Assembly: GCF_003148665.1 (NCBI RefSeq)
Contig: NZ_QGGQ01000002.1
Location: 124,001 to 188,000 of the forward strand
Direction of reading: 5' to 3'
Source of the DNA: Maribacter polysiphoniae
GTDB lineage: Bacteria; Bacteroidota; Bacteroidia; Flavobacteriales; Flavobacteriaceae
DNA length: 64,000 bases
Shown here: piece by piece, positions 1 through 64,000 of the stretch
Numbering within the stretch: position 1 is the first letter of the stretch
How the letters are laid out: each line of letters begins with the position of its first letter
Notes under the pieces: generated by a model
What the model was told of the DNA's origin: nothing
The model's database searches: none
The model's input: only the letters and a program-made list of their open reading frames with translations
Position numbers and translations under genes: made by a program

Positions 1-3
1 ATC

Positions 4-888
4 GTGGTGAACGATACGATTTCATTCCTGGAATACGATGTCATCTTTAACCATGATACCGTAATACTAAACCATACCCCAGTGACCAATCCTATTTACT
101 TTCTCTATTGTGCCGAGGGAAAAATGAACCATAGCTTTGGTTTGAAAGGTATACAAAGGACCCTTAAACAATTTCAAACTGGAATCTTTGCTTGCGATCC
201 AAGTCGGGATACCGCGATGTTCTTCGAAAAAGAACAACGTACACGGTTTTCATATATTTCCGTGGACACCCATGCCAAAGGAATGGTCAAGAACAACATC
301 AACCTACTCCAAACCCAATTATTGGAAACCTTTATGCCCAAAGCGGGTAAGGAGATCTTTGCTTATATAGGCTCTTATAACCTAAAGGTTGCCGAAAAGA
401 TGGAAGAACTACAGGCCATTAAACAAAAGGGTATTGTACGAAGACTTCTGGTAAAGGGTATAGTTCACCTCATGTTGGCCTTGGAAGTACAACAACACAA
501 AGAGGATATTCTAAGTTTGAAGAACAACCGTGGGTCTTTAAGTCAAAATGAGATGGAAACCATAAAGGAATTATCGGACTTTATCCAAAACTATCCCGAA
601 CGGAAATTCAGTTTAAAGGGATTGGCAAAAAAAGCGGGTACCTCCCCAGCTAAATTACAAGAAGGTTTTAAACTACTCCATAACCGTACCGTATCTGATT
701 ATATCAGGCATGTACGTATTGAAACCGCTGAAAATCTAATCCGTACAACCGATATGAACATTTCCGAAATTGTTTATACCATAGGTTTGACCAGTAGGAG
801 TTATTTCTCAAAGATTTTTAAGGAGAAGTACAATTGCAGCCCTAAATACTATCAAGACCATCAGGATGGGATTACCCTATCGGCTTAA
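4..888 (+). CDS. AraC-family transcriptional regulator
   Basis: This is a DNA-binding transcription factor of the AraC/XylS family. The last 100 residues or so (about 185-290) hold the two helix-turn-helix motifs: a first one around LKGLAKKAGTSPAKLQ and a second around ISEIVYTIGLTSRSYFSKIF, followed by the usual KEKYNCSPKYY ending. The N-terminal 180 residues would be the sensing or dimerisation part but I recognise no named domain there. Two GTG codons lie at 4 and 7. No in-frame stop is visible upstream because the window begins three bases earlier, so the true start may lie outside. A strong terminator follows the stop. Its targets cannot be told from context; the downstream gene is convergent dps. 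Confidence 0.85.
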   Translation: MVNDTISFLEYDVIFNHDTVILNHTPVTNPIYFLYCAEGKMNHSFGLKGIQRTLKQFQTGIFACDPSRDTAMFFEKEQRTRFSYISVDTHAKGMVKNNINLLQTQLLETFMPKAGKEIFAYIGSYNLKVAEKMEELQAIKQKGIVRRLLVKGIVHLMLALEVQQHKEDILSLKNNRGSLSQNEMETIKELSDFIQNYPERKFSLKGLAKKAGTSPAKLQEGFKLLHNRTVSDYIRHVRIETAENLIRTTDMNISEIVYTIGLTSRSYFSKIFKEKYNCSPKYYQDHQDGITLSA

Positions 889-912
889 AACCATCAATAC
901 GCAACAATACCA

Positions 913-938
913 AATCCGCCTTTTAGGCGGATTTTTTT
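913..938 (+). terminator. Intrinsic terminator after the AraC gene
   Basis: An 8-bp perfect stem (AATCCGCC / GGCGGATT) with a 5-nt loop is followed directly by a run of T. It lies 24 bp after the AraC stop codon. Confidence 0.85.
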
Positions 939-1093
939 ATACCCCAAACCAAGGTATACCCCTAAAATAGTTGATATTGAAAAATGGACCACAGTCCATG
1001 AAAACACCATTCTTATGCAAGGACCAATCCATGGTGATGCCGCGTTCAAATGAAATCCTTTGAGGTCCCGTGTCGGATACCTTATGCCATAAA

Positions 1094-1129
1094 ACAGCAA
1101 CAGCAAGGAAAATCCCTTGCTGTTGCTGT
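1094..1129 (-). terminator. Intrinsic terminator after dps
   Basis: A 15-bp perfect stem (1094-1108 pairing with 1115-1129) with a 6-nt loop. On the minus strand it is followed by TTTT, so it fits the end of the dps transcript. Confidence 0.85.
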
Positions 1130-1151
1130 ACTACTTAGTGATGTTCTTAGA

Positions 1152-1643
1152 CTATGAGAATGTTTTTAATGAGGAGCGCAGCATCCAAGCCATTTGTTCG
1201 TGCATTTGCATTATTGCCGTAATAAAATCGGCAGTACCCTCATCATTATGTGCTTCTGCATTTTCACCGATACTCTCCCTTATAAACTGGATCATCGTAT
1301 TGTGGTCTTCCAATAAAACCTCCATAAAACTAGCACTATCATTTGTTCCAGGCCCATTTTCCTTTAGTCCTGACAGTTCCAAAAATTGTTGCATACTCCC
1401 AGGGGCATAAAAGCCCAACATTCGAATACGTTCAGCAACCTCATCAATCGTTTTTTCCAATTTGCCATATTCCTCTTCAAAAAAGACATGTTTACTGTGA
1501 AAATCCAATCCCTCAACATTCCAGTGGGCGTTTCTGTACTTTGTATACATAATGAACTCATCTGAAAGTAGCTGTTTGAGCATCTTAACGACGGCTTTCC
1601 TATTATCTTTTTTTATGCCAATGGCGGTTTCTGTACTTTCCAT
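1152..1643 (-). CDS. dps: Dps-family ferritin-like DNA-protection protein
   Basis: Dps proteins form 12-subunit cages that oxidise and store iron and bind DNA, protecting cells in starvation and peroxide stress. The 163-residue length is typical. The ferroxidase signature is visible around residues 39-65: AHWNVEGLDFHSKHVFFEEE, with the inter-subunit His, Asp and Glu ligands, followed by the conserved ERIRMLG helix. The start at 1643 is supported by a minus-strand TATATTTG box at 1677-1670, about 27 bp upstream. It is a monocistronic gene, convergent with the AraC gene and closed by a strong terminator. I see no CRP/FNR-type palindrome of the sort found in the stress island further on. Confidence 0.93.
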   Translation of the reverse strand: MESTETAIGIKKDNRKAVVKMLKQLLSDEFIMYTKYRNAHWNVEGLDFHSKHVFFEEEYGKLEKTIDEVAERIRMLGFYAPGSMQQFLELSGLKENGPGTNDSASFMEVLLEDHNTMIQFIRESIGENAEAHNDEGTADFITAIMQMHEQMAWMLRSSLKTFS

Positions 1644-1669
1644 ATATTTTGTTTTTTTAAGTTTATACC

Positions 1670-1677
1670 CAAATATA
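1670..1677 (-). promoter_or_regulatory. Bacteroidota -7 box for dps
   Basis: The minus strand reads TATATTTG, a full match to TAnnTTTG. No good TTG -33 element is seen at the normal distance. Confidence 0.5.
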
Positions 1678-1887
1678 AGGGCACCTACCTGATTCGCTTG
1701 ACGCTAAAAATCAAATAATTGCCCCTAACAAAACCCATCCCCGCCCAGATGGATCCATGGCCGGTCGATGAATACCATAAGGGATTCCATAATTTGAATA
1801 GGGGCCACAACCACGCTGTTCGATTGCGTTAAAATTCGAATGTATTGGGATACCGAAGATTTACTGGGCACAATACATTTGTACTAT

Positions 1888-1960
1888 AAGTATATGACAA
1901 TGATCCTCTTGGGGAAGAGGTTCAAACAAGTTAAAAGGGACGCGTGGGGCGTCCCTTTTT
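1888..1960 (+). ncRNA. Candidate small RNA of about 73 nt
   Basis: A TACATTTG box (1874-1881, matching TAnnTTTG) is followed by two hairpins and a T run, with no open frame of note. The first hairpin is CCTCTT-GGGG-AAGAGG at 1905-1920. The second is a perfect 11-bp stem, 1933-1943 pairing with 1949-1959, ending in TTTTT and so looking like an intrinsic terminator. The nearest upstream gene (dps) is on the other strand, so the terminator has no obvious protein gene to end. The start at about 1888 is inferred from the box position. No -33 TTG lies at the ideal spacing (the nearest is 26 bp upstream of the box). Confidence 0.4.
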
Positions 1961-2037
1961 GATTCTACCCAACATTTACAATGCTACCCCATAGGGATAG
2001 AACAACCTAAATAAAAAGGTCTACCCCAGCCCCCTGA

Positions 2038-2226
2038 GGTTATTGGTATGATTGTCAAGATCCCAATGGAAAAGTCAAATCACATAAGCTTCCCGATCTC
2101 GGGATTACTTACCCCGTTAATCAATCGAAGTCTTGTATTCAATACTATTTTAAAAACCAGGAGCAGCCTAAAAACAGAAAATATAAAACATGTAAAAAAA
2201 TTGATTTTATGACGAAACTTCAATAA
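2038..2226 (+). pseudogene. Startless protein-like frame, possible gene remnant
   Basis: A frame of 62 codons opens after a TGA at 2035-2037 and ends with TAA at 2224-2226. Its product looks protein-like (for example YDCQDPNGKVKSHKLPDLGI near the beginning, with three cysteines) but it has no start codon near its beginning and none of the flanking frames joins it cleanly. I do not recognise a family. It may be the C-terminal remnant of a decayed gene, or chance. Confidence 0.2.
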
Positions 2227-2228
2227 AA

Positions 2229-2236
2229 TATCTTTG
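2229..2236 (+). promoter_or_regulatory. -7 box for the PUL regulator gene
   Basis: TATCTTTG fits TAnnTTTG exactly and lies 38 bp before the ATG at 2275. A TTG at 2201-2203 is 25 bp upstream, slightly long for a -33 element. Confidence 0.5.
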
Positions 2237-2274
2237 ACTTATCTTTAACCTAAAAGTGGTAAATAAGTAAAAAA

Positions 2275-5031
2275 ATGAAATTGATTTTTGTCCTTCTTCT
2301 TACTTTACTAACAACACCCTTACGGTTATGTGGACAAAATCTATTGCCACCAATTCACAATTATAAAATCTTTGAATATCAGGCCGACAGTAAGAATTGG
2401 GGGTTATCGACCAATAGTGCGGGCGAATTATTTGTGGCAAACAATAGTGGCCTACTCCATTTCAATGGTGAAAAATGGCAACTCTACAAACTCCCCAACA
2501 ATACAACGATCCGTTCAGTGGCCGAGATTAACGGAAAGATCTTTACAGGTTCGTATGAGGAGTTTGGTTATTGGGTTAAGAACAAATATGGTGTTTTAGA
2601 ATACACCTCATTAACCCATTTAATCAAAAACCATGTGTTTACGAGTGAGGAATTCTGGCAAATTTTACCCTATGGTGATGCTGTTCTATTTAGATCGTTC
2701 AATGGAATTTATGTTTTTAAAGATGATAAAATCGAGGTTATTGACCCTTCTTTCGTAGTAACCTTCATTACCGTATATAAAGATAGGGTTTTGGTCGCCG
2801 GAGGGCATAACAGGCTTTACGAACTCATTAATGATGACCTGGAACCCTTGGAAGAACACGAGCTTTTTTCGAACAAGATCATTATCGCCATGGCTGAAAT
2901 TGAAGAAGGCCTTCTTATTGGTACAAAACGCAACGGTTGTTTTATAGTAAGTGATGAAAAGATAATGCCCTTTGAAACAGGTATTAATTCACAATTAAAG
3001 CAATTTCAACTCAACCAAATTTTACCGCTTACAGAAAACATAATCGCTTTTGGCACTATAAAGAATGGTATTTACCTCTATAATAAGGATAAAAAAAGCA
3101 GCCAGAAGGTAAACCGTCAAGTGGGGTTGCAAAACAATACGGTGCTATCGATGACAACCTATAAAGACCAATTATGGGTAGGATTGGATAATGGCATTGA
3201 TAGGATTCAACTAAACTATCCTTTAACGTTCTATACGGATTATATGGGTGCCGTTGGCACCGTTTATGATCTGGCAGTTTATAAGGATGTTCTTTATATG
3301 GCCAGTAATACGGGTATCTATTATTTTAAGGATGATGTTTTACAATTTGTAGAAGGTTCGCAGGGACATGTTTGGGATTTGAATGTTACCCATGGGGACC
3401 TTTTCTGTGGCCACAACACGGGTACGTTTAGGGTAAACGAAAGTAGTTTTGAGAAAATCTCGAATATTTCCGGTGGGTACCAGATTGTCAAGGTACCCGA
3501 ATCCAATTCCTCTTTTATCCAGGGTACCTATATTGGATTGGCCAAATATGAAAAGGATGGTCCCGATAATTGGATAGTTACACCAATTGCCGGAATAAAC
3601 AAACCTGCTAAATATCTTTGTTTCGAAGATTCCCATACGCTCTGGGTCGCTCACCCCTATAAAGGACTATACCGGATAACCCTGAATGATACGTATGACG
3701 AAGTCATTGAGAAGGTTGAATTCACTGCTGATGACATACCAACCAACTACAACGTCAAGGTCTACAATATTAGAAATCAGATAGCCCTTGATATTGAAGG
3801 GGTTTGGCACAGGTATGACCCTATTTTAAAAAAAATCGAACTGTTTGAAGAGTTTCAAGGGTATAACCATAAAAATCTGGTATATCACGACGATGGATCT
3901 TTTTGGTTTATTGATAATGAAGGCCCCAAAAAGGTTCTCTTCTCCGATTTAAAAGAGGTCAATTATATATTGGATGATATGTTGTTGCAGAAACGATTGA
4001 CCCCTGAGGCGGAAAATGTAATCAAGTTAAATGATTCCATATACTGTTTTACATTAAACGATGGTTTTGGGAAGCTCAACATATCCGAATTCCGTAATAA
4101 GTTTGAAAACTATGAATTACAAAAACCCCAACTTGTCTCTTTTGAAGATAAAGGGGGCATATATCCCCTGGATAGTGAAAAGTTAAAAATACCAAATAAC
4201 CTTTCACAGGATATAAGAATAAACTTTGCCTCACCGGCCTTACGGGATGCCAAGTATTATTATAACCTAAAAGGACCTTTGGCACAAACCGCTTATATTG
4301 ATCATGGGGATATCCATTTTCAAAATCTTCCTTTTGGCACGTATGCGTTGAACCTTTTCAGCGTAGGTATCGATAATGAACGCTCAGAGGCCAATACCAT
4401 ACAATTTGAAATAGCGCCTCCATGGTATTTATCCAAAGTAAGCATCGCTCTTTATTTTCTGGCTATAATAGGAATCATATTCCTAAGAAGAAGGTATAAC
4501 AGGTCAAAAATGGAAAAAAGGCATTTAGCGTTAAAAACCAAGTTTCTTAAGGACCAAGAGGAGAGAATGGCCAAAATGGAAAAAGAAAAATTAGAAAAAG
4601 AAATCAAGAAAAAACAGAAAGAGCTGGCCCGGATTACAATGAACATGGCGGAAAAGAACAAGGTGATTCTTGAATTAAAAGAAATGTTACTGGTAAACAG
4701 GAGCCAGTTCCCGAATCAAAAGCGTTATGGTGCATTCATAAAAAAATTGGACAATTCGATCAAGGACGATGACGATTGGAAACATTTTGAAGTCAACTTC
4801 AAGGAACTCCATGAAGACTTTTTTGAAAACCTCTTAAAGATGTATCCCAAACTAACGCCAAAAGACCTTAAGCTATGTGCTTATTTAAAAATGAACCTTA
4901 CATCAAAAGAGATTGCACCACTTATGGCAATTTCGAATAGAGGTGTTGAAATACATCGATATCGCCTTAGGAAAAAGTTAGGAATCGACAGTTCCCAGAA
5001 CCTTTCCAACTTCTTAATCAAGTTTAATTGA
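2275..5031 (+). CDS. Membrane-spanning propeller / Y_Y_Y / LuxR-HTH regulator of the PUL
   Basis: This looks like a one-component glycan sensor. A signal peptide (about 1-20, ending CGQN) is followed by a long stretch of propeller-like repeats (about 30-600, with recurring motifs such as LWVGLDNGID). A Y_Y_Y-type beta domain follows at about 640-715, then one transmembrane helix near 720-742. A charged coiled coil (about 745-810) leads to a C-terminal LuxR-type HTH at about 860-905 (LTPKDLKLCAYLKMNLTSKE). There is no histidine kinase or receiver domain, unlike classic hybrid two-component PUL regulators. The order implies that a periplasmic ligand signal passes straight to a DNA-binding domain in the cytoplasm. 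It lies immediately upstream of susC on the same strand, so control of that locus is the natural inference. Confidence 0.85.
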   Translation: MKLIFVLLLTLLTTPLRLCGQNLLPPIHNYKIFEYQADSKNWGLSTNSAGELFVANNSGLLHFNGEKWQLYKLPNNTTIRSVAEINGKIFTGSYEEFGYWVKNKYGVLEYTSLTHLIKNHVFTSEEFWQILPYGDAVLFRSFNGIYVFKDDKIEVIDPSFVVTFITVYKDRVLVAGGHNRLYELINDDLEPLEEHELFSNKIIIAMAEIEEGLLIGTKRNGCFIVSDEKIMPFETGINSQLKQFQLNQILPLTENIIAFGTIKNGIYLYNKDKKSSQKVNRQVGLQNNTVLSMTTYKDQLWVGLDNGIDRIQLNYPLTFYTDYMGAVGTVYDLAVYKDVLYMASNTGIYYFKDDVLQFVEGSQGHVWDLNVTHGDLFCGHNTGTFRVNESSFEKISNISGGYQIVKVPESNSSFIQGTYIGLAKYEKDGPDNWIVTPIAGINKPAKYLCFEDSHTLWVAHPYKGLYRITLNDTYDEVIEKVEFTADDIPTNYNVKVYNIRNQIALDIEGVWHRYDPILKKIELFEEFQGYNHKNLVYHDDGSFWFIDNEGPKKVLFSDLKEVNYILDDMLLQKRLTPEAENVIKLNDSIYCFTLNDGFGKLNISEFRNKFENYELQKPQLVSFEDKGGIYPLDSEKLKIPNNLSQDIRINFASPALRDAKYYYNLKGPLAQTAYIDHGDIHFQNLPFGTYALNLFSVGIDNERSEANTIQFEIAPPWYLSKVSIALYFLAIIGIIFLRRRYNRSKMEKRHLALKTKFLKDQEERMAKMEKEKLEKEIKKKQKELARITMNMAEKNKVILELKEMLLVNRSQFPNQKRYGAFIKKLDNSIKDDDDWKHFEVNFKELHEDFFENLLKMYPKLTPKDLKLCAYLKMNLTSKEIAPLMAISNRGVEIHRYRLRKKLGIDSSQNLSNFLIKFN

Positions 5032-5265
5032 CTTTATTTATGGGATTTTCAGTAATGGCCCATATTACCCACTACATCATTACTACATCAATATGTTAAA
5101 AATTAATATGGAATTAACACATCCACTACTGCAAACATCCTTATTATAGGGCATCTGGGGGAATAAATAAATGATGTATTTTTTATGTACCCTGTTAAGT
5201 TCCTTGACCACTACCTAATTAGTAATTTGGTAAAAACTTAAACTAATAATTAAACATTATTCAAA

Positions 5266-8200
5266 ATGAGAAATACATTATTAGCAATACTGCTTTTTTT
5301 GTTTCAAATAGCAATTTACGCACAGGATGGTGTTATGGTACAGGGTACAGTTACCGATTCCGCGGGGCAACCCTTGCCTGGTGCCAGTGTTGTGGTTCAG
5401 GGAACTACTACAGGAACACAAACTGATTTTGATGGTAATTTCACCCTGGACAACGTTCCATCCGATGGCATTCTATCCATCAGTTATCTAGGATTTGTCA
5501 CCCAAGAGATAGGGGTTGATGGCAGTAGTACAATTTCAATCGCTTTGTCAGAGGATGCCCAAGCATTGGATGAAGTGGTCGTAGTGGGGTATGGAACCCA
5601 GAAAAAATCGGACCTGACCAGTTCTATAGTATCTGTTGACACAGAGAGTATGGAGAAAGTTCCAACTGGACAATTGATGCAAGCGGTCCAAGGTAAAGCT
5701 GCGGGTGTTCAGATAAGTAGCCAAGGTTCCCCAGGGGAATCCCCGGAAATCATTATTAGGGGTGTAAACTCCGTTTATGGGGATTCCAATCCATTATTTG
5801 TCGTAGATGGGGTGTTCTTTGACAGTATTGATTTCTTGAACGCTAGTGAGATAGAGAGTTTGTCCATTTTAAAAGACGCCTCTGCAGCGGCCATTTATGG
5901 TGTTGAGGCATCAAATGGGGTCATCTTGATCACCACGAAGGGGGGCAAGTTCAATAGAAACGCAAGTATTTCCTATACAGGTTATACAGGGGTTCAAACC
6001 GCGCAGAATGTACTTCAAATGGCGAACTCGGAACAGTTTGTGAATTTTGCATTGGAATCGGGGTCCGACTCCGAGATTGCCAGTGTAAACAGTGCTATGC
6101 AGCGATTCGGACGTAGTAGGATCAACCCTAATGTACCCAACGTCAATACAGATTGGTATGATGAGGTTTTAAGAAAGGCAATGACCCAGAACCATGATAT
6201 CTCGATTAACGGGGGCTCAGAGAACATTGCTTATTCCGTTGGGGGTAATTTCTTTTACCAAGATGGTATCCTTGATATGAACAATAGCTATGAACGTTTT
6301 AATCTAAGGACTAAATTGGACATTAAGGCCAATGATTGGCTCAAAGTTGGTGGTAGTATCGTTTATAGCAATGCCACTAAATATGATGATGAGGCCTCGG
6401 CATGGCAGCTCGCCTATTTTGCCGTACCCATTTTACCGGTTTATGATTATTTATATACCGAGGCTGATCCCCTTCCCTACTCCGACGCCAAGGAAATTGG
6501 ATATAGGGGTAGTCAAAACCCTTTCCCTCTTATGGACAATTCCGATCTTAATAGTAAGATTCGTAGGACCGTAGCGAATTTCTATGCCGATTTTCAGCTT
6601 ATCCCCGAGCAATTGAACTTTAAGACCAGTTTATCCTATAATCATGCGGGTACCACAGGCCGATCAGTAAAACTACCTTATTATGTCACCGATGATTACC
6701 AAAGAAGTGTTGATGAATCTTCCATAACCAGAAGCCAAGTGACCAATGAGTCCTATGTGTTGGATAATGTTTTAACGTATCAAAATACATTCGACGACCA
6801 TGATCTTACTTTAATGGGCGGTATGTCTTATAGGGACAACTATAATAGTTATTTCGGCACAACCGGTTATTTTGACCCTAGTGGGGCATTTGTTAGGGAT
6901 AAGGAACAGACTTGGTATATTGAGAATACCTCTACGGATAGCCAAACATCCTATGATGGTGGTAGCCAATCGTATTGGTTCTCGTATTTTGGAAGAGCGG
7001 CGTATAAATATAAAAATAAGTATTTGGCCTATGCCACATATAGGGCTGAGGGAACCAATAAATATGATGAAACCTATGTATACCTACCCGCTTTCGGTTT
7101 GGGTTGGGTCCTTTCTGAGGAATCTTTTATGAAGGATGTCAGTTTTATCGATTACTTCAAGTTACGGGGTGGCTGGGGACGCTTGGCCAATGGTTCCGTA
7201 CCTGCCTCTGATGGAGGCGTCGGATCTAGCACTGTACAGACTGTTTTCAATGATCAATACTACACAGGAACACAGTTTGAGACAATCTCCGATAATATTA
7301 GTTGGGAATTTACAGAAGAGACCAATATTGGTATTTCTGCCAAGTTTTTGGATAGTCGTTTGTCTTTGGAAGCGGATTACTTCATCAAGGATACCAAGGA
7401 CATGGTCATTCCCTTGTCTCCCCTTGTCGGGACCGAGGTCAGTTACCAAAACGTGGGTAGCGTTAGGAACAAAGGTATAGAATTGGCTATCGGTTATAAT
7501 GGGAAGATCGGGAAGGACTTTGGCTATTCCATCAATGCGAATTTCAGCAAGCTTGAAAATGAAGTCACCGATTTGTATACACAGCCCTATATAGAAAGAG
7601 GTTCTGCGGAATTCAGGCAAATGATCATCAAAGGGCAACCTATAGATGTTTTTTACGGATATGATATTGAAGGGGTCTACCAGACCCAAGCGGAAATCGA
7701 TGCCGATCCGGTTGCACAATCGGCCATTGCGGGTGGCACCAATATTTCCCCAGGCTACTTTAAGTATAAGGATGTTGACGGCAGCGGCGAATTGGATGCC
7801 GACGATAGGGTTTATCTTGGTGCCCCGGTCCCTGATTATTTTTATGGGGGGAGCATCAATTTAAATTATAAAAATTGGGATTTCTCCACTTCGTTCTACG
7901 GACAAGGCGGCAATGTAATCTTAAACAGGAACAGGGCGGAAGTAATATGGACCACCGGAAGAAATGTCGATGCGGAATTGGCTAAAAATCGTTGGACGGG
8001 TGAAGGATCTACCAATGCGTTCCCTTCCTCTGAGGGCTATAGACAATCTTGGAACCAGAAACTTTCCAACTTCTTTTTACAGGAGGGTGATTTCTTTAGG
8101 ATCCAGAATATACAATTAGCGTATACCCTCAAAAACGATAAATTACCTGAAATCCGTTTTTCACTAACGGCAGATAGACCATTCCTATGGACTAAGGGTT

Positions 8201-8298
8201 ACAATGGATTCAATCCGGAAGTCGGCTTCGATGGTATAGACAGTCAGACCTACCCAATACCTTCTACGTATTCTTTTGGAATGAGCATAAAAATATAA
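5266..8298 (+). CDS. SusC-like TonB-dependent outer-membrane transporter
   Basis: SusC proteins import oligosaccharides through the outer membrane using TonB energy, together with a SusD lid. The 1010-residue protein has a signal peptide (1-20, ending IYAQ). A carboxypeptidase-regulatory-like beta domain follows at about 25-95 (GTVTDSAGQPLPGASVVVQG). The SusC box comes next at about 102-110 (DEVVVVGYG), then the plug (about 115-230, with IIIRGVNSVYGDSNPLFVVD) and a long beta barrel ending in an aromatic-rich strand (YSFGMSIKI). It starts the run of eight PUL genes on the plus strand, with susD 21 bp downstream. The substrate is inferred from the neighbours as beta-1,2-glucan oligosaccharides. 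Confidence 0.95.
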   Translation: MRNTLLAILLFLFQIAIYAQDGVMVQGTVTDSAGQPLPGASVVVQGTTTGTQTDFDGNFTLDNVPSDGILSISYLGFVTQEIGVDGSSTISIALSEDAQALDEVVVVGYGTQKKSDLTSSIVSVDTESMEKVPTGQLMQAVQGKAAGVQISSQGSPGESPEIIIRGVNSVYGDSNPLFVVDGVFFDSIDFLNASEIESLSILKDASAAAIYGVEASNGVILITTKGGKFNRNASISYTGYTGVQTAQNVLQMANSEQFVNFALESGSDSEIASVNSAMQRFGRSRINPNVPNVNTDWYDEVLRKAMTQNHDISINGGSENIAYSVGGNFFYQDGILDMNNSYERFNLRTKLDIKANDWLKVGGSIVYSNATKYDDEASAWQLAYFAVPILPVYDYLYTEADPLPYSDAKEIGYRGSQNPFPLMDNSDLNSKIRRTVANFYADFQLIPEQLNFKTSLSYNHAGTTGRSVKLPYYVTDDYQRSVDESSITRSQVTNESYVLDNVLTYQNTFDDHDLTLMGGMSYRDNYNSYFGTTGYFDPSGAFVRDKEQTWYIENTSTDSQTSYDGGSQSYWFSYFGRAAYKYKNKYLAYATYRAEGTNKYDETYVYLPAFGLGWVLSEESFMKDVSFIDYFKLRGGWGRLANGSVPASDGGVGSSTVQTVFNDQYYTGTQFETISDNISWEFTEETNIGISAKFLDSRLSLEADYFIKDTKDMVIPLSPLVGTEVSYQNVGSVRNKGIELAIGYNGKIGKDFGYSINANFSKLENEVTDLYTQPYIERGSAEFRQMIIKGQPIDVFYGYDIEGVYQTQAEIDADPVAQSAIAGGTNISPGYFKYKDVDGSGELDADDRVYLGAPVPDYFYGGSINLNYKNWDFSTSFYGQGGNVILNRNRAEVIWTTGRNVDAELAKNRWTGEGSTNAFPSSEGYRQSWNQKLSNFFLQEGDFFRIQNIQLAYTLKNDKLPEIRFSLTADRPFLWTKGYNGFNPEVGFDGIDSQTYPIPSTYSFGMSIKI

Positions 8299-8319
8299 TC
8301 ATATAAAAATATCAGACAA

Positions 8320-9852
8320 ATGAAATCAACGATTTATATACAATGTTTACTTCTGGTTTGTGGTTTGTACTTAACCAGCTGTGACAATAAGTTAGACGAG
8401 GACGCAGAACTTAGGTCGTATCAAAATGATATTGATTACGCTAGCGAAGCAGGTGCTTATGGGGCTCTTGTGGGTGCTTACGAGACATTCCAAAATGTAG
8501 GCTGGGAACAAATCCCATTAATAGCCGTAAGGGGAGACGATGTCAACGCAGGTGGACTTGGTGACCAGCAGGGTTTCGCGGACACCGATAATTACACCTA
8601 TGACAATAATTTTTGGATGTACAATTCCCTATGGGAGAACTGGTTCCAGGATATTACACAAATAACATCCCAGATTGAGCAGTTGGAACTTTATAGGGAT
8701 GGGGGCGTAAACAGTAGTTTAATAGATCAATACATTGCCGAGGCCAAGACCTTAAGGGGATTTATAACCCTCGAATTGTCAAGGGTATTTGGTGATGTTT
8801 ATAGGATTGAAAGTACCGATCAAAGCGAGATTACGGTAGAAACCAAAGATGATTTGATGCAATGGATATCCGATCAAATGGATGAGGCAATACCTAATTT
8901 AGTAAATCTTCATCCCAATCAAAGAACGGATATCCCAGGAGGTATCACAAAATATACGGCATTGACCATTAAGGCCATGGCCAATCTGGAACTGGGAAAT
9001 TATCAGGCCGTTGCCGATGCTACAGGTGAAGTCATAAGTTCCCAAAAATTCGAACTGTATGATGATTATTATCAATTGTTCAAGATTCCGGGAAAACTGT
9101 GCAATGAGAACATCCTAGAGATCCAATACTCTGACTTTGGTCAATCTTCAGGTGATAATGTAGCCCACTTGTTCGCTTTTTACGGTCCTCAAAACTGGAC
9201 CGCCGCCGTGCCGGAAGCCACTAGTGGTTGGGGATTTTTTGAACCCAGCACCAAATACATCAAGTTTATGTTGGATCGTGGCGAAACCATACGATTGGAA
9301 ACCAGTGTTTTGTTTACCGATCGCGGTATAGCGGATATTCAAACAGACGCTAATTATGCCACTTTGCCCGATTTCGTGACCAATACCACACGTGATGGGG
9401 ATATTATAAACGACTACTCAAGGGCCATGTTCACCAGTGGTAAACATTATTTACCCTCGATACAATTAACCGAAGGTAGAACGGATTACGGCACCAATAA
9501 AAACTATACGGTCATCCGTTATGCAGAAGTTCTTTTAATGTATGCGGAAGCATTGACACGCGGAGCTTCCGGAACGGCCGGTTCAGCGGATGATGCCCTG
9601 AATATGATCAGGACCCGTGCAAATATGGGAACCTTAAGTGGAGTTACCAGTGACGATGTCATGGACGAGAAATTTGCAGAATTGGCAATGGAATGGGGAA
9701 TCAGGTATTACGACATGATACGATTGGGTGAAACATCGGAATTAAGCTATGATGGCAGGACCTTTACCATGGACAAGGCCTACTTGCCTTATCCCTTGGA
9801 ACAATTGGATATAAGTCCAATTCTAGACGAATATAATAACCAAAATAACTAA
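8320..9852 (+). CDS. SusD/RagB-like surface glycan-binding lipoprotein
   Basis: The partner of the SusC transporter just upstream. A lipoprotein leader ends in the lipobox LYLTSC with Cys21. The body has the helical TPR-like features of the family: an early helix around EAGAYGALVGAYETFQNVGW, a motif AEAKTLRGFITLELSRVFGD, and a C-terminal stretch NYTVIRYAEVLLMYAEALTR, which is strongly conserved in SusD proteins. At 510 residues it has normal length. It would sit on the cell surface and feed glycan to SusC. Confidence 0.94.
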   Translation: MKSTIYIQCLLLVCGLYLTSCDNKLDEDAELRSYQNDIDYASEAGAYGALVGAYETFQNVGWEQIPLIAVRGDDVNAGGLGDQQGFADTDNYTYDNNFWMYNSLWENWFQDITQITSQIEQLELYRDGGVNSSLIDQYIAEAKTLRGFITLELSRVFGDVYRIESTDQSEITVETKDDLMQWISDQMDEAIPNLVNLHPNQRTDIPGGITKYTALTIKAMANLELGNYQAVADATGEVISSQKFELYDDYYQLFKIPGKLCNENILEIQYSDFGQSSGDNVAHLFAFYGPQNWTAAVPEATSGWGFFEPSTKYIKFMLDRGETIRLETSVLFTDRGIADIQTDANYATLPDFVTNTTRDGDIINDYSRAMFTSGKHYLPSIQLTEGRTDYGTNKNYTVIRYAEVLLMYAEALTRGASGTAGSADDALNMIRTRANMGTLSGVTSDDVMDEKFAELAMEWGIRYYDMIRLGETSELSYDGRTFTMDKAYLPYPLEQLDISPILDEYNNQNN

Positions 9853-9860
9853 ACGATATC

Positions 9861-11576
9861 ATGAGAAATAGTATAAAATCCTTATTGTTTGTTTTAGGGC
9901 TCTTGGTAGTCTCCTGTGAAGATGGTATCGATCCATTAACGTATGTAGATCCAGGGGAAGATGTTACAGCTCCTCAAATCACTATAAATTCCCCTACCGA
10001 TGGTATGAACATCAAGGTTTTTGAAGAGGTAACCACCTTGGATGTTAGTATAGAGGTTACGGATGATATTGAAATCAAGGACATCTCTGTTACCTTGGAT
10101 AATAGTGAAATTGCTTCTTTCAACAATTTTTTGGACTATAGAAGGGCTATTGAGGAATTCACCTATGACAACTTAGAGAATGGAGATCACACCCTTACCG
10201 TAACGGCGAGTGACCTCGATGGTAAGACGTCAACGTCATCGGTTGTTTTTTCCAAGGAACCTCCTTATACCCCTTTGTTCGATGGGGAGTCTTTTTACAT
10301 GGCCTTTGATGGCGATTATAGAGATCAAATAGGGTTCAAATTGGCCACGGAGACAGGTACCCCAGGATTCGAGAATCCTGGATATGAAGGAATCGGTGCT
10401 TATTTAGGGGCAACGGATTCTTATTTGTCATTCCCTGCGGAAGGTTTGTTGTCCAATGCGTTTAGTGCATCATTTTGGTATAAAGTCGATGCGGATCCTG
10501 ATCGGGCAGGTATATTGGTCGTTGGTGACGATGCCGATGATCGCCTTCAAGGATTTAGAGTGTTCCGGGAAGCTAGTGGTGATGACCAAAGAATTAAAAT
10601 GAATGTAGGTACCGGTGTTGGGGAAAGCTGGAATGACGGTGGTCTAATCAATCCATCTTCAACGGAATGGGTCCATATTACCGTTACCATTTCCAATACC
10701 AAGAACACCATATACTTTAATGGTGTCGAGGTAAATTCTTCCGATATGTCAGCTCCTATAGATTGGACGGGTTGCGAAGAGTTCACTATTGGTTCCGGTG
10801 GCCCTACGTTTGATTATTGGGGACATCTTTCGGACAATAGTGCTATCGATGAACTTAGGTTCTTCAATAAAGAACTATCCGTTGAGGAAGTGGTGAACAT
10901 TTATGGAGGGGAATTAGAAGAGGAATACCATGGTTCAACGTTGTATATCCCTTTTGACGGTTCCAATACCGATTTGGTCAATAATACCGTACCAACAATT
11001 GTGGGGGCTCCCGGTTTTGCCGGTGAGGGTAAAGTCGGAACCAATGCCTATGCCGGCGCAACGGATTCTTATTTGACGCTACCGATAACCGGATTATTCG
11101 GCAATGGATTCAGTGGCGCATTTTGGTATAAGGTAAGTGCAGATGCCGATAGGGCAGGAATTTTAACGGTCGCTCCCCCGATGATCGGTACGGACAACGA
11201 TCTTTCTGCCGGCTTTAGGTTGTTCAGGGAAGGTAGTACTGATGAACAGCGTATAAAACTACATGTTGGGGCTGTTGAGGATAATGTTTGGAACGATGGC
11301 GATGTGATTGATGTTACTGCAGGGGAATGGGTGCATATTGCGTTCACCGTATCCGACACCGAGACCCAAATCTATTTCAACGGTACCGCTGTGGCCAACT
11401 CCGGGGACATGACCGGTAAGACCATGAATTGGGAAAACTGTTCCATTCTGTCCATAGGTTCCGGAGCACCCAATTTTATAGGTTGGAACCACCTATCGGA
11501 TACCAGTTATATCGATGAGCTTTATTTGTTCGATAGGGTTTTGACTTCCGATGAAATTCAGGACCTGATGGAATAA
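9861..11576 (+). CDS. Surface lipoprotein with one Ig-like and two LamG-type domains
   Basis: Probably the surface glycan-binding protein of the locus, filling the role of SusE/SusF. A lipoprotein leader ends VVSC with Cys19. Residues of about 38-130 look like a bacterial Ig-like fold (APQITINSPTDGMNI, then an edge strand near SSVVFSKEP). Two LamG/concanavalin-like domains follow, about 140-345 and 355-570. They are clear copies of each other: both contain SFWYKV or AFWYKV, DADRAGIL or DPDRAGIL, EWVHI and IYFNG. I see no glycosidase motif, so binding rather than hydrolysis is inferred. The gap to susD is 8 bp. Confidence 0.85.
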   Translation: MRNSIKSLLFVLGLLVVSCEDGIDPLTYVDPGEDVTAPQITINSPTDGMNIKVFEEVTTLDVSIEVTDDIEIKDISVTLDNSEIASFNNFLDYRRAIEEFTYDNLENGDHTLTVTASDLDGKTSTSSVVFSKEPPYTPLFDGESFYMAFDGDYRDQIGFKLATETGTPGFENPGYEGIGAYLGATDSYLSFPAEGLLSNAFSASFWYKVDADPDRAGILVVGDDADDRLQGFRVFREASGDDQRIKMNVGTGVGESWNDGGLINPSSTEWVHITVTISNTKNTIYFNGVEVNSSDMSAPIDWTGCEEFTIGSGGPTFDYWGHLSDNSAIDELRFFNKELSVEEVVNIYGGELEEEYHGSTLYIPFDGSNTDLVNNTVPTIVGAPGFAGEGKVGTNAYAGATDSYLTLPITGLFGNGFSGAFWYKVSADADRAGILTVAPPMIGTDNDLSAGFRLFREGSTDEQRIKLHVGAVEDNVWNDGDVIDVTAGEWVHIAFTVSDTETQIYFNGTAVANSGDMTGKTMNWENCSILSIGSGAPNFIGWNHLSDTSYIDELYLFDRVLTSDEIQDLME

Positions 11577-11632
11577 GAAGTCCTATTTATGAGTTTAAAT
11601 TGAATTGTTTGAGTTAGTTAGTTTAATATTTT

Positions 11633-12997
11633 ATGAGATTTATCTTCATTACAATGGTCGTTACAAGTTTGTTAGTTGGTTGTAATGGCCATTCTTCTAA
11701 AACGAAAATGGCGGCATCGGAATCGAAGGCCGATACCCCATACGTGTCCAATAACGAACAGTTGATGGATACGGTACAAAAACAGACCTTTGAATATTTT
11801 TGGGAAGGGGCCGAACCAATTTCCGGCCTTGCCCGTGAACGTATTCATTTAGATAACATTTACCCTACCCATGATAAGGATATTATCACCATTGGGGGTT
11901 CGGGATTTGGACTTATGGCCATTCTGGTCGGTGTTGAACGTGGATTTATAACCCGAGAACAAGCTTTGGAGCGCTATGAAAAGGCAATTGACTTTTTGGC
12001 AAAGGCCGATCGTTTTCATGGGGCCTGGCCCCATTGGTTGATGCCTACTGGAAAAGTAGCTCCTTTTAGTGCCAAGGACGATGGTGGGGACCTTGTGGAA
12101 ACGGCATTTTTGATTCAAGGAATGTTGACCGTCAAGGAATATTTTAAAGATGGCAATCAGAGGGAAAAAGAGCTTGCGGACAAAATTCAAAAGCTTTGGG
12201 AAGAAGTGGAATGGAATTGGTATACCCAAGGAGGGCAAAACGTCCTGTATTGGCATTGGTCACCCACCCATGGTTGGGATATGAACTTCCCGGTCGGGGG
12301 GTATAACGAGGCCCTTATCATGTACATATTGGCAGCGGCATCCCCCACTCATCCCATTAAGAAGGAAGTGTACGAACAAGGATGGGCAAGAAACGGGGCG
12401 ATCAAAAAGGACACCGTCTTTTATGGTTTGCCTACCATCCTCGATCATTACGAGCACGATGCCTCGCCCGTCGGACCCATGTTCTGGGCCCATTATTCGT
12501 ACCTTGGTCTTGATCCTAACGGACTCACCGATCAATATGCGGATTACGAAAAATTGAATACAAACCACGCACTTATACAGTATAAATATGCTGTGGACAA
12601 TCCTAATGGCTATAAAGGATATGGCGAAAATTGTTGGGGACTGACCTCCAGTTATTCCATAGACGGTTATGCGGGCCATAGACCCGACAGGGATTTAGGG
12701 GTAATTTCCCCCACCGCAGCACTTTCATCCATGCCCTATACTCCCAAGGAAAGTTTGCAATTCCTAAAATATATGTATAGGGATCAAGATTCCTTGATTG
12801 GCAAATACGGACCTTTTGATGCCTTTAGCCTTGAAAAGGAATGGTATGTACCCCGATATTTAGCCATAGATCAAGGGCCCATTCCTGTGATGATAGAAAA
12901 TTACAGAACAGGGATGTTATGGAAGTTGTTCATGAAAAACAAGGATGTTCAAAAAGGATTGCAAAAGTTAGGATTCAACTCCCCATATTTCAATTAA
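11633..12997 (+). CDS. GH144-type glucanase lipoprotein, first copy
   Basis: This belongs to the family usually labelled glucoamylase-like (Pfam glycoamylase). Its characterised members include endo-beta-1,2-glucanases of Bacteroidota, family GH144. A lipoprotein leader ends LLVGC with Cys17. The catalytic (alpha/alpha)6 barrel covers about 40-450. Conserved blocks include QTFEYFWEGAEP, GGSGFGLMAILVGVERGFIT, DRFHGAWPHWL, DDGGDLVETAFLIQGML, YWHWSPTHGW and the C-terminal AIDQGPIPVMIENYRTGMLW. The acidic residues of DDGGDLVETAF are candidates for the active site, but I cannot assign the catalytic pair. It is followed after one base by a paralogue. The likely job is cutting beta-1,2-glucan at the cell surface or in the periplasm. 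Confidence 0.85.
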   Translation: MRFIFITMVVTSLLVGCNGHSSKTKMAASESKADTPYVSNNEQLMDTVQKQTFEYFWEGAEPISGLARERIHLDNIYPTHDKDIITIGGSGFGLMAILVGVERGFITREQALERYEKAIDFLAKADRFHGAWPHWLMPTGKVAPFSAKDDGGDLVETAFLIQGMLTVKEYFKDGNQREKELADKIQKLWEEVEWNWYTQGGQNVLYWHWSPTHGWDMNFPVGGYNEALIMYILAAASPTHPIKKEVYEQGWARNGAIKKDTVFYGLPTILDHYEHDASPVGPMFWAHYSYLGLDPNGLTDQYADYEKLNTNHALIQYKYAVDNPNGYKGYGENCWGLTSSYSIDGYAGHRPDRDLGVISPTAALSSMPYTPKESLQFLKYMYRDQDSLIGKYGPFDAFSLEKEWYVPRYLAIDQGPIPVMIENYRTGMLWKLFMKNKDVQKGLQKLGFNSPYFN

Positions 12998-12998
12998 T

Positions 12999-14375
12999 AT
13001 GATAAAGACCAAGGTTTATATATTTATACTATGCTTTATATTGTGGTCTTGTACCGGTGGGGATGATTATACCTACGTTCCTACGGAATTACCTGATGAA
13101 TCGGAGGAAACGGTTGAGGAACCAGAAATTACGGATGAGGAATTGTTGGACCTGACCCAAAGGGAGACCTTCAAATATTTTTGGGATTTTGCCGAGGCCA
13201 ATTCTGGTTGTGCCAGGGAACGTTACCACCCCGACGATACTTCCAATAGTGCCAATGTGGTGACCACAGGAGGAACCGGTTTTGGGTTGATGTCCCTTCT
13301 AGTAGGCATCGAAAGAGGATTTATTTCGAGGGAGGATGGTGTTGAACGATTTGATAAAATACTGACCTTTTTGGAATCGGCAGATCGATTTCATGGGGCT
13401 TGGCCCCATTGGATCAATGGTTCCTCTGGCGAAGTAATTCCTTTCAGTACGGAAGACGACGGGGGCGATTTGGTCGAAACCGCTTTTTTGGCCCAGGGAC
13501 TTATCTGTGTTAAGGAGTATTTTAAAGAAGGCTCGGATACCGAAAAAGCATTGGCAGAAAAGGCCGATACGCTTTGGAAAGGAGTAGAATGGGACTGGTA
13601 TACGCAAGAAGGGAATGCACTCTACTGGCATTGGAGCCCAAACTACGGGTTTAACATAAATCTAAAGCTCTCAGGGTATAACGAGGTGTTGATCGCTTAT
13701 ATCATGGCGGCGGCCTCCCCGGACTACGGTATAGACAAAGAGGTATATACTGCAGGTTGGGCTGGCAACGGTAGTATTTTGTCCTCGAATACGGCTTACG
13801 GCTATCCGCTTTTGGTAAAACATAATGGAGCCGAAAACTATGGCGGACCTTTGTTCTGGGCCCATTATTCATACCTTGGTCTTGATCCAAAAGGGCTTTC
13901 CGATGATTATGTGAATTATTGGGACGTCAATGTAAACCACTCAAAAATCAATTTTGATTATTGCGTCGAGAATCCAAACAACTTTGAAGGATATGGCGAG
14001 GATTGTTGGGGACTAACGGCCAGCTATTCCAGAAATTCGGATGGTAGTATGGGCTATGCCGCCCATAAACCGGAAAATGACCTTGGGATTGTCTCCCCTA
14101 CAGCGGCCATTAGCTCAATGCCCTATACTCCGGATGAATCTTTGGCGGCCTTGCGCTATTTTTATAAGAACAAGGATAAACTGTTGGGAGTAGCAGGATT
14201 CTATGATGCCTTTAGCCCAGAATATGACTTTTGGGTGGCAGAAGCCTATTTGGCCATTGACCAAGGACCACAGATTATTATGATTGAAAACTATAGGACC
14301 GGATTGCTTTGGAATTTGTTTATGCAAAATACGGATGTACAATCAGGTTTGGATACACTTAATTTTAGTTATTGA
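12999..14375 (+). CDS. GH144-type glucanase lipoprotein, second copy
   Basis: A tandem paralogue of the preceding enzyme, with nearly the same conserved blocks: DRFHGAWPHWINGSSGEVIP, DDGGDLVETAFLAQG, YWHWSPNYGFNINLKLSGYN and AIDQGPQIIMIENYRTGLLW. The lipobox is ILWSC with Cys18. An acidic spacer of about 25 residues (ELPDESEETVEEPEITDEE) separates the lipid anchor from the catalytic domain, as in many surface-exposed Bacteroidota lipoproteins. The pair may split the work, one enzyme outside and one inside, or one endo and one exo. The stop codon overlaps the start of the next gene by four bases, so translation is probably coupled. Confidence 0.85.
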   Translation: MIKTKVYIFILCFILWSCTGGDDYTYVPTELPDESEETVEEPEITDEELLDLTQRETFKYFWDFAEANSGCARERYHPDDTSNSANVVTTGGTGFGLMSLLVGIERGFISREDGVERFDKILTFLESADRFHGAWPHWINGSSGEVIPFSTEDDGGDLVETAFLAQGLICVKEYFKEGSDTEKALAEKADTLWKGVEWDWYTQEGNALYWHWSPNYGFNINLKLSGYNEVLIAYIMAAASPDYGIDKEVYTAGWAGNGSILSSNTAYGYPLLVKHNGAENYGGPLFWAHYSYLGLDPKGLSDDYVNYWDVNVNHSKINFDYCVENPNNFEGYGEDCWGLTASYSRNSDGSMGYAAHKPENDLGIVSPTAAISSMPYTPDESLAALRYFYKNKDKLLGVAGFYDAFSPEYDFWVAEAYLAIDQGPQIIMIENYRTGLLWNLFMQNTDVQSGLDTLNFSY

Positions 14376-15169
14376 TGATGTCACGTAAGAATTTATTTTG
14401 TTGCTTTCTTTTCTTGGGAATAGGATTTATGGTCCATGCCCAAAATACCTCCCTTTTTAAAGAAGAAAAATTAATCGGAAACGGGGATACACTCTTATAT
14501 CGTGTCCTGTACCCCAAAAATTTTGATGAAAACACGTCTTATCCTTTGGTGTTTTTTTTACATGGGGCCGGGGAAAGGGGAAGTGATAATTCTAAACAGC
14601 TGACCCATGGAAGCACATTATTTACCAATGAAAAAAACCGATCCTTTTTTCCTGCCATCGTAGTCATGCCCCAATGTCCACAAGATGATTATTGGGCCCA
14701 GGTTAAAGTAGATCGAAGCAATTATCCTATCCAACTTGATTTTCAATTTGAAAAAGGACCGACAAAAGCCATGGGCTTGGTCATTTCCTTATTGGAAGAT
14801 TTTCAGCAAAAGCGTTACGTTAACAAGCATCAGGTTTATTTGATGGGCTTGTCTATGGGCGGTATGGGCACCTATGAACTTTTGGCCAGAAAACCCCATA
14901 CTTTTGCCGCCGCCATACCAATTTGTGGGGCTGGAGATCCCGAACAGGTAAAAAACTATGCCGTAAAAACACCGATATGGGCTTTCCACGGGGCTAAAGA
15001 TAATGTTGTGGCTCCATTGCATTCTTTTGAAATGGTAACGGCATTGCTTAAACAAGGGGCCTTTCCAAGATTCACGGTATATGATTTCGCAAACCACAAT
15101 AGTTGGGACCCTGCTTTTTCAGAACCTGATTTGTTGCCATGGCTCTTTTCACACCAACTTAAAGAATAA
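14372..15169 (+). CDS. Secreted alpha/beta-hydrolase, carboxylesterase-like
   Basis: An exported esterase-type hydrolase of 265 residues with a signal peptide (about 1-24, ending VHAQ). The fold markers are HGAGERG (oxyanion loop, near residue 65), GLSMGG with the nucleophile Ser at about 161, an acid in GAKDNVV, and the catalytic His in FANHNSWD near residue 244. Related proteins are annotated as predicted peptidase or phospholipase/carboxylesterase. In this locus an esterase that removes acyl groups from the glucan is the natural inference, but the sequence does not fix the substrate. Confidence 0.8.
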   Translation: MMMSRKNLFCCFLFLGIGFMVHAQNTSLFKEEKLIGNGDTLLYRVLYPKNFDENTSYPLVFFLHGAGERGSDNSKQLTHGSTLFTNEKNRSFFPAIVVMPQCPQDDYWAQVKVDRSNYPIQLDFQFEKGPTKAMGLVISLLEDFQQKRYVNKHQVYLMGLSMGGMGTYELLARKPHTFAAAIPICGAGDPEQVKNYAVKTPIWAFHGAKDNVVAPLHSFEMVTALLKQGAFPRFTVYDFANHNSWDPAFSEPDLLPWLFSHQLKE

Positions 15170-15269
15170 AACACCGGAACTTAGATCAAATCTTTTCATT
15201 GGAAGCGGAAACCTTCCATGAAATTGGCTTTTGGATAAACTGAAAAATCATAATAAAAGAATAATTCAA

Positions 15270-17552
15270 ATGAACAATCGGAAGACCTTACATTATTTAC
15301 CCCTCTTACTTTTTTGTTTTGTATTCACCATAACCCAAGCGCAAGAGACCAATCCGTTTATCGAAGGACTCCTAAATAAAATGACCTTGGATGAAAAAAT
15401 AGGTCAGCTGAATTTACCAGGGGCCGGTGATGTGATAACCGGACAAGCAAAGAGCTCCGATATCGCGAATAAAATTGCAGCAGGTAAGGTTGGTGGTTTA
15501 CTTAGCCTTACCACAGTGGAGAAAATAAGGGAAGTTCAAAAAATCGCTGTGGAAAAAAGTCGTTTAAAAATCCCGTTATTATTTGGTTTGGATGTTATCC
15601 ATGGTTATAAAACCACATTCCCAATACCATTAGGGTTGTCAACTTCCTGGGATATACCCTTGATAGAAAAAACCGCAAGAATGGCAGCCCAAGAAGCTAG
15701 TGCGGATGGTATTAATTGGACCTTTTCACCCATGGTCGATATTTCTCGGGATCCACGATGGGGTAGGGTTTCTGAAGGCTCCGGTGAAGACCCCTATTTG
15801 GGAAGTGAGATCGCAAAGGCCATGGTTCGTGGATACCAAGGGGATGATTTAACGAAGAACAACACCATTATGTCCTGTGTCAAGCACTTCGCATTGTACG
15901 GAGCTCCCGAGGCAGGAAGGGACTATAACACGGTAGATATGAGTAGAATACGGATGTATAATGAATATCTCCCCCCATATAAAGCGGCCATCGACGCCGG
16001 AGTGGGCACCGTTATGGCTTCCTTTAACGAGATAGATGGGATTCCCGCAACCGGTAATAAATGGTTGCTGACCGATTTATTACGAAAACAATGGGGTTTT
16101 AAAGGTTTTGTGGTCAGTGATTATACCGGAGTCAATGAAATGATAGCACACGGTATGGGAGATCTGCAGACCACTTCCGCATTGGCATTGAATGCCGGTT
16201 TGGATATGGACATGGTGGGAGAAGGGTTTTTAACTACCCTTTCCAAGTCCTTGGCAGAAGGCAAAATAAAGATCGAACAGATTGATAATGCCGTCCGTAG
16301 GATCTTAAAGGCCAAATATGATCTGGGCCTATTCGATGATCCTTATAAATATTGTGATGTAAATAGGGCAAAGAAAGAAATCTTCACAAAGGAAAATCGA
16401 TATTTCGCCAGGGAAGTCGCTACCCAATCCATGGTATTGTTAAAAAACGAAAACCAATTGCTGCCCTTAAAAAGAACCGGTACCATTGCCCTCATCGGGC
16501 CTTTGGCCAATACCAGTGAGAACATGGCGGGCACATGGAGCGTATCTACCGAACAAAGTAAATCGATCGCCCTTTTGGAGGGAATAAGGGAAGTTGCCGG
16601 CAAGAAGGTGAAAATACACTATGCAAAGGGAAGTAACTTAACCTATGATGCCGAATTGGAAAAAAGGGCGACAATGTTCGGCAAAGGGCTAAACAGGGAT
16701 GAACGGTCCGATGCTGAATTATTGAACGAGGCATTGGAAATAGCATCTAAGGCAGATGTGATTGTCGCTGCCCTTGGTGAGTCATCCGAATTCAGTGGGG
16801 AAAGCAGTAGTAGGACCAATCTTGAAATCCCCGATGCTCAAAAAGACCTGTTAAAGGCCCTTTTGAAAACGGGCAAACCCGTTGTATTGGTATTGTTTAC
16901 CGGTAGGCCTTTGGTTTTAAAGGAAGAAAGTAAGACAGTACCGGCCATCCTAAATGTTTGGTTCCCTGGAAGTGAAGCCGGCTTGGCCGTCTCGGATGTG
17001 CTTTTTGGCGATGTTAATCCATCAGGGAAATTGACCGCTACATTTCCACAAAATGTTGGACAGATACCGATTTTTTACAATCATAAAAATACCGGACGCC
17101 CCTTGCAAAACAAGGATGGTAAATTTGTGAAATTCACATCCAGTTATATCGATGAAAGCAATGAACCGGTATATCCCTTTGGGTATGGCTTGAGTTATAC
17201 CACCTTTAATTATGATAACCTGCAGTTAAGCTCGGATAAAATGTCTGGAAATGACACCATCAAGGTAACCGTTGACGTAACCAATACCGGTGATTTTGAA
17301 GGTAAGGAAGTAGTACAGTTGTACGTTCGGGATCTTGTTGGGTCGGTAACCAGACCGGTCAAGGAACTGAAAGGGTTTCAAAAAGTAGCACTGAAAAAGG
17401 GTGAAACCAAATCATTGACTTTTTCCCTTACCCAAGAAGACCTTAAATTTTATAATTACGATTTGGACTTTGTTGCCGAATTCGGGGAATTCGAAGTTTT
17501 TGTGGGTGGAAGTTCCGATACAACCCAAAAAGCCACCTTTACCCTTGAATAA
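15270..17552 (+). CDS. bglX: GH3 beta-glucosidase
   Basis: A periplasmic glycoside hydrolase family 3 enzyme that releases glucose from the non-reducing end of beta-gluco-oligosaccharides. I chose the ATG at 15270, which begins directly with a good signal peptide (MNNRKTLHYLPLLLF, ending TQAQ); an earlier in-frame ATG at 15231 would add 13 charged residues before it. The N-terminal TIM barrel carries the nucleophile Asp in VVSDYTG (residue about 284) and the substrate motif DPRWGRVSEGSGEDPYLGS. The second alpha/beta domain carries GESSEFSGESSSR. A fibronectin-III-like domain closes the protein. Together with GH144 enzymes it fits complete breakdown of beta-1,2-glucan; GH3 enzymes active on sophoro-oligosaccharides are known. 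No other glycosidase is needed for a linear glucan. Confidence 0.92.
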   Translation: MNNRKTLHYLPLLLFCFVFTITQAQETNPFIEGLLNKMTLDEKIGQLNLPGAGDVITGQAKSSDIANKIAAGKVGGLLSLTTVEKIREVQKIAVEKSRLKIPLLFGLDVIHGYKTTFPIPLGLSTSWDIPLIEKTARMAAQEASADGINWTFSPMVDISRDPRWGRVSEGSGEDPYLGSEIAKAMVRGYQGDDLTKNNTIMSCVKHFALYGAPEAGRDYNTVDMSRIRMYNEYLPPYKAAIDAGVGTVMASFNEIDGIPATGNKWLLTDLLRKQWGFKGFVVSDYTGVNEMIAHGMGDLQTTSALALNAGLDMDMVGEGFLTTLSKSLAEGKIKIEQIDNAVRRILKAKYDLGLFDDPYKYCDVNRAKKEIFTKENRYFAREVATQSMVLLKNENQLLPLKRTGTIALIGPLANTSENMAGTWSVSTEQSKSIALLEGIREVAGKKVKIHYAKGSNLTYDAELEKRATMFGKGLNRDERSDAELLNEALEIASKADVIVAALGESSEFSGESSSRTNLEIPDAQKDLLKALLKTGKPVVLVLFTGRPLVLKEESKTVPAILNVWFPGSEAGLAVSDVLFGDVNPSGKLTATFPQNVGQIPIFYNHKNTGRPLQNKDGKFVKFTSSYIDESNEPVYPFGYGLSYTTFNYDNLQLSSDKMSGNDTIKVTVDVTNTGDFEGKEVVQLYVRDLVGSVTRPVKELKGFQKVALKKGETKSLTFSLTQEDLKFYNYDLDFVAEFGEFEVFVGGSSDTTQKATFTLE

Positions 17553-17563
17553 AAGATCCTCTC

Positions 17564-19207
17564 ATGTACAAAAGAATAGTATTATTGGCTTTCATTGCAT
17601 GTATTGTCTTTTCCTGTAAAGAAACAGGGGAAGATCCGGAAGTGACCGCAAAAAAAAGACCCAATATCATCTTTATAATGTCCGACGACCATGCCTCCCA
17701 GGCCATTAGTGCCTATGGTCACCCTATAAGTCAAATAGCCCCTACACCAAACATTGACCGTTTGGCGGCAAATGGGGCTTTGTTCAACCATAATTTTGTC
17801 ACCAATTCAATCTGTGGGCCCAGCAGGGCCGTAATCCTAACAGGAAAACATAGTCATATCAATGGTTTTCGACAAAATGGGGACCATTTTGACGGGAATC
17901 AGCCCACCCTACCCAAACTATTGAAAAAAGCAGGTTACCAAACCGCTATTGTTGGTAAATGGCATTTACATGGTTACCCTCAAGGCTTTGATCATTGGAA
18001 GATCATAGTTGACCAAGGCAATTATTATAATCCCGATTTTATTGAAAATGGGGATACCACACGAATTGAAGGATATGCCACGGATATTATTACCCACGAT
18101 GCGTTGGATTGGTTGCAACATAAAAGAAATGATTCAACTCCTTTCTTTTTAATGGTACACCATAAAGCCCCACATAGGAACTGGATGCCGGCTTTACGCC
18201 ATACCAACATGTATGATTCCGTTCAATTTCCTTTACCCAAGTCCTATTTTCCGACATTCAAGAACCAACAGGCCGCCCAAGAACAATTGCAAACCATTTA
18301 TAAAGACATGTACGAAGGACATGATCTTAAAATGACGAAGGCATATGGTAGTACCGAATTGGCCCACAACCCTTGGACCACCGATTTTGATAGAATGACC
18401 TCGGAACAACGTAAGCAATGGGATGCCGCCTATTTGCCAAAAAACAATGCTTTTCATAAAGCTAATTTATCCGGTAAAGAACTGGCCGAATGGAAAGGAC
18501 AACGTTATGTACAGGATTACATGGCTACCATTGCGGCGGTTGACGAAGGTGTAGGCCGTATTTTAGACTATTTGGAAGAAAGTGGTTTGGATGAAAACAC
18601 CTTGGTGGTTTATACTTCAGATCAAGGTTTTTATCTCGGGGAGAACGGTTGGTTCGATAAACGTTTTATGTACGAAGAGTCCTTTGGCTCCCCTTTGTTG
18701 ATGCAGTTACCCGGAACCATTGCTCCAGGAATGAAAATAAATGCCCTGGTACAAAATCTCGATTTTGCCCAAACATTCCTCGATTTTGCCCATTTGAATG
18801 ATCTTGGGAAGGATATGCAAGGGCAATCCTTCAAGGGACTATTGGATGGCAGCTTGGATGAAAAGGATTTTCGGGATATTGTGTATTATCACTATTACGA
18901 CTATCCCGCCTTTCACATGGTCAAAAAACATTATGGTATTCGTACGAAAAGATATAAACTAATTCATTTCTATGATGATATAGACATTTGGGAATTCTAT
19001 GACTTGGAAAAAGACCCCCATGAGCTTCACAACGCCTATACCGATCAGGAATACGGGAGCGTTGTAGCGAACATGCACAGAAAATTGGATTCGATACAAA
19101 AGGTCTATAAAATAACGGAAAAAGAATATCAAAAAGCCCCAAAAGAAAAGATTGATAAGGCCTATAAACAGTTTAAAAGGCTAAGAGGTCCTACACCTAA
19201 ACAATAA
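17564..19207 (+). CDS. Formylglycine-dependent sulfatase lipoprotein, S1 family
   Basis: A type I sulfatase. The lipobox is IVFSC with Cys18. The active-site motif is ICGPSRAVILTGKHSH, where Cys84 of C-x-P-x-R would be converted to formylglycine by an anaerobic-type or FGE maturase not seen in this window. Metal ligands are visible in FIMSDDHASQ near the N-terminus and TSDQGFYLGENGWFDK in the C-terminal half. The style of the N-terminal block (DDHASQAISAYG, then PTPNIDRLAANG) recalls the S1_11 group, whose characterised members remove 6-O-sulfate from N-acetylglucosamine; that subfamily call is tentative. It is the last gene of the PUL and starts 11 bp after the GH3 gene, which suggests a sulfated or otherwise anionic glucan substrate. 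Confidence 0.88.
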   Translation: MYKRIVLLAFIACIVFSCKETGEDPEVTAKKRPNIIFIMSDDHASQAISAYGHPISQIAPTPNIDRLAANGALFNHNFVTNSICGPSRAVILTGKHSHINGFRQNGDHFDGNQPTLPKLLKKAGYQTAIVGKWHLHGYPQGFDHWKIIVDQGNYYNPDFIENGDTTRIEGYATDIITHDALDWLQHKRNDSTPFFLMVHHKAPHRNWMPALRHTNMYDSVQFPLPKSYFPTFKNQQAAQEQLQTIYKDMYEGHDLKMTKAYGSTELAHNPWTTDFDRMTSEQRKQWDAAYLPKNNAFHKANLSGKELAEWKGQRYVQDYMATIAAVDEGVGRILDYLEESGLDENTLVVYTSDQGFYLGENGWFDKRFMYEESFGSPLLMQLPGTIAPGMKINALVQNLDFAQTFLDFAHLNDLGKDMQGQSFKGLLDGSLDEKDFRDIVYYHYYDYPAFHMVKKHYGIRTKRYKLIHFYDDIDIWEFYDLEKDPHELHNAYTDQEYGSVVANMHRKLDSIQKVYKITEKEYQKAPKEKIDKAYKQFKRLRGPTPKQ

Positions 19208-19234
19208 ATAGGTATTGGGCATGCATATCAATAC

Positions 19235-19260
19235 GAAAAATAGAGGGTATTTTCATACCC
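19235..19260 (-). terminator. Probable terminator after the sigma-like gene
   Basis: A short hairpin GGGTAT-4 nt-ATACCC (19245-19260) is followed on the minus strand by a T-rich run (ATTTTTCG). It lies between the convergent sulfatase and sigma-like genes. Confidence 0.45.
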
Positions 19261-19301
19261 GGCACTTATCCGAAAACATAATTCCTGTGGCTGTAATCCC
19301 T

Positions 19302-20003
19302 CTACTCCAACAACGAAAACCTTCCTTTTAACTTATCCAGAATACTAACGATGATGGTTTCCGGAACTTCAAGAATCCTGGAAATTTCATATTCACTACG
19401 ATTTCCAAAGGCATAAAGGTCTAAAACCGATTTGCTTCTAGGTGGGATATTGCAGTATAATGCCCCAAAGGTCGTTCTGCGTTCCAAGGAAGGAAGAAGC
19501 GAATCGTTCATCTCCATTCTTTTGACCAATTGTTGTTCTATAGTGGAGTCCAACAGTACATTATTTGGTCTTTTGCCTGCCTGTTTATATGAAATATCAT
19601 CGAGTTCAGTGTTCAATATCAAATCGCCATCTGCCTGCGTGGTGTACTTTTCATCCAAGGCATTCATCTCATCCTTGAGCATCTCTTCCGTGCTGACATA
19701 TTCCGGGGTTTCTTGTTCTATCACTTTTTTCTCCTCAATCTTTTGAATGGCCTTTGAAAAGAGAATGGTCTTTAGCTTATCCACATCGATATAATCCGAA
19801 AACTCTTTAAAGACTTCGATATATATCTCGTCCAAAAGTTCATCCGCACTATAAAAACCCCGATCAATGACACCTTCATTTTCAGCTGCCTTAAGGCTTC
19901 TCGCCATAAATCGCTTTAGGTCAGGTTCCAATGTTGCTATTTTACTGTAGAACTGTTCAAAATCGTTCTCTTCTTTATGACGGGCTAATTGTTTAATGAC
20001 CAT
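19302..20003 (-). CDS. Divergent sigma-70-like regulatory protein
   Basis: A soluble acidic protein of about 233 residues. I chose the ATG at 20003; a TTG at 20027 is also possible. An N-terminal helical part (about residues 25-70: DLKRFMARSLKAAENEG, then SADELLDEIYIEVFKEF) resembles region 2 of sigma factors. The C-terminal part (RSKSVLDLYAFGNRSEYEIS followed by a second helix) resembles the region-4 HTH. The middle (about 85-150) is unlike the short linker of ordinary ECF factors. Annotation as a sigma-70 family factor is plausible but not certain. It is divergent from hsp20 with a shared 160-bp regulatory region that carries two CRP/FNR-type palindromes, so it probably belongs to the same stress response. 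Confidence 0.55.
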   Translation of the reverse strand: MVIKQLARHKEENDFEQFYSKIATLEPDLKRFMARSLKAAENEGVIDRGFYSADELLDEIYIEVFKEFSDYIDVDKLKTILFSKAIQKIEEKKVIEQETPEYVSTEEMLKDEMNALDEKYTTQADGDLILNTELDDISYKQAGKRPNNVLLDSTIEQQLVKRMEMNDSLLPSLERRTTFGALYCNIPPRSKSVLDLYAFGNRSEYEISRILEVPETIIVSILDKLKGRFSLLE

Positions 20004-20043
20004 ACTATTTGTTTTTGATATTAACAATTCACTTTCAACTACT

Positions 20044-20086
20044 TAAAGCTACAATCAATTACTTCCGATTGAAATGATAATTATCA
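20044..20086 (-). promoter_or_regulatory. CRP/FNR-type operator and -7 box for the sigma-like gene
   Basis: The palindrome TGATAATTATCA (20075-20086) has its centre 33 bp from the centre of a minus-strand box TAGCTTTA (20051-20044), one mismatch from TAnnTTTG. The palindrome centre is about 78 bp before the ATG at 20003. Confidence 0.6.
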
Positions 20087-20108
20087 GTCTTGAAAAGTAC
20101 TGTCCGAC

Positions 20109-20151
20109 TGATCTGTGTCATTCCGATAGTTTGGACAGGATTTTAATTTTG
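20109..20151 (+). promoter_or_regulatory. CRP/FNR-type operator and -7 box for hsp20
   Basis: Half-sites TGA and TCA with N6 at 20109-20120 (TGATCTGTGTCA) are centred exactly 33 bp from the perfect box TAATTTTG (20144-20151). The start codon of hsp20 is 37 bp after the box. Confidence 0.65.
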
Positions 20152-20187
20152 GTCTCGAAAAATGAATGTTTAATATAATATGAGATT

Positions 20188-20655
20188 ATGTCACTAGTTA
20201 AATTCAAAAAAAATAAACCTTTTGGCAACCTAGTTACCTCTGATTTATTTGAACCCAATGATTTCTTTGGGAATGGGTTCTGGAACCAAGGAATATTGAA
20301 CGATAGTTTCTGGAATGGCAGAAAATTGGAACCGGCCTTGAACATCAAAGAGAATGAAGGCGATTATGAAATAGAACTGGCTGCCCCTGGATTTGCCAAA
20401 AAGGATTTCAAGGTTACAATAGATGATGGATGTTTGAATATTTCCGCCAAAAAATCAACATCAGAAGAAGAAAAAGAAGAAAACTATGCCCGCAGGGAGT
20501 TTAGTTACAATGCTTTCGAAAGATCCTTGCAATTACCTGAAAACATAAAAGAGGAAGAAATAAAGGCGAGGTACCATGATGGTATTCTTCGTTTTAAACT
20601 CCAGAAAAAGGAAGTAGCAAAAAAGCAGAAACCTAAGGTTGTTGAAATAGGATAG
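20188..20655 (+). CDS. Small heat-shock protein, Hsp20/alpha-crystallin family
   Basis: A holdase chaperone that keeps damaged proteins from aggregating. The 155-residue protein has the alpha-crystallin domain at about 48-145: NIKENEGDYEIELAAPGFAK at its beginning, the loop ISAKKSTSEEEKEENYARRE, and the closing YHDGILRFKLQKKE with the family G-x-L-like element. The N-terminal arm is short and aromatic-rich (FFGNGFWNQGILNDSFW). It is transcribed divergently from the sigma-like gene. Its promoter has a CRP/FNR-type palindrome at the expected activator position, so it is probably induced under low oxygen or low energy rather than only by heat. Confidence 0.93.
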   Translation: MSLVKFKKNKPFGNLVTSDLFEPNDFFGNGFWNQGILNDSFWNGRKLEPALNIKENEGDYEIELAAPGFAKKDFKVTIDDGCLNISAKKSTSEEEKEENYARREFSYNAFERSLQLPENIKEEEIKARYHDGILRFKLQKKEVAKKQKPKVVEIG

Positions 20656-20673
20656 TTCTACTATACCTATTAC

Positions 20674-20735
20674 GCCCCCTTTCCTGACCCATATATACGT
20701 CCATGTTCTGTAGCGGTTGGGGTTGGGGGCTTTTT
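20674..20735. terminator. Weak shared terminator between hsp20 and patatin genes
   Basis: GCCCCC (20674-20679) can pair with GGGGGC (20725-20730), followed by TTTTT on the plus strand. The loop is long, so the call is weak. Confidence 0.3.
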
Positions 20736-21534
20736 ATTTTTCCCTTCCCTCCGAAGCATCCGTATTCAGTAGTATCGACGCAACATTCTCGTTCGTCAAT
20801 TTTGCTTTGGCGGCCTCATAACCCAAATTGAATATGGCATCCATATCCCTAGCTGTAAATGTCCCGACCTTCTTCAGTTCTTCAGGGCATATAACCAAAT
20901 CACAATCCTTAAACTTTGATATGGAATCATATGCCGACCTGATTCTATAGGCGCGTTCCAAAACACTGAACGAATGTTTTAAATCCTTCATATCCTTTTT
21001 CTCAAACGGATTGACATATACACCTATCATCTTATCACATTGACCTGAAATTAAATCAACCGGAAAGTTATTTAGGGTTCCCCCATCTATATAATGGGCC
21101 TCCCCGATTTTTATTGGCGTGAAAATCGCCGGAAAAGCCGCTGAGGCCAAAATGGGTTTTATCAACTCACCTTCGTGAAATACCTGCAAGGTACCGTCGA
21201 CCAAATTGGTCGCTGTTATATACAATTGCTTCTTTAGGACACTAAAATCATCAATGCCCAAAATATTCTTGAAACTATCATACATTTTCTCCGTATCAAT
21301 GAACCCGGGCTTACGGAGGGCGAATTTATTAATACTGAAAACCTCGGTTAATTTAAAAAAGTCAAGTATCTCTTCCCATGTGTTACCATTGGCATACAGG
21401 GCCCCAACAATGGCACCGGCACTGGTACCTGCGATATGATCCGGAAAAATGTTGTGCTCTTCAAGTGCCTTTATAACCCCAATATGGGCTATTCCCCGAA
21501 AACCACCACCTGAGAGCGCCAAACCAATATTCAT
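20734..21534 (-). CDS. Patatin-like phospholipase, RssA type
   Basis: A cytoplasmic lipid acyl hydrolase. It has the patatin anion hole GGGFRG at the N-terminus, the nucleophile elbow GTSAG with Ser38, and the dyad aspartate in HYIDGGTLNNFPVD at about residue 145. The length of 266 residues fits the single-domain bacterial group. No signal peptide or membrane segment is seen. The start at 21534 places the glycine-rich loop next to the N-terminus, as in relatives. It stands alone and is convergent with hsp20; no CRP/FNR-type palindrome is upstream. Natural substrates of this group are poorly known, so only phospholipid or lysophospholipid hydrolysis can be proposed. Confidence 0.88.
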   Translation of the reverse strand: MNIGLALSGGGFRGIAHIGVIKALEEHNIFPDHIAGTSAGAIVGALYANGNTWEEILDFFKLTEVFSINKFALRKPGFIDTEKMYDSFKNILGIDDFSVLKKQLYITATNLVDGTLQVFHEGELIKPILASAAFPAIFTPIKIGEAHYIDGGTLNNFPVDLISGQCDKMIGVYVNPFEKKDMKDLKHSFSVLERAYRIRSAYDSISKFKDCDLVICPEELKKVGTFTARDMDAIFNLGYEAAKAKLTNENVASILLNTDASEGREK

Positions 21535-21639
21535 ATATAATTATTTAGCCAAGGCCCTAAATATACGGCTGTATTCATACAATGTCAATATTTGGCAAGG
21601 CTAATTAATCCAGGGAATAATTGGAGTACCTATTTTAGC

Positions 21640-21867
21640 TTATTGTTCTACTTGCCTTGCTTTTCTAAAAGCAAGGAATCGCTGCAGCACATAGGAAATC
21701 AAGGTTTTTTGCACCATACCTTTTAACCCGCCCAACAGCTGACTGGGATATAAATCGGATTTAAAGCGATTCACATTCAATTTAAAACCCTCCAAATCAA
21801 TCTCTCTTTGAAGGTTTAGTATTTTCAGATGTTTATCAATTTCAGTAAAAGAATTATACGTTTTCAT
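21640..21867 (-). CDS. Small conserved protein, DUF6327-like
   Basis: A 75-residue basic protein with no signal peptide. The N-terminal half (MKTYNSFTEIDKHLKILNLQ) is charged and helical; the C-terminal half has a more hydrophobic stretch (QTLISYVLQRFLAFRK-like). In flavobacteria such a protein commonly follows YtxH and holin-like genes, as here, and I believe it matches DUF6327. It lies 90 bp after the holin-like gene on the same strand. Function is unknown; association with the envelope stress group is inferred only from position. Confidence 0.6.
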   Translation of the reverse strand: MKTYNSFTEIDKHLKILNLQREIDLEGFKLNVNRFKSDLYPSQLLGGLKGMVQKTLISYVLQRFLAFRKARQVEQ

Positions 21868-21957
21868 CTGTTTAAATTATGTTTTATTATCCGTCAGATG
21901 TAAGTCGCCATAAACATCCCTCGCGGATGTCAAGAACAACGACGGCTCAATGCATAC

Positions 21958-22302
21958 TTACTCAAAATAATATTTGGAAAACCTACGCAATAATGGACTA
22001 TCCAACCGTTGTCTAAACACATAACAAAGTATGGCTACGACAACATAGAATCCCCCGACGATGGCAAAACCATAAAAGGTATTTTCCAAAGCTTGGCCTA
22101 TACTATAGGATACACCCAACGACAGGAAGAAAACAGCCAAAAAGGCAATAGCCCCTACCACCACAACATGGGTAAAAGAGGTTACTGCCCGCATCAATGC
22201 CTTGAATATTTTTAGCTTAAAATACGCTTCACTGTTTTCCAGATAGGATCTAATATCGCTATCTGCCTCCATTAGATCCCTCTTTAGTTCATCAAATGCC
22301 AT
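21958..22302 (-). CDS. Holin-X / DUF1469-like two-helix membrane protein
   Basis: A 114-residue inner-membrane protein. After a charged cytoplasmic N-terminus (MAFDELKRDLMEADSDIRSY) there are two transmembrane helices, about 38-62 and 72-95, and a short basic tail. Proteins of this type are labelled putative holin-like or Actinobacterial Holin-X, but they are found in chromosomal stress operons and have no proven lysis role. It starts 5 bp after the YtxH gene, so the two are co-transcribed. Confidence 0.75.
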   Translation of the reverse strand: MAFDELKRDLMEADSDIRSYLENSEAYFKLKIFKALMRAVTSFTHVVVVGAIAFLAVFFLSLGVSYSIGQALENTFYGFAIVGGFYVVVAILCYVFRQRLDSPLLRRFSKYYFE

Positions 22303-22307
22303 TGTGC

Positions 22308-22637
22308 CTATTTCTGAAGTTGTGCATTTTTCTCTTTCATTTCCTCCAACTTGCGTTCCAGGGAGGCGATGATATCATCGGCCTTATAGCTCATATTGGA
22401 AATGGTATCCTCCAACTTTTGCTCGAACTCCACCTTTTTTTCATTGGCGGTCTTCGTTAGTTCCTCCTTGGCATGGGAAACACGTTCAGAAATCTCGTGC
22501 TTGGTCTCCAATGCTTTTTCCTTGATTTTTTTTCGGGTCTTGGTGCCTTTGTCCGGTGCATAAAGTATTCCGAACCCCGCTCCTATCGCTGCTCCTGTCA
22601 ATAAGGCCAGCAAAACATTTCCACTATCGTTTGTCAT
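22308..22637 (-). CDS. YtxH-domain envelope stress protein
   Basis: A 109-residue protein with one N-terminal transmembrane helix containing the small-residue motif LLTGAAIGAGFGILYAPDKG, the hallmark of YtxH (a glycine-zipper-like helix followed by APxKG). The rest is a long, highly charged amphipathic or coiled-coil segment. YtxH relatives in Bacillus are general stress proteins; the molecular role is unknown. It is the first gene of a three-gene operon (YtxH, holin-like, DUF6327) whose promoter carries a 22-bp perfect palindrome. Confidence 0.82.
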   Translation of the reverse strand: MTNDSGNVLLALLTGAAIGAGFGILYAPDKGTKTRKKIKEKALETKHEISERVSHAKEELTKTANEKKVEFEQKLEDTISNMSYKADDIIASLERKLEEMKEKNAQLQK

Positions 22638-22674
22638 GATTGAAATATTTAAGGTGAATATTAAATTACGATAC

Positions 22675-22722
22675 CGAAAGTAGTACTCTATCCAACAATT
22701 CGGAATGATTTAAATCATTCCG
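22675..22722 (-). promoter_or_regulatory. Perfect palindromic CRP/FNR-type operator and -7 box for the YtxH operon
   Basis: Bases 22701-22722 form a perfect 22-bp palindrome with core TGATTTAAATCA (22706-22717) and flanks GGAA/TTCC. Its centre is exactly 33 bp from the minus-strand box TACTTTCG (22682-22675), one mismatch from TAnnTTTG. Confidence 0.7.
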
Positions 22723-22775
22723 AAATGGACATCGGAAAATCAGTATGCTGTTCGTAACTATTTAAGGTACACAAA

Positions 22776-22819
22776 TGACAAAGGTCATTCCGCCTTTGAT
22801 CCCCATACGTTTATTTTAT
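22776..22819 (+). promoter_or_regulatory. CRP/FNR-type operator for the small lipoprotein gene
   Basis: AATGACAAAGGTCATT (22774-22789) carries TGA-N6-TCA and the same TTCC flank as the neighbouring palindrome. It is centred about 58 bp before the ATG at 22839. The -7 region about 33 bp downstream is T-rich (TATTTTAT) but two mismatches from consensus. Confidence 0.55.
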
Positions 22820-22838
22820 ACTATAAAAATATATCGCC

Positions 22839-23207
22839 ATGAGAAGGTTTATTGCCGTTTTGGGATTTTTTCTACTGGTTGGTTGTGGGCCTGTAGTTAT
22901 TTCGTCCAGGCCAAATTATCATCCTCCCTCTTGGTTTTATCCAAACCGTTTAGAGGTTGTACGTTATGTTTATTTTCCCGAGTTCAGTATTTATTATGAT
23001 CTTTCGGCCCACACTTATCTGTATTTGGATGGTGGGGTTTGGGTAAGGCGTAGGGAACTTCCTCCCCGGTATAGGAACATAGATTTGAGCCGTCACAGGT
23101 ATGAACGTGTTAAAAATTACCAAGAGGAGAATATTCGACGATATCATGAGGAACATAATGCCAGTCGTGGAAGAAGCAATAAAAATACCCCCAAACGAAG
23201 TAATTGA
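22839..23207 (+). CDS. Small basic lipoprotein of unknown function
   Basis: A 122-residue lipoprotein; the lipobox is LLVGC with Cys16. After a proline-rich stretch (SSRPNYHPPSWFYP) comes a tyrosine-rich segment (YVYFPEFSIYYDLSAHTYLY) with the phrase YLDGGVWVRRRELPPRY. That pattern is common in flavobacterial envelope proteins that follow the outline structure-then-basic-tail. The last 45 residues are very basic. I do not know its function. It is divergent from the YtxH operon and has its own palindromic operator. Its 3' end overlaps a hairpin that probably terminates ackA from the other side. Confidence 0.8.
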   Translation: MRRFIAVLGFFLLVGCGPVVISSRPNYHPPSWFYPNRLEVVRYVYFPEFSIYYDLSAHTYLYLDGGVWVRRRELPPRYRNIDLSRHRYERVKNYQEENIRRYHEEHNASRGRSNKNTPKRSN

Positions 23208-23223
23208 AACTTCGTGGGGGTAT
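23181..23223 (-). terminator. Terminator of pta-ackA lying inside the convergent lipoprotein gene
   Basis: An 8-bp stem (ATACCCCC / GGGGGTAT) stacks on a 6-bp stem (CGAAGT / ACTTCG). On the minus strand the stem is followed by ATTTTT (23186-23181), as expected for a terminator of ackA. The last coding bases of the lipoprotein gene (to 23207) lie in it. Confidence 0.7.
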
Positions 23224-23255
23224 CCCGATATTATATTAAACGATAGGAAAACTAC

Positions 23256-24446
23256 TTAAGAATGAAGTAGTTCATAGCTCTGTTTGGCTATCTCAAGTTC
23301 TTCGTTCGTAGGTATCACCAATATCTTAACCTTGGAAGTCGGCATGTTTATTTCCCTAATTTCCTTTGACCTTACCCCATTTTTGGCTTCATCCAACTCA
23401 ATGCCGAAATAATCCATATCCTTACACACATGACCTCTAATGTAGTCTGAATTCTCACCGATACCAGCGGTGAATATAATGGCATCCAAACCGTTAAGAG
23501 CCGCTACATATGAACCAATATATTTTTTGATTCGGTAAACATTCATATCGAGTGCCAGTTGACATTCTTTATTTCCTTTCCCAGCCTCGGCTTCAATATC
23601 CCTAAGATCACTATATCCGGTAAGACCCAACATGCCGCTTTCATTGGTCAGCATCTTATTTACCTGATCTAATTCATAGCCAAGATCATTCACCAAATAG
23701 AAAATCAGGGAATGATCGATATCCCCACTTCGAGAACCCATAATCAGTCCATTACTGGGGGCAAAACCGAGACTATGGTCTATACTTTTACCGTTCTTTA
23801 CAGCAGTAATACTGCATCCGTTACCCAAATGAACCGTAATGATATTCGTATGGGATGTATTTTGTAAATAATCAAGGGCTTTTTCACTTACATATTTATG
23901 GCTGGTTCCATGAAAGCCATATAATTTAATACCGTGTTCTGTATAAAACTTATTTGGGATTGCATACTTACGGGCCTTGACCGGCATCGTCTGAAAAAAG
24001 GCTGTATCAAAAACCGCAATCTGTTTTGCTCCTGCGAATATTTTTTCCGCAATTTCAATTCCCTTGAGGTTATGTGGATTGTGCAGTGGTGCCAAATTCG
24101 TGAATTCCCTTAGTTTATCCTTTACCTCTTCCGTAATCAAGGTTGTGGCCGAAAACGCATCCCCACCATGAACAACCCTATGCCCAACGGCTTCGATCTC
24201 GCTGGCATCCTTTACGACCCCCTTTTCAGGATCCATTATATTGGCAGAAACCATTTCCAAACCCTTTTGGTGGTTTTCAATTTCCAAGGTTTCCTTATAC
24301 TCATTTTCGTTGGTCTTATAGGTAAGGATTGCATCCTTAAAACCGATTCGTTCCACAAGTCCAGAACAGATAACTTCTTCTTGGGGCATTTCTATCAATT
24401 GGAACTTAATTGAAGAACTTCCCGAATTCAATATTAAAACTTTCAT
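23256..24446 (-). CDS. ackA: Acetate kinase
   Basis: Converts acetyl phosphate plus ADP to acetate plus ATP, the energy-yielding step of overflow or fermentative metabolism. The 396-residue length is normal. The family motifs are all there: LILNSGSSSIKF at the N-terminus, GHRVVHGGDAF, VFDTAFFQTMP, GFHGTSHKYVSEKA and HLGNGCSI with the catalytic region near residue 200, then FTAGIGENS near the C-terminus. It follows pta by five bases and forms a two-gene operon with it. The surrounding genes are stress and energy-starvation proteins, which fits a role in survival when respiration is limited. Confidence 0.97.
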   Translation of the reverse strand: MKVLILNSGSSSIKFQLIEMPQEEVICSGLVERIGFKDAILTYKTNENEYKETLEIENHQKGLEMVSANIMDPEKGVVKDASEIEAVGHRVVHGGDAFSATTLITEEVKDKLREFTNLAPLHNPHNLKGIEIAEKIFAGAKQIAVFDTAFFQTMPVKARKYAIPNKFYTEHGIKLYGFHGTSHKYVSEKALDYLQNTSHTNIITVHLGNGCSITAVKNGKSIDHSLGFAPSNGLIMGSRSGDIDHSLIFYLVNDLGYELDQVNKMLTNESGMLGLTGYSDLRDIEAEAGKGNKECQLALDMNVYRIKKYIGSYVAALNGLDAIIFTAGIGENSDYIRGHVCKDMDYFGIELDEAKNGVRSKEIREINMPTSKVKILVIPTNEELEIAKQSYELLHS

Positions 24447-24451
24447 TCGAA

Positions 24452-26560
24452 TTATTTACTAGTTGATGCTTGGGCTTGTATGGCTGTGATAATTACCGTA
24501 TTGAAGATATCATCTACCGTACAGCCCCTACTCAAATCGTTTACGGGTTTGTTGAGGCCTTGTAAAACAGGCCCGATGGCCAATGCCCCAGTTTCCCTTT
24601 GTACGGCCTTATAGGTGTTGTTACCGGTATTTAAATCCGGAAAAATGAATACGGTGGCCTCGCCTGCCACCTGTGAGTCGGGCAGTTTTACCTTACCGAC
24701 CTTGGCATCAACCGCAGCATCATATTGTATGGGCCCCTCAATTTTTAAATCAGGACATCTCTCCTTCACCAATTGGGTCGCCATACGCACGCGATCGACA
24801 TCCTCTCCTACCCCTGAATCACCAGAGGAGTATGAAAGCATGGCTATTTTAGGTTCAATACCGAAAAATTTACTGGTTTCCGAAGAGGAAATGGCAATCT
24901 CTGCCAATTGTTCCGCGGTCGGATTAGGATTGATGGCACAATCCCCATACACCATAACACGATCTTCCAAACACATAAAGAACACTGAGGAAACCACCGA
25001 TACATTGGGTCGTGTCTTAATAAAGAGCAAGGAAGGAAGGATGGTTTGTTTGGTCGTATGTACCGCTCCCGATACCATACCATCGGCATGCCCCATATGA
25101 ACCATCATGGTTGCAAAATATGAAACATCCTCCATCAAATCCCGGGCCATAGCCTGATTCACGTTCTTATGTTTCCGCAACTCATACAATTCATTGGCAT
25201 AGTCATCGAAATAAGCTGATTCTGTCGGGTTCTCAATATTGACTTGGTCCAAATCCAGATCAAGATCCATTTGAAAGACCTTTTCCTTTATTGCTTTGGG
25301 ATCACCAAGAAGGGTAATCTTTACGGCATTGGAATCCACTAGCAATTTAGTGGCCATCAAAATCCGTTCATCGAGCCCCTCAGCCAGAACAATATGTTTT
25401 ATATCCGATTTTGCCCTATTCAATAGGTTGTATTGGAACATTCGGGGTGTAATCCCTTTAGGTTCAAATGTAATCAACCTTTCGGTTAGTTCATCCTCGG
25501 GTACATGCATGGCAAAATCATGTATGGATGCCGTTATCTTCTGAATGTTCTCGGCATAAATACGCGGCCGTATGGCCCCTATTTTGTTCGTAATGGAGAA
25601 TGTACCATCATCAACTGAAACTATGGGTACGATATCTGAAAGTCCCTCTATCAATTTGATTATGGAATCTTCAGGCAATAGGTTTCCTGTCAAGATGATT
25701 CCTGATACATTCGGGTAATTTACCGATAAGTTCGCTTGCAGCGCCCCTAGTATTATATCTGCGCGATCTCCAGGGGTAATGACAAGACCATCTTTTTTCA
25801 GATGGGTCAGGTAATTGCGGAGCTGCATGGCCCCTACCCCAAAATGACCGGCCTGGTTGTTCAAATATTCTTTTCCAAAAAGAACCTTACCGTCCAAAAC
25901 CTCAACAATTTCCATCAAGGTCGGATTGCCCAGAATCGGATTTAAAGGAATCACCCCTATCAAAATATCCTTGGGTAATTGGGCCTCAAGACCTTTTTGC
26001 ACAATTTCAATATTCTCTGGCTTCACCTTATTGGCGACTACCATTAACACTTCGACCCCTTTATCCTTGAAGGAATCATAGGCCATGTAAATATTATTGA
26101 CCAATTCATCCAGGGTCTTGCCTACACCACTACCTAGGATAATGGTCGGAATACCAAGGTTTTTGGCCATCAGAACGTTTATATCCCATTCGATAATGGA
26201 CCCCTCGCTTGAAAAATCAGTACCCTCGACAAGGACAAAATCAAAGCGTCCTTCCATGGCCTTATATTTTTCAATAATCGTATCCAAGACCTCATCTTCC
26301 TTGTTCTGATTATTCATATGATTTACCTGGCTTCGCGTTAAAGCGTAAGCCTCCTCATACTGCATATCAATATTGAAATAAGAGATTACTGTGGTGATAT
26401 GATTGTCTGTGCCCCCATCGGGATAATCATCAATTATGGGTCTGAAGTAACCCACTTTTGCCGCTTTCCCTAGTAGCATTTGCATTAATCCGAGGGAAAC
26501 AATTGATTTACCACTATTTGGCTCTGTAGTGGTAATATAAATGGCTTTGCTCATTAGCAA
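24452..26560 (-). CDS. pta: Phosphate acetyltransferase, long form with BioD-like N-terminus
   Basis: Makes acetyl phosphate from acetyl-CoA. At 702 residues it is the long form: an N-terminal P-loop domain related to dethiobiotin synthase (about 1-220, TTTEPNSGKSIVSLGL at the start), a DRTGG regulatory domain (about 225-340) and the C-terminal PTA_PTB catalytic domain (about 375-700, with AEGLDERILMATKLLVDS and LNTGNNTYKAVQR). I chose the ATG at 26560; the next Met is two residues in. It is co-transcribed with ackA. No palindrome of the TGA-N6-TCA type is seen in the 166 bp upstream, unlike most neighbours. Confidence 0.96.
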   Translation of the reverse strand: MLMSKAIYITTTEPNSGKSIVSLGLMQMLLGKAAKVGYFRPIIDDYPDGGTDNHITTVISYFNIDMQYEEAYALTRSQVNHMNNQNKEDEVLDTIIEKYKAMEGRFDFVLVEGTDFSSEGSIIEWDINVLMAKNLGIPTIILGSGVGKTLDELVNNIYMAYDSFKDKGVEVLMVVANKVKPENIEIVQKGLEAQLPKDILIGVIPLNPILGNPTLMEIVEVLDGKVLFGKEYLNNQAGHFGVGAMQLRNYLTHLKKDGLVITPGDRADIILGALQANLSVNYPNVSGIILTGNLLPEDSIIKLIEGLSDIVPIVSVDDGTFSITNKIGAIRPRIYAENIQKITASIHDFAMHVPEDELTERLITFEPKGITPRMFQYNLLNRAKSDIKHIVLAEGLDERILMATKLLVDSNAVKITLLGDPKAIKEKVFQMDLDLDLDQVNIENPTESAYFDDYANELYELRKHKNVNQAMARDLMEDVSYFATMMVHMGHADGMVSGAVHTTKQTILPSLLFIKTRPNVSVVSSVFFMCLEDRVMVYGDCAINPNPTAEQLAEIAISSSETSKFFGIEPKIAMLSYSSGDSGVGEDVDRVRMATQLVKERCPDLKIEGPIQYDAAVDAKVGKVKLPDSQVAGEATVFIFPDLNTGNNTYKAVQRETGALAIGPVLQGLNKPVNDLSRGCTVDDIFNTVIITAIQAQASTSK

Positions 26561-26726
26561 TAAGAAAAATTTATTCCTACAAATTTATGGTTTCTTTAGG
26601 CGCTAATGAAATTTATAAAAAGTATTATGTAAAGTGAAGAATATTGACCCAATACCATTCATTTTATTAAAAAAATATATCCATTTTTACTATGTAATGA
26701 AAGAAAATACCTTAAACTGCCGATTG

Positions 26727-27581
26727 TTAAATATCGGGTAGGACCAATAGCGGTATTTTGGAATGAAAGCCCATTTTTCTGATCACAGGTTCCCGCGTCA
26801 ATTTTTCCATAAAAGTGTGAGGATAATGGATTAAGGCTATCAAATCTGCACGATTATCCGCAGCGAACTTGGTAGTTGCCTCTGCAACGTTGTTCTTCAT
26901 TTCAATCGTATGGTAACTGTGATATACACTTTTCAGACACCTCGACAATGTTTTCATTTGTTGCTTTTGACTTTCGCTCGGCTTTTGTTCCTGCGCCACT
27001 TGGAGAATCAATATTTCAGCCTTCCAATGCCCAACCAAATCCAAAAGCTGTCGCAATTCTGTTTTGCCATAATTATGTGAAAAATCGGTGGGAAAGACCA
27101 CTTTTTTAAGTGCCTTGAAATCATATTCCCCAGGAACTGCCAAAATAGGACAGGTACGGACCTTCTTTATGACCCTGACCGTATTACTCCCCATAAAGAC
27201 CTCTTTGGCCCCAGTGGCCCCCTTTGTGCCCATTATAATAAGGTCGATTTTCTTTTCGACAACCATTTGTTTAACGGCATTTTCCATGTTGTTGGAAACG
27301 GATTCAGTCTCAAAGTCATGATTGTCCCTAGCATGGTTCTTTTGCAAATAGTGAAGGGTTTTCTCTAATTGCAATTTTGAGTTTTTATACAAGGAATCGT
27401 AAATAACGCCCAATCGCTCTTTACTTTTATTACCCAGTAGATTCGATATTTTGGGCTCATAGGAATTCAACAAAACAAAATTACATTCACTGATCTCAAA
27501 CATTTTGAGTGCCGTGAATATGGCATTCCATGCATTGTCTGAGAAATCGGTAGGCAATAGAATGTTTTTCATTTGTGACAT
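26727..27581 (-). CDS. Tandem universal stress protein (UspA), second of the pair
   Basis: A cytoplasmic protein made of two Usp folds (about 1-145 and 150-284). The N-terminal fold begins KNILLPTDFSDNAW and carries the ATP-binding signature G-x2-G-x9-GS in GTKGATGAKEVFMGSN. The C-terminal fold begins KKVVFPTDFSHN and lacks the full signature. It directly follows the first usp gene (stop and start adjacent), so it is the second gene of an operon. The start could be the ATG at 27581 or at 27572. Relatives are induced by oxygen or energy limitation in many bacteria; the biochemical role is not settled. Confidence 0.92.
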   Translation of the reverse strand: MSQMKNILLPTDFSDNAWNAIFTALKMFEISECNFVLLNSYEPKISNLLGNKSKERLGVIYDSLYKNSKLQLEKTLHYLQKNHARDNHDFETESVSNNMENAVKQMVVEKKIDLIIMGTKGATGAKEVFMGSNTVRVIKKVRTCPILAVPGEYDFKALKKVVFPTDFSHNYGKTELRQLLDLVGHWKAEILILQVAQEQKPSESQKQQMKTLSRCLKSVYHSYHTIEMKNNVAEATTKFAADNRADLIALIHYPHTFMEKLTREPVIRKMGFHSKIPLLVLPDI

Positions 27582-28436
27582 TTATTTTACTGTATTATGG
27601 GTATCGGGAATAACCAAAAATGGTATCTGCACGTGAAAACCAACTTGATCGATATGCTGTCTTTTCATCATTCGCTCAAAAAACGAGTATTTTTTACCCA
27701 TCATAACCAAAAGTTCATAGTTGTTCTTTTCTAAGTATTCCATAATGGCATCTGGCATTTGGGTTCCCTTTACTTCTTCGAAGGAATGGGGTATCTGCGC
27801 AAGGTAAAGCCCTAGAAACGCCTTGTTCTCCAATTGTTCTTTCGTCATATCGTATTCCTCCTTTATATGCAAGACGGTTATTTCGGCATTGTAGATCTTG
27901 GCAATCTCTATGGCTATATAGAGTTGGTTCCTATTATATTCAATAAGATAATCCGTAGTAAAAAGTACACGTTCAATATGCTTATAGGTATAACCTGAAG
28001 GAATGACAAGAATTGGAACCGAGGATTTTCTAATGACATGAACGGTATTGGTCCCCAAGAAAATCTCTTTAATACCTGATGCCCCCTGAGTACCCATTAT
28101 AATCAGATCGATTCCCTTTTTCGCATTCAATTCGTTGATCTCATCGGTCAGTACATTAAAGGCTGATATGGTTTTATAGATGTGCTTGGGATTGTTGAAT
28201 TTGGTTTTAACGGCTTCCAATGTTTTTTCCAAACCGGCTAAGGAGGCATCGACGCCCTTATCGGGAATAGCACTGAATTCAGGTCCGCCCAAAATATAAT
28301 CCATACGATAAAACGCTGGTGTATATGTATGTAAAAAATAGAAAGCACAGCGCTCCTCCTTTAAAAACTGCATGGCAAAGGAAATGGTGTTCCACGCATT
28401 TTCTGAAAAATCGGTAGGAATGAGTATTGTTTTCAT
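27582..28436 (-). CDS. Tandem universal stress protein (UspA), first of the pair
   Basis: Two Usp folds in 284 residues, paralogous to the next gene. I chose the ATG at 28436, giving MKTILIPTDFSENAW at the N-terminus; the frame runs upstream to 28478 but those residues (a hydrophobic leader-like run) would overlap the promoter. The N-terminal fold has the nucleotide-binding signature GTQGASGIKEIFLGTN. The C-terminal fold begins ERVLFTTDYLIEYN and is degenerate. A CRP/FNR-type palindrome with a -7 box at the standard distance lies directly upstream, and deoC is transcribed divergently from the same region. Confidence 0.92.
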   Translation of the reverse strand: MKTILIPTDFSENAWNTISFAMQFLKEERCAFYFLHTYTPAFYRMDYILGGPEFSAIPDKGVDASLAGLEKTLEAVKTKFNNPKHIYKTISAFNVLTDEINELNAKKGIDLIIMGTQGASGIKEIFLGTNTVHVIRKSSVPILVIPSGYTYKHIERVLFTTDYLIEYNRNQLYIAIEIAKIYNAEITVLHIKEEYDMTKEQLENKAFLGLYLAQIPHSFEEVKGTQMPDAIMEYLEKNNYELLVMMGKKYSFFERMMKRQHIDQVGFHVQIPFLVIPDTHNTVK

Positions 28437-28457
28437 TAAAAGCGTCTTTAGTTCTAT

Positions 28458-28500
28458 TAAAAGTAGGGTCAAAATCAAAAATTGGCCATGATATAGATCA
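28458..28500 (-). promoter_or_regulatory. CRP/FNR-type operator and -7 box for the usp operon
   Basis: TGATATAGATCA (28489-28500) is centred exactly 33 bp from the minus-strand box TACTTTTA (28465-28458), one mismatch from TAnnTTTG. The usp ATG is 22 bp beyond the box. Confidence 0.62.
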
Positions 28501-28523
28501 GCCCTTACCCTAATTTGCTTTAA

Positions 28524-28566
28524 TGACCAATATCATAAAAAATTTATAGGACGTATTGTATCTTTG
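28524..28566 (+). promoter_or_regulatory. CRP/FNR-type operator and -7 box for deoC-deoD
   Basis: TGACCAATATCA (28524-28535) is centred exactly 33 bp from a perfect TATCTTTG box (28559-28566). The deoC ATG is 50 bp after the box. Confidence 0.65.
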
Positions 28567-28615
28567 AAAGATATTCCGTCGTTGGAACCGACACCTATTT
28601 AAACAAAACAACCTT

Positions 28616-29260
28616 ATGCAAATCCAAGATTACATAGACCATACGATTTTAAAACCAACAGCCCAGCCCGCTGATATTGAAAAGCTATGCCAAGAGGCAA
28701 TAGCCCATAAATTCAAAGCGGTATGCGTGAATGGCTGCTATACGAAATTCGCAAAAGAACAATTGAAAAACAGTGGGGTACACCTTGCTGTCGTCATAGG
28801 CTTTCCATTAGGGGCCATGAGTACGGAAGCCAAGGTTTTTGAAGCCAAGGACAGCGTTGCCAACGGAGCCGATGAAATTGACATGGTAATCAATATTGGT
28901 TGGTTAAAATCGGGTAAGACAGGGTTAGTGGAACAAGAAATAGCCAAAATTAAAAACGCCATAGGTCAAAAGGTACTTAAGGTCATCATAGAAACTTGTT
29001 ATTTGACCCAAGACGAGAAGAAAAAAGCATGTGAATTGGCCGTAGATGCCGGTGCCGATTTCGTCAAGACCTCCACGGGGTTTGGTACAGGCGGGGCGAC
29101 TTTTGAGGACGTCAAGTTAATGAAGGAAGTGGTTGGCGACAAAGCCAAAATAAAAGCTTCCGGAGGGGTTAGGGATAGGGCTACCGCCTTAAAATACATT
29201 TCGCTGGGGGTTTCCAGGATAGGTACTTCCTCAGGTATCGAAATTGCATCAACAAAATAA
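28616..29260 (+). CDS. deoC: Deoxyribose-phosphate aldolase
   Basis: Cleaves 2-deoxyribose-5-phosphate to glyceraldehyde-3-phosphate and acetaldehyde, the last step of deoxynucleoside catabolism. The 214-residue TIM barrel has the family motifs: an early DHTILKP, the VCVNGCY block, GFPLGA, and the Schiff-base lysine in the stretch [13 protein letters not shown] near residue 150. A second active-site lysine is in [10 protein letters not shown]. It is followed by deoD with an 8-bp gap, so purine deoxynucleosides can be turned into central metabolites by this pair. The operator upstream suggests induction with the stress island. Confidence 0.96.
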
Positions 29261-29267
29261 AAAAAAC

Positions 29268-29966
29268 ATGAGCGTACATATAGAAGCAAAAAAAGGTGAC
29301 ATTGCGGAAACAGTATTATTACCTGGTGACCCCTTACGTGCCAAATGGATCGCCGAAACATTTTTAGAGGATGCGTTCTGCTACAATGAAGTCCGTGGTA
29401 TGCTGGGCTACACAGGAATGTACAAAGGCAAGAGAATATCTGTACAAGGCAGTGGCATGGGAATACCTTCTGCAATGATCTATTACCATGAATTGATCAA
29501 TGACCACGGGGCCAAAAACATTATTCGTGTTGGATCGGCAGGTTCATACCAAAAGGATATTAAAATCCGTGATATTGTTTTGGCGATGGCTGCTTCGACC
29601 ACTTCAGGCATCAACAATTCGCGATTTGTGAATGCCGATTATTCCCCTACCGCCAATTTTGACCTTCTTATGAAGGCTTCTTTATATGCCCAACAACAAG
29701 GCATCCAAATCAAGGCTGGTAATGTGCTTTCGGCCGATGAGTTTTATGAGGATGACAAGGATGGCTATAAACTTTGGGCCAAATATGGTGTTCTATGTGT
29801 AGAAATGGAAGCTGCCGGACTTTATACCATTGCCGCCAAGCATAATGTTAGGGCCCTGGCCATTCTCACCATATCGGACTCTTTGGTCACAGGGGAGCAA
29901 TCCACTTCGAGTGAAAGGGAATCCTCTTTTAGCGAAATGATCGAGATAGCCCTGAATATAACATAA
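29268..29966 (+). CDS. deoD: Purine nucleoside phosphorylase, DeoD type
   Basis: Phosphorolysis of purine (deoxy)ribonucleosides to base and sugar-1-phosphate. The start is the ATG at 29268 ([14 protein letters not shown]), eight bases after the deoC stop; an earlier in-frame codon would overlap deoC. Motifs of the hexameric PNP family are visible: [14 protein letters not shown] for phosphate, [26 protein letters not shown], and the C-terminal [13 protein letters not shown] for nucleoside binding, with the acid in [10 protein letters not shown]. Length 232 is typical. A deoxypentose phosphate mutase, needed to connect it to DeoC, is not in the window. Confidence 0.96.
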
Positions 29967-30018
29967 TCACCCCAATAGTCCCACACCTCCAAACGCAGTC
30001 TAAATATCTGCCTAACAA

Positions 30019-30061
30019 TGACCTAGGTCATTTGCCATTTACCCATTAGTTGCCAACTTTA
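30019..30061 (+). promoter_or_regulatory. CRP/FNR-type operator for the DUF2267 gene
   Basis: AATGACCTAGGTCATT (30017-30032) is a perfect palindrome containing TGA-N6-TCA, centred about 60 bp before the ATG at 30084. At 33 bp the sequence is CAACTTTA, which keeps the TTT core but has two mismatches to TAnnTTTG. Confidence 0.6.
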
Positions 30062-30083
30062 AGGAAACTTAAAAGACAACACC

Positions 30084-30536
30084 ATGGCACTAAATTTCAA
30101 TCAATACGCAGCAGAGGGAAACGCTTTTCTGAAAAACTACGCCAAGGAAATGAACCTTGGTGAAGACCGGGATAAAGCAGGTAGGATACTATCCTCCATC
30201 CTTCATGCCTTACGGGATATTATACCCACCGAAGAGTCCCTTCAGCTCATTTCCCAATTCCCTATGTTCTTAAAAGCGATTTATGTAAACGGATGGACCA
30301 TTAAAAAGGAACGGCCCAAAATAAAAAAAATGGCTGAGTTTATTGATTTAGTCAGAAAACATGATGGCGTTTCGGCCGTCAATGATTTTGAATATAGCGA
30401 TGATGTGGCCGAACAGTATATCGACACCACTTTTATCCTATTGCGTAAATATATCTCCCTTGGGGAAATGGAAGATATCAGGGATGGTTTACCAAAAGAT
30501 TTAAAAACGATGATCTATTCGAATATCATGTTCTAA
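30084..30536 (+). CDS. DUF2267 protein
   Basis: A 150-residue cytoplasmic helical protein. It matches the DUF2267 pattern: RAGRILSSILHALRD-like helix (DKAGRILSSILHALRDIIPT), a middle SQFPMFLKAIYVNGW and a C-terminal GEMEDIRDGLPKDLK. The function of the domain is unknown; in other bacteria such genes sit near universal stress proteins and Hsp20, as they do here. A perfect palindromic operator lies directly upstream. The WG-repeat gene follows after 19 bp and may be co-transcribed. Confidence 0.8.
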   Translation: MALNFNQYAAEGNAFLKNYAKEMNLGEDRDKAGRILSSILHALRDIIPTEESLQLISQFPMFLKAIYVNGWTIKKERPKIKKMAEFIDLVRKHDGVSAVNDFEYSDDVAEQYIDTTFILLRKYISLGEMEDIRDGLPKDLKTMIYSNIMF

Positions 30537-30555
30537 AAATCAAAAACATATAGTA

Positions 30556-31197
30556 ATGAAAAGAAGAATCATATGCTTAATGTTGCTCATGGCCTTACCC
30601 TTGACAACAATCGCACAGTCCGAAAATGTCTCCTATGATGAGATTGCACCCTTTAGTGAGGGATTAGCCGCAGTCCGGATAGGCAACCAATGGGGCTTTA
30701 TAAATGAAAACGCCCAACTGGTCATTGATTTTAGGGATGACCTGGTATGGAACCAAAATGCCGATACAAATAAAGCAGGTGTCCTGGGCATCCGTTATCC
30801 ACAATTCAAAAACGGAAGATGCATGATCCAAAAGTCAAAGGTGAACAATATTCCCTTCTATGGGTTTATTGATACCTCTGGAGAAATAGTCATTCAACCC
30901 GAGTATTTGAATATTACGGAATTCGATCACAAAAATGCCATTGGCATCTATGTACGGGAAGCGTTCCAAGGTCAAAATGAAATAAACATAAGCGTTATCG
31001 ATTATATTTTCACGGAAGTGGTGGTGAACACCAACGGGGAAATCATTTGGCCCATTCACGAACGGGAACATATCCTAACGGCAAAAAGAAGGTATGAGAC
31101 ACCTGAATTGCACTCTAGATTGATTGGCGATGACCTTCTTATTTATAAGACAAAAGACAACAAGTGGGAAACCAAGAAATTGGATCTTAGTATCTAG
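30556..31197 (+). CDS. Exported WG-repeat protein
   Basis: A 213-residue protein with a signal peptide (about 1-20, ending TIAQ). It holds at least two WG-type repeats: PFSEGLAAVRIGNQWGFINE at about 32-52, and FYGFIDTSGEIVIQPEYLNI near 95-115. WG repeats form beta-hairpin modules seen in secreted or periplasmic proteins; no activity is known for this one. It follows DUF2267 with a short gap and ends before a 15-bp stem terminator, so the two probably form an operon. Confidence 0.75.
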   Translation: MKRRIICLMLLMALPLTTIAQSENVSYDEIAPFSEGLAAVRIGNQWGFINENAQLVIDFRDDLVWNQNADTNKAGVLGIRYPQFKNGRCMIQKSKVNNIPFYGFIDTSGEIVIQPEYLNITEFDHKNAIGIYVREAFQGQNEINISVIDYIFTEVVVNTNGEIIWPIHEREHILTAKRRYETPELHSRLIGDDLLIYKTKDNKWETKKLDLSI

Positions 31198-31242
31198 TCG
31201 ATAGGCCATAACATGATTAAAATAATGAGTCCTTCAATACGG

Positions 31243-31285
31243 GAAGCAGTTATGTTACAGATAATAACATAACTGCTTCTTTATT
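31243..31285 (+). terminator. Intrinsic terminator after the WG-repeat gene
   Basis: A perfect 15-bp stem (31243-31257 pairing with 31265-31279) with a 7-nt loop, then TTTATTT. Confidence 0.85.
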
Positions 31286-31522
31286 TCCATAAAGGCAAAA
31301 TTCCTTTCGTTTTTATACCATGTAAGCCCCACATTACCCGATAAGACTATTGGGACTTCGAACTCAACTCCAAAACGCACCAATTATCATTATTCCCATT
31401 AATTTGGGCTTCAAAATGGAATCCCCGTTAAGGATTCCGGCAAACCAATAGCGTATAGCTAATCCCAAGCCCTTATCGTTTCCTATGCAACATTGGCAAC
31501 CATCCATTTAAACCAATGATGG

Positions 31523-31551
31523 GGCTATTGATGGGAAGTCCATCAATAGCC
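31523..31551 (-). terminator. Hairpin after the slipin gene, possible terminator
   Basis: A perfect 12-bp stem (31523-31534 with 31540-31551) and 5-nt loop lies 22 bp beyond the slipin stop codon. It has no clear T run on the minus strand, so terminator function is uncertain. Confidence 0.45.
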
Positions 31552-31572
31552 ATTATAACATTATGTAAGGTA

Positions 31573-32307
31573 TTATTTCTTTCCCCGAGGCAATACCTCT
31601 TCAGGGAAAGGAAACAGAATGGTGGAATTTTTCTCAGCCGCTATATTCGATAAGGTTTGATACAATCGCAACTTTATGGCCGAAGGTGATTTATCGATTT
31701 GAAGTCCAGCTTCCAAAAGTTTACCTGCAGCCTGCTCCTCTGCTTCAGCCAAGATGATTCTTGCCCTTCTGGAGCGTTCCGCTTCCGCCTGATTGGCCAT
31801 CATTCTTCGCATATTTTCAGGCAATTGGATATCCTTGATCTTAACATCAATAATCTCAATACCCCAATGATGGGTCTCTGTCTCAACAATGGATTTGATA
31901 TTCTTACCCATTTCTTCCCGTTTAGAGAGGATCGTATCCAATTCAACCTTTCCACAAACATCCCTAAGTGCCGCTTGGGAAAGTTGGGTAATGGCAAAAT
32001 GATAATCCTCGACTTCGAGGACGGCTTTTTCTGGATCACTTATTTTAAAAAACACCACCCCGTCAATGCTACAGGGCACGTTGTCCTCTGTCATTACTTC
32101 CTGGGATACGATATTAATGGTAATGACCCGTATATCGACAATCTGTATGGTCTCAACAAGTGGAATAATCCATCGAAAACCAGGTTGTAGGGTTTTTACA
32201 TACTTCCCAAAACGGAATTTCAATGCTCTCTTGTATTCATAAACGATACGGATCCCCGCCAATAAAATAAGAATGATAACGATGAAGAACAGATAAAGTG
32301 GATTCAT
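31573..32307 (-). CDS. Slipin / stomatin-like SPFH membrane protein
   Basis: A 244-residue protein anchored by one N-terminal helix (MNPLYLFFIVIILILLAGI) and followed by an SPFH/band-7 domain (KFRFGKYVKTLQPGFRWIIP, TINIVSQEVMTEDNVPCSID) and a C-terminal helix rich in alanine and glutamate (ANQAEAERSRRARIILAEAE). Slipins oligomerise in membrane microdomains; the client is usually unknown unless a NfeD protease is adjacent, which is not the case here. I chose the ATG at 32307 because it begins the membrane helix. The frame is open to 32391, and a CRP/FNR-type palindrome lies upstream at 32469-32480. Confidence 0.88.
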   Translation of the reverse strand: MNPLYLFFIVIILILLAGIRIVYEYKRALKFRFGKYVKTLQPGFRWIIPLVETIQIVDIRVITINIVSQEVMTEDNVPCSIDGVVFFKISDPEKAVLEVEDYHFAITQLSQAALRDVCGKVELDTILSKREEMGKNIKSIVETETHHWGIEIIDVKIKDIQLPENMRRMMANQAEAERSRRARIILAEAEEQAAGKLLEAGLQIDKSPSAIKLRLYQTLSNIAAEKNSTILFPFPEEVLPRGKK

Positions 32308-32468
32308 GATTGTTGTTTTTAGGTTAATAAAAGATGCATCCCTATTTAATATATTTCGGTACCGCCTAATTCCATTTGGCACAAAATACATTGGTAATAA
32401 TGGGCACCCGATTCAATCGTAATTGTATTGCTATCTTTCAAAATACAGGACATTGCGAAATTGTGTAA

Positions 32469-32480
32469 TGATCTTGATCA
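32469..32480 (-). promoter_or_regulatory. CRP/FNR-type operator upstream of the slipin gene
   Basis: TGATCTTGATCA has both half-sites at N6 spacing. It lies 162 bp before the chosen slipin start, farther than the other sites. The sequence at the standard -7 distance (minus TATTTTGA) has two mismatches, so this site is less sure. Confidence 0.45.
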
Positions 32481-32534
32481 GGTCTAAACCATTCCAAAAT
32501 ACAGTACACGGTACGCAGCAGGTAGCGTTGACCC

Positions 32535-32924
32535 TTACAAACTGTCAACGGCTCTTTTTAACTTATCCCCTACCTCTTCCGCGATTGTTGCCAAATCGAT
32601 ATTCTCTATACCCATCATCGATGCCATGGGATCAACAGCAGCTACCTCTATATCTCCATTTTCCATTTCCCGTACAATGACATTACAGGGTAACATGGTG
32701 CCGATCTTATTTTCTGCCTGCAGGGCTTTATAGGCAAAAGAAGGATTGCAGGCCCCCAATATCCTGTAATTTGGAAAGTCAACATCCAATTTTTTTCGCA
32801 AAGTAGCTTTGATGTCTATTTCTGTCAATACACCAAAACCTTCTTTCTTTAGGGCTTCAGTTGTTTTTGTGATGACATCCTCAAATGAGGATTTCGCCAG
32901 TATCTTGTTAAAATAGTATTCCAT
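32535..32924 (-). CDS. DUF302 protein
   Basis: A 129-residue cytoplasmic protein of the DUF302 family. The family signature is visible: SSFEDVITKTTEALKKEGFG at the N-terminus, then DIKATLRKKLDVDFPNYRIL, the phrase GACNPSFAYKALQAENKIG with its single cysteine, MLPCNVIV with a second cysteine, and a closing DPMASM. DUF302 proteins are small alpha/beta folds often found with stress or redox genes; biochemical function is not established. It sits between the MCE transporter genes and slipin on the same strand with a 41-bp gap to mlaD, and could be read from the mla promoter. Confidence 0.85.
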   Translation of the reverse strand: MEYYFNKILAKSSFEDVITKTTEALKKEGFGVLTEIDIKATLRKKLDVDFPNYRILGACNPSFAYKALQAENKIGTMLPCNVIVREMENGDIEVAAVDPMASMMGIENIDLATIAEEVGDKLKRAVDSL

Positions 32925-32965
32925 TTTATCGTATTTAGATTATACTCAATTTCACTTTTTACATA

Positions 32966-33949
32966 TCACTCTTTTTGTAATTCCTTCTGTTGTTTTTTCT
33001 CCAATTTCTTAAAATACCGTCGGGTAAGGAAATTGTGTTTCAACGCCTCCATATTCTCATTGAATTTTATGGACCCTTCCTCAATATTCTTCATGGTCGT
33101 ATCCAACCTATTCACAAAAACCGTATCGTTCGCCAGATATTTTACGGCTCCTTTTCCTTCCCTGGCATCCTTAATAACAAGGTTCAGATTATTCGTCATT
33201 TGGGTAATATCATTACTTGATTGTTCCAAATTGGCAATCACGTTTTGCATTTTCGACCCATTTAACGAATCGCTCAAAACAACTCCGGCTGCGCTTTTGT
33301 CCAAATCGATCTTATCTAGCATGCTATTCAATTTCTGAATCGTTTCATTGCCATTGGCACTGGCATTTTTTAACGCGTCAATGGTCTTCATTAAATCATT
33401 TGCCATAATCGTATCGTTCAATAATCGCCCCATGGTACCTTTGCCTTTGATCAATGCTTGGGTCACCTTTAATAAATCGGAGGTTAAGATCGCAGCATTT
33501 TCATTTGTGGTATTCAATGTACTTAACATATCCTGCGTTGCGATTCGACTATAGGATTGTAATTCATCCCCCTCTTCGATAGGGGCTGCCGTACCCCTAC
33601 CCGGTAAGATATTAAGTATCATACTCCCCACTAAACCATCGGAACCAATGGCCGCAACCGCATCTTTTTTAATGTGCTGCTGGATCTTTTTATCGATGAC
33701 CATATAAACCGCTATGGTCGTATCATTCGCCATTTCCAAATTTTTCACCGTACCTACATGAATGCCCGAAAAACGTACATTGTTCCCTTTTTGCAGTCCG
33801 TTCGCATTTTTGAACACCGCACTAATGGTTATGGTCTCCCCGAACATATTTTGTCGATTCCCAATCAAATAAGTGGCAATGATCAATAAAGTCATCCCTA
33901 CTACCACGAAAATCCCAAGCTTCAAATTCTCTTTAGTTGTTTTTTCCAT
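32966..33949 (-). CDS. MlaD/MCE-family lipid-transport substrate-binding protein
   Basis: The periplasmic lipid-binding part of an Mla-type ABC transporter. I chose the ATG at 33949 (MEKTTKENLKLGIFVVVG), which starts at the single N-terminal membrane helix and follows the ATPase gene by four bases; upstream residues would overlap that gene. The MCE domain runs from about 38 to 115 (ISAVFKNANGLQKGNNVRFS, then a GTVKNLEM strand). A long helical and coiled-coil tail follows to residue 327 and ends in a highly basic stretch. It is the third gene of mlaE-mlaF-mlaD. The transporter moves phospholipids between the membranes. Confidence 0.9.
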   Translation of the reverse strand: MEKTTKENLKLGIFVVVGMTLLIIATYLIGNRQNMFGETITISAVFKNANGLQKGNNVRFSGIHVGTVKNLEMANDTTIAVYMVIDKKIQQHIKKDAVAAIGSDGLVGSMILNILPGRGTAAPIEEGDELQSYSRIATQDMLSTLNTTNENAAILTSDLLKVTQALIKGKGTMGRLLNDTIMANDLMKTIDALKNASANGNETIQKLNSMLDKIDLDKSAAGVVLSDSLNGSKMQNVIANLEQSSNDITQMTNNLNLVIKDAREGKGAVKYLANDTVFVNRLDTTMKNIEEGSIKFNENMEALKHNFLTRRYFKKLEKKQQKELQKE

Positions 33950-33953
33950 AACC

Positions 33954-34736
33954 TTATTTTTTAAAGAACGCCTCGACCTTTGGGTCGGTTGATTTTGACA
34001 GCTCCGTGTAAGAACCCTCGATATAATTCTTGCCTTCGACCAAAAGAACCATTCGTTCCGATATGACGCGGGCACAATCCACATCGTGGGTAATGATCAA
34101 TGAAGACGTGCCATACTTTTTCTGGACCCTCCCCATTAATTGAATAATCTCCTTGGATGTAATCGGATCCAAACCACTGGTAGGCTCATCATATAGAATA
34201 ATCTTAGGCTTTAAAATCAGTGTCCTGGCCAAGGCCACCCTTCTTTTCATCCCTCCTGAAAGCTCTGAGGGCATCAAATCAACCGTATGTGCCAGACCTA
34301 CATTTTCCAAGGCTTCGAGGACCAAAGGCGTGGTGTCCCGTATATTGCCCAACTTTTCCTTATGCCTCCGCATCGGAAATTCCAGGTTCTCCCGAACAGT
34401 CATGGAATCGTAAAGTGCACTACCCTGAAACAAAAATCCAATATCGGACCTTAAGGCATCCAACGTTTTGCGGTCCAATGTTTTGATTTCCTTCCCCATA
34501 ACCGAAAGAAAACCACTGTCGGGTTGTATCAACCCTACCAAGCATTTGATCATTACGGATTTCCCCGATCCCGATTTCCCCATGACCACAAGATTCTCAC
34601 CCTTGTAAAGGGTCATTGAAAAACCGTTCAAGACATGGTTGTCCCCAAAACTTTTATGCAAGTCACGTATCTCGATCACTGGTTCCCTTTGATCCAGCGA
34701 GTCGATTTGTTCCGATATGTAGTCCTGTTTTTCCAT
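33954..34736 (-). CDS. Mla-type lipid ABC transporter ATPase
   Basis: The 260-residue nucleotide-binding subunit of the MCE transporter. Walker A is GKSGSGKSVMIKCLVG, the signature loop is LSGGMKRRVALARTL, Walker B is ILYDEPTSGLDP and the H-loop is IITHDVDC. The signature LSGGM and the phrase LFQGSALYDSMTV are typical of MlaF. An N-terminal extension of about 20 acidic residues precedes the core. It abuts the permease gene with no gap. Confidence 0.93.
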   Translation of the reverse strand: MEKQDYISEQIDSLDQREPVIEIRDLHKSFGDNHVLNGFSMTLYKGENLVVMGKSGSGKSVMIKCLVGLIQPDSGFLSVMGKEIKTLDRKTLDALRSDIGFLFQGSALYDSMTVRENLEFPMRRHKEKLGNIRDTTPLVLEALENVGLAHTVDLMPSELSGGMKRRVALARTLILKPKIILYDEPTSGLDPITSKEIIQLMGRVQKKYGTSSLIITHDVDCARVISERMVLLVEGKNYIEGSYTELSKSTDPKVEAFFKK

Positions 34737-35519
34737 TTACAATTCAAAAAATATATCCGAAACAAAAACAGCTATAAAATCCACCACAAAAAGGAGTAAT
34801 GATGCTGTGACGACCGCGGTGTTTGCCGCAATCCCAACCCCTGCCGTACCTTTCTTACTGTAGTATCCTTTATAACAACCAACCAGGCCAATGGTAAATC
34901 CAAAGAAAAACGATTTAATGGTGGCCGGTATCAAATCCCCGAATTCCAAGGCGTCGAAAACAGTATTGAAGTACAATTGAAAAGAGACATCACCCTTAAG
35001 GTTTTCTACCAAGGCCGAACCATATAAGGCTATCATATCGCCAAAAATCACCAATAATGGGAGCATTAGCATTGTAGCGGTTATTCGGGTAACCACTAAG
35101 TACTTAAACGGATTGGTTCCTGAAACCTCCATGGCATCAATCTGTTCGGTCACCCGCATGGATCCCAATTCCGCCCCTATACCAGAGGCTATACGGCCTG
35201 CGCAAATTAGTGCTGTGATTACGGGACCAATCTCACGCACAATCGATATACCCACCATATTGGGCATCCATGAAACAGCACCGAATTCCTGCAATGTTGG
35301 TCTCGATTGCAATGTCAGTACCAAACCAATAATGAACCCGGTTACCCCTACAAGAACCAAGGATCTATTCCCCATGTGATAACATTGCCGTAAGAGCTCC
35401 TTAAATTCCCAAGGAGGCTTCAACGCTTCCTTAAAATACCGCATGGCAAAATAAGACAACTCCCCTATTTCTATGAAGAACTGTCTTATCTTCTTGTATG
35501 ATTGTAATACATAGGCCAT
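34737..35519 (-). CDS. Mla-type lipid ABC transporter permease (MlaE)
   Basis: The 260-residue membrane subunit. It has five or six predicted helices and MlaE markers: the amphipathic N-terminus, GVTGFIIGLVLTLQSRPTLQ, the coupling region GPVITALICAGRIASGIGAE and EQIDAMEVSGTNPFKYLVVT. It is the first gene of an mlaE-mlaF-mlaD operon, and a CRP/FNR-type palindrome with a perfect -7 box lies upstream. Lipid trafficking under this control is unusual for the family and is described below as a finding. Confidence 0.93.
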   Translation of the reverse strand: MAYVLQSYKKIRQFFIEIGELSYFAMRYFKEALKPPWEFKELLRQCYHMGNRSLVLVGVTGFIIGLVLTLQSRPTLQEFGAVSWMPNMVGISIVREIGPVITALICAGRIASGIGAELGSMRVTEQIDAMEVSGTNPFKYLVVTRITATMLMLPLLVIFGDMIALYGSALVENLKGDVSFQLYFNTVFDALEFGDLIPATIKSFFFGFTIGLVGCYKGYYSKKGTAGVGIAANTAVVTASLLLFVVDFIAVFVSDIFFEL

Positions 35520-35546
35520 CCCTCTTCATATTCAAAAGTACATCCC

Positions 35547-35589
35547 CAAATGTAGTCCGATTACGGTTTTTATTAAATGACCACGGTCA
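35547..35589 (-). promoter_or_regulatory. CRP/FNR-type operator and -7 box for the mla operon
   Basis: TGACCACGGTCA (35578-35589) is centred exactly 33 bp from the perfect minus-strand box TACATTTG (35554-35547). The mlaE ATG is 28 bp beyond the box. A second TAnnTTTG match (TACTTTTG, 35540-35533) lies closer to the start but at a different spacing. Confidence 0.66.
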
Positions 35590-35625
35590 TACCGTAGCCA
35601 ATGTCCCATTCATTCAAACCTCTTA

Positions 35626-35668
35626 TGACTTAGCTCATTTCACGGAATATAAACTTGGAATAAATTAG
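35626..35668 (+). promoter_or_regulatory. CRP/FNR-type operator and -7 box for the HMA-like gene
   Basis: TGACTTAGCTCA (35626-35637) is centred exactly 33 bp from TAAATTAG (35661-35668), one mismatch from TAnnTTTG. The next ATG is 20 bp after the box. Confidence 0.58.
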
Positions 35669-35687
35669 ATATAAGAAAATCAATACC

Positions 35688-35924
35688 ATGAAAACAACAT
35701 ATGAAATACAGCATACTACCCATGAACTCAATCCCAAGGAAATTAAAGGGCGGCTTCTATCGCTTAAACATATCTGGAATGTGGAAGTCGACCAAGCAAA
35801 TGCCTTGGTCTCTTTTGAGTATTTAGACCATCCTGTACTGGAAATGGTCAGAAAAGAATTGACTGCAATGGGATACTATGTAATCAATGATTCGCATCAT
35901 TTAAACAAAAACCTAAGACCTTAA
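35688..35924 (+). CDS. Small HMA-like protein without a metal-binding CXXC
   Basis: A 78-residue protein with the length and spacing of a heavy-metal-associated ferredoxin-like fold: KTTYEIQHTTHELNPKEIKG, then LSLKHIWNVEVDQANALVSF and a closing VRKELTAMGYYV. There is no CXXC, so metal binding by the classical motif is excluded. It would be a cytoplasmic small protein of unknown role. It is 19 bp upstream of the L,D-transpeptidase gene and shares its operator, so the two are probably one transcript. Confidence 0.65.
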   Translation: MKTTYEIQHTTHELNPKEIKGRLLSLKHIWNVEVDQANALVSFEYLDHPVLEMVRKELTAMGYYVINDSHHLNKNLRP

Positions 35925-35943
35925 GCCAAACACAACCAACCCA

Positions 35944-36885
35944 ATGTCAAAAAGATTAGCCTATACCCTATCATTGCTTTTACTACTCTTGGTCAGTATT
36001 ACCGTAGCCAAATTAGTAGAGGTCAGAACAACGCCCAATCCTGAACAAAGGATATTGGGTAAGGCCATTTTTAAAGCACAAGAACCCATAAGTCCGATAA
36101 TCGTTGGGGATACGATTCGCATAGCTGGATATTTCAATTTTATCGATTCATTGGTAACCGCTTATGACAGCTTGACCAATTATCCGTTATCCGAACATCT
36201 TTTGGTCAATGCCAATTCATGGATTGTGGATACATTGGCCCAAACGGATTACTACAAAATGATCCAAAGGGACTCCTTTGTTTACGACCAACGCCAAATG
36301 ATTGTTTTGCGGCCAAACAATACTCTTTTGATACCGGATTCATTGGAAGCACAGTCGATCCTTGGGTCTTTCAAGAAAACAAGGATCGACATCAATTTGC
36401 CCGAATATAAATTAAGGATCATCACCGATTCCGTTTTAATGTATTCTTTCCCCATCAGGATTGGACAGAACAAAAAAAAGTATTTGAAAATGGGGGATAG
36501 AATGACAGATTTAAGGACACAAACAGGAAAAGGATCTGTCATAGGCTTTAGGAGAAATCCTGACTTTTACAACCCCGTTACGGGTAAACAGTTTTATTAT
36601 ACACATAGGGATGATAAGAACATGACCTTAATGCCTCAGATACCTTGGATAGAAACAGAAATCAACGGAATAAGGAATGGCCAATTGATACATCCGACCA
36701 CAAACCCCAACACTTTGGAAAAAGCATATTCCAATGGTTGTATCGGTGTAAAGGAAGGTGACGCCTGGCGAATATACTATCATTGCCCTATCGGAACCCC
36801 TCTGGATATCCGGTATGATTTGCACATTCCTATCACGCATGACTCCATATTGATCTTAGAGGACGTATATAACAAAGCATCATGA
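35944..36885 (+). CDS. L,D-transpeptidase, YkuD family
   Basis: An exported enzyme that makes 3-3 cross-links in peptidoglycan or attaches proteins to it. The 313-residue protein has an N-terminal signal anchor (LAYTLSLLLLLLVSITVAKL). The YkuD domain covers about 155-300. It begins YKLRIITDSVLMYSFPIRIG and has the catalytic histidine in IHPTTNP and the cysteine in SNGCIGVKEGD, the H-x(n)-SxGC pattern of the family. Helical residues between the anchor and the catalytic domain are of unknown fold. L,D-transpeptidases are commonly induced in slow-growing or stressed cells, which fits the operator shared with the preceding gene. Confidence 0.9.
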   Translation: MSKRLAYTLSLLLLLLVSITVAKLVEVRTTPNPEQRILGKAIFKAQEPISPIIVGDTIRIAGYFNFIDSLVTAYDSLTNYPLSEHLLVNANSWIVDTLAQTDYYKMIQRDSFVYDQRQMIVLRPNNTLLIPDSLEAQSILGSFKKTRIDINLPEYKLRIITDSVLMYSFPIRIGQNKKKYLKMGDRMTDLRTQTGKGSVIGFRRNPDFYNPVTGKQFYYTHRDDKNMTLMPQIPWIETEINGIRNGQLIHPTTNPNTLEKAYSNGCIGVKEGDAWRIYYHCPIGTPLDIRYDLHIPITHDSILILEDVYNKAS

Positions 36886-36943
36886 GTCTTTGCCCCTTAT
36901 AAAATAAATATGCCAATAAGTTTTATCTTCTAATGCGCCTTCC

Positions 36944-36951
36944 TATATTTG
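36944..36951 (+). promoter_or_regulatory. -7 box for tRNA-Leu
   Basis: TATATTTG matches TAnnTTTG and lies 14 bp before the mature tRNA 5' end, the usual short-leader arrangement. Confidence 0.6.
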
Positions 36952-36965
36952 CAGACCAATTTTAT

Positions 36966-37049
36966 GCCCACGTGGTGGAATTGGTAGACACGCTACCTTG
37001 AGGGGGTAGTGTTCGCAAGGACGTGCTGGTTCGACTCCAGTCGTGGGCA
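36966..37049 (+). tRNA. tRNA-Leu, anticodon GAG
   Basis: The acceptor arms pair as GCCCACG with CGTGGGC. The anticodon stem CTACC/GGTAG encloses a loop TTGAGGG with anticodon GAG, which reads CUC and CUU. A long variable arm of the class II type (TGTTCGCAAGGACG region), a T-loop TTCGACT and discriminator A identify leucine. CCA is not encoded. The last 20 bases (37030-37049) recur twice downstream as part of the 58-bp direct repeat. Confidence 0.95.
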
Positions 37050-37052
37050 CTT

Positions 37053-37083
37053 AGGCTTCCCCGTAAAAAGGGAGGCTTTTTTT
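37053..37083 (+). terminator. Terminator of tRNA-Leu (repeat copy 1)
   Basis: AGGCTTCCC pairs with GGGAGGCTT (two G-T pairs) around an 8-nt loop, followed by TTTTT. It is four bases after the tRNA and five bases before the GIY-YIG start codon. Confidence 0.85.
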
Positions 37084-37087
37084 GTTT

Positions 37088-37357
37088 ATGAAGTACTTCA
37101 CATACCTATTATATTCAGAAGCCTTTGACACCTTCTATAAAGGACAAACAAATAATGTACTTGAACGGCTCCACCTCCACAATTCCGGAAGGGAAAAAGC
37201 CACGGTACGCTATCGACCATGGAAACTTGTTTGGTTTACCGAAAAGAAAAGTAGGGCTGAAGCCATGGCCCTTGAAAGAAAACTTAAAAACCTCTCGAAA
37301 GAACGCACTAAGGAATTCATCGTAAAATATAGCAAAGGTGCTGGTTCTGATGTTTAG
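37088..37357 (+). CDS. GIY-YIG nuclease-domain protein, copy 1
   Basis: A stand-alone single-domain GIY-YIG protein of 89 residues. The variant motif is TYLLYS (for GIY) followed by FYKGQT (for YIG), the conserved arginine is in LERLHLHNSG, and the conserved glutamate is in SRAEAMALERKLKN. Such proteins are often labelled as a small UvrC-like or excinuclease subunit C, but they lack all other UvrC domains. The ATG at 37088 is the first base after the 58-bp repeat; an upstream TTG at 37082 lies in the terminator T run. There is no clear promoter or Shine-Dalgarno between the tRNA terminator and the ATG, so expression would need readthrough. It differs from copy 2 by three residues. Confidence 0.9.
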   Translation: MKYFTYLLYSEAFDTFYKGQTNNVLERLHLHNSGREKATVRYRPWKLVWFTEKKSRAEAMALERKLKNLSKERTKEFIVKYSKGAGSDV

Positions 37358-37396
37358 CTTGCTAAAATCAGAATGCTGACCAAAGCGTCAGCATTC
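37340..37396 (+). repeat. Two consecutive hairpins after GIY-YIG copy 1
   Basis: First hairpin: TCTGAT/ATCAGA and TTTAGC/GCTAAA with a bulged G and a TT loop, overlapping the stop codon. Second: GAATGCTGAC-CAAAGC-GTCAGCATTC (37371-37396), a perfect 10-bp stem whose last three bases begin the next 58-bp repeat. Confidence 0.75.
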
Positions 37397-37416
37397 GACT
37401 CCAGTCGTGGGCACTT

Positions 37417-37447
37417 AAGCTTCCCCGTAAAAAGGGAAGTTTTTTTC
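37417..37447 (+). terminator. Terminator, repeat copy 2
   Basis: AAGCTTCCC pairs with GGGAAGTTT around the same loop, followed by a T run. It has compensating changes relative to copy 1 and stays foldable. Confidence 0.75.
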
Positions 37448-37451
37448 GTTT

Positions 37452-37721
37452 ATGAAGTACTTCACATACCTATTATATTCTGAAGCCTTTGACACCTTCT
37501 ATAAAGGACAAACAAATAATGTACTTGAACGGCTCCACCGCCACAATTCCGGAAGGGAAAAAGCCACGGCACGCTATCGACCATGGAAACTTGTTTGGTT
37601 TACCGAAAAAAAAAGTAGGCCTGAAGCCATGGCCCTTGAAAGAAAACTTAAAAACCTCTCGAAAGAACGCACTAAGGAATTCATCGTAAAATATAGCAAA
37701 GGTGCTGGTTCTGATGTTTAG
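37452..37721 (+). CDS. GIY-YIG nuclease-domain protein, copy 2
   Basis: The tandem duplicate of copy 1, also 89 residues. All the nuclease landmarks are kept (TYLLYS, FYKGQT, the LERLHRHNSG arginine, ERKLKNLSKE glutamate). Of five base differences inside the gene, two are silent and three change residues (Leu to Arg in the HxHN motif, Val to Ala, Ala to Pro). Copy 2 has the residues that look more typical of relatives, such as HRHNSG and SRPEA. Both reading frames are intact, which argues that the duplication is recent or under selection. As for copy 1, the gene begins directly after a terminator. Confidence 0.9.
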   Translation: MKYFTYLLYSEAFDTFYKGQTNNVLERLHRHNSGREKATARYRPWKLVWFTEKKSRPEAMALERKLKNLSKERTKEFIVKYSKGAGSDV

Positions 37722-37760
37722 CTTGCTAAAATCAGAATGCTGACCAAAGCGTCAGCATTC
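37704..37760 (+). repeat. Two consecutive hairpins after GIY-YIG copy 2
   Basis: Identical pair to that after copy 1, with GAATGCTGAC at 37735-37744 pairing with GTCAGCATTC at 37751-37760. Confidence 0.75.
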
Positions 37761-37780
37761 GACTCCAGTCGTGGGCACTT

Positions 37781-37811
37781 AGGCTTCCCCGTAAAAAGGG
37801 AGGCTTTTTTC
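37781..37811 (+). terminator. Terminator, repeat copy 3
   Basis: The same stem and loop as the tRNA-Leu terminator (AGGCTTCCC/GGGAGGCTT), followed by TTTT. It closes the array. Confidence 0.8.
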
Positions 37812-37852
37812 GTTTTTAGTTTAGACCCTTTTTTGGATTTTAACTTTCCTTT

Positions 37853-37884
37853 TTGATATCCGTACCAAATAAATTTTATATTTG
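37853..37884 (+). promoter_or_regulatory. Promoter of the carotenoid operon
   Basis: A TTG (37853-37855) and a perfect TATATTTG box (37877-37884) are separated by 21 bp, a full match to the Bacteroidota consensus. The ATG at 37906 is 21 bp after the box. Confidence 0.75.
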
Positions 37885-37905
37885 TTTAAACTTTTTATTC
37901 AAAAG

Positions 37906-38811
37906 ATGAACAATATTAAAAAGAATTTCAGTATCCGGGATTTGGAAAACCTATCGGGAATAAAGGCACATACCATACGGATTTGGGAAAAAAGGTATAA
38001 TCTACTTTCCCCTGAGAGAACCACGACCAATATTAGGACCTACAGTCTTCAAAGTCTACAAAAGCTACTGAACATCACCCTGTTATATAACAATGGGCAT
38101 AAGATATCAAAAATAGCAGAATTGAAAGAAGCTGATATCCCTGTAAAGGTCCAGGAAATCGCGACTGTCCAAAACAGTAAAAACCATGTGCTGAATGCCT
38201 TTAAAATGGCCATGATAAATTTTGACCAAACCCGTTTTGCGATTACCTACAATGGTTTGTTGGCCGATTACTCTTTCCGTGATATTTTCAAGGATTATTT
38301 CATCCCCTTACTTCATGAGCTTGGACTTTTATGGCAAACCGATACCATTACCCCCGCCCATGAACATTTTATAACAGGATTGATCAAACAAAAAATACAG
38401 GTCAATATAGAAAAGTTACAGATCAATGAACCCACAAAGAAGGACAAGACCTTTGTTTTGTATTTACCAGAAGGTGAAATACATGAAATAGGATTGCTAT
38501 ACCTCAATTATGAGATTTCATTGCAGGGTTACAAGTCCATCTACCTTGGCCAATCCATCCCTTTGGATAATTTAGGGGAATTGATGGGGTTGGTTGAAAA
38601 CATTTATTTCATATCTTACTTCACAGTTGCACCCGCCAAGGATAAAATAGGAAAGTACATTGAAGGACTTTCCCAAGCGATTGTCAAGGATATAGATTGT
38701 CAAGTTTGGTTATTGGGTCGGCAAACCCAATATTTAGATTTCGACAACCTTTCCCCAAACATAAAAATATTTGATTCCATAGAGCAATTGGTAGCACAGG
38801 TACAAGATTAA
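37906..38811 (+). CDS. CarH/LitR-like MerR regulator, probable B12 light sensor
   Basis: A 301-residue regulator. The N-terminus is a MerR-type HTH (NFSIRDLENLSGIKAHTIRI, then WEKRYNLLSPER). The middle helical bundle carries W-x9-EH (WQTDTITPAHEH), the motif that caps adenosylcobalamin in CarH. The C-terminal Rossmann-like domain carries EGEIHEIG where CarH has DxHxxG, with Asp replaced by Glu and the cobalt-ligand His kept. The start is ATG 37906, since the -7 box occupies the bases just upstream. It is the first gene of an operon with crtI, crtB and crtZ. By analogy it would repress carotenoid synthesis in the dark and release it in light. Confidence 0.85.
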   Translation: MNNIKKNFSIRDLENLSGIKAHTIRIWEKRYNLLSPERTTTNIRTYSLQSLQKLLNITLLYNNGHKISKIAELKEADIPVKVQEIATVQNSKNHVLNAFKMAMINFDQTRFAITYNGLLADYSFRDIFKDYFIPLLHELGLLWQTDTITPAHEHFITGLIKQKIQVNIEKLQINEPTKKDKTFVLYLPEGEIHEIGLLYLNYEISLQGYKSIYLGQSIPLDNLGELMGLVENIYFISYFTVAPAKDKIGKYIEGLSQAIVKDIDCQVWLLGRQTQYLDFDNLSPNIKIFDSIEQLVAQVQD

Positions 38812-38834
38812 AACCTTCAGACTAAAATAATTAA

Positions 38835-40292
38835 ATGGGTAAAAAAGTTATCATAATCGGTTCGGGGTTTTCATCGCTTTCAGCGTCCTGCTACTTGGCC
38901 AAATGGGGTTTTGATGTGGCTGTATATGAAAAAAACAGTTCAATCGGCGGTAGGGCTGGTCAAATGGTGAAAGAGGGATTCACTTTTGACCTAGGCCCAA
39001 GTTGGTATTGGATGCCCGATATTTTCGACAAGTTCTTTGCCGACTTTGGAAAGCAGACCAGTGACTATTACACTTTGCACAAATTGAGTCCGGCCTATAA
39101 AATATTCTTCTCGGACGATTCGATTACGATTGGTGATACTATGGATAAGATCTGTTCGGAATTTGAAAGAATCGAGAAAGGGAGTTCCGTGCATTTAAGA
39201 AAATTCATTTCCGACGCCCAAGAAAACTATGATATTGCCATAAACAAGGTTGTTCTTAAACCTGGATTATCCCCTTTTGAACTTATTACCCCTGACACCA
39301 TTCTAAAGGTTGACCAATTTTTTAAAACCATCAGTGGGGAAGTCAGGAAAAAATTCAAAAATCCAAAATTGATTTCCACGTTAGAGTTCCCTGTCCTTTT
39401 TTTGGGAGCAAAACCCAGTAATACGCCCTCATTCTATAGTTTTATGAACTTTGCCGACTTCGGTTTGGGCACTTGGCACCCCGAGGGAGGCATGTATGGG
39501 ATTATAAAGGCAATGCATGCGTTAGCCTTGGAGCTTGGAGTAGACTTTCATGTAGATAGTCCTGTTGGCAAGATCCGTGTTGCCAATGGTAAAACAATCG
39601 GTGTTACCGTCAATGATCAGGACATTGATGCTGATTTTGTACTCAGTGGGGCCGATTACCATCATTCCGAAACATTACTTGACCCAAAATACCGACAATA
39701 CAGTGAAAAATACTGGGACCAAAGAACTTTTGCACCTTCCTCCTTGCTGTTTTATGTAGGTTTAAACAAAAAACTAAAGAATATTGAGCATCATAATCTC
39801 TTTTTTGACACTGATTTTGAGCAACACACCTATGACATATATGACAAACCGCAATGGCCGAAAAAACCATTGTTCTATGCAAATTTTCCGTCGAAAACGG
39901 ATTTAACCATGGCACCCAAGAATTGTGAAACAGGATTTTTTCTGATTCCCATTGCTCCCGGACTCGAAGACACCCCCGAATTAAGAAAACAATACTTCGA
40001 CCTTATTATGGAAAGGCTGGAGACCAGAACCGATCAAAAAATCAAAGATGGAATATTGTTTTACGAATCGTTTTGTGTCAATGATTTTATCGAGAAATAC
40101 AATTCCTATAAAGGTAATGCCTATGGTATGGCAAATACCTTGACCCAAACCGCTTTTTTAAGACCTAAATTGAAAAGTAAAAAAGTTAAAAACTTATATT
40201 TTACCGGACAATTGACTGTTCCAGGGCCAGGCGTACCCCCTTCCCTGATTTCAGGAAAACTTGTATCAGAATTAATCTCAAATAACAAATAA
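38835..40292 (+). CDS. crtI: Phytoene desaturase
   Basis: An FAD enzyme that converts phytoene to lycopene. The N-terminal dinucleotide-binding fold is complete: VIIIGSGFSSLSASCYLAKW, then VAVYEKNSSIGGRAG. The C-terminal FAD motif is LYFTGQLTVPGPGVPPSLIS near residues 452-475, characteristic of CrtI enzymes. At 485 residues it has normal length and no signal peptide. It is separated from the regulator by 23 bp and from crtB by 8 bp. Confidence 0.95.
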   Translation: MGKKVIIIGSGFSSLSASCYLAKWGFDVAVYEKNSSIGGRAGQMVKEGFTFDLGPSWYWMPDIFDKFFADFGKQTSDYYTLHKLSPAYKIFFSDDSITIGDTMDKICSEFERIEKGSSVHLRKFISDAQENYDIAINKVVLKPGLSPFELITPDTILKVDQFFKTISGEVRKKFKNPKLISTLEFPVLFLGAKPSNTPSFYSFMNFADFGLGTWHPEGGMYGIIKAMHALALELGVDFHVDSPVGKIRVANGKTIGVTVNDQDIDADFVLSGADYHHSETLLDPKYRQYSEKYWDQRTFAPSSLLFYVGLNKKLKNIEHHNLFFDTDFEQHTYDIYDKPQWPKKPLFYANFPSKTDLTMAPKNCETGFFLIPIAPGLEDTPELRKQYFDLIMERLETRTDQKIKDGILFYESFCVNDFIEKYNSYKGNAYGMANTLTQTAFLRPKLKSKKVKNLYFTGQLTVPGPGVPPSLISGKLVSELISNNK

Positions 40293-40300
40293 GCAATAAA

Positions 40301-41140
40301 ATGAAGGCATTATTCGACAAAGTATCCTATGATTGCAGTAAGCGAGTGACACAGACTTACAGCACTTCATTTTCACTTGCCACAAAAATGCTGGGCGCTT
40401 CCATTCGTCCGGACATATATAATATTTATGGTTTTGTGCGATTTGCGGATGAGATTGTAGATAGTTTCCACGATTATAAAACCGAGGAACTTTTCAATGA
40501 TTTTGAACAGAGCCTTAAATATGCACTTGAGCATAGAATCAGTATGAATCCCATCTTGAATTCATTCCAGCATACATACCACAAATATCAAATTCCATAT
40601 CACTTGGTCGAATCGTTTATGAAAAGTATGCGTATGGACTTGACCAAAAACACCTATTATTCCGAAAAGGAATTCAAAGACTATATTTATGGTTCTGCCG
40701 ATGTGGTGGGACTCATGTGCCTTATGGTTTTTGTTAAAGGAGATCGGGAAAAATACGAATCCCTGAAAGATTCTGCCATGTCATTAGGCTCCGCTTTTCA
40801 AAAGGTGAATTTTCTGAGGGACTTAAAAGCTGATTTCGAAGTGCTACATCGCTCCTATTTTCCGAACACGGATCTTAACCAGTTGGATGAGGATTCAAAA
40901 AGAAGGATCATCAACGAAATAAAGGATGATTTCCAAAGGAGCTATAGCGGTATCCAGCAATTGCCAAGGGAGGCCAAATTAGGGGTCTATACCGCCTATA
41001 AATATTATTATAGATTATTGGGCAAGTTGGAAAAAACCCCTTCAACCCTAATTCGCCAAGCCCGAATAAGGGTTCCCGATTATCAAAAATTTGGACTTTT
41101 GGCAGAATCTTATGTCAATTTTAAATTAAATTTGGTTTAA
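40301..41140 (+). CDS. crtB: Phytoene synthase
   Basis: Joins two geranylgeranyl diphosphates head to head to form phytoene. The two metal-binding aspartate motifs of the squalene/phytoene synthase family are visible: DEIVD at about 49-53 within YGFVRFADEIVDSF, and the second in NFLRDLKAD at about 168-176. The early SFSLATKMLG matches the family. At 279 residues it is normal. The gene is followed by crtZ after one base, so translation may be coupled. Confidence 0.95.
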   Translation: MKALFDKVSYDCSKRVTQTYSTSFSLATKMLGASIRPDIYNIYGFVRFADEIVDSFHDYKTEELFNDFEQSLKYALEHRISMNPILNSFQHTYHKYQIPYHLVESFMKSMRMDLTKNTYYSEKEFKDYIYGSADVVGLMCLMVFVKGDREKYESLKDSAMSLGSAFQKVNFLRDLKADFEVLHRSYFPNTDLNQLDEDSKRRIINEIKDDFQRSYSGIQQLPREAKLGVYTAYKYYYRLLGKLEKTPSTLIRQARIRVPDYQKFGLLAESYVNFKLNLV

Positions 41141-41141
41141 G

Positions 41142-41594
41142 ATGAACATTGCAATAGGCATACTTATTTTTTTACTCGTTTTTTGCTTCATGGAGTTTAT
41201 GGCGTGGTTTACCCATAAATATATCATGCATGGGTTTTTATGGAGTCTACACAGGGACCACCATAAAAAGGACCACGATTCCTGGTTCGAACGCAACGAT
41301 ACCTTTTTCATTTTCTATGCCATAGTAAGTATCTCATTCTTCTATGCAGGCGCCAATACCGATTTCTGGTATGGCTGGCCTATTGGTTTTGGGATTATGG
41401 CCTATGGAGCCGCTTACTTCATCGTGCACGACATTTTTATACACCAACGTTTCAAAATGTTCCGGAACGCAAATAACTGGTACTCGAAAGGGGTACGAAG
41501 AGCGCACAAAATGCATCATAAACATTTAGGGAAAGATAAAGGGGAATGTTTTGGGATGTTATTTGTTCCCTTTAAATACTTTAAAAAGAATTAA
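41142..41594 (+). CDS. crtZ: Beta-carotene 3-hydroxylase
   Basis: A non-haem di-iron hydroxylase that converts beta-carotene to zeaxanthin. The 150-residue membrane protein has the four histidine clusters of the fatty-acid-hydroxylase/CrtZ family: HKYIMH, HRDHHKKDHD, HDIFIHQRF, and RRAHKMHHKHLG. Two or three hydrophobic helices (such as IGILIFLLVFCFMEFMAWF) surround them. It is the last gene of the operon here. A lycopene cyclase, which must act before it, is not in the window. Confidence 0.93.
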   Translation: MNIAIGILIFLLVFCFMEFMAWFTHKYIMHGFLWSLHRDHHKKDHDSWFERNDTFFIFYAIVSISFFYAGANTDFWYGWPIGFGIMAYGAAYFIVHDIFIHQRFKMFRNANNWYSKGVRRAHKMHHKHLGKDKGECFGMLFVPFKYFKKN

Positions 41595-41595
41595 G

Positions 41596-42156
41596 CTACT
41601 CCTGAAGCAGTCCATCAAGAATAGTACGCACTTCCGCTCTGTTCCAATCTGCGGATCCTGTCTCGGCAATCACGATTTTACCTTGTCTATCAATAATATA
41701 AGTCGTAGGTAACAATTTAGCCGATAGCAAACTTGGGGCCTCGGTCTTAGAAAAATAAACAGGTAGATCATACCCTTTCTTCGATATAAAGGCCGCTACC
41801 TTATCGGGATTGTCCTGTGCAACGCACATGAATACGATTTTATCGCCATAATCATGGTACAAACTTTGAAGACTTGGCATCTCGGCGATACATGGCGGAC
41901 ACCAAGTGGCCCAAAAGTTAACAAGAACAACCTTATTGCGTGCTTCCTCAAAATTGAAATCCTTGCCCTCTATATTTACCAATTGCCAATTATAATTATC
42001 GACACCCATTTGTAATTCGCCCTTTACCATAGCACTGCCCGAAGCAATCCACTTGCCGGCAAAAGCTCTTGCATAACGTCCCACAGGGGTAAATAAAACA
42101 ATGACAATCCCGATGATAAGGACAATGTTCAACCACTTTATCTTCTTAAGCCGCAT
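41596..42156 (-). CDS. TlpA-family thioredoxin, membrane-anchored, active
   Basis: A periplasm-facing thiol-disulfide protein of 186 residues. An N-terminal membrane anchor (about 9-24, LNIVLIIGIVIVLFTP) is followed by an AhpC/TSA-Redoxin fold. The active site is FWATWCPPCIAEMPSL with Cys86 and Cys89. Relatives reduce cytochrome c maturation partners or other envelope disulfides. The gene is eight bases downstream of a paralogue that lost the cysteines; both read on the minus strand and are convergent with crtZ, with one base between stop codons. Confidence 0.9.
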   Translation of the reverse strand: MRLKKIKWLNIVLIIGIVIVLFTPVGRYARAFAGKWIASGSAMVKGELQMGVDNYNWQLVNIEGKDFNFEEARNKVVLVNFWATWCPPCIAEMPSLQSLYHDYGDKIVFMCVAQDNPDKVAAFISKKGYDLPVYFSKTEAPSLLSAKLLPTTYIIDRQGKIVIAETGSADWNRAEVRTILDGLLQE

Positions 42157-42163
42157 TTGGGAT

Positions 42164-42721
42164 TCAATTAAGCAATTCGTTCAATAAATCCCTAACCTTG
42201 TTCGTATCCCAATCCGCAATATCATTTTCCCTAACCACAATATAACCCTCCCGATCGATAATGTAGCTTCCTGGTGGCTCAAGAATATCAAAAGGGGCCG
42301 GTTCGCCGATTATCATATACGTAATGGGGAATGTAAATTTTTTAAGCTGCATAAATTCTTCTACGGGAGGTCTTTCCTCATTGGTAATGATATAAAAATC
42401 CACCCGATCACCGTATGCATCATATAATTTCTGTATGCCCTTTAATTCGGCCTCCGAAGGTAACATCCATGAGGCCCAAAAATTGATGAACACCACTTTT
42501 CCTTTGGACCTTTCCATGTTGAAAAAGTCCCAATTGGGATCCTTTAATTTCCAATTATAGGATGGAATCTGCTTTCTTGATGTTTCAGCAATGATATCGG
42601 GGGTAGAAGCAAAAAGTCGATTTAAGGATATTTTTCCGAAATGTCCTAAAGGAGTAACGAAAAAAGACAGGACAAAAGCAAAGAGCAATATATTAAGTAC
42701 TGTTTTTCTTTTTACTATCAT
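42164..42721 (-). CDS. TlpA-like thioredoxin-fold protein lacking the redox cysteines
   Basis: A 185-residue paralogue of the next gene, with the same anchor (TVLNILLFAFVLSFFVTPLG) and fold. Aligned at the active site it reads FWASWMLPSEAELKG, so Met86 and Ser89 replace both cysteines. The cis-proline region and the C-terminal strands (YIIDREGYIVVRENDIADWD) are kept. It therefore cannot cycle disulfides in the classical way; a binding or scaffold role with its neighbour is inferred. Seven bases separate the genes. The two residues are not explained by a single base error. Confidence 0.85.
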   Translation of the reverse strand: MIVKRKTVLNILLFAFVLSFFVTPLGHFGKISLNRLFASTPDIIAETSRKQIPSYNWKLKDPNWDFFNMERSKGKVVFINFWASWMLPSEAELKGIQKLYDAYGDRVDFYIITNEERPPVEEFMQLKKFTFPITYMIIGEPAPFDILEPPGSYIIDREGYIVVRENDIADWDTNKVRDLLNELLN

Positions 42722-42745
42722 TATCTGGGGGTTTACCCAAAACTA

Positions 42746-42775
42746 AAAAACTCCCGACGAAAATCGGGAGTTTTT
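42746..42775 (-). terminator. Terminator after aconitase
   Basis: ACTCCCGA pairs with TCGGGAGT around a 6-nt loop, flanked by A and T runs on the two sides, so it can work in either direction. It is 58 bp beyond the aconitase stop and upstream of the TlpA-like pair. Confidence 0.85.
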
Positions 42776-42832
42776 ATCAATTAAAAAATAGTATTTCAAA
42801 ACAAAATCAATCTGGCTAAGCCAGCTTATTGA

Positions 42833-45100
42833 TTATGCAGCATTTTCCCGTTTGATAACATTCAATGCCGAACCTTCCTTGAACCAACCAATCTGTGATT
42901 CGTTATACGTATGGTTCGCCATAATAGTATCCTTAGAACCATCGGCATGCACAACTTCAATGGTCAATGGTTTGCCTGGTGCAAAATCGGCAACATCGAC
43001 AAAGTTGAAGGTATCATCTTCTTGGATCAGGTCATAATCGCTTTCATTGGCGAACGTCAAGCCCAACATTCCTTGTTTCTTAAGATTGGTCTCATGGATT
43101 CTCGCGAATGATTTAACCAAAACAGCAGCAACACCCAAATGTCTAGGCTGCATGGCCGCATGTTCCCTTGAGGAACCTTCACCGTAGTTATGGTCTCCCA
43201 CAACAATTGATTTTATACCCGCTGCCTTATAAGCCCTTTGGGTATCGGGCACCCCTCCATATTCACCGGTCAATTGGTTCTTCACGAAGTTCGTCTTCTT
43301 ATTAAAAGCGTTGACCGCCCCAATCAAGGTATTGTTGGCGATATTATCCAAATGTCCACGGAAACGCAACCAAGGTCCGGCCATAGAGATATGGTCGGTG
43401 GTACATTTACCAAAGGCCTTAATCAGTAATTTAACCCCCTGTAATTGTTCTGGGGTGATTGGTACGAAAGGCTCCAACAATTGTAACCTTTCTGAAGTAG
43501 GACTAACCTTGACCTCTACACCTGAACCGTCTTCATCGGGTTCTAAATAACCCGCATCCTCAACAGCAAAGCCTTGAGGAGGAAGTTCTATACCCATTGG
43601 CTCATCCAATTTAACCTCTTCACCATCCTCATTGATCAACGTATCGTTCATAGGGTCAAAATCCAATCTTCCTGAAATTGCAATGGCAGCTACCATTTCT
43701 GGCGAACCGACAAAAGCATGGGTATTTGGATTACCGTCTGCCCTTTTTGAGAAGTTACGGTTAAACGAATGGACTATGGTATTCTTTTCATCCCCTTTCA
43801 GGTCACTTCGATCCCACTGTCCTATACATGGTCCACAAGCATTGGTAAAAACCGTTGCGCCTAAATTCTCGAAAGTCTCAAGAAGTCCATCGCGTTCGGC
43901 GGTATATCTAATTTGTTCCGATCCCGGATTGATACCGAAGTCGGATTTTGGTTTGATTTTTTTGTCGACAGCCTGCTTGGCTATGGATGCTGCACGGGAT
44001 AAATCCTCATAGGAAGAGTTGGTACAAGAACCGATCAATCCCCAATCCACTTGAAGTGGCCAATCGTTCTCTCTGGCTTTTTTTCCTAATTCACCAACTG
44101 GTGTGGCCAAATCCGGAGTAAACGGACCATTCAAATGTGGTTTCAATTCATCCAGGTTGATTTCTATGATCTCATCGAAATATTGTTCTGGATTCGCATA
44201 AACCTCAGTATCGGCGGTCAAATATTCCTTAACGGCATTGGCTGCATCAGCTACATCATTTCTATCGGTAGCCCTTAAATAACGCTCCATGGAATCATCA
44301 TAACCAAAGGTAGATGTAGTGGCACCAACTTCAGCACCCATGTTACAAATGGTTCCTTTACCTGTACATGAAAGGTTTTTAGCCCCTTCACCAAAGTATT
44401 CTATAATGGCTCCTGTTCCTCCTTTAACCGTAAGGATTCCGGCTACTTTCAAAATAACATCCTTAGCGGATGTCCAACCGGAAATATTCCCTGTCAACTT
44501 AACGCCAATCAGTTTAGGGAATTTCAATTCCCAAGCCATACCGGCCATTACATCAACGGCATCAGCACCACCAACACCGATGGCTACCATTCCCAATCCG
44601 CCTGCATTCACAGTATGCGAATCGGTACCGATCATCATTCCTCCAGGGAACGCATAGTTTTCCAAAACCACTTGGTGAATAATACCTGCTCCTGGTTTCC
44701 AAAACCCAATTCCATATTTATTCGAAACCGATTCCAAAAAATCGAATACCTCTGCACTTGTTGTATTAGCAACTTTTAAATCTGCAGTTGCGCCACTTTT
44801 TGCCTGGATCAAGTGATCACAGTGTACTGTTGTCGGAACCGCCACTTTTGGCTTCCCAGCCTGCATAAACTGCAATAAAGCCATCTGTGCTGTCGCATCC
44901 TGACAAGCTATACGGTCCGGGGCAAAGTCTACATAATCCTTACCTCGTTCAAAAGCCTTGGAAGGCTTGCCTTCCCATAAATGGGAGTATAAAATTTTCT
45001 CAGACAGGGTAAGTGGTTTACCGACTATTTCACGTGCCTTGTCAACACGGCTAGCCATATTAGCGTAAACACTTTTGATCATTTCGATATCAAATGCCAT
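42833..45100 (-). CDS. acn: Aconitate hydratase, mitochondrial-type
   Basis: Isomerises citrate and isocitrate in the TCA cycle with a 4Fe-4S cluster. The protein has 755 residues, the size of mitochondrial-type aconitase (shorter than AcnA and AcnB of E. coli). Cluster cysteines are seen in [12 protein letters not shown] (near residue 355) and [12 protein letters not shown] (near 420). The C-terminal swivelling domain has [11 protein letters not shown]. It is monocistronic: a terminator follows and a 175-bp gap precedes. A TGA-N6-TCA palindrome in that gap suggests control by oxygen or energy state. Confidence 0.97.
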
Positions 45101-45156
45101 TATTATTGAATATTTAGGATTAAATTATTTAAGCGAAATTAAGAAAATCCATGTCG

Positions 45157-45197
45157 CAAATAAAATTTTTATTCAAGGATTAATATGATTTTTATCA
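45157..45197 (-). promoter_or_regulatory. CRP/FNR-type operator upstream of aconitase
   Basis: TGATTTTTATCA (45186-45197) has both half-sites with N6 spacing. The nearest -7-like box is TTTATTTG (45164-45157), one mismatch, centred 31 bp away rather than 33. The aconitase ATG is at 45100. Confidence 0.5.
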
Positions 45198-45275
45198 TTT
45201 GCCAATAACAATGGCAACTTTAATGAAAAAACATTGAAAAGTATTCAATGTTACAAAGCCAGGAATAATGCGAAA

Positions 45276-46229
45276 TCAAAAAAGTCTTCTAATTATATCC
45301 TCTTCCGATATACCTTCAGCCTCTGCCTTATAATTCTTGATAATCCTATGACGTAGAATACCCATGGCAACTGCCTGCACGTCTTCAATATCAGGGGAGA
45401 ATTTCCCATGGATGGCGGCGTGAGCCTTTGCCCCCAAAATCAAATTTTGGGATGCCCTAGGTCCAGCACCCCAATCGAGGTACTCTTTAATAAAATCGGG
45501 GGAAGTCTCAAGATTAGGTCTTGTTTTGCTCACAAGGGTAACCGCATAATTGACCACATTGTCAGGTACTGGAATACGACGCACCAAATGTTGCACTTCC
45601 AATATTTCCGCTGCATTGAAAAGGGCATTTATTTGAATGGTCTCATCAGAAGTCGTGGCTTTCACCACCGCAATCTCCTCTTCGACTGATGGGTACTTCA
45701 GTTCTATTGCGAACATAAAACGGTCCAATTGTGCCTCTGGAAGGGGATATGTACCTTCCTGTTCTATAGGATTCTGTGTTGCCAAAACGAAATAGGGCAA
45801 CTCCAACTTATGTTGATGTCCCGCTATAGTCACCGCCCTTTCCTGCATGGCTTCCAATAAAGCCGCTTGGGTTTTTGGTGGGGTTCTATTTATTTCATCC
45901 GCTAAAATGATATTGGAAAAAACAGGTCCTTTAATAAATTTGAACTGACGGTTTTGATCTAAAATCTCACTTCCCAAAATATCGCTGGGCATTAAATCAG
46001 GAGTAAACTGTATTCTTTTGAAGTCGAGGCCCAAAGTTTTCGCAATGGTATTTACCATTAGCGTTTTGGCCAACCCCGGAACACCAATAAGCAAGGAATG
46101 CCCTCCTGTATAAATAGACAATAGGATCAGGTCGATAACATCATTTTGCCCAATAATAACCTTCGCTATTTCCTCTTTTAGGTCAGCATGTTTCTGTACT
46201 AGTTTATTAATGGCCGCTACGTCTGACAT
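45276..46229 (-). CDS. MoxR-family AAA+ ATPase
   Basis: A 317-residue chaperone-like ATPase. Walker A is GVPGLAKTLMVNTIA, Walker B is ILADEINRTPPKTQAALLEA, and the sensor region ATQNPIEQEGTYPLPEAQLD is the family signature. MoxR proteins usually act with DUF58/VWA partners in maturing periplasmic or membrane complexes. Those partners are not next to it here; instead the gene is downstream of two parvulins with a five-base gap. A shared transcript with them is likely. Confidence 0.92.
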   Translation of the reverse strand: MSDVAAINKLVQKHADLKEEIAKVIIGQNDVIDLILLSIYTGGHSLLIGVPGLAKTLMVNTIAKTLGLDFKRIQFTPDLMPSDILGSEILDQNRQFKFIKGPVFSNIILADEINRTPPKTQAALLEAMQERAVTIAGHQHKLELPYFVLATQNPIEQEGTYPLPEAQLDRFMFAIELKYPSVEEEIAVVKATTSDETIQINALFNAAEILEVQHLVRRIPVPDNVVNYAVTLVSKTRPNLETSPDFIKEYLDWGAGPRASQNLILGAKAHAAIHGKFSPDIEDVQAVAMGILRHRIIKNYKAEAEGISEEDIIRRLF

Positions 46230-46234
46230 CCCAC

Positions 46235-47686
46235 CTATTCCTTAACCCAGTTATTAGCAAAATCACAGTCCCTATTGGCTTCATTAACACTGATATAGGT
46301 ATCATCAATATGTTTGGCCATCCATTTCTTTATGGCATTATACTGTTTTTCCGTTAGGGCAAGTTGTTGGATCCTTGTATAATCCTTGGCAAAATCAGCC
46401 ACATGCTCATCGTACCTATTGGTAACTTTCAGAATCTTATACTTTGGTCCACCACCCCTTGGATCCTGCTCTAGGATAGGATATGAAATCTCATTGTCCT
46501 TTAAGTTCCGCACCTGATTGTAAAGTGTCGGATCCATTTTGGTCAACTCAAACCTGGAATCGTAGGTAATCGGGTTTCGCAATAAACCACCATCAAATTT
46601 GGTTTCCTTTTCATCCGAGAAATTACGGGCGGCATCAGCGAAGGAATATTTTCCATCCATGATATGCTTGCGTATGGTATCCAATTCGGACTTGGCCTCA
46701 TCCAATGATTCTTGGGAAATCTCTGGGGTTATGAGTATATGGCGTAAATCGAGTTCTTGACCCCTTATTTTTTCGATATAGATCAAATGAAAACCGAACA
46801 TGGTCTCAAAGGGTTCGGAGACTTCGCCTTCCTGTAGACTAAAGGCAACATCCTTAAAGGTTTTGTCGAAACCGGTATCCTTGGTGATACTATAAAAACC
46901 ACCTTTTGATTTAGACCCTGGATCCTGTGAATACAGAATGGCCTTCACACTGAATTTGGCATCATTATCCTCAACATCCGCCTTTATGGCCTTCAACTTA
47001 TCAATGACCTTTTGTTTTTCAGCCTCAGTAGCCTTAGGTTGCTTTATGATTTGGGATATTTCCAACTCAGCACCAAAAACCGGACGCTCATCCTTCGGTA
47101 TCTTATTGAAGAATTGGCGAACCTCTTCGGGTGTTATCTCTATTTCCGAAATGATGCTATTCTGCATTTTTTCAGAAAGCATACGTAGTTTATTGATCTT
47201 GTTAATGTCTTCCCTTAAGCTTGCCTCATTCTCTTTTTTGTAGAACTTCAGCAATTTTTCCATAGAACCCATTTGGGCCACAAAGGATTGGATTTGTCTT
47301 TCGGTAGTTAAACCCACCTCATCATCGGAAACCAACAAACTATCCTGTACCGCTTGGTGCGCATACAAACGATCTTCCATTAATTTTCCCAACAGACCAC
47401 AACGGGTTATATCCTCTGACATGGCCCCTTGATTTTTAAGATCGATCAAGGTCTTTTCAATATCGGATTCCAAAATCACATAATCCCCGACAACTGCCGC
47501 AATACCATCCAATTTCACTTTCTTGAAATTAGAGGTCGAGTCCTTGGTTACACCTTTGTCGGCCTGTAGCTCTGGCAAGGGTGGCTCAATCTGCGTATCT
47601 GGAACTTCGTCGGGTACTTGGGAAAAAACACTTCCTGTAATAAACAATAAGGATAGTAAAAGGGTAATTTTATTTGTCTTGTGCAT
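46235..47686 (-). CDS. Periplasmic parvulin-type peptidyl-prolyl isomerase, SurA-like
   Basis: Assists outer-membrane protein folding. I chose the ATG at 47686, giving a clean signal peptide (MHKTNKITLLLSLLFITGS); the longer frame from 47719 overlaps the preceding gene more. The mature part has an N-terminal SurA-like chaperone region (LDGIAAVVGDYVILESDIEK) and two rotamase-like segments, the second one with the typical DLRHILITPE and SFADAARNFSDE. Length is about 483 residues. The preceding gene is a lipoprotein parvulin, and the pair is the common flavobacterial arrangement. Confidence 0.88.
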   Translation of the reverse strand: MHKTNKITLLLSLLFITGSVFSQVPDEVPDTQIEPPLPELQADKGVTKDSTSNFKKVKLDGIAAVVGDYVILESDIEKTLIDLKNQGAMSEDITRCGLLGKLMEDRLYAHQAVQDSLLVSDDEVGLTTERQIQSFVAQMGSMEKLLKFYKKENEASLREDINKINKLRMLSEKMQNSIISEIEITPEEVRQFFNKIPKDERPVFGAELEISQIIKQPKATEAEKQKVIDKLKAIKADVEDNDAKFSVKAILYSQDPGSKSKGGFYSITKDTGFDKTFKDVAFSLQEGEVSEPFETMFGFHLIYIEKIRGQELDLRHILITPEISQESLDEAKSELDTIRKHIMDGKYSFADAARNFSDEKETKFDGGLLRNPITYDSRFELTKMDPTLYNQVRNLKDNEISYPILEQDPRGGGPKYKILKVTNRYDEHVADFAKDYTRIQQLALTEKQYNAIKKWMAKHIDDTYISVNEANRDCDFANNWVKE

Positions 47687-48557
47687 AGACTTCGAATTCT
47701 TTTTCTTTAATAGCTTCATCTATTATCTCGGTTTCCAATTTTCTAATATAGTCCAACTTTCTGCGATTGAGAAGCACTTGTCGAATTGATGGCTCTATAT
47801 AGGACAAGGGTGCAATGTCATTAACATCCAACACTCCCGTAATCTTTGCCAAATATACCCCTAATGAATCCTGCAATTCAAAAAATTGTGATTTTTTTAA
47901 GTATCTATCCTGATTTTCAAGGGTCAAGGGAGGTATTTCTTCCTGCACCCTCGAGGCACTGACCCAAATGGAATCATTGAAGTTCAACTTTTTGAATTGC
48001 ACCCCTATGGAATCCAAATATTCAATATCCGCTTCCTTAAAACTTTTCAATTTATCAGCCACCGTTTCCTTATCCATGAATTGGGGTGGTAAATGAATGA
48101 ATCTTAGGCTGATCAGTTTTTCCTTGAGTTTGAAATTCTCCTTTTCCTTTTCATAAAAGCTTTCCAATTGGGATTGGCTAATCACCGTATCACTCCCTTG
48201 TTGCACCAATGCCTCTTTATAAGCCCTGGTATACAAATCGGTCCTATAGGTTTTCACCAAGGCATCGAATTCTGCGAGTTTTTCTTCTGACAGATTGATC
48301 TTGGCCTTTGAAAGCAATAACTGCTTGGATGCCCAATTATTGATATAGTCGGTCACAAACGATATGCTATCCGCCTTACTCATATTTTCCGTGAAGAGTG
48401 GCGCTATATCATCCTTGTACAAATACAATTCCCCCACACGGGCAATCGGTTCCTGATCGGAATGATCTTTCAATAGCGAATTGCAGGACATACCGAGCAG
48501 GACTAAAACCACCCAAGTATATCGAACTGGAAAAGTATTTTTCAATCTAAAAAACAT
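47670..48557 (-). CDS. Lipoprotein peptidyl-prolyl isomerase-like protein
   Basis: A 295-residue lipoprotein related to PpiC/SurA chaperones. The start at ATG 48557 gives a leader ending in LLGMSC with Cys25; the upstream frame adds residues without a leader. A helical chaperone part (YLYKDDIAPLFTENMSKADS, then LLLSKAKINLSEEKLAEFDA) is followed by a region without the full rotamase motif, so the isomerase activity is doubtful. It overlaps the following parvulin gene by 17 bases, which suggests coupled translation. Confidence 0.78.
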   Translation of the reverse strand: MFFRLKNTFPVRYTWVVLVLLGMSCNSLLKDHSDQEPIARVGELYLYKDDIAPLFTENMSKADSISFVTDYINNWASKQLLLSKAKINLSEEKLAEFDALVKTYRTDLYTRAYKEALVQQGSDTVISQSQLESFYEKEKENFKLKEKLISLRFIHLPPQFMDKETVADKLKSFKEADIEYLDSIGVQFKKLNFNDSIWVSASRVQEEIPPLTLENQDRYLKKSQFFELQDSLGVYLAKITGVLDVNDIAPLSYIEPSIRQVLLNRRKLDYIRKLETEIIDEAIKEKEFEVYAQDK

Positions 48558-48628
48558 CCCGCAAAAATAACAATTACAACCTGTTAAACAAGTGATATAG
48601 GCTTTCATTAACACAATTTACACATAAA

Positions 48629-48772
48629 TCAAAACCGCATTCCGTTAAAAAACAGACCCCTGATGCCAAGACCTACCCAATGGCCCCAAAAATGCAGTCC
48701 TGCCCAATTATGACCGATAAACCAATTTCCAAGGAGAAAAACCCAAAAAGTCGAACAACTCTCCAAAAAGAA
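48629..48772 (-). pseudogene. Short hydrophobic frame, possible 2TM-domain remnant
   Basis: A 47-codon frame without a start codon runs between two stops. The product is aromatic and hydrophobic and includes FWVFLLGNWF and WGHWVGLGIRGLFF, which resembles the second helix and GWGIGL-like end of flavobacterial 2TM-domain proteins. It is upstream of the parvulin gene and could be a decayed copy. The likeness is by eye only. Confidence 0.2.
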
Positions 48773-48807
48773 TTAATTTAGGCGAATCATAACGCAGCAA
48801 TAGGAAT

Positions 48808-49053
48808 ATGGCAATGAACAGGAACATCAGGCTTATTTGGGACTTTCGGGGCCCTGCAGCGGCAAAAACCGCTGAACATCATGAAATTCATTTAAAGGAA
48901 TATATCCTTATTGAGAACCTTGAACCGCAAATCACCGGGCACCAGCATATCAATGAAATGCATAGTTTGGCCTTTATGGTCGTAGAGGAAAAAAACATGA
49001 TCGCCGTTCGTGATGCCCTAAAACCCCATCGCGCCGAAGTGTACCAAGAATAA
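48808..49053 (+). CDS. Small conserved protein of unknown function
   Basis: A soluble 81-residue protein (79 if it starts at the second ATG, 48814). The sequence has the look of a small ferredoxin-like fold: IRLIWDFRGPAAAKTAEHHE, a central EYILIENLEPQITGHQHINE with several histidines, then HSLAFMVVEEKNMIAVRDAL. There are five histidines in all, but no clear metal motif. I do not recognise a named family. It ends 19 bases before the lipoprotein hydrolase gene and probably shares its transcript. Confidence 0.65.
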   Translation: MAMNRNIRLIWDFRGPAAAKTAEHHEIHLKEYILIENLEPQITGHQHINEMHSLAFMVVEEKNMIAVRDALKPHRAEVYQE

Positions 49054-49072
49054 TTTGCACCAAGAACAACTG

Positions 49073-50218
49073 ATGATCCCAAAAATACTTCCCTTCCTGA
49101 TCTTGGTGGTTTTTTCTACCGCTTGCAAAAAATCGCCCCAATACACCAATGCCCTGGACTATGCACTAGCTTCCAAAAACATTAAAATAAAAAGGGTAAT
49201 CGACAGTTTGGATTCCTACGAAGTACAGATAAAATTCACGAAAATAATTAGGTCAGGTGACAGTGTTCTTTTCGAAGACCACGACTTTCAGGTCAATGAC
49301 ACCAACTATTTCTACCCAGCCAGTACCGTAAAACTACCTATTGCGGCCTTGACACTTGAAAAACTGAACCATATGGATTCGCTCCATAGAAACACCAGGT
49401 TTTATGTGGAAGGTGATACTATGGAAACCACATTCGCCTCTGACATCATGAAAATTTTCACCATCAGTGATAATGCGGCCAACAATCGTTTATTTGAGTT
49501 TTTGGGACAGGATGCAATCAATGGGAAATTAAAACAGAAAGGAATCGATGCCGTTCGTATCTCGCACCGATTGTCTTCTGACGATGCTTATGAAATCACC
49601 ACAAAACCCCTTGTAGTATATTTAAACGACTCTACTACAACCATGCTGAAAAACACAATCAATACCAGCGCCATACCCTTGGATTTGAACAAAATACACA
49701 AAGGCAAGGCCTATTATGATGATGAGGATGGACTTATAGACGATCCTTTCGACTTTAGCCTAAAAAATTATTACGCCATAAATGCACAACACAATGTGCT
49801 AAAGAGAATTGTTTTCCCGGAATGTTTCGAACCCAGTGAACGATTCGACCTAAGTACCACACAACGTGATTTTCTCCTAAAGGCCATGCAAACCTTACCC
49901 AGGGAAGCCGGCTATGACCCAAAGGAATACTACGATAGCTATGTTAAATTCTTAATGTACGGGGACAGCAAGGATGTTATTCCCGATTATATAAAAATAC
50001 AGAACAAGGTGGGCTATGCCTATGGTACCCTAACCGATTGTGCTTACGTTCACGACACTAAAAACAATGTGGAATTTTTACTGACTGCCACAATACTCGT
50101 CCACAAAGACGGTATTTTCAACGACAATGTCTACGAATATGATTCCATTGGCATTCCCTTTTTAGCCGCATTGGGCAAGGAGGTATACAATTACGGACTA
50201 CAATCAAAGAAAGATTAA
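49073..50218 (+). CDS. Serine hydrolase lipoprotein, class A beta-lactamase-like
   Basis: A 381-residue lipoprotein with a penicillin-binding-protein fold. I chose ATG 49073 because it starts the leader (lipobox VFSTAC, Cys18). The catalytic motifs are: SxxK as STVK within YPASTVKLPIAALTLEKL (Ser about 85), SDN as ISDNAANN, and a KTG-like position around NKVGYAYGTL where the Lys is followed by V-G. The fold matches beta-lactamase2-type hydrolases, which include enzymes that do not hydrolyse beta-lactams. The length exceeds class A enzymes by about 90 residues, so a cell-wall or housekeeping hydrolase is as likely as a resistance enzyme. Confidence 0.8.
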   Translation: MIPKILPFLILVVFSTACKKSPQYTNALDYALASKNIKIKRVIDSLDSYEVQIKFTKIIRSGDSVLFEDHDFQVNDTNYFYPASTVKLPIAALTLEKLNHMDSLHRNTRFYVEGDTMETTFASDIMKIFTISDNAANNRLFEFLGQDAINGKLKQKGIDAVRISHRLSSDDAYEITTKPLVVYLNDSTTTMLKNTINTSAIPLDLNKIHKGKAYYDDEDGLIDDPFDFSLKNYYAINAQHNVLKRIVFPECFEPSERFDLSTTQRDFLLKAMQTLPREAGYDPKEYYDSYVKFLMYGDSKDVIPDYIKIQNKVGYAYGTLTDCAYVHDTKNNVEFLLTATILVHKDGIFNDNVYEYDSIGIPFLAALGKEVYNYGLQSKKD

Positions 50219-50350
50219 GGTATTGTTACAAAAAGGCACTTATCACAGAACGGTAAATCCCCATCAATAAATCCATGATTTTATCGTTTTAATGTTAGCC
50301 AAAAACCAAATTTAGCCTTTTTACCCTGTTTTGGGCCATAAACCAGACCT

Positions 50351-52708
50351 ATGCAAGACCATCAAAACCGCATTGACGAACTCAACCAAAAACTAGAGAC
50401 CCTACTTAGCAAACAAGAAGGTTTTGCGAAAGAACTCATGACCCTATACAAGGAAATCGAAGCCTTGAAAAAAATGGGGCCCGATTTTTCGGAAACAAAA
50501 AAGGCCATTACACCAGAGCCTGTGGTCGAAAAACCAATAGACACACCCATCCCGAAAGAGGAAGTCACAAAGGAATTCGAAGCCGAACCCATTACGGCTG
50601 GGCAACCGCAAGAAAAGGTAAAACCCAAGTTGGCGCAAAAAACAAAGACCAAATCGAATTGGGAAAAATTCATCGGTGAGAACCTCATCAATAAGATTGG
50701 AATCGTGATTACCGTCCTCGGTGTTGCCATTGGCGCCAAATACTCTATTGAAAACAACCTGATAAGTCCATTGACACGAATTGTACTTGGCTATTTTGCT
50801 GGCTTGGGCCTATTGGGTTTCGGTATAAAACTCAAGGAAAAATATGAAAACTACAGTGCCGTACTTGTTAGTGGGGCCTTGGCCATTCTCTATTTTATAA
50901 CCTTTGCGGCCTATAGTTTTTACGATTTGTTCCCGCAGCTCATGACTTTCGCCCTTATGCTTGTTTTTACCGCTTTCGGAGTCGTGGCCGCATTGCATTA
51001 CAACAAACAGATTATCGCCCATATCGGTCTTGTAGGTGCCTACGCCGTCCCTTTTTTACTGAGTAACGACTCTGGGAGTCCCTCAGTTCTTTTTTCATAT
51101 ATGGCGATTATAAATATCGGCATTTTGATCATCTCCTATAAAAGATATTGGAAGTCCCTCTATTACTCATCTTTCGTGATTACATGGCTTGTATTTGCCA
51201 GCTGGATGGGGTTCTCTTATGATTATGAAGCACATTTCACAACTGCCCTGATATTCCTAGGTGTTTTCTTCCTTATTTTCTATGCCACTTTTCTAGTATA
51301 CAAATTAAAGGCCTCTGAAAAATTCAAAAATTCAGATATCGTACTCTTATTACTCAATGCGTTCATATTTTACGGATTCGGTTATGGGTTACTTTCACAA
51401 AATGATACCGGAGTACAACTCTTGGGGGTTTTCACCCTCTTCAATGCCATTCTACACTTTGTGGTAAGCGTGATCATCCACAAAAGGAAATTGGCCGACC
51501 GCAATCTATACTATTTGGTTTCTGGAATGGTCCTGGTTTTCTTGACCATTGCCATTCCCGTTCAATTGGACGGCAATTGGGTTACCCTTTTATGGGCGTT
51601 TGAAGCTGCCTTATTATTCTGGATAGGCCGTAAAAAGAATGTTGTTGTCTACGAGTACCTCTCCTATCCTTTGATGGTTTTAGCGGTATTCAGCCTAATA
51701 CAGGATTGGGAGTTAAGCTACTACATCTTCCAAGGCCAAGACTCCACCATGCGACCTGTTTTCAATGTTACCTTTATGAGCTCCATATTGTTCTTAGGTG
51801 CCTTTGGCTTTATCAATTGGGTAAACAACACTGCAGCACATCAGGAAAACAGGAAAAACACATCGTTCCCCGCAATCATGACATACGCCATCCCAAGTAT
51901 CTGGCTCATTACACTCTTCTTTAGCCTGTTCTTGGAAATCCAGTATTATTGGGATACGTTATACTATGGTTCTGAAATTGCGATAACCGACGAATACGAA
52001 TACTTCAAGTACAATTCCGATATTCGTAGTACAGGCAATATATGGTTGCTCAACTATTCCCTTCTGTTTATCGCTGCGTTGAATTTGGTGAATATCAAAA
52101 AACCACAAAACCGGGTTTTAGGCATTGTTTCGCTTACCGCCGGTCTATTCGCCCTATTTGTATTTCTTACCATGGGATTGTATGAACTGAGCGAATTAAG
52201 GGAAAGTTACATTGACAAAACCCTTTCAGAATATTATAACACAGGGATCTTCAATATCGTCATTCGCTATATAACCTTTGCGTTTGTGGCCCTTTTATTG
52301 GTTAGCCTCTATAAATTGATACGGCAAGCTTTCATGAAAATAAATTTCAACATACCCTTCGAGATCATCCTTCATATAATCATTCTTTGGGTTGCGAGTA
52401 GCGAATTGATCCACTGGATGCATATGGTTGGATCACATCAAAGTTACAAACTCGGCCTGAGTATATTGTGGGGCATCTATGCCTTGGTCCTGGTTGTTCT
52501 GGGAATCTGGCAAAACAAGAAATTCTTACGCCTCGTAGCCATGATTCTATTCGGGCTTACCTTGATTAAATTATTCTTCTATGATATCGCATCGCTCAAC
52601 ACCATATCAAAAACGATTGTTTTTGTTTCTTTAGGGGTATTGTTGTTGATCATTTCATTCCTTTACAATAAGTATAAAAATAGAATATCAGATGATGAAA
52701 CGAACTAA
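50351..52708 (+). CDS. DUF2339 multi-spanning membrane protein
   Basis: A large 785-residue protein. The N-terminus is a coiled coil (QDHQNRIDELNQKLETLLSK) and a charged, proline-rich linker to about residue 105. Residues 110-775 hold around twenty predicted transmembrane helices. The first helices contain WEKFIGENLINKIGIVITVL, a signature of DUF2339. The function of the family is unknown. It overlaps the following DUF3999 gene by 17 bases, and these two domains are commonly encoded side by side, so they probably form one membrane complex. Confidence 0.88.
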   Translation: MQDHQNRIDELNQKLETLLSKQEGFAKELMTLYKEIEALKKMGPDFSETKKAITPEPVVEKPIDTPIPKEEVTKEFEAEPITAGQPQEKVKPKLAQKTKTKSNWEKFIGENLINKIGIVITVLGVAIGAKYSIENNLISPLTRIVLGYFAGLGLLGFGIKLKEKYENYSAVLVSGALAILYFITFAAYSFYDLFPQLMTFALMLVFTAFGVVAALHYNKQIIAHIGLVGAYAVPFLLSNDSGSPSVLFSYMAIINIGILIISYKRYWKSLYYSSFVITWLVFASWMGFSYDYEAHFTTALIFLGVFFLIFYATFLVYKLKASEKFKNSDIVLLLLNAFIFYGFGYGLLSQNDTGVQLLGVFTLFNAILHFVVSVIIHKRKLADRNLYYLVSGMVLVFLTIAIPVQLDGNWVTLLWAFEAALLFWIGRKKNVVVYEYLSYPLMVLAVFSLIQDWELSYYIFQGQDSTMRPVFNVTFMSSILFLGAFGFINWVNNTAAHQENRKNTSFPAIMTYAIPSIWLITLFFSLFLEIQYYWDTLYYGSEIAITDEYEYFKYNSDIRSTGNIWLLNYSLLFIAALNLVNIKKPQNRVLGIVSLTAGLFALFVFLTMGLYELSELRESYIDKTLSEYYNTGIFNIVIRYITFAFVALLLVSLYKLIRQAFMKINFNIPFEIILHIIILWVASSELIHWMHMVGSHQSYKLGLSILWGIYALVLVVLGIWQNKKFLRLVAMILFGLTLIKLFFYDIASLNTISKTIVFVSLGVLLLIISFLYNKYKNRISDDETN

Positions 52709-53921
52709 GACCAGTCTATTGGTCAGTCTTCTTTTTAGTGCGGTTGCCCTTGCCCAAATCGGGGATTATAATACCAAAAGGGAAATCATGGGTATTACGG
52801 ACCAATGGCATTCCTTCGAATTACCACCTTCGGTTTTCACCAAGGTATCGGACAACCTAGCGGATATCCGCATTTATGGCATCACCCCAAAAGACACCAT
52901 TGAGGCCCCTTATCTCTTACGAATCGAAAGGGAGAAGCACATACAAAAGGAAATTGACTTTGAATTGATCAACACCACAAACAAACAACAAGACCATTAC
53001 TATACTTTTGAGGTACCCACCAAAGAAACCTTGAATGGGATTTTATTGAATTTCAAAAATGAAAATTTCGATTGGAAAGTGATACTGGAAGGCAGTCAGG
53101 AGCAATCCAACTGGTTTACGATTCTAAAGGATGCCCGAATACTAGCCATAAAAAATGAGCAGACCGATTACCGCTTCACCCAGTTGAATTTCCCCAATGC
53201 AAAGTATCGCTATTATCGCATAGCATTCCATAGCGGGCTGACACCAAGATTTAAAGGGGCGAACATTTATTTAGATGATCGTATTGAAGCCAAATACAAC
53301 ACCATCCATATAGACAACCTCGAGAGCTCCCAGGATAAGGACAAAAAGCAAACCATACTCCAAATCGTATTGGACCAACGTGCGCCCATTAGTTTCCTTA
53401 GTCTCGATATTGCCAATGACTTTGATTACTATCGGTCGTTTCAACTTCAATATGCCCATGACAGTGTCGCTACGGAAAAAGGATGGAAATACAATTACCG
53501 CACCCTTACACGGGGTACATTAAACTCCGTCGAAAAGAATGAATTCACATTCAATTCCGTATTGGCGAAAAGATTAAGGGTAATCATTGAAGACCATGAC
53601 AACCAACCGTTGAACATCAAAAATGCGACTGCAAAAGGTTATGTTCATCAAATAATAGCCCGATTTACGGGTAAGGCGGAGTATTTTTTGGTCTATGGAA
53701 ACGAAAATGCCCATCTTCCAAATTACGATATAGTGCATACTTCCAAGAATATCCCCAGTTCCCTAACCCAAGTTAGTTTAGGGGAGGCCATACCGATTCC
53801 CAAAAAACAAGAAGACAAAATCGCTCCTTTGTTTGAAAATAAATTTTGGCTTTGGACCGTAATGGGTGTGACCATTTTGGTATTAGGCGGCTTCACCCTT
53901 AAAATGATGACAAAAAAGTAA
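52692..53921 (+). CDS. DUF3999 exported, membrane-anchored protein
   Basis: A 409-residue protein with a signal peptide (about 1-21, ending ALAQ), a long periplasmic beta-rich part and one C-terminal transmembrane helix (about 383-403, FWLWTVMGVTILVLGGFTLK). The periplasmic part has carbohydrate-binding-like strands (such as WFTILKDARILAIKNEQTDY and AKYRYYRIAFHSGLTPRF). Its pairing with DUF2339 matches the known gene neighbourhood. No catalytic residues are apparent. Confidence 0.85.
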   Translation: MMKRTKTSLLVSLLFSAVALAQIGDYNTKREIMGITDQWHSFELPPSVFTKVSDNLADIRIYGITPKDTIEAPYLLRIEREKHIQKEIDFELINTTNKQQDHYYTFEVPTKETLNGILLNFKNENFDWKVILEGSQEQSNWFTILKDARILAIKNEQTDYRFTQLNFPNAKYRYYRIAFHSGLTPRFKGANIYLDDRIEAKYNTIHIDNLESSQDKDKKQTILQIVLDQRAPISFLSLDIANDFDYYRSFQLQYAHDSVATEKGWKYNYRTLTRGTLNSVEKNEFTFNSVLAKRLRVIIEDHDNQPLNIKNATAKGYVHQIIARFTGKAEYFLVYGNENAHLPNYDIVHTSKNIPSSLTQVSLGEAIPIPKKQEDKIAPLFENKFWLWTVMGVTILVLGGFTLKMMTKK

Positions 53922-53946
53922 CCTCGTTTATTGCGAAGGAAAACCC

Positions 53947-53954
53947 TAAATTTG
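53947..53954 (+). promoter_or_regulatory. -7 box for the pseudouridine synthase gene
   Basis: TAAATTTG matches TAnnTTTG and lies 24 bp before the ATG at 53979. This makes the upstream in-frame start at 53931 unlikely. Confidence 0.55.
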
Positions 53955-53978
53955 TCGTGTCACAAAAGATACGGCCAA

Positions 53979-54719
53979 ATGTCAGCACCCAAACAAACCC
54001 GAATCAATAAATATTTAAGTGAAGTTGGTTATTGCTCGCGAAGAGCCGCAGACAAACTCATTGACCAAGGCAGGGTCACCATCAACGGTAAAGTTCCTGA
54101 AATGGGCACAAAAATCATTCCCAGCGATGAAGTTCGTGTTGATGGAAAACTGATTTCAGACCCTAAGGAAAAACCCGTCTACCTTGCATTCAACAAGCCA
54201 ATAGGCATTGTTTGCACGACGGATACAAGGGTTGAAAAAGACAATATCGTGGATTTTATCAACTACCCAACGCGGATCTTTCCGATTGGCCGGTTGGACA
54301 AACCGAGTGAGGGACTCATATTCATGACCAATGATGGCGATATCGTAAATAAGATCCTCCGCGCCCGTAACCATCATGAAAAAGAGTATTTGGTGACTGT
54401 AAACAAACCCATAACCCCTGTGTTTCTGGAAAAAATGCGTACCGGTGTTCCCATTTTGGATACGGTTACACGGGAATGTGAAGTGGAAAGTCTTGGCAAG
54501 TACCAATTTAAGATCATCCTGACCCAAGGCCTCAATAGACAAATACGTCGAATGTGCGAATATTTGGGCTACAATGTCAAAAAATTAAAACGCATTCGTA
54601 TCATGAATGTAAAGTTGGATATCCCTGTTGGTACATGGAGGGATCTGACAAATGAGGAATTATCCGAAATCAACAGCTTGGTCGCATCCTCTTCGAAAAC
54701 CCATGACGATCTTTCCTGA
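53979..54719 (+). CDS. rluF: 23S rRNA pseudouridine synthase, RluF/RsuA type
   Basis: Modifies uridines in 23S rRNA (position 2604 in E. coli RluF; the target here is inferred). The 246-residue protein starts at ATG 53979. It has an N-terminal S4 RNA-binding domain ([20 protein letters not shown]) and a catalytic domain whose motif is [18 protein letters not shown], with the catalytic Asp in RLDK. The closing block [20 protein letters not shown] is family-typical. No operon partner. Confidence 0.9.
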
Positions 54720-54966
54720 CCCCGCCCAATACAAGGAGGTATACTTCCCTATACTAAGGGACAAAATAAAACATTCCTCTCTTTATAAATCAAATTATAC
54801 GACCAAGAACTTTCAGTTTAAAGGATTCGCTGTATTACTCCCTAATTTTGTTTTGCCTTCGCACTGTATTCATTTTTAACGCTTTGCCCATGGACCCTAA
54901 TCAAAATCGGTACTTTGACATGATATACCCAACATACAAAGGAATGGTTACTTTACCTGTTGGAGC

Positions 54967-55140
54967 TCATTTTACAGGGCATTCAAAAAAATCGTCAGTG
55001 ATGTATTCCAAATAGATAGAAGCATCCTGACAGAAATCATTTTCAATACACGAAATAATGGCAATCTTTATAAACCTATCAAACGACGCATCAAAATCAA
55101 CACCCCCATACGTTATGGGGTTAAACCATTTTTTTAACAA
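54967..55140 (-). CDS. Possible small protein of 57 residues, TTG start
   Basis: A minus-strand frame opens after a TAA (55152-55150). With a TTG start at 55140 it gives 57 residues and ends in TGA at 54969-54967. The product looks like natural protein: LLKKWFNPITYGGVDFDASF, then IAIISCIENDFCQDASIYLE and a closing DDFFECPVK, with three cysteines and an acidic tail. It is free of further stops, and another 21 sense codons follow the TGA before the next one. There is no ATG, so it may be a C-terminal remnant of a lost gene. No family is recognised. Confidence 0.25.
   Translation of the reverse strand: MLKKWFNPITYGGVDFDASFDRFIKIAIISCIENDFCQDASIYLEYITDDFFECPVK
55104..55136 (+). terminator. Weak hairpin with distant T run
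   Basis: CCCCATA (55104-55110) pairs with TATGGGG (55114-55120) around CGT. TTTTTTT begins nine bases later, so it is a weak terminator candidate, and no plus-strand gene ends nearby. Confidence 0.3.
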
Positions 55141-55207
55141 CTTATGTTCTTAATTATCACTAACTTGTATACACCCAAAAGCGCTGTCCAATTTAAAACA
55201 ACCCATC

Positions 55208-56539
55208 ATGAAGAATAAACGATTATTTAGGTCTCGAAAGGCATTCAACACCATATTACTTTGTTTCTTTCTTATTGGCTTGTTAGGCATGCCCAAAGCT
55301 TCGGCATTTGCTCAGGAAGTGCCAGAGCAAGAAATGAACTACAAGCAATTTAAAGGAAAGATAATGGATGCCGAATCCAAAAAACCTTTGGTATTCGCCA
55401 CGCTTACCGTCGAAGGCACGAATATCAGTACCATTTCAAATACAGAGGGTGAATTTGCCTTAAAAGTACCCACATCCATGAAAGAAGGTAAGGTTACGGT
55501 TGCTTTTTTAGGTTATAAAAACAAATCGATTCCCCTTTCCCAATTCAAGGAAGACAACAACAAGATTTATATGGATGTTTTTGTGGAGGCCTTGGGCGAG
55601 GTCAGTCTTAGTGTCCCCAAGAATGCTGAGGAATTGGTACGGGAAACCTTAAAAAGAAGAGGGGAGAATTATTTTGATGACCCCACCCTAATGACAGCCT
55701 TTTATCGGGAAACCATAAAAAGAAGAAAGAAAAACGTTTCCCTTTCGGAAGCCGTTGTAAATATTTATAAAACCCCATACAACTCAAACAAGAAAGACGG
55801 GGTTAAGCTCTATAAAGCCCGTAAAAGCACGGATTACAGTAAACTTGATACCGTGGCCCTTAAATTACAGGGCGGACCGTACAACGCACTTTATGTGGAT
55901 ATCATGAAGTACCCCGAGTATATTTTTCATGAGAAATCCCTGAGTAAATATAATTTTAGTTTCGAACAATCAACCCGTGTTGACAATCGGCAGATTTATG
56001 TGATCGATTTTAAGCAAAAACCAAATATTGAGGAACAATTATATTCGGGTAAACTGTATATCGATGCGGAACGCAAAATCTTGACCAGTGCCATTTATTC
56101 CTTGAATATTACCGATAAATATGAGGCCGCTAAATTATTTGTCCGTAAAAAACCCGCCAATGCCAAGGTCTGGCCCAACAAGGTCGCCTATCGCGTAGAC
56201 TATCGTGAAAAAGATGGCAAATGGTATTACGGTTACAGTAATGTGCTTTTGGAATTCAAAATCGATTGGGACAAAAAACTTTTCAATTCGGTCTATAGCC
56301 TATCCTGTGAAATGGCTGTCACCGATTGGGAAAAGAACCTAACCAACGAAATGCCCAGGGCAAGGGACAGGATCAAGACATCGATTATTTTGGGGGATGA
56401 GGCTGTCGGGTTTGCCGATCCCGATTTCTGGGGAGAGTACAACATAATAGAACCTGAAAAATCAATCGAGTCTGCCATAAAGAAAATACAACGACAACTT
56501 AAAAAATCGAAGTCGGGCGATGGTAGTCCCGCTCCTTAG
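55208..56539 (+). CDS. Secreted protein with carboxypeptidase-regulatory-like domain
   Basis: A 443-residue exported protein. The N-terminus is basic and then hydrophobic (ILLCFFLIGLLGMPKASAFA), a signal peptide cleaved near 35. A CarboxypepD_reg-like beta domain covers about 45-125 (FKGKIMDAESKKPLVFATLT, then NTEGEFALKVP). The larger C-terminal part has a DUF5686-like or outer-membrane-associated character: AEELVRETLKRRGENYFDDP, then LSEAVVNIYKTPY and beta-rich stretches (KWYYGYSNVLLEFKIDWDKK). No enzyme motif is apparent. It is convergent with recQ over a shared terminator. Confidence 0.75.
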   Translation: MKNKRLFRSRKAFNTILLCFFLIGLLGMPKASAFAQEVPEQEMNYKQFKGKIMDAESKKPLVFATLTVEGTNISTISNTEGEFALKVPTSMKEGKVTVAFLGYKNKSIPLSQFKEDNNKIYMDVFVEALGEVSLSVPKNAEELVRETLKRRGENYFDDPTLMTAFYRETIKRRKKNVSLSEAVVNIYKTPYNSNKKDGVKLYKARKSTDYSKLDTVALKLQGGPYNALYVDIMKYPEYIFHEKSLSKYNFSFEQSTRVDNRQIYVIDFKQKPNIEEQLYSGKLYIDAERKILTSAIYSLNITDKYEAAKLFVRKKPANAKVWPNKVAYRVDYREKDGKWYYGYSNVLLEFKIDWDKKLFNSVYSLSCEMAVTDWEKNLTNEMPRARDRIKTSIILGDEAVGFADPDFWGEYNIIEPEKSIESAIKKIQRQLKKSKSGDGSPAP

Positions 56540-56560
56540 ATAAATATATAACTGCAAACG

Positions 56561-56596
56561 AAAAAACGTCCTGAAGGCTTTCAGGACGTTTTTTTA
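56561..56596. terminator. Bidirectional terminator between the preceding gene and recQ
   Basis: AACGTCCTGAA (56565-56575) pairs perfectly with TTCAGGACGTT (56580-56590) around GGCT. An A run on the left and a T run on the right serve both strands. Confidence 0.92.
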
Positions 56597-56619
56597 TATA
56601 GAATTATGTGTAACCAACC

Positions 56620-58830
56620 TTAGTTGGCCACTTCACTGATGAACTTCAATCGATATAAACGAAGATCTTCTTCCTCATACTCACCATCAAACTCTTGCAT
56701 GGCCTCCTCAAGATCATCGGTTTCGGCCTCCAAGAAATAATCATGGATCTCTTCCTGTTGGTCCTCATCCAAGACATCATCGATATAATAACCAATATTC
56801 AATTTTGTACCGCTATATACGATCTGTTCCATTTCCTTGATCAGTTCAGGAATCTCAAGACCTTTGGCCGAAGCAATATCCTCCAAGCCTAATTTCCGGT
56901 CCACATTTTGAATTATGTATAGTTTCAATCCTGAGTTTGCCCCCGTACTTTTCACGACCAAATCATCGGGTCGTAAAATATCATTTTCATCAACATACGT
57001 TTTGATCGCATCGACAAAAGGTTTACCGTATTTTTTGGCCTTACCTTCCCCTACTCCATAGATATTCAGCATCTCCTCCATGGAAATCGGGTATTTCAGT
57101 GCCATATCCTGTAATGAAGGATCTTGGAAAACCACAAATGGAGGCACACTCAATTTATCTGCCTGCTTTTTTCTAAGGGATTTTAAGATTTTCAAAAGTT
57201 TCTCATCGGCCACCCCTCCTTTTGAGGCACTTACGATGGCTTCGTCCCTTTCCTTGCTATATTCATGGTCTTTGGTCATCATAAACGATGTAGGCTTGAC
57301 CAAAAATTTCTTTCCTTTATCCGTTAAATGGAGGATACCGTATAATTCAATTTCCTTTTTCAGAAGTCCGGCCACCAACGTCTGACGAATCAATGCCATC
57401 CAATGGTTCTCACTTTGATCCGCCCCTATCCCAAACACTGACTTTTCATTGGCCTTATGGGATGAAACCAAAGCGTTTACTTGCCCTGTAATCGTTTTTA
57501 CAACTTCCTTTGACTTGAATTTTTCACTGGTTTCCTCTACGGTGCGTAACAATTTAAGCACGTCATCCTTCGCTTCCTGTTTTTCTTTTGGGTTACGGGC
57601 ATTGTCATCCATATCGGCCCCATCCCCATTGACCTCATCGAATTCTTCCCCGAAATAATGAAGCATGAATTTTCTACGGGACATAGAGGTTTCCGAATAG
57701 GCGACGACCTCTTGCAACAAGGCGTTCCCTATCTCCTGTTCGGCGACAGGTTTACCGGACATGAATTTTTCCAATTTCTCGATATCCTTATAGGAATAGA
57801 ACGCCAAACAATGGCCTTCGCCCCCATCCCTTCCGGCACGACCGGTTTCCTGATAGTAACTTTCAATACTTTTCGGAATATCATGGTGGATAACGAAACG
57901 AACATCCGGTTTATCTATACCCATACCGAATGCAATGGTAGCCACCACAACATCAACATCCTCCATAAGGAACATATCCTGGTACTTTGATCGGGTCTTG
58001 GCATCAAAACCAGCATGGTAGGGAACGGCACTAACACCATTAACCTGTAAAACCTGCGCCAATTCCTCAACCCGTTTTCTACTCAAACAATAAATAATAC
58101 CCGACTTACCGGCATTTTGTTTTACATATCGGATTATATCCGCATCGACATTTGCCGTTTTAGGGCGTACCTCATAAAACAAATTGGGTCTATTGAACGA
58201 AGCCTTAAATACCTTGGCATCGTTAATTCCCAAATTCTTTATTATATCTTCCTGGACTTTGGGTGTTGCTGTAGCCGTTAGGCCAATGATTGGAATATTG
58301 TCACCAAGCCTACTTACGATAGTTCTCAAATTCCTGTATTCAGGTCTAAAATCATGACCCCATTCCGAAATACAATGTGCCTCGTCAACGGCAACAAAGG
58401 AAACCTTTACAGACCTTAGGAAATCTATGTATTCCTCTTTGGTCAATGATTCCGGAGCAACATACAACAACTTCGTCACCCCTGATAAAATATCGTTTTT
58501 TACCTGCTTGACCTCGGTCTTGTTCAATGAAGAGTTCAACACATGTGCTATACCATAATCATCGGAAATACCCCTTATGGCATCTACCTGATTTTTCATC
58601 AAGGCTATCAATGGGGATACGATAATCGCGGTACCCTCCTGCATTAAGGCCGGCAGTTGGTAACATAAAGATTTGCCACCACCGGTCGGCATAATTACAA
58701 AAGTATTATTTCCTTCAACAATATTATTGATTACCTGTTCCTGCAGTCCCTTGAACTGGGAAAACCCAAAATACTTTTTTAACGAGGCGTGTATATCATA
58801 TTCATTCTGCCCCATTGCTTCTTTCACCAT
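56620..58830 (-). CDS. recQ: ATP-dependent DNA helicase RecQ
   Basis: A 3'-5' helicase for recombination and fork repair. Motif I is MPTGGGKSLCYQLPAL, motif II is VDEAHCISEWGHDFRPEY, and motif VI is YQETGRAGRDGG. The RQC winged-helix region follows (about 350-510) and an HRDC domain is at about 520-610 (PFVVFQDPSLQDMALKYPIS). At 736 residues it is longer than E. coli RecQ by about 125 C-terminal acidic residues. The zinc-binding site of RQC appears absent: after LHYFGEEF the expected cysteines are replaced by GDGADMDDN. The first Met is at 58830; an alternative is at 58815. Confidence 0.94.
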   Translation of the reverse strand: MVKEAMGQNEYDIHASLKKYFGFSQFKGLQEQVINNIVEGNNTFVIMPTGGGKSLCYQLPALMQEGTAIIVSPLIALMKNQVDAIRGISDDYGIAHVLNSSLNKTEVKQVKNDILSGVTKLLYVAPESLTKEEYIDFLRSVKVSFVAVDEAHCISEWGHDFRPEYRNLRTIVSRLGDNIPIIGLTATATPKVQEDIIKNLGINDAKVFKASFNRPNLFYEVRPKTANVDADIIRYVKQNAGKSGIIYCLSRKRVEELAQVLQVNGVSAVPYHAGFDAKTRSKYQDMFLMEDVDVVVATIAFGMGIDKPDVRFVIHHDIPKSIESYYQETGRAGRDGGEGHCLAFYSYKDIEKLEKFMSGKPVAEQEIGNALLQEVVAYSETSMSRRKFMLHYFGEEFDEVNGDGADMDDNARNPKEKQEAKDDVLKLLRTVEETSEKFKSKEVVKTITGQVNALVSSHKANEKSVFGIGADQSENHWMALIRQTLVAGLLKKEIELYGILHLTDKGKKFLVKPTSFMMTKDHEYSKERDEAIVSASKGGVADEKLLKILKSLRKKQADKLSVPPFVVFQDPSLQDMALKYPISMEEMLNIYGVGEGKAKKYGKPFVDAIKTYVDENDILRPDDLVVKSTGANSGLKLYIIQNVDRKLGLEDIASAKGLEIPELIKEMEQIVYSGTKLNIGYYIDDVLDEDQQEEIHDYFLEAETDDLEEAMQEFDGEYEEEDLRLYRLKFISEVAN

Positions 58831-58865
58831 CTAATTTCTTAATTCAATGGCCTAGGGCCATCTAC

Positions 58866-58873
58866 CAAATTTA
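58866..58873 (-). promoter_or_regulatory. -7 box for recQ
   Basis: The minus strand reads TAAATTTG, a match to TAnnTTTG, about 36 bp before the recQ ATG. Confidence 0.5.
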
Positions 58874-58961
58874 TATTTGAAGTTAAGGCGTTTTGTTTTA
58901 CGAAACAAATCCTTCCTTAACATCGTTTAAAACTTAACTGTTTTATAAAATTAAGTTTATG

Positions 58962-58969
58962 TAATTTTG
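58962..58969 (+). promoter_or_regulatory. -7 box for kdsD
   Basis: TAATTTTG matches TAnnTTTG and lies 57 bp before the TTG start of kdsD. Confidence 0.5.
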
Positions 58970-59025
58970 TAAACTTAAATATAAGACATTCTTTTAGGAT
59001 AACAATCCTTAACTTCAAATATACC

Positions 59026-59991
59026 TTGAACAATTCCGAAACCATAATCAAAATTGCCAAAAAGACCATTGAAACCGAAAGCACGGCCATTGGCAATTTG
59101 GCGCACCTATTAGATGGGGATTTCACCCTAACGGTCAACAGTATTTTAAACTCCAAAGGCAGGGTGGTAATCTCCGGCATAGGCAAAAGTGCCATCATTG
59201 CCACCAAAATCGTGGCCACCTTGAACTCCACCGGAACACCTGCGATTTTTATGCATGCCGCGGATGCCATACATGGTGATTTAGGGACCGTACAGGATAA
59301 TGACATTGTCATTTGCATCTCGAAAAGCGGTAACACCCCAGAAATCAAAATGCTCGTACCCTTGATCAAACGGGGTAAAAATCTTTTGATAGGGATGACA
59401 GGCAATACAGAATCTTTCTTGGCACAACATGCCGATCACATACTGAACACCTATGTTGAAAAAGAAGCCTGCCCCAATAACCTAGCACCAACCACCAGCA
59501 CAACGGCACAATTGGTCATGGGGGATGCCCTTGCCATTTGCCTGTTGGAACTTAAAGGGTTCAGTAGCAAGGATTTCGCGAAATACCATCCAGGGGGCTC
59601 CTTGGGCAAACGATTGTACCTTACTGTCAATGATATTGTCCAAACCAATATGAAGCCCCAGGTCGATGTGGCTACCGATGTTCGGCAGGTCATCGTTGAA
59701 ATATCTGAAAAAATGTTGGGGGTCACTGCAGTAATAAATGACGGAAAACTTGTAGGTGTTGTCACTGATGGGGATATTCGCAGAATGTTGAACAAATATG
59801 AAAATATCAACGGACTCAAAGCCGAGGATATCATGAGTGCCAATCCGAAAACCATTGAGACGGACAAACTTGCCATTACAGCGCTTGAACGTATGCAAGA
59901 AAACGAAATCTCGCAATTATTGGCCGTAAAGAATGGAGCCTATAAAGGCATAGTACATTTACATAACTTAATAAACGAGGGCATAATATAA
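59026..59991 (+). CDS. kdsD: Arabinose-5-phosphate isomerase
   Basis: Converts ribulose-5-phosphate to arabinose-5-phosphate, the first step of Kdo synthesis for LPS. The 321-residue protein has an N-terminal SIS domain (about 30-165: GRVVISGIGKSAIIATKIVA, then ISKSGNTPEIKMLVPL) and two C-terminal CBS domains (about 205-320: GVVTDGDIRRMLNKY). The family phrase FAKYHPGGSLGKRLYL is present at about 185. The start is the TTG at 59026, since no ATG is found near the beginning of the conserved region. The stop overlaps the tatC start by one base, so the genes are co-transcribed. Confidence 0.93.
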   Translation: MNNSETIIKIAKKTIETESTAIGNLAHLLDGDFTLTVNSILNSKGRVVISGIGKSAIIATKIVATLNSTGTPAIFMHAADAIHGDLGTVQDNDIVICISKSGNTPEIKMLVPLIKRGKNLLIGMTGNTESFLAQHADHILNTYVEKEACPNNLAPTTSTTAQLVMGDALAICLLELKGFSSKDFAKYHPGGSLGKRLYLTVNDIVQTNMKPQVDVATDVRQVIVEISEKMLGVTAVINDGKLVGVVTDGDIRRMLNKYENINGLKAEDIMSANPKTIETDKLAITALERMQENEISQLLAVKNGAYKGIVHLHNLINEGII

Positions 59992-60845
59992 TGGCGAAAA
60001 CCGAGAGAAAAAGTCCGGACGAAATGTCTTTTCTTGACCATCTTGAAGAATTGAGATGGCATTTGATCCGAAGTATTCTTGCAATTGTCCTTATAGGGGT
60101 CGTGGCATTTGTAATGAGTCGTTTCATTTTTGACAACATCATCTTTGCACCGACAAGAATGGATTTTCCCACATATCGTTTCTTTTGCGATATAGCGACA
60201 TTCTTTGGCATAGAATCTGCCTTTTGTGCCGAAAAATTACCTTTTACGATACAGAGTAGACTGATGGGCGGGCAGTTCTCCGCCGATATTTGGACTGCCA
60301 TTTGGGCCGGTTTTATCATAGGCTTCCCTTATGTCCTTTATGAAGTATGGAAGTTCATTAGCCCCGGGTTGTATGAGAAAGAGCGCAAAAACTCAAGAGG
60401 ATTCATTTTCATTGCGTCTTTACTTTTCTTTATGGGTGTGCTTTTTGGGTATTATGTTGTGGCTCCCTTATCCATTAACTTTTTAGGAACCTATCAGGTT
60501 AGTGATATTGTACTGAACGAATTTGACATAGGATCCTATATCGCTACATTGAGGACATCGGTTATCGCATGTGGAATTATATTTGAATTACCCATAATCA
60601 TTTACTTTCTGACCAAAACAGGTTTGGTAACCCCCGAAATCCTGAGAAAGTATCGAAAAATTGCCTTGGTAATCGTTCTAATCATATCTGCGGTAATCAC
60701 CCCCCCTGATGTGACCAGTCAGATTATTGTGGCCGTACCCGTACTTATATTGTATCAGGTCAGTATCCATATTTCCAAAATGGTATTGAGGTCAGAGGCG
60801 AAAAAAGAGGCCAAATTGGCTGCCAAGAAAAATAAAAAAGGTTAA
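59991..60845 (+). CDS. tatC: Sec-independent protein translocase TatC
   Basis: The receptor component of the twin-arginine export pathway. The 284-residue protein begins with the conserved MSFLDHLEELRWHLIRSI and has six predicted helices. Other family phrases are FIIGFPYVLYEVWKFISPGL and SAVITPPDVTSQIIVAVPVL. Its tail is very basic. It follows kdsD with a one-base overlap; lptB starts 81 bp further on with its own -7 box. Confidence 0.95.
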   Translation: MAKTERKSPDEMSFLDHLEELRWHLIRSILAIVLIGVVAFVMSRFIFDNIIFAPTRMDFPTYRFFCDIATFFGIESAFCAEKLPFTIQSRLMGGQFSADIWTAIWAGFIIGFPYVLYEVWKFISPGLYEKERKNSRGFIFIASLLFFMGVLFGYYVVAPLSINFLGTYQVSDIVLNEFDIGSYIATLRTSVIACGIIFELPIIIYFLTKTGLVTPEILRKYRKIALVIVLIISAVITPPDVTSQIIVAVPVLILYQVSIHISKMVLRSEAKKEAKLAAKKNKKG

Positions 60846-60884
60846 AAAACCGTGAATAAGAAACCATCACCCAGTATTTAGATT

Positions 60885-60892
60885 TAGATTTG
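60885..60892 (+). promoter_or_regulatory. -7 box for lptB
   Basis: TAGATTTG matches TAnnTTTG and lies 34 bp before the lptB ATG. Confidence 0.45.
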
Positions 60893-60926
60893 GGGGATAT
60901 TTATTTGAATTTATCCGAATCCGCTT

Positions 60927-61667
60927 ATGAAGCTTAGAGCAGATAATATTATGAAGGCCTACAGGGGGCGCCAGGTGGTAAAAGGGATTTCCTTGGAAGT
61001 CAACCAAGGGGAAATCGTTGGACTTTTAGGACCTAATGGCGCGGGAAAAACCACGTCTTTCTACATGATTGTCGGCCTTATAAAACCAAATACGGGCAAG
61101 ATTTACCTGGATGACATGGAAATCACCAATTTCCCTATGTACAAACGTGCCCAAAATGGTATTGGATATTTGGCCCAAGAGGCTTCCGTGTTTCGAAAAT
61201 TAAGTATTGAAAAGAATATCCTAAGCGTGCTACAGCTGACCGATCTCAGCAAAAAAGAGCAACTTATGAAAATGGAATCGCTCATTGAGGAATTCGGCCT
61301 TGGCCATATTCGGAAAAACAGGGGCGATTTACTTTCAGGGGGAGAACGTCGTAGAACCGAAATCGCTCGGGCCTTGGCCACCGACCCAAAATTCATTCTT
61401 TTGGATGAACCCTTTGCGGGGGTTGACCCCGTAGCCGTGGAGGATATACAGCGTATCGTGGCCCATTTAAAGGATAAGAACATTGGTATCCTCATCACTG
61501 ACCATAATGTTCAGGAAACCTTGGCCATTACCGAACGTTCCTATTTAATGTTCGAGGGGGGAATCTTAAAATCCGGTGTACCGGAAGACCTCGCAGCTGA
61601 CGAAATGGTCCGTAAGGTATACTTGGGGCAAAATTTTGAACTACGTAAAAAGAAGCTCGATTTTTAA
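60927..61667 (+). CDS. lptB: LPS export ABC transporter ATPase LptB
   Basis: The 246-residue ATPase that powers LPS transport to the outer membrane. Walker A is [16 protein letters not shown], the signature is [17 protein letters not shown], Walker B is [20 protein letters not shown], and the H-loop is [12 protein letters not shown]. The phrases FAGVDP and DHNVQETL are LptB-typical. It sits after kdsD and tatC; kdsD makes a Kdo precursor, so LPS synthesis and export genes are neighbours. It ends five bases before the convergent pssA stop. Confidence 0.96.
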
Positions 61668-61672
61668 GGCAA

Positions 61673-62428
61673 CTAAGCCTTTTTGGATACATTCCCGACA
61701 GCAGAGCTCAAAATATAAAAGACAATAATCGCAGGTATGGCCAAATACTTCATGGTCAGTAAGAGTACCAAACTCACGATAAGGAAAATATAACGTTGCG
61801 AATTATCCTTAAAATTCCAATTCTTGAACTTTAAGGCAAACAGTTCTATTTTCGAATTCAGCAAATACGCACTTAAAATCGTCATCCCGATCAAAAACCA
61901 TTGATTAAGGATAATACCGTTCAATATATCATTGTTCTGGTACAACAGGATCAAGGGCAAGGACAGGATAAGCAAGGCATTGGCCGGTGTGGGCAAACCG
62001 ATAAAGGAACTGGTTTGGTTTTCATCAATATTGAATTTCGCCAAGCGATATGCCGATGCCAAAGTGATCACAAAGCCCAAAAAGGGCAAAGGGGCTACTT
62101 TAAGTCCAACCCAAAAAGTATCATGTGCCGCCTGGGAAGACAAGCTCACATTCCATCCACCATTCATAGACATGGCCAATAACTGGAACATGACAATACC
62201 GGGTACAAGTCCACTGGTAATCACATCGGCCAGAGAATCCAACTGCAGTCCCAATTCACTTTTTACATTTAAGATCCGGGCTGCCATTCCATCAAAAAAA
62301 TCAAAAATAATCCCCAGGAAAACAAAAAATGCAGCAAGCTCCAACTGGTTCAATACGGCAAATACTGTAGCCACAGAGCCGCAGAAGACATTCATTAAGG
62401 TGATCAGATTGGGAATATGACGTTTCAT
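61673..62428 (-). CDS. pssA: CDP-diacylglycerol-serine O-phosphatidyltransferase
   Basis: Makes phosphatidylserine, the precursor of phosphatidylethanolamine. The CDP-alcohol phosphotransferase motif D-G-x2-A-R-x8-G-x3-D-x3-D is present in full within FDFFDGMAARILNVKSELGL and LDSLAD at about 42-69. Seven or eight transmembrane helices follow. The N-terminus (MKRHIPNLITLMNVFCGSVA) is the family form. At 251 residues length is normal. Confidence 0.95.
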   Translation of the reverse strand: MKRHIPNLITLMNVFCGSVATVFAVLNQLELAAFFVFLGIIFDFFDGMAARILNVKSELGLQLDSLADVITSGLVPGIVMFQLLAMSMNGGWNVSLSSQAAHDTFWVGLKVAPLPFLGFVITLASAYRLAKFNIDENQTSSFIGLPTPANALLILSLPLILLYQNNDILNGIILNQWFLIGMTILSAYLLNSKIELFALKFKNWNFKDNSQRYIFLIVSLVLLLTMKYLAIPAIIVFYILSSAVGNVSKKA

Positions 62429-62728
62429 GACTACTTGTTTATGTAAAAATAAGACATTTATAGGAATACTATTTTCATTTTCCCATCCCTAATGGTATGT
62501 CCTTACCCAAAAACCAACTTGCTTCCCTACCCACCATCCCCATCAACAAACTTTAAATCCATTATCGATAACAACCCCATACAAATCCTATTGCATAAAA
62601 TGAGGATGGCCAAAATCAAAGTAAACCTTACCTTTGGCAAAACCTAATCATCAAGAAGCCTTAAGATAAAACTACCTTCTAAACAATTTATTCAGATATT
62701 TGCCATTGAAAATTTCTATCGAAACATT
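62429..62728. other. 300-bp gap between pssA and the DUF4105 gene
   Basis: This stretch is rich in A and C on the plus strand. I see no hairpin with a T run, no repeat, and no -7 box matching consensus fully. It presumably carries the two divergent promoters. Confidence 0.5.
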
Positions 62729-63913
62729 ATGCCATTAAAAAGGTTGATCACATTCCTTTTATTTTTCATTACACTTACGGGATATTCCCAGGTTCCGGAA
62801 TTATCCCCATTGTCAAAAATCAGTGTGTTGACCTGTGGGCCTGGCGACCAACTCTATTCCACTTTCGGACACAGTGCTTTTCGCGTAAAAGACCCTGCCA
62901 TTGGTATAGATGTCGTCTATAATTATGGAGTGTTCGATTTTTATTCGGACAACTTTTATGTGAAATTCGCCCAAGGAAAACTGGACTATATGCTGGCCCG
63001 ACAGCAATACCCCAATTTTATCCGCGAATATGAATATGATAGACGCTGGGTAAAGGAACAGGTCTTGCAATTATCCCAAACCGAGAGAAACAAGCTGTTC
63101 CAGTTTTTAGAGCACAATTACCTTCCCGAAAACAGAGGTTACCCCTATGATTTCTTTTATAACAACTGTGCCACCAAGATTTGGGATGTTCTCGATTCGG
63201 TTTACGGTAATAAATTGGTTTTCGATAAAAATTATCTTGAAAACCAATATACCCATCGCGAGCTTATACGGCAAAATATGCCGGTTAATTCATGGTCTTC
63301 CTTCGGTATAGACCTTGCCCTTGGAGCCGTCATTGACGATTTGGCAACACCAAAAGAACACATGTTCCTGCCCGAATATATAATGCAGCAATTGAACTTC
63401 GCTAAATTGGACAGCCAACCTTTAGCTCCCAAGGAGGCTTTCCTATACCAACCCAAAATCACGGAACACCAAAGTAATTTTTTACTTACCCCGCTGTTTT
63501 GGTCCTTAATGTTGATGGTTTTGGTTTTTAGTATAACCTATAAGGACCACAAGAACAACAAACGGACCAAGGGAATGGATTTCGCCCTTTTCCTAACAAC
63601 AGGGCTCGCCGGGATACTTATTTTCTTTCTATGGTTTATCACGGACCATACGGCTACCGCCAATAATTTCAATATCCTTTGGGCGTTTCCATTCAATTTG
63701 GTCCTTGCCTTTTTGGTAGGGCGTAAAAAAGCACTTCCGGCCTGGACCGTCAAATACATGCTATTTTTAATCTTGATGCTATTCGTGGTTATCCTACTAT
63801 GGATAATGAAGGTTCAAATATTTTCCCCGGTGCTTATCCCCATCTTATTGGCGTTGGGTTCTCGGTATTTCTTTTTATATTCCCATAATCACAAACAAAA
63901 CACCCATTCCTAA
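62729..63913 (+). CDS. DUF4105 protein, membrane-associated hydrolase-like
   Basis: A 394-residue protein with a signal peptide (about 1-21, ending GYSQ). The periplasmic part matches DUF4105 (LTCGPGDQLYSTFGHSAFRV, then FDFYSDNFYVKFAQGKLDYM). Residues GHSAFR and the later YDFFYNNCATKIWD supply a His and a Cys that could form a papain-like (NlpC/P60-like) active site. The C-terminal 130 residues hold five predicted helices. Related sequences are annotated as Lnb-type or DUF4105 proteins of unknown function. The ABC-F gene starts 3 bp downstream, so a shared transcript is likely. Confidence 0.85.
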   Translation: MPLKRLITFLLFFITLTGYSQVPELSPLSKISVLTCGPGDQLYSTFGHSAFRVKDPAIGIDVVYNYGVFDFYSDNFYVKFAQGKLDYMLARQQYPNFIREYEYDRRWVKEQVLQLSQTERNKLFQFLEHNYLPENRGYPYDFFYNNCATKIWDVLDSVYGNKLVFDKNYLENQYTHRELIRQNMPVNSWSSFGIDLALGAVIDDLATPKEHMFLPEYIMQQLNFAKLDSQPLAPKEAFLYQPKITEHQSNFLLTPLFWSLMLMVLVFSITYKDHKNNKRTKGMDFALFLTTGLAGILIFFLWFITDHTATANNFNILWAFPFNLVLAFLVGRKKALPAWTVKYMLFLILMLFVVILLWIMKVQIFSPVLIPILLALGSRYFFLYSHNHKQNTHS

Positions 63914-63915
63914 AT

Positions 63916-64000
63916 ATGAACCTACTTTCTGTTGAAAACATAGCGAAGTCCTATGGTGAACTTGTCCTTTTTGAAGATCTTTCCTTTGGGGTCAATAAGG
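63916..64000 (+). CDS. ABC-F family ATPase, 5' fragment
   Basis: The gene begins at ATG 63916 with MNLLSVENIAKSYGELVLFE and is cut by the window end after 28 residues. The order SVENIAKSYGE, then LFEDLSFGVNK is the N-terminus of ABC-F ribosome-associated ATPases such as Uup and EttA. No Walker A is inside the window, so the exact subfamily cannot be told. Confidence 0.7.
   Translation, partial: MNLLSVENIAKSYGELVLFEDLSFGVNK

Follow-up and report, generated by a model that had tools for sequence, protein, structure and literature searches.

The window, by which we mean the whole analysed stretch of 64,000 nucleotides of Maribacter polysiphoniae DNA, carries an intact tRNA-Leu(GAG) gene, behind which stand two tandem 364-bp units and, closing the series, a further 58 bp that repeat the tRNA 3' end and terminator. 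Each unit comprises a tRNA 3' end, a terminator, a small GIY-YIG nuclease gene and two hairpins. The features of the locus, in window positions and all on the forward (+) strand, are as follows.

35944-36885, +: left anchor, YkuD L,D-transpeptidase gene (Pfam)
36966-37050, +: tRNA-Leu(GAG), intact, the proposed target (ARAGORN; Rfam RF00005)
37030-37393, +: unit 1, 364 bp (direct repeats, identity comparison)
37030-37087, +: tRNA 3' end and terminator, copy 1, part of the intact tRNA (repeats)
37053-37083, +: intrinsic terminator (fold, z -3.6 for 37040-37090)
37088-37357, +: GIY-YIG nuclease gene 1, 89 aa, ATG at 37088 (Pfam PF01541, 1.3e-15)
37338-37347, +: GTGCTGGTTC, as in the tRNA T arm (5' strand), repeated within the 3' end of nuclease gene 1 (sequence)
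37346-37372, +: hairpin 1 of unit 1, including the nuclease stop codon (fold, sequence)
37371-37396, +: hairpin 2 of unit 1, ending at the T-loop boundary of the tRNA copy (inverted repeat, fold)
37394-37757, +: unit 2, 364 bp (direct repeats; 355/364 bases as in unit 1)
37394-37451, +: tRNA 3' end and terminator, copy 2 (93% to copy 1)
37452-37721, +: GIY-YIG nuclease gene 2, 89 aa, ATG at 37452 (Pfam PF01541, 7e-16)
37702-37711, +: T-arm 5' strand copy of unit 2 (sequence)
37710-37736, +: hairpin 1 of unit 2 (fold, sequence)
37735-37760, +: hairpin 2 of unit 2 (inverted repeat, fold)
37758-37815, +: closing tRNA 3' end and terminator, copy 3 (98% to copy 1)
37906-38811, +: right anchor, MerR/B12-binding regulator gene (Pfam), the query for locating the empty site

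An initial annotation, made from the sequence, had described two units and a closing copy after the tRNA, and the exact repeat spacing bears this out: the 58-base repeats start at 37030, 37394 and 37758, precisely 364 bases apart, with 93-98% identity to the first copy. The repeat does carry the tRNA 3' end with its terminator as described there, the tRNA portion being 21 bases by the ARAGORN bounds and not 20. Both nuclease frames are intact, as claimed, with 89 open residues each and matches to PF01541, and the two hairpins ascribed to each unit were found at 37346-37372 and 37371-37396 and again 364 bases on. Relative to shuffled sequence, the two-hairpin regions following the nuclease genes have z values of -3.0 and -2.7 (copies 1 and 2). 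The T-arm strand GTGCTGGTTC recurs at the end of the nuclease gene, just ahead of hairpin 1, and since hairpin 2 ends at the T-loop, the outer copy of the tRNA has the appearance of a T arm in which two hairpins replace the loop. By eye, the terminator near the tRNA is like the type in element-bearing relatives and unlike that of the single empty site described below. The YkuD gene is the left neighbour at 3/11 named tRNA-Leu loci compared.

The only frames within the 364-bp unit are the nuclease and an overlapping frame of 66 codons. No partner or immunity gene is apparent within it, and an integrase gene is absent from the repeats, the unit having no frame long enough. Rfam families in 36800-38000 were limited to the tRNA, bar a Streptococcus sRNA match far under threshold. 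We considered a group I intron in the tRNA and rejected it, as the ARAGORN tRNA is intact and no intron family was detected up to E 1 in 36800-38000.

The two window nucleases differ at residues 30, 40 and 57, too few differences for a judgement of dN/dS between them; among the nuclease genes of three species (window, G001, G004) dN/dS is 0.14-0.27. Residues Y6, Y17, G19, R27, H31, N32, E63 and K67 are kept in 24 aligned proteins, with Y6, Y17, R27, H31 and E63 invariant. The active site of the GIY-YIG fold comprises two tyrosines, an arginine and a glutamate. An AlphaFold model of the window protein (mean pLDDT 89.5) returned a sole fold match below 0.001, namely 1zg2 (UPF0213 BH0048) at 7.4e-5, with Slx1 following from 3.3e-3. 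Profile searches led to the same families, the best matches being of UPF0213/YhbQ type (1zg2 at 2.1e-14). On the strength of the Pfam match, the invariant residues and the modelled fold, we assign the protein to the GIY-YIG nuclease superfamily. NCBIfam and PHROGs offered no name for it at 0.01, and a tblastn comparison with 50,697 phage records at 1e-3 gave no match. For a relative at tRNA-Pro (L003), the profile matches were a weak one to a phage endonuclease (0.00066) and one to a homing endonuclease (0.0024).

The protein amounts to the catalytic GIY-YIG domain and little else. As it has no separate DNA-binding domain, specificity has to come from the domain itself, from the shape of the substrate or from a partner, and it is an attractive idea that the enzyme may make a structure-specific cut at an extruded tRNA arm.

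A profile (A1) built from the 24 proteins matched 68/296 genomes of the order at 1e-20. At 1e-19 it matched 116 of the 296 genomes in a sample of the phylum, a single genome giving as many as 16 matches. The 268 loci examined (125 + 63 + 80) include the clusters listed for the order-level search, 63 phylum-level loci taken from among the matches listed, and 80 named loci of 173 found, some in bins labelled Ignavibacteria, Cloacimonadota and Marinimicrobia; from the set of 125, additional stretches covering an array already sampled were omitted. A tRNA was present in 228 rows, and removal of eight duplicates between collections left 220 distinct loci. ARAGORN placed the tRNA within 300 bp of the nuclease at 216 of these 220, and in all 216 the two share a strand. 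Thirty anticodon labels occur among the 216 loci (SeC and Stop may be ARAGORN miscalls), and 60/216 loci hold more than one nuclease copy. The order-level set alone gives 99 clusters, 87 with a tRNA and 84 with one within 300 bp, all 84 on the same strand; for a random gene the expected frequency is about 1.4%, assuming a 3.7-Mb genome with 55 tRNAs.

Ends of the adjacent tRNA were expected to flank homologues of the 89-residue protein, and this holds widely. At 166/216 loci the nuclease has a piece of this tRNA on its far side, 160 of these outscoring all 30 tRNAs of other isotypes, while 50/216 loci have no fragment scoring 12 or more. In the order-level set 71 clusters have a fragment and 64 beat all 30 controls. 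Single-copy loci, such as L009, also have the far-side fragment. The initial annotation had the module bring a copy of the tRNA 3' end, which suits the 161/216 loci with the nuclease on the 3' side; it does not extend to the 51/216 on the 5' side, which carry tRNA 5' ends, and a further four are in between.

Of the 40/268 loci at which ARAGORN called no tRNA in the fetched stretch, 24 are at a contig edge and 16 are not. Among the latter, L005 and L006 are remote GIY-YIG genes and L073 has a tRNA by Rfam, while L105, L119, L146, L180 and L239 are away from contig edges and otherwise unexplained. Pieces of tRNA 3' ends lie near the gene, by eye or motif, at L033, L082, L085, L184, L240, L247 and L267, of which L082, L085 and L184 are arrays orphaned from any full tRNA; L182 adjoins the RNase P RNA. 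The remoter genes L005 and L006, both in the window's own genome, are flanked by palindromic repeats. Other GIY-YIG genes in three genomes had an ARAGORN tRNA at 19/30 loci. The 11 without comprise six non-module genes of the own genome (L290, L293, L308, L311, L314, L317), four of G689 (L288, L292, L313, L316) and L300; this last belongs to an array whose tRNA lies beyond the stretch.

Repeat boundaries vary along the tRNA. With duplicates included, 93/128 fragment matches of the 3' class reach the 3' terminus of the tRNA, and boundaries in this class are commonest at 31 bases (the edge of the anticodon stem, 18 loci) and 21 bases (the T-loop, 14); 28/42 matches of the 5' class begin at the tRNA 5' end, with a peak at position 22 (10). 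The nuclease domain of the 5' class ends within 20 bases of the tRNA start at 40/51 loci, and the nuclease frame runs into the tRNA in L011, L013, L017, L019, L023, L026 and L031. The own genome contains an example: a second tandem pair, upstream of tRNA-Pro(GGG), carries copies of the tRNA 5' end with hairpins in place of arms, and its outer nuclease copy has an in-frame TGA.

Hairpins occur at about half of the junctions. Counting only loci with an exactly located fragment core, a stem of at least 7 pairs was present at 57/110 nuclease-fragment junctions (56 bases each) and lacking at 53/110, against 2.4% of shuffles, which preserve two-base blocks only, and 12/100 control stretches further out. 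The best stem directly abuts the fragment at 44/110 junctions, and by eye hairpin cores are common to the window, Psychroflexus (L014) and a Sphingobacteriales bin (L214). We also sought tRNA sequence 5' of the boundary again before the fragment (at least 7 bases). Such upstream-arm repeats were found at 8/18 T-loop boundaries (controls 2.2%) and 12/17 boundaries below 19 nt (controls 5.9%), compared with 2/23 at anticodon-stem boundaries (controls 4.1%) and 0/12 at 23-29 nt. We read the hairpin as the putative end of the element at the arm that would be cut.

The tRNA-Leu/MerR site was sought through the MerR protein in 12 genomes of Maribacter, of which eight matched; G005 has a remote MerR match only (38% identity) and the tRNA is absent there. 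G002 is empty, with the tRNA, its own terminator and 134 bp from the tRNA to the MerR start. Two units are present in G000 and G004 and one in G007; G003 has a decayed nuclease gene and lacks the outer copy, and the contigs of G001 and G008 end within the repeat. The outer fragment lies 128, 130 and 135 bp from the MerR start in G000, G004 and G007, respectively. As these distances approximate that of the empty site, the units sit between the tRNA and its old 3' neighbourhood. The window tRNA-Leu is one base (position 51) apart from that of G002. By eye, the tRNA-adjacent terminator is of one type in G000, G003, G004 and G007 and of another in the sole empty genome.

A second genus offers a parallel: the tRNA-Met(CAT) gene of G246 is trailed by five units, and six tRNA 3' ends recur there every 365-366 bases. 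Using the left gene as anchor we obtained matches in 38/41 genomes of the genus, and the array is present at one (G246) of the 30 loci among the matches listed. The other 29, one of which (L346) has just 63 bases after the tRNA, showed neither a nuclease match nor a second exact tRNA 3' end after the tRNA, and they include a relative whose anchor protein is 98% identical. The upstream flank of G246 aligns in 17/17 relatives compared and the downstream flank in 4/17. The downstream gene starts 136 bp past the last fragment in G246 and 115, 114 and 203 bp past the tRNA in three empty loci. The tRNA-Met of G246 is identical to that of three empty loci and differs by one base from that of a fourth. 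The terminator after the intact G246 tRNA is of the array type, unlike those of the empty loci. Because the outermost terminator, too, is of the array type, the outer piece in G246 cannot be taken simply for the former end of the host gene; this is not predicted by simple displacement and needs gene conversion or the transfer of a unit together with both its ends.

The module is thus present or absent at a defined target with conserved flanks in two genera, a comparison made between species with one genome each. The suggestion that the module, possibly a minimal selfish element, can be gained at, or lost from, a tRNA without harm to it agrees with this range from empty sites to several units. 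It had been proposed alongside that orthologues fixed at one locus in all strains, with no matching tRNA repeats, would speak against the idea; what we find is variable occupancy together with the widespread fragments.

Arrays of two or more copies numbered 58, of which 29 were wholly intact and five touched a contig edge. With the intact copy nearest the tRNA as query, broken copies were confined to the end far from the tRNA in 22/58 arrays and to the near end in 2/58; far-end decay in 22/24 has a chance probability of 1.8e-5. Such outward decay could come from selection on the tRNA alone. One array at a contig edge, L222, has a broken near copy, and the L014 array at tRNA-Ser mixes in nuclease-less units of 178 bases.

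On a tree of 106 nuclease proteins, built from 79 columns and modestly supported (13/103 inner branches starred), the tRNA label (21 labels) needs 28 changes, compared with at least 72 (mean 78.7) in 300 label shuffles and at least 51 when labels were shuffled within genera. The genus label needs 64 changes on the same tree, and nuclease lineages thus track tRNA identity more than host genus. This clustering fits homing bound to a target. It may also be partly vertical, reflecting descent at orthologous tRNAs with losses, because the tRNA-Leu/MerR neighbourhood is common to several genera, namely Maribacter and other Flavobacteriaceae loci with the module.

Taken together, these observations lead us to consider the two window units as probably copies of a mobile element that is minimal in content and dedicated to a single tRNA gene. 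More widely, the sequences suggest that the cassettes form an undescribed, widespread family of minimal homing-type elements that would supply a replacement tRNA end. We infer cleavage of the tRNA gene, homing by repair and a role for the hairpins along the following lines. The nuclease would cut an arm of its cognate tRNA gene, and the element would be copied in as the break is repaired from a chromosome that bears it. The element would supply a replacement 3' end and terminator (3' class) or 5' end (5' class), so that the tRNA would stay intact, and the old tRNA end would remain on the far side, joined to the hairpins of the element. Further insertion, or unequal exchange between repeats, would then generate tandem arrays with decaying outer units.

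How carriers would escape their own nuclease constrains this scheme. Between carrier and empty sites the tRNA part is essentially unchanged, while the terminator and flank differ and the outer copy is often interrupted by hairpins. Because carrier and empty-site tRNAs are so alike, a target lying entirely within the tRNA would leave carriers open to cutting as well. Self-protection must therefore lie outside the tRNA or elsewhere, and recognition would have to reach the replaced flank. Tentatively, and as a serious possibility short of a probable one, we envisage a new class of bacterial mobile elements of about 300-450 bp, which would rank among the smallest that bear a gene and would occupy structured RNA genes from either side (30 tRNA labels and one RNase P RNA locus so far). 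Here a bare GIY-YIG domain would recognise one tRNA gene, possibly as an extruded arm, and swap in a replacement end; hairpins on the displaced end would stop recutting, and lineages would have diversified by change of target.

It is also conceivable, if unlikely, that nothing here is mobile, and that a nuclease gene vertically inherited beside its tRNA has been multiplied by slipped-strand or unequal exchange, with patchiness reflecting loss. Units 1 and 2 are indeed in tandem and 97-98% identical, the tRNA-Leu/MerR neighbourhood is common to Maribacter and other module-bearing loci of the Flavobacteriaceae, and decay is seen in G003. However, only 60/216 loci are multi-copy and 166/216 have the fragment; as single-copy loci such as L009 have it too, tandem duplication alone is insufficient. 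The tRNA-Met array, present at 1/30 loci and absent from the other 29, including the relative with the 98% identical anchor, likewise speaks against this reading. Vertical inheritance would also leave unexplained the same-strand placement at 30 anticodon labels, mostly facing a fragment of the very tRNA concerned.

A host benefit is harder still to credit. We regard it as quite improbable that the nuclease is a target-protecting toxin, aimed at the tRNAs or tRNA genes of competitors or phages, with the linked copies serving as spare or protected targets. Nuclease lineages do follow tRNA identity and dN/dS is low, and in phage, as reported in the sections consulted, SegB amplification of a tRNA gene confers resistance to a tRNA-cutting defence (PMC13096335). 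Yet the linked full tRNA is an ordinary one, and the tRNA copies, being partial and often having a hairpin in place of an arm, cannot serve as spare tRNAs; nor is a partner or immunity gene apparent in the 364-bp unit. Least probable of all, and very much so, is the remnant of a tyrosine-recombinase island, with the 58-base copies as attachment sites left by an integrase acting at tRNA 3' ends. Direct repeats do flank the unit, and tRNA 3' ends are classic attachment sites, but the unit has no frame of integrase length, the same type of unit occurs at tRNA 5' ends (51/216 loci), repeat boundaries vary along the tRNA and many junctions carry hairpins.

If a mobile, end-replacing element is the correct reading, elements so small that annotation has missed them are common at the tRNA genes of this phylum and of groups near it, and the replace-the-end trick of yeast and fungal mitochondria also operates in bacteria, on RNA genes. 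Some partial tRNA copies, and some assembly breaks at tRNA genes, would be accounted for. There would, moreover, be a naturally occurring series of nucleases, about 80-90 residues long and each linked to a single tRNA gene, in which the origin of specificity in a bare GIY-YIG domain could be studied directly.

Several known systems resemble these units in part. REP/RAYT systems pair a small nuclease gene with flanking hairpins, as here, their enzyme being a Y1 transposase and ours of GIY-YIG type. One module hairpin pattern that we tested has only 10 sites in the 5.1 Mb of the own genome (one site for a reversed-pattern control), the tRNA-Pro array accounting for four of the 10, and for this reason the modules were not filed with REP-like systems. 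By profile and fold, the window protein is closest to UPF0213/YhbQ-type proteins (1zg2, 1ywl) and Slx1, which are not known as mobile or tRNA-linked. Among the literature matches listed, which cover mainly openly available papers, there was no description of such units in bacterial chromosomes.

Replacement of a gene end has precedents in eukaryotes. Mobile ORFs of fungal mitochondria (Allomyces, Glomus) are described, in the parts of the source consulted, as an endonuclease gene together with a replacement gene end, giving a carboxy-terminal duplication (PMC3630166). As proposed here, the native gene end is displaced downstream; their targets, in contrast, are mitochondrial protein genes, and neither arrays nor hairpins are described in those parts (PMC3630166). 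The likeness is greater with the WHO elements of Torulaspora and Lachancea at FBA1, which, according to the sections consulted, supply a replacement 3' end, leave the old 3' end outside and form clusters whose outlying units are the older ones and are decaying (PMC7282813). Our loci share the outward-decaying clusters and may share the replacement gene end and the displaced old end. The far-side fragment at 166/216 loci and the array-type terminator beside the intact G246 tRNA fit such a replacement, but the outermost G246 terminator is likewise of array type, so that either end may be the old one there. The WHO elements, however, are yeast elements with a protein-gene target and an endonuclease of intein-zinc finger type, whereas here a GIY-YIG enzyme is found at tRNA genes. 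Their replacement end, by the same sections, differs in sequence and gives resistance, while the tRNA part here is identical, and the 5'-side class present here is not described there for WHO elements (PMC7282813).

The nearest likeness in manner of working is to SegB of phages T4 and T6, a free-standing GIY-YIG homing endonuclease in a tRNA cluster, on the evidence of the parts consulted of two papers (PMC13096335, PMC2988022). A table for T4 gives its target as a tRNA intergenic region (PMC2988022); elsewhere, in the sections consulted, its cleavage peaks within tRNA genes, with the motif RAWTSGAAC at 23/83 sites, and strict sequence preference is not required in vitro (PMC13096335). On our reading of that partial account, the motif corresponds to the T-loop in reverse complement, and the T-loop is among the two commonest boundaries here. 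Both systems place a GIY-YIG gene beside tRNA genes, and tandem amplification of the tRNA and segB accompanies phage resistance to a tRNA-cutting defence in the sections consulted (PMC13096335). Unlike SegB, the units described here are chromosomal and mostly 0.3-0.45 kb in size, and replacement tRNA ends, terminators or junction hairpins are not reported for SegB in the parts consulted (PMC13096335). The closest known systems are thus phage SegB and the yeast WHO elements, and the units beside bacterial tRNA genes possibly deserve a class of their own.

Units lacking a nuclease gene accompany the module in the following fetched loci (coordinates count within each stretch):

L014:1080-2180, mixed array after tRNA-Ser(TGA), Psychroflexus curvus (genome G157)
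L030:850-1200, short repeat units at tRNA-Arg(TCT), genome G074

The array in P. curvus, which lies 3' of tRNA-Ser(TGA), comprises one nuclease unit amid four nuclease-less units of ~178 bases, each of which carries the 3' end of the tRNA together with the terminator. A non-autonomous form of the module is a possible interpretation of these shorter units. Upstream, the 5' end of the tRNA occurs within a short piece. The repeats in G074 lie upstream of tRNA-Arg(TCT) and recur in 78-base steps, each consisting of a hairpin and the first 27 bases of the tRNA, in a region where the assembly contains runs of N; the same tRNA also bears nuclease units on its 3' side.

Further arrays were located as follows:

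L082:1400-4400, eight-unit array with tRNA 3' pieces, genome G157
L297:400-2500, array of 450-base units at tRNA-Leu(CAG), genome G638

No complete tRNA was found in the fetched L082 stretch around the eight-unit array. Within the L297 units, TTCGAGTCC directly continues from the hairpin. Contigs frequently end at or near module repeats (L007, L010, L044, L058, L078, L130, L144 and others), and module copy numbers in draft genomes are therefore probably lower bounds.

The M. polysiphoniae genome itself contains two remoter GIY-YIG genes, L005 (C11) and L006 (C6), with no tRNA in the fetched stretch of either. Short palindromic repeats are present in several copies on the flanks of both genes. 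In the window, to the right of the MerR gene, we noted by eye from open frames:

38835-41140, carotenoid cluster, frames resembling phytoene desaturase and phytoene synthase

Besides tRNA genes, RNase P RNA may be a site used by the module family, as suggested by one locus:

L182:1150-1800, (-) strand, module-like GIY-YIG frame and RNase P RNA, genome G479

Here cmscan places the RNase P RNA at 750-1249, on the strand of the GIY-YIG frame, and the stop of that frame (near 1220-1218) falls, by these boundaries, ~30 bases inside the start of the RNA. An inverted copy of the RNase P RNA start was found upstream, as was a piece reading GGAAAGTC.
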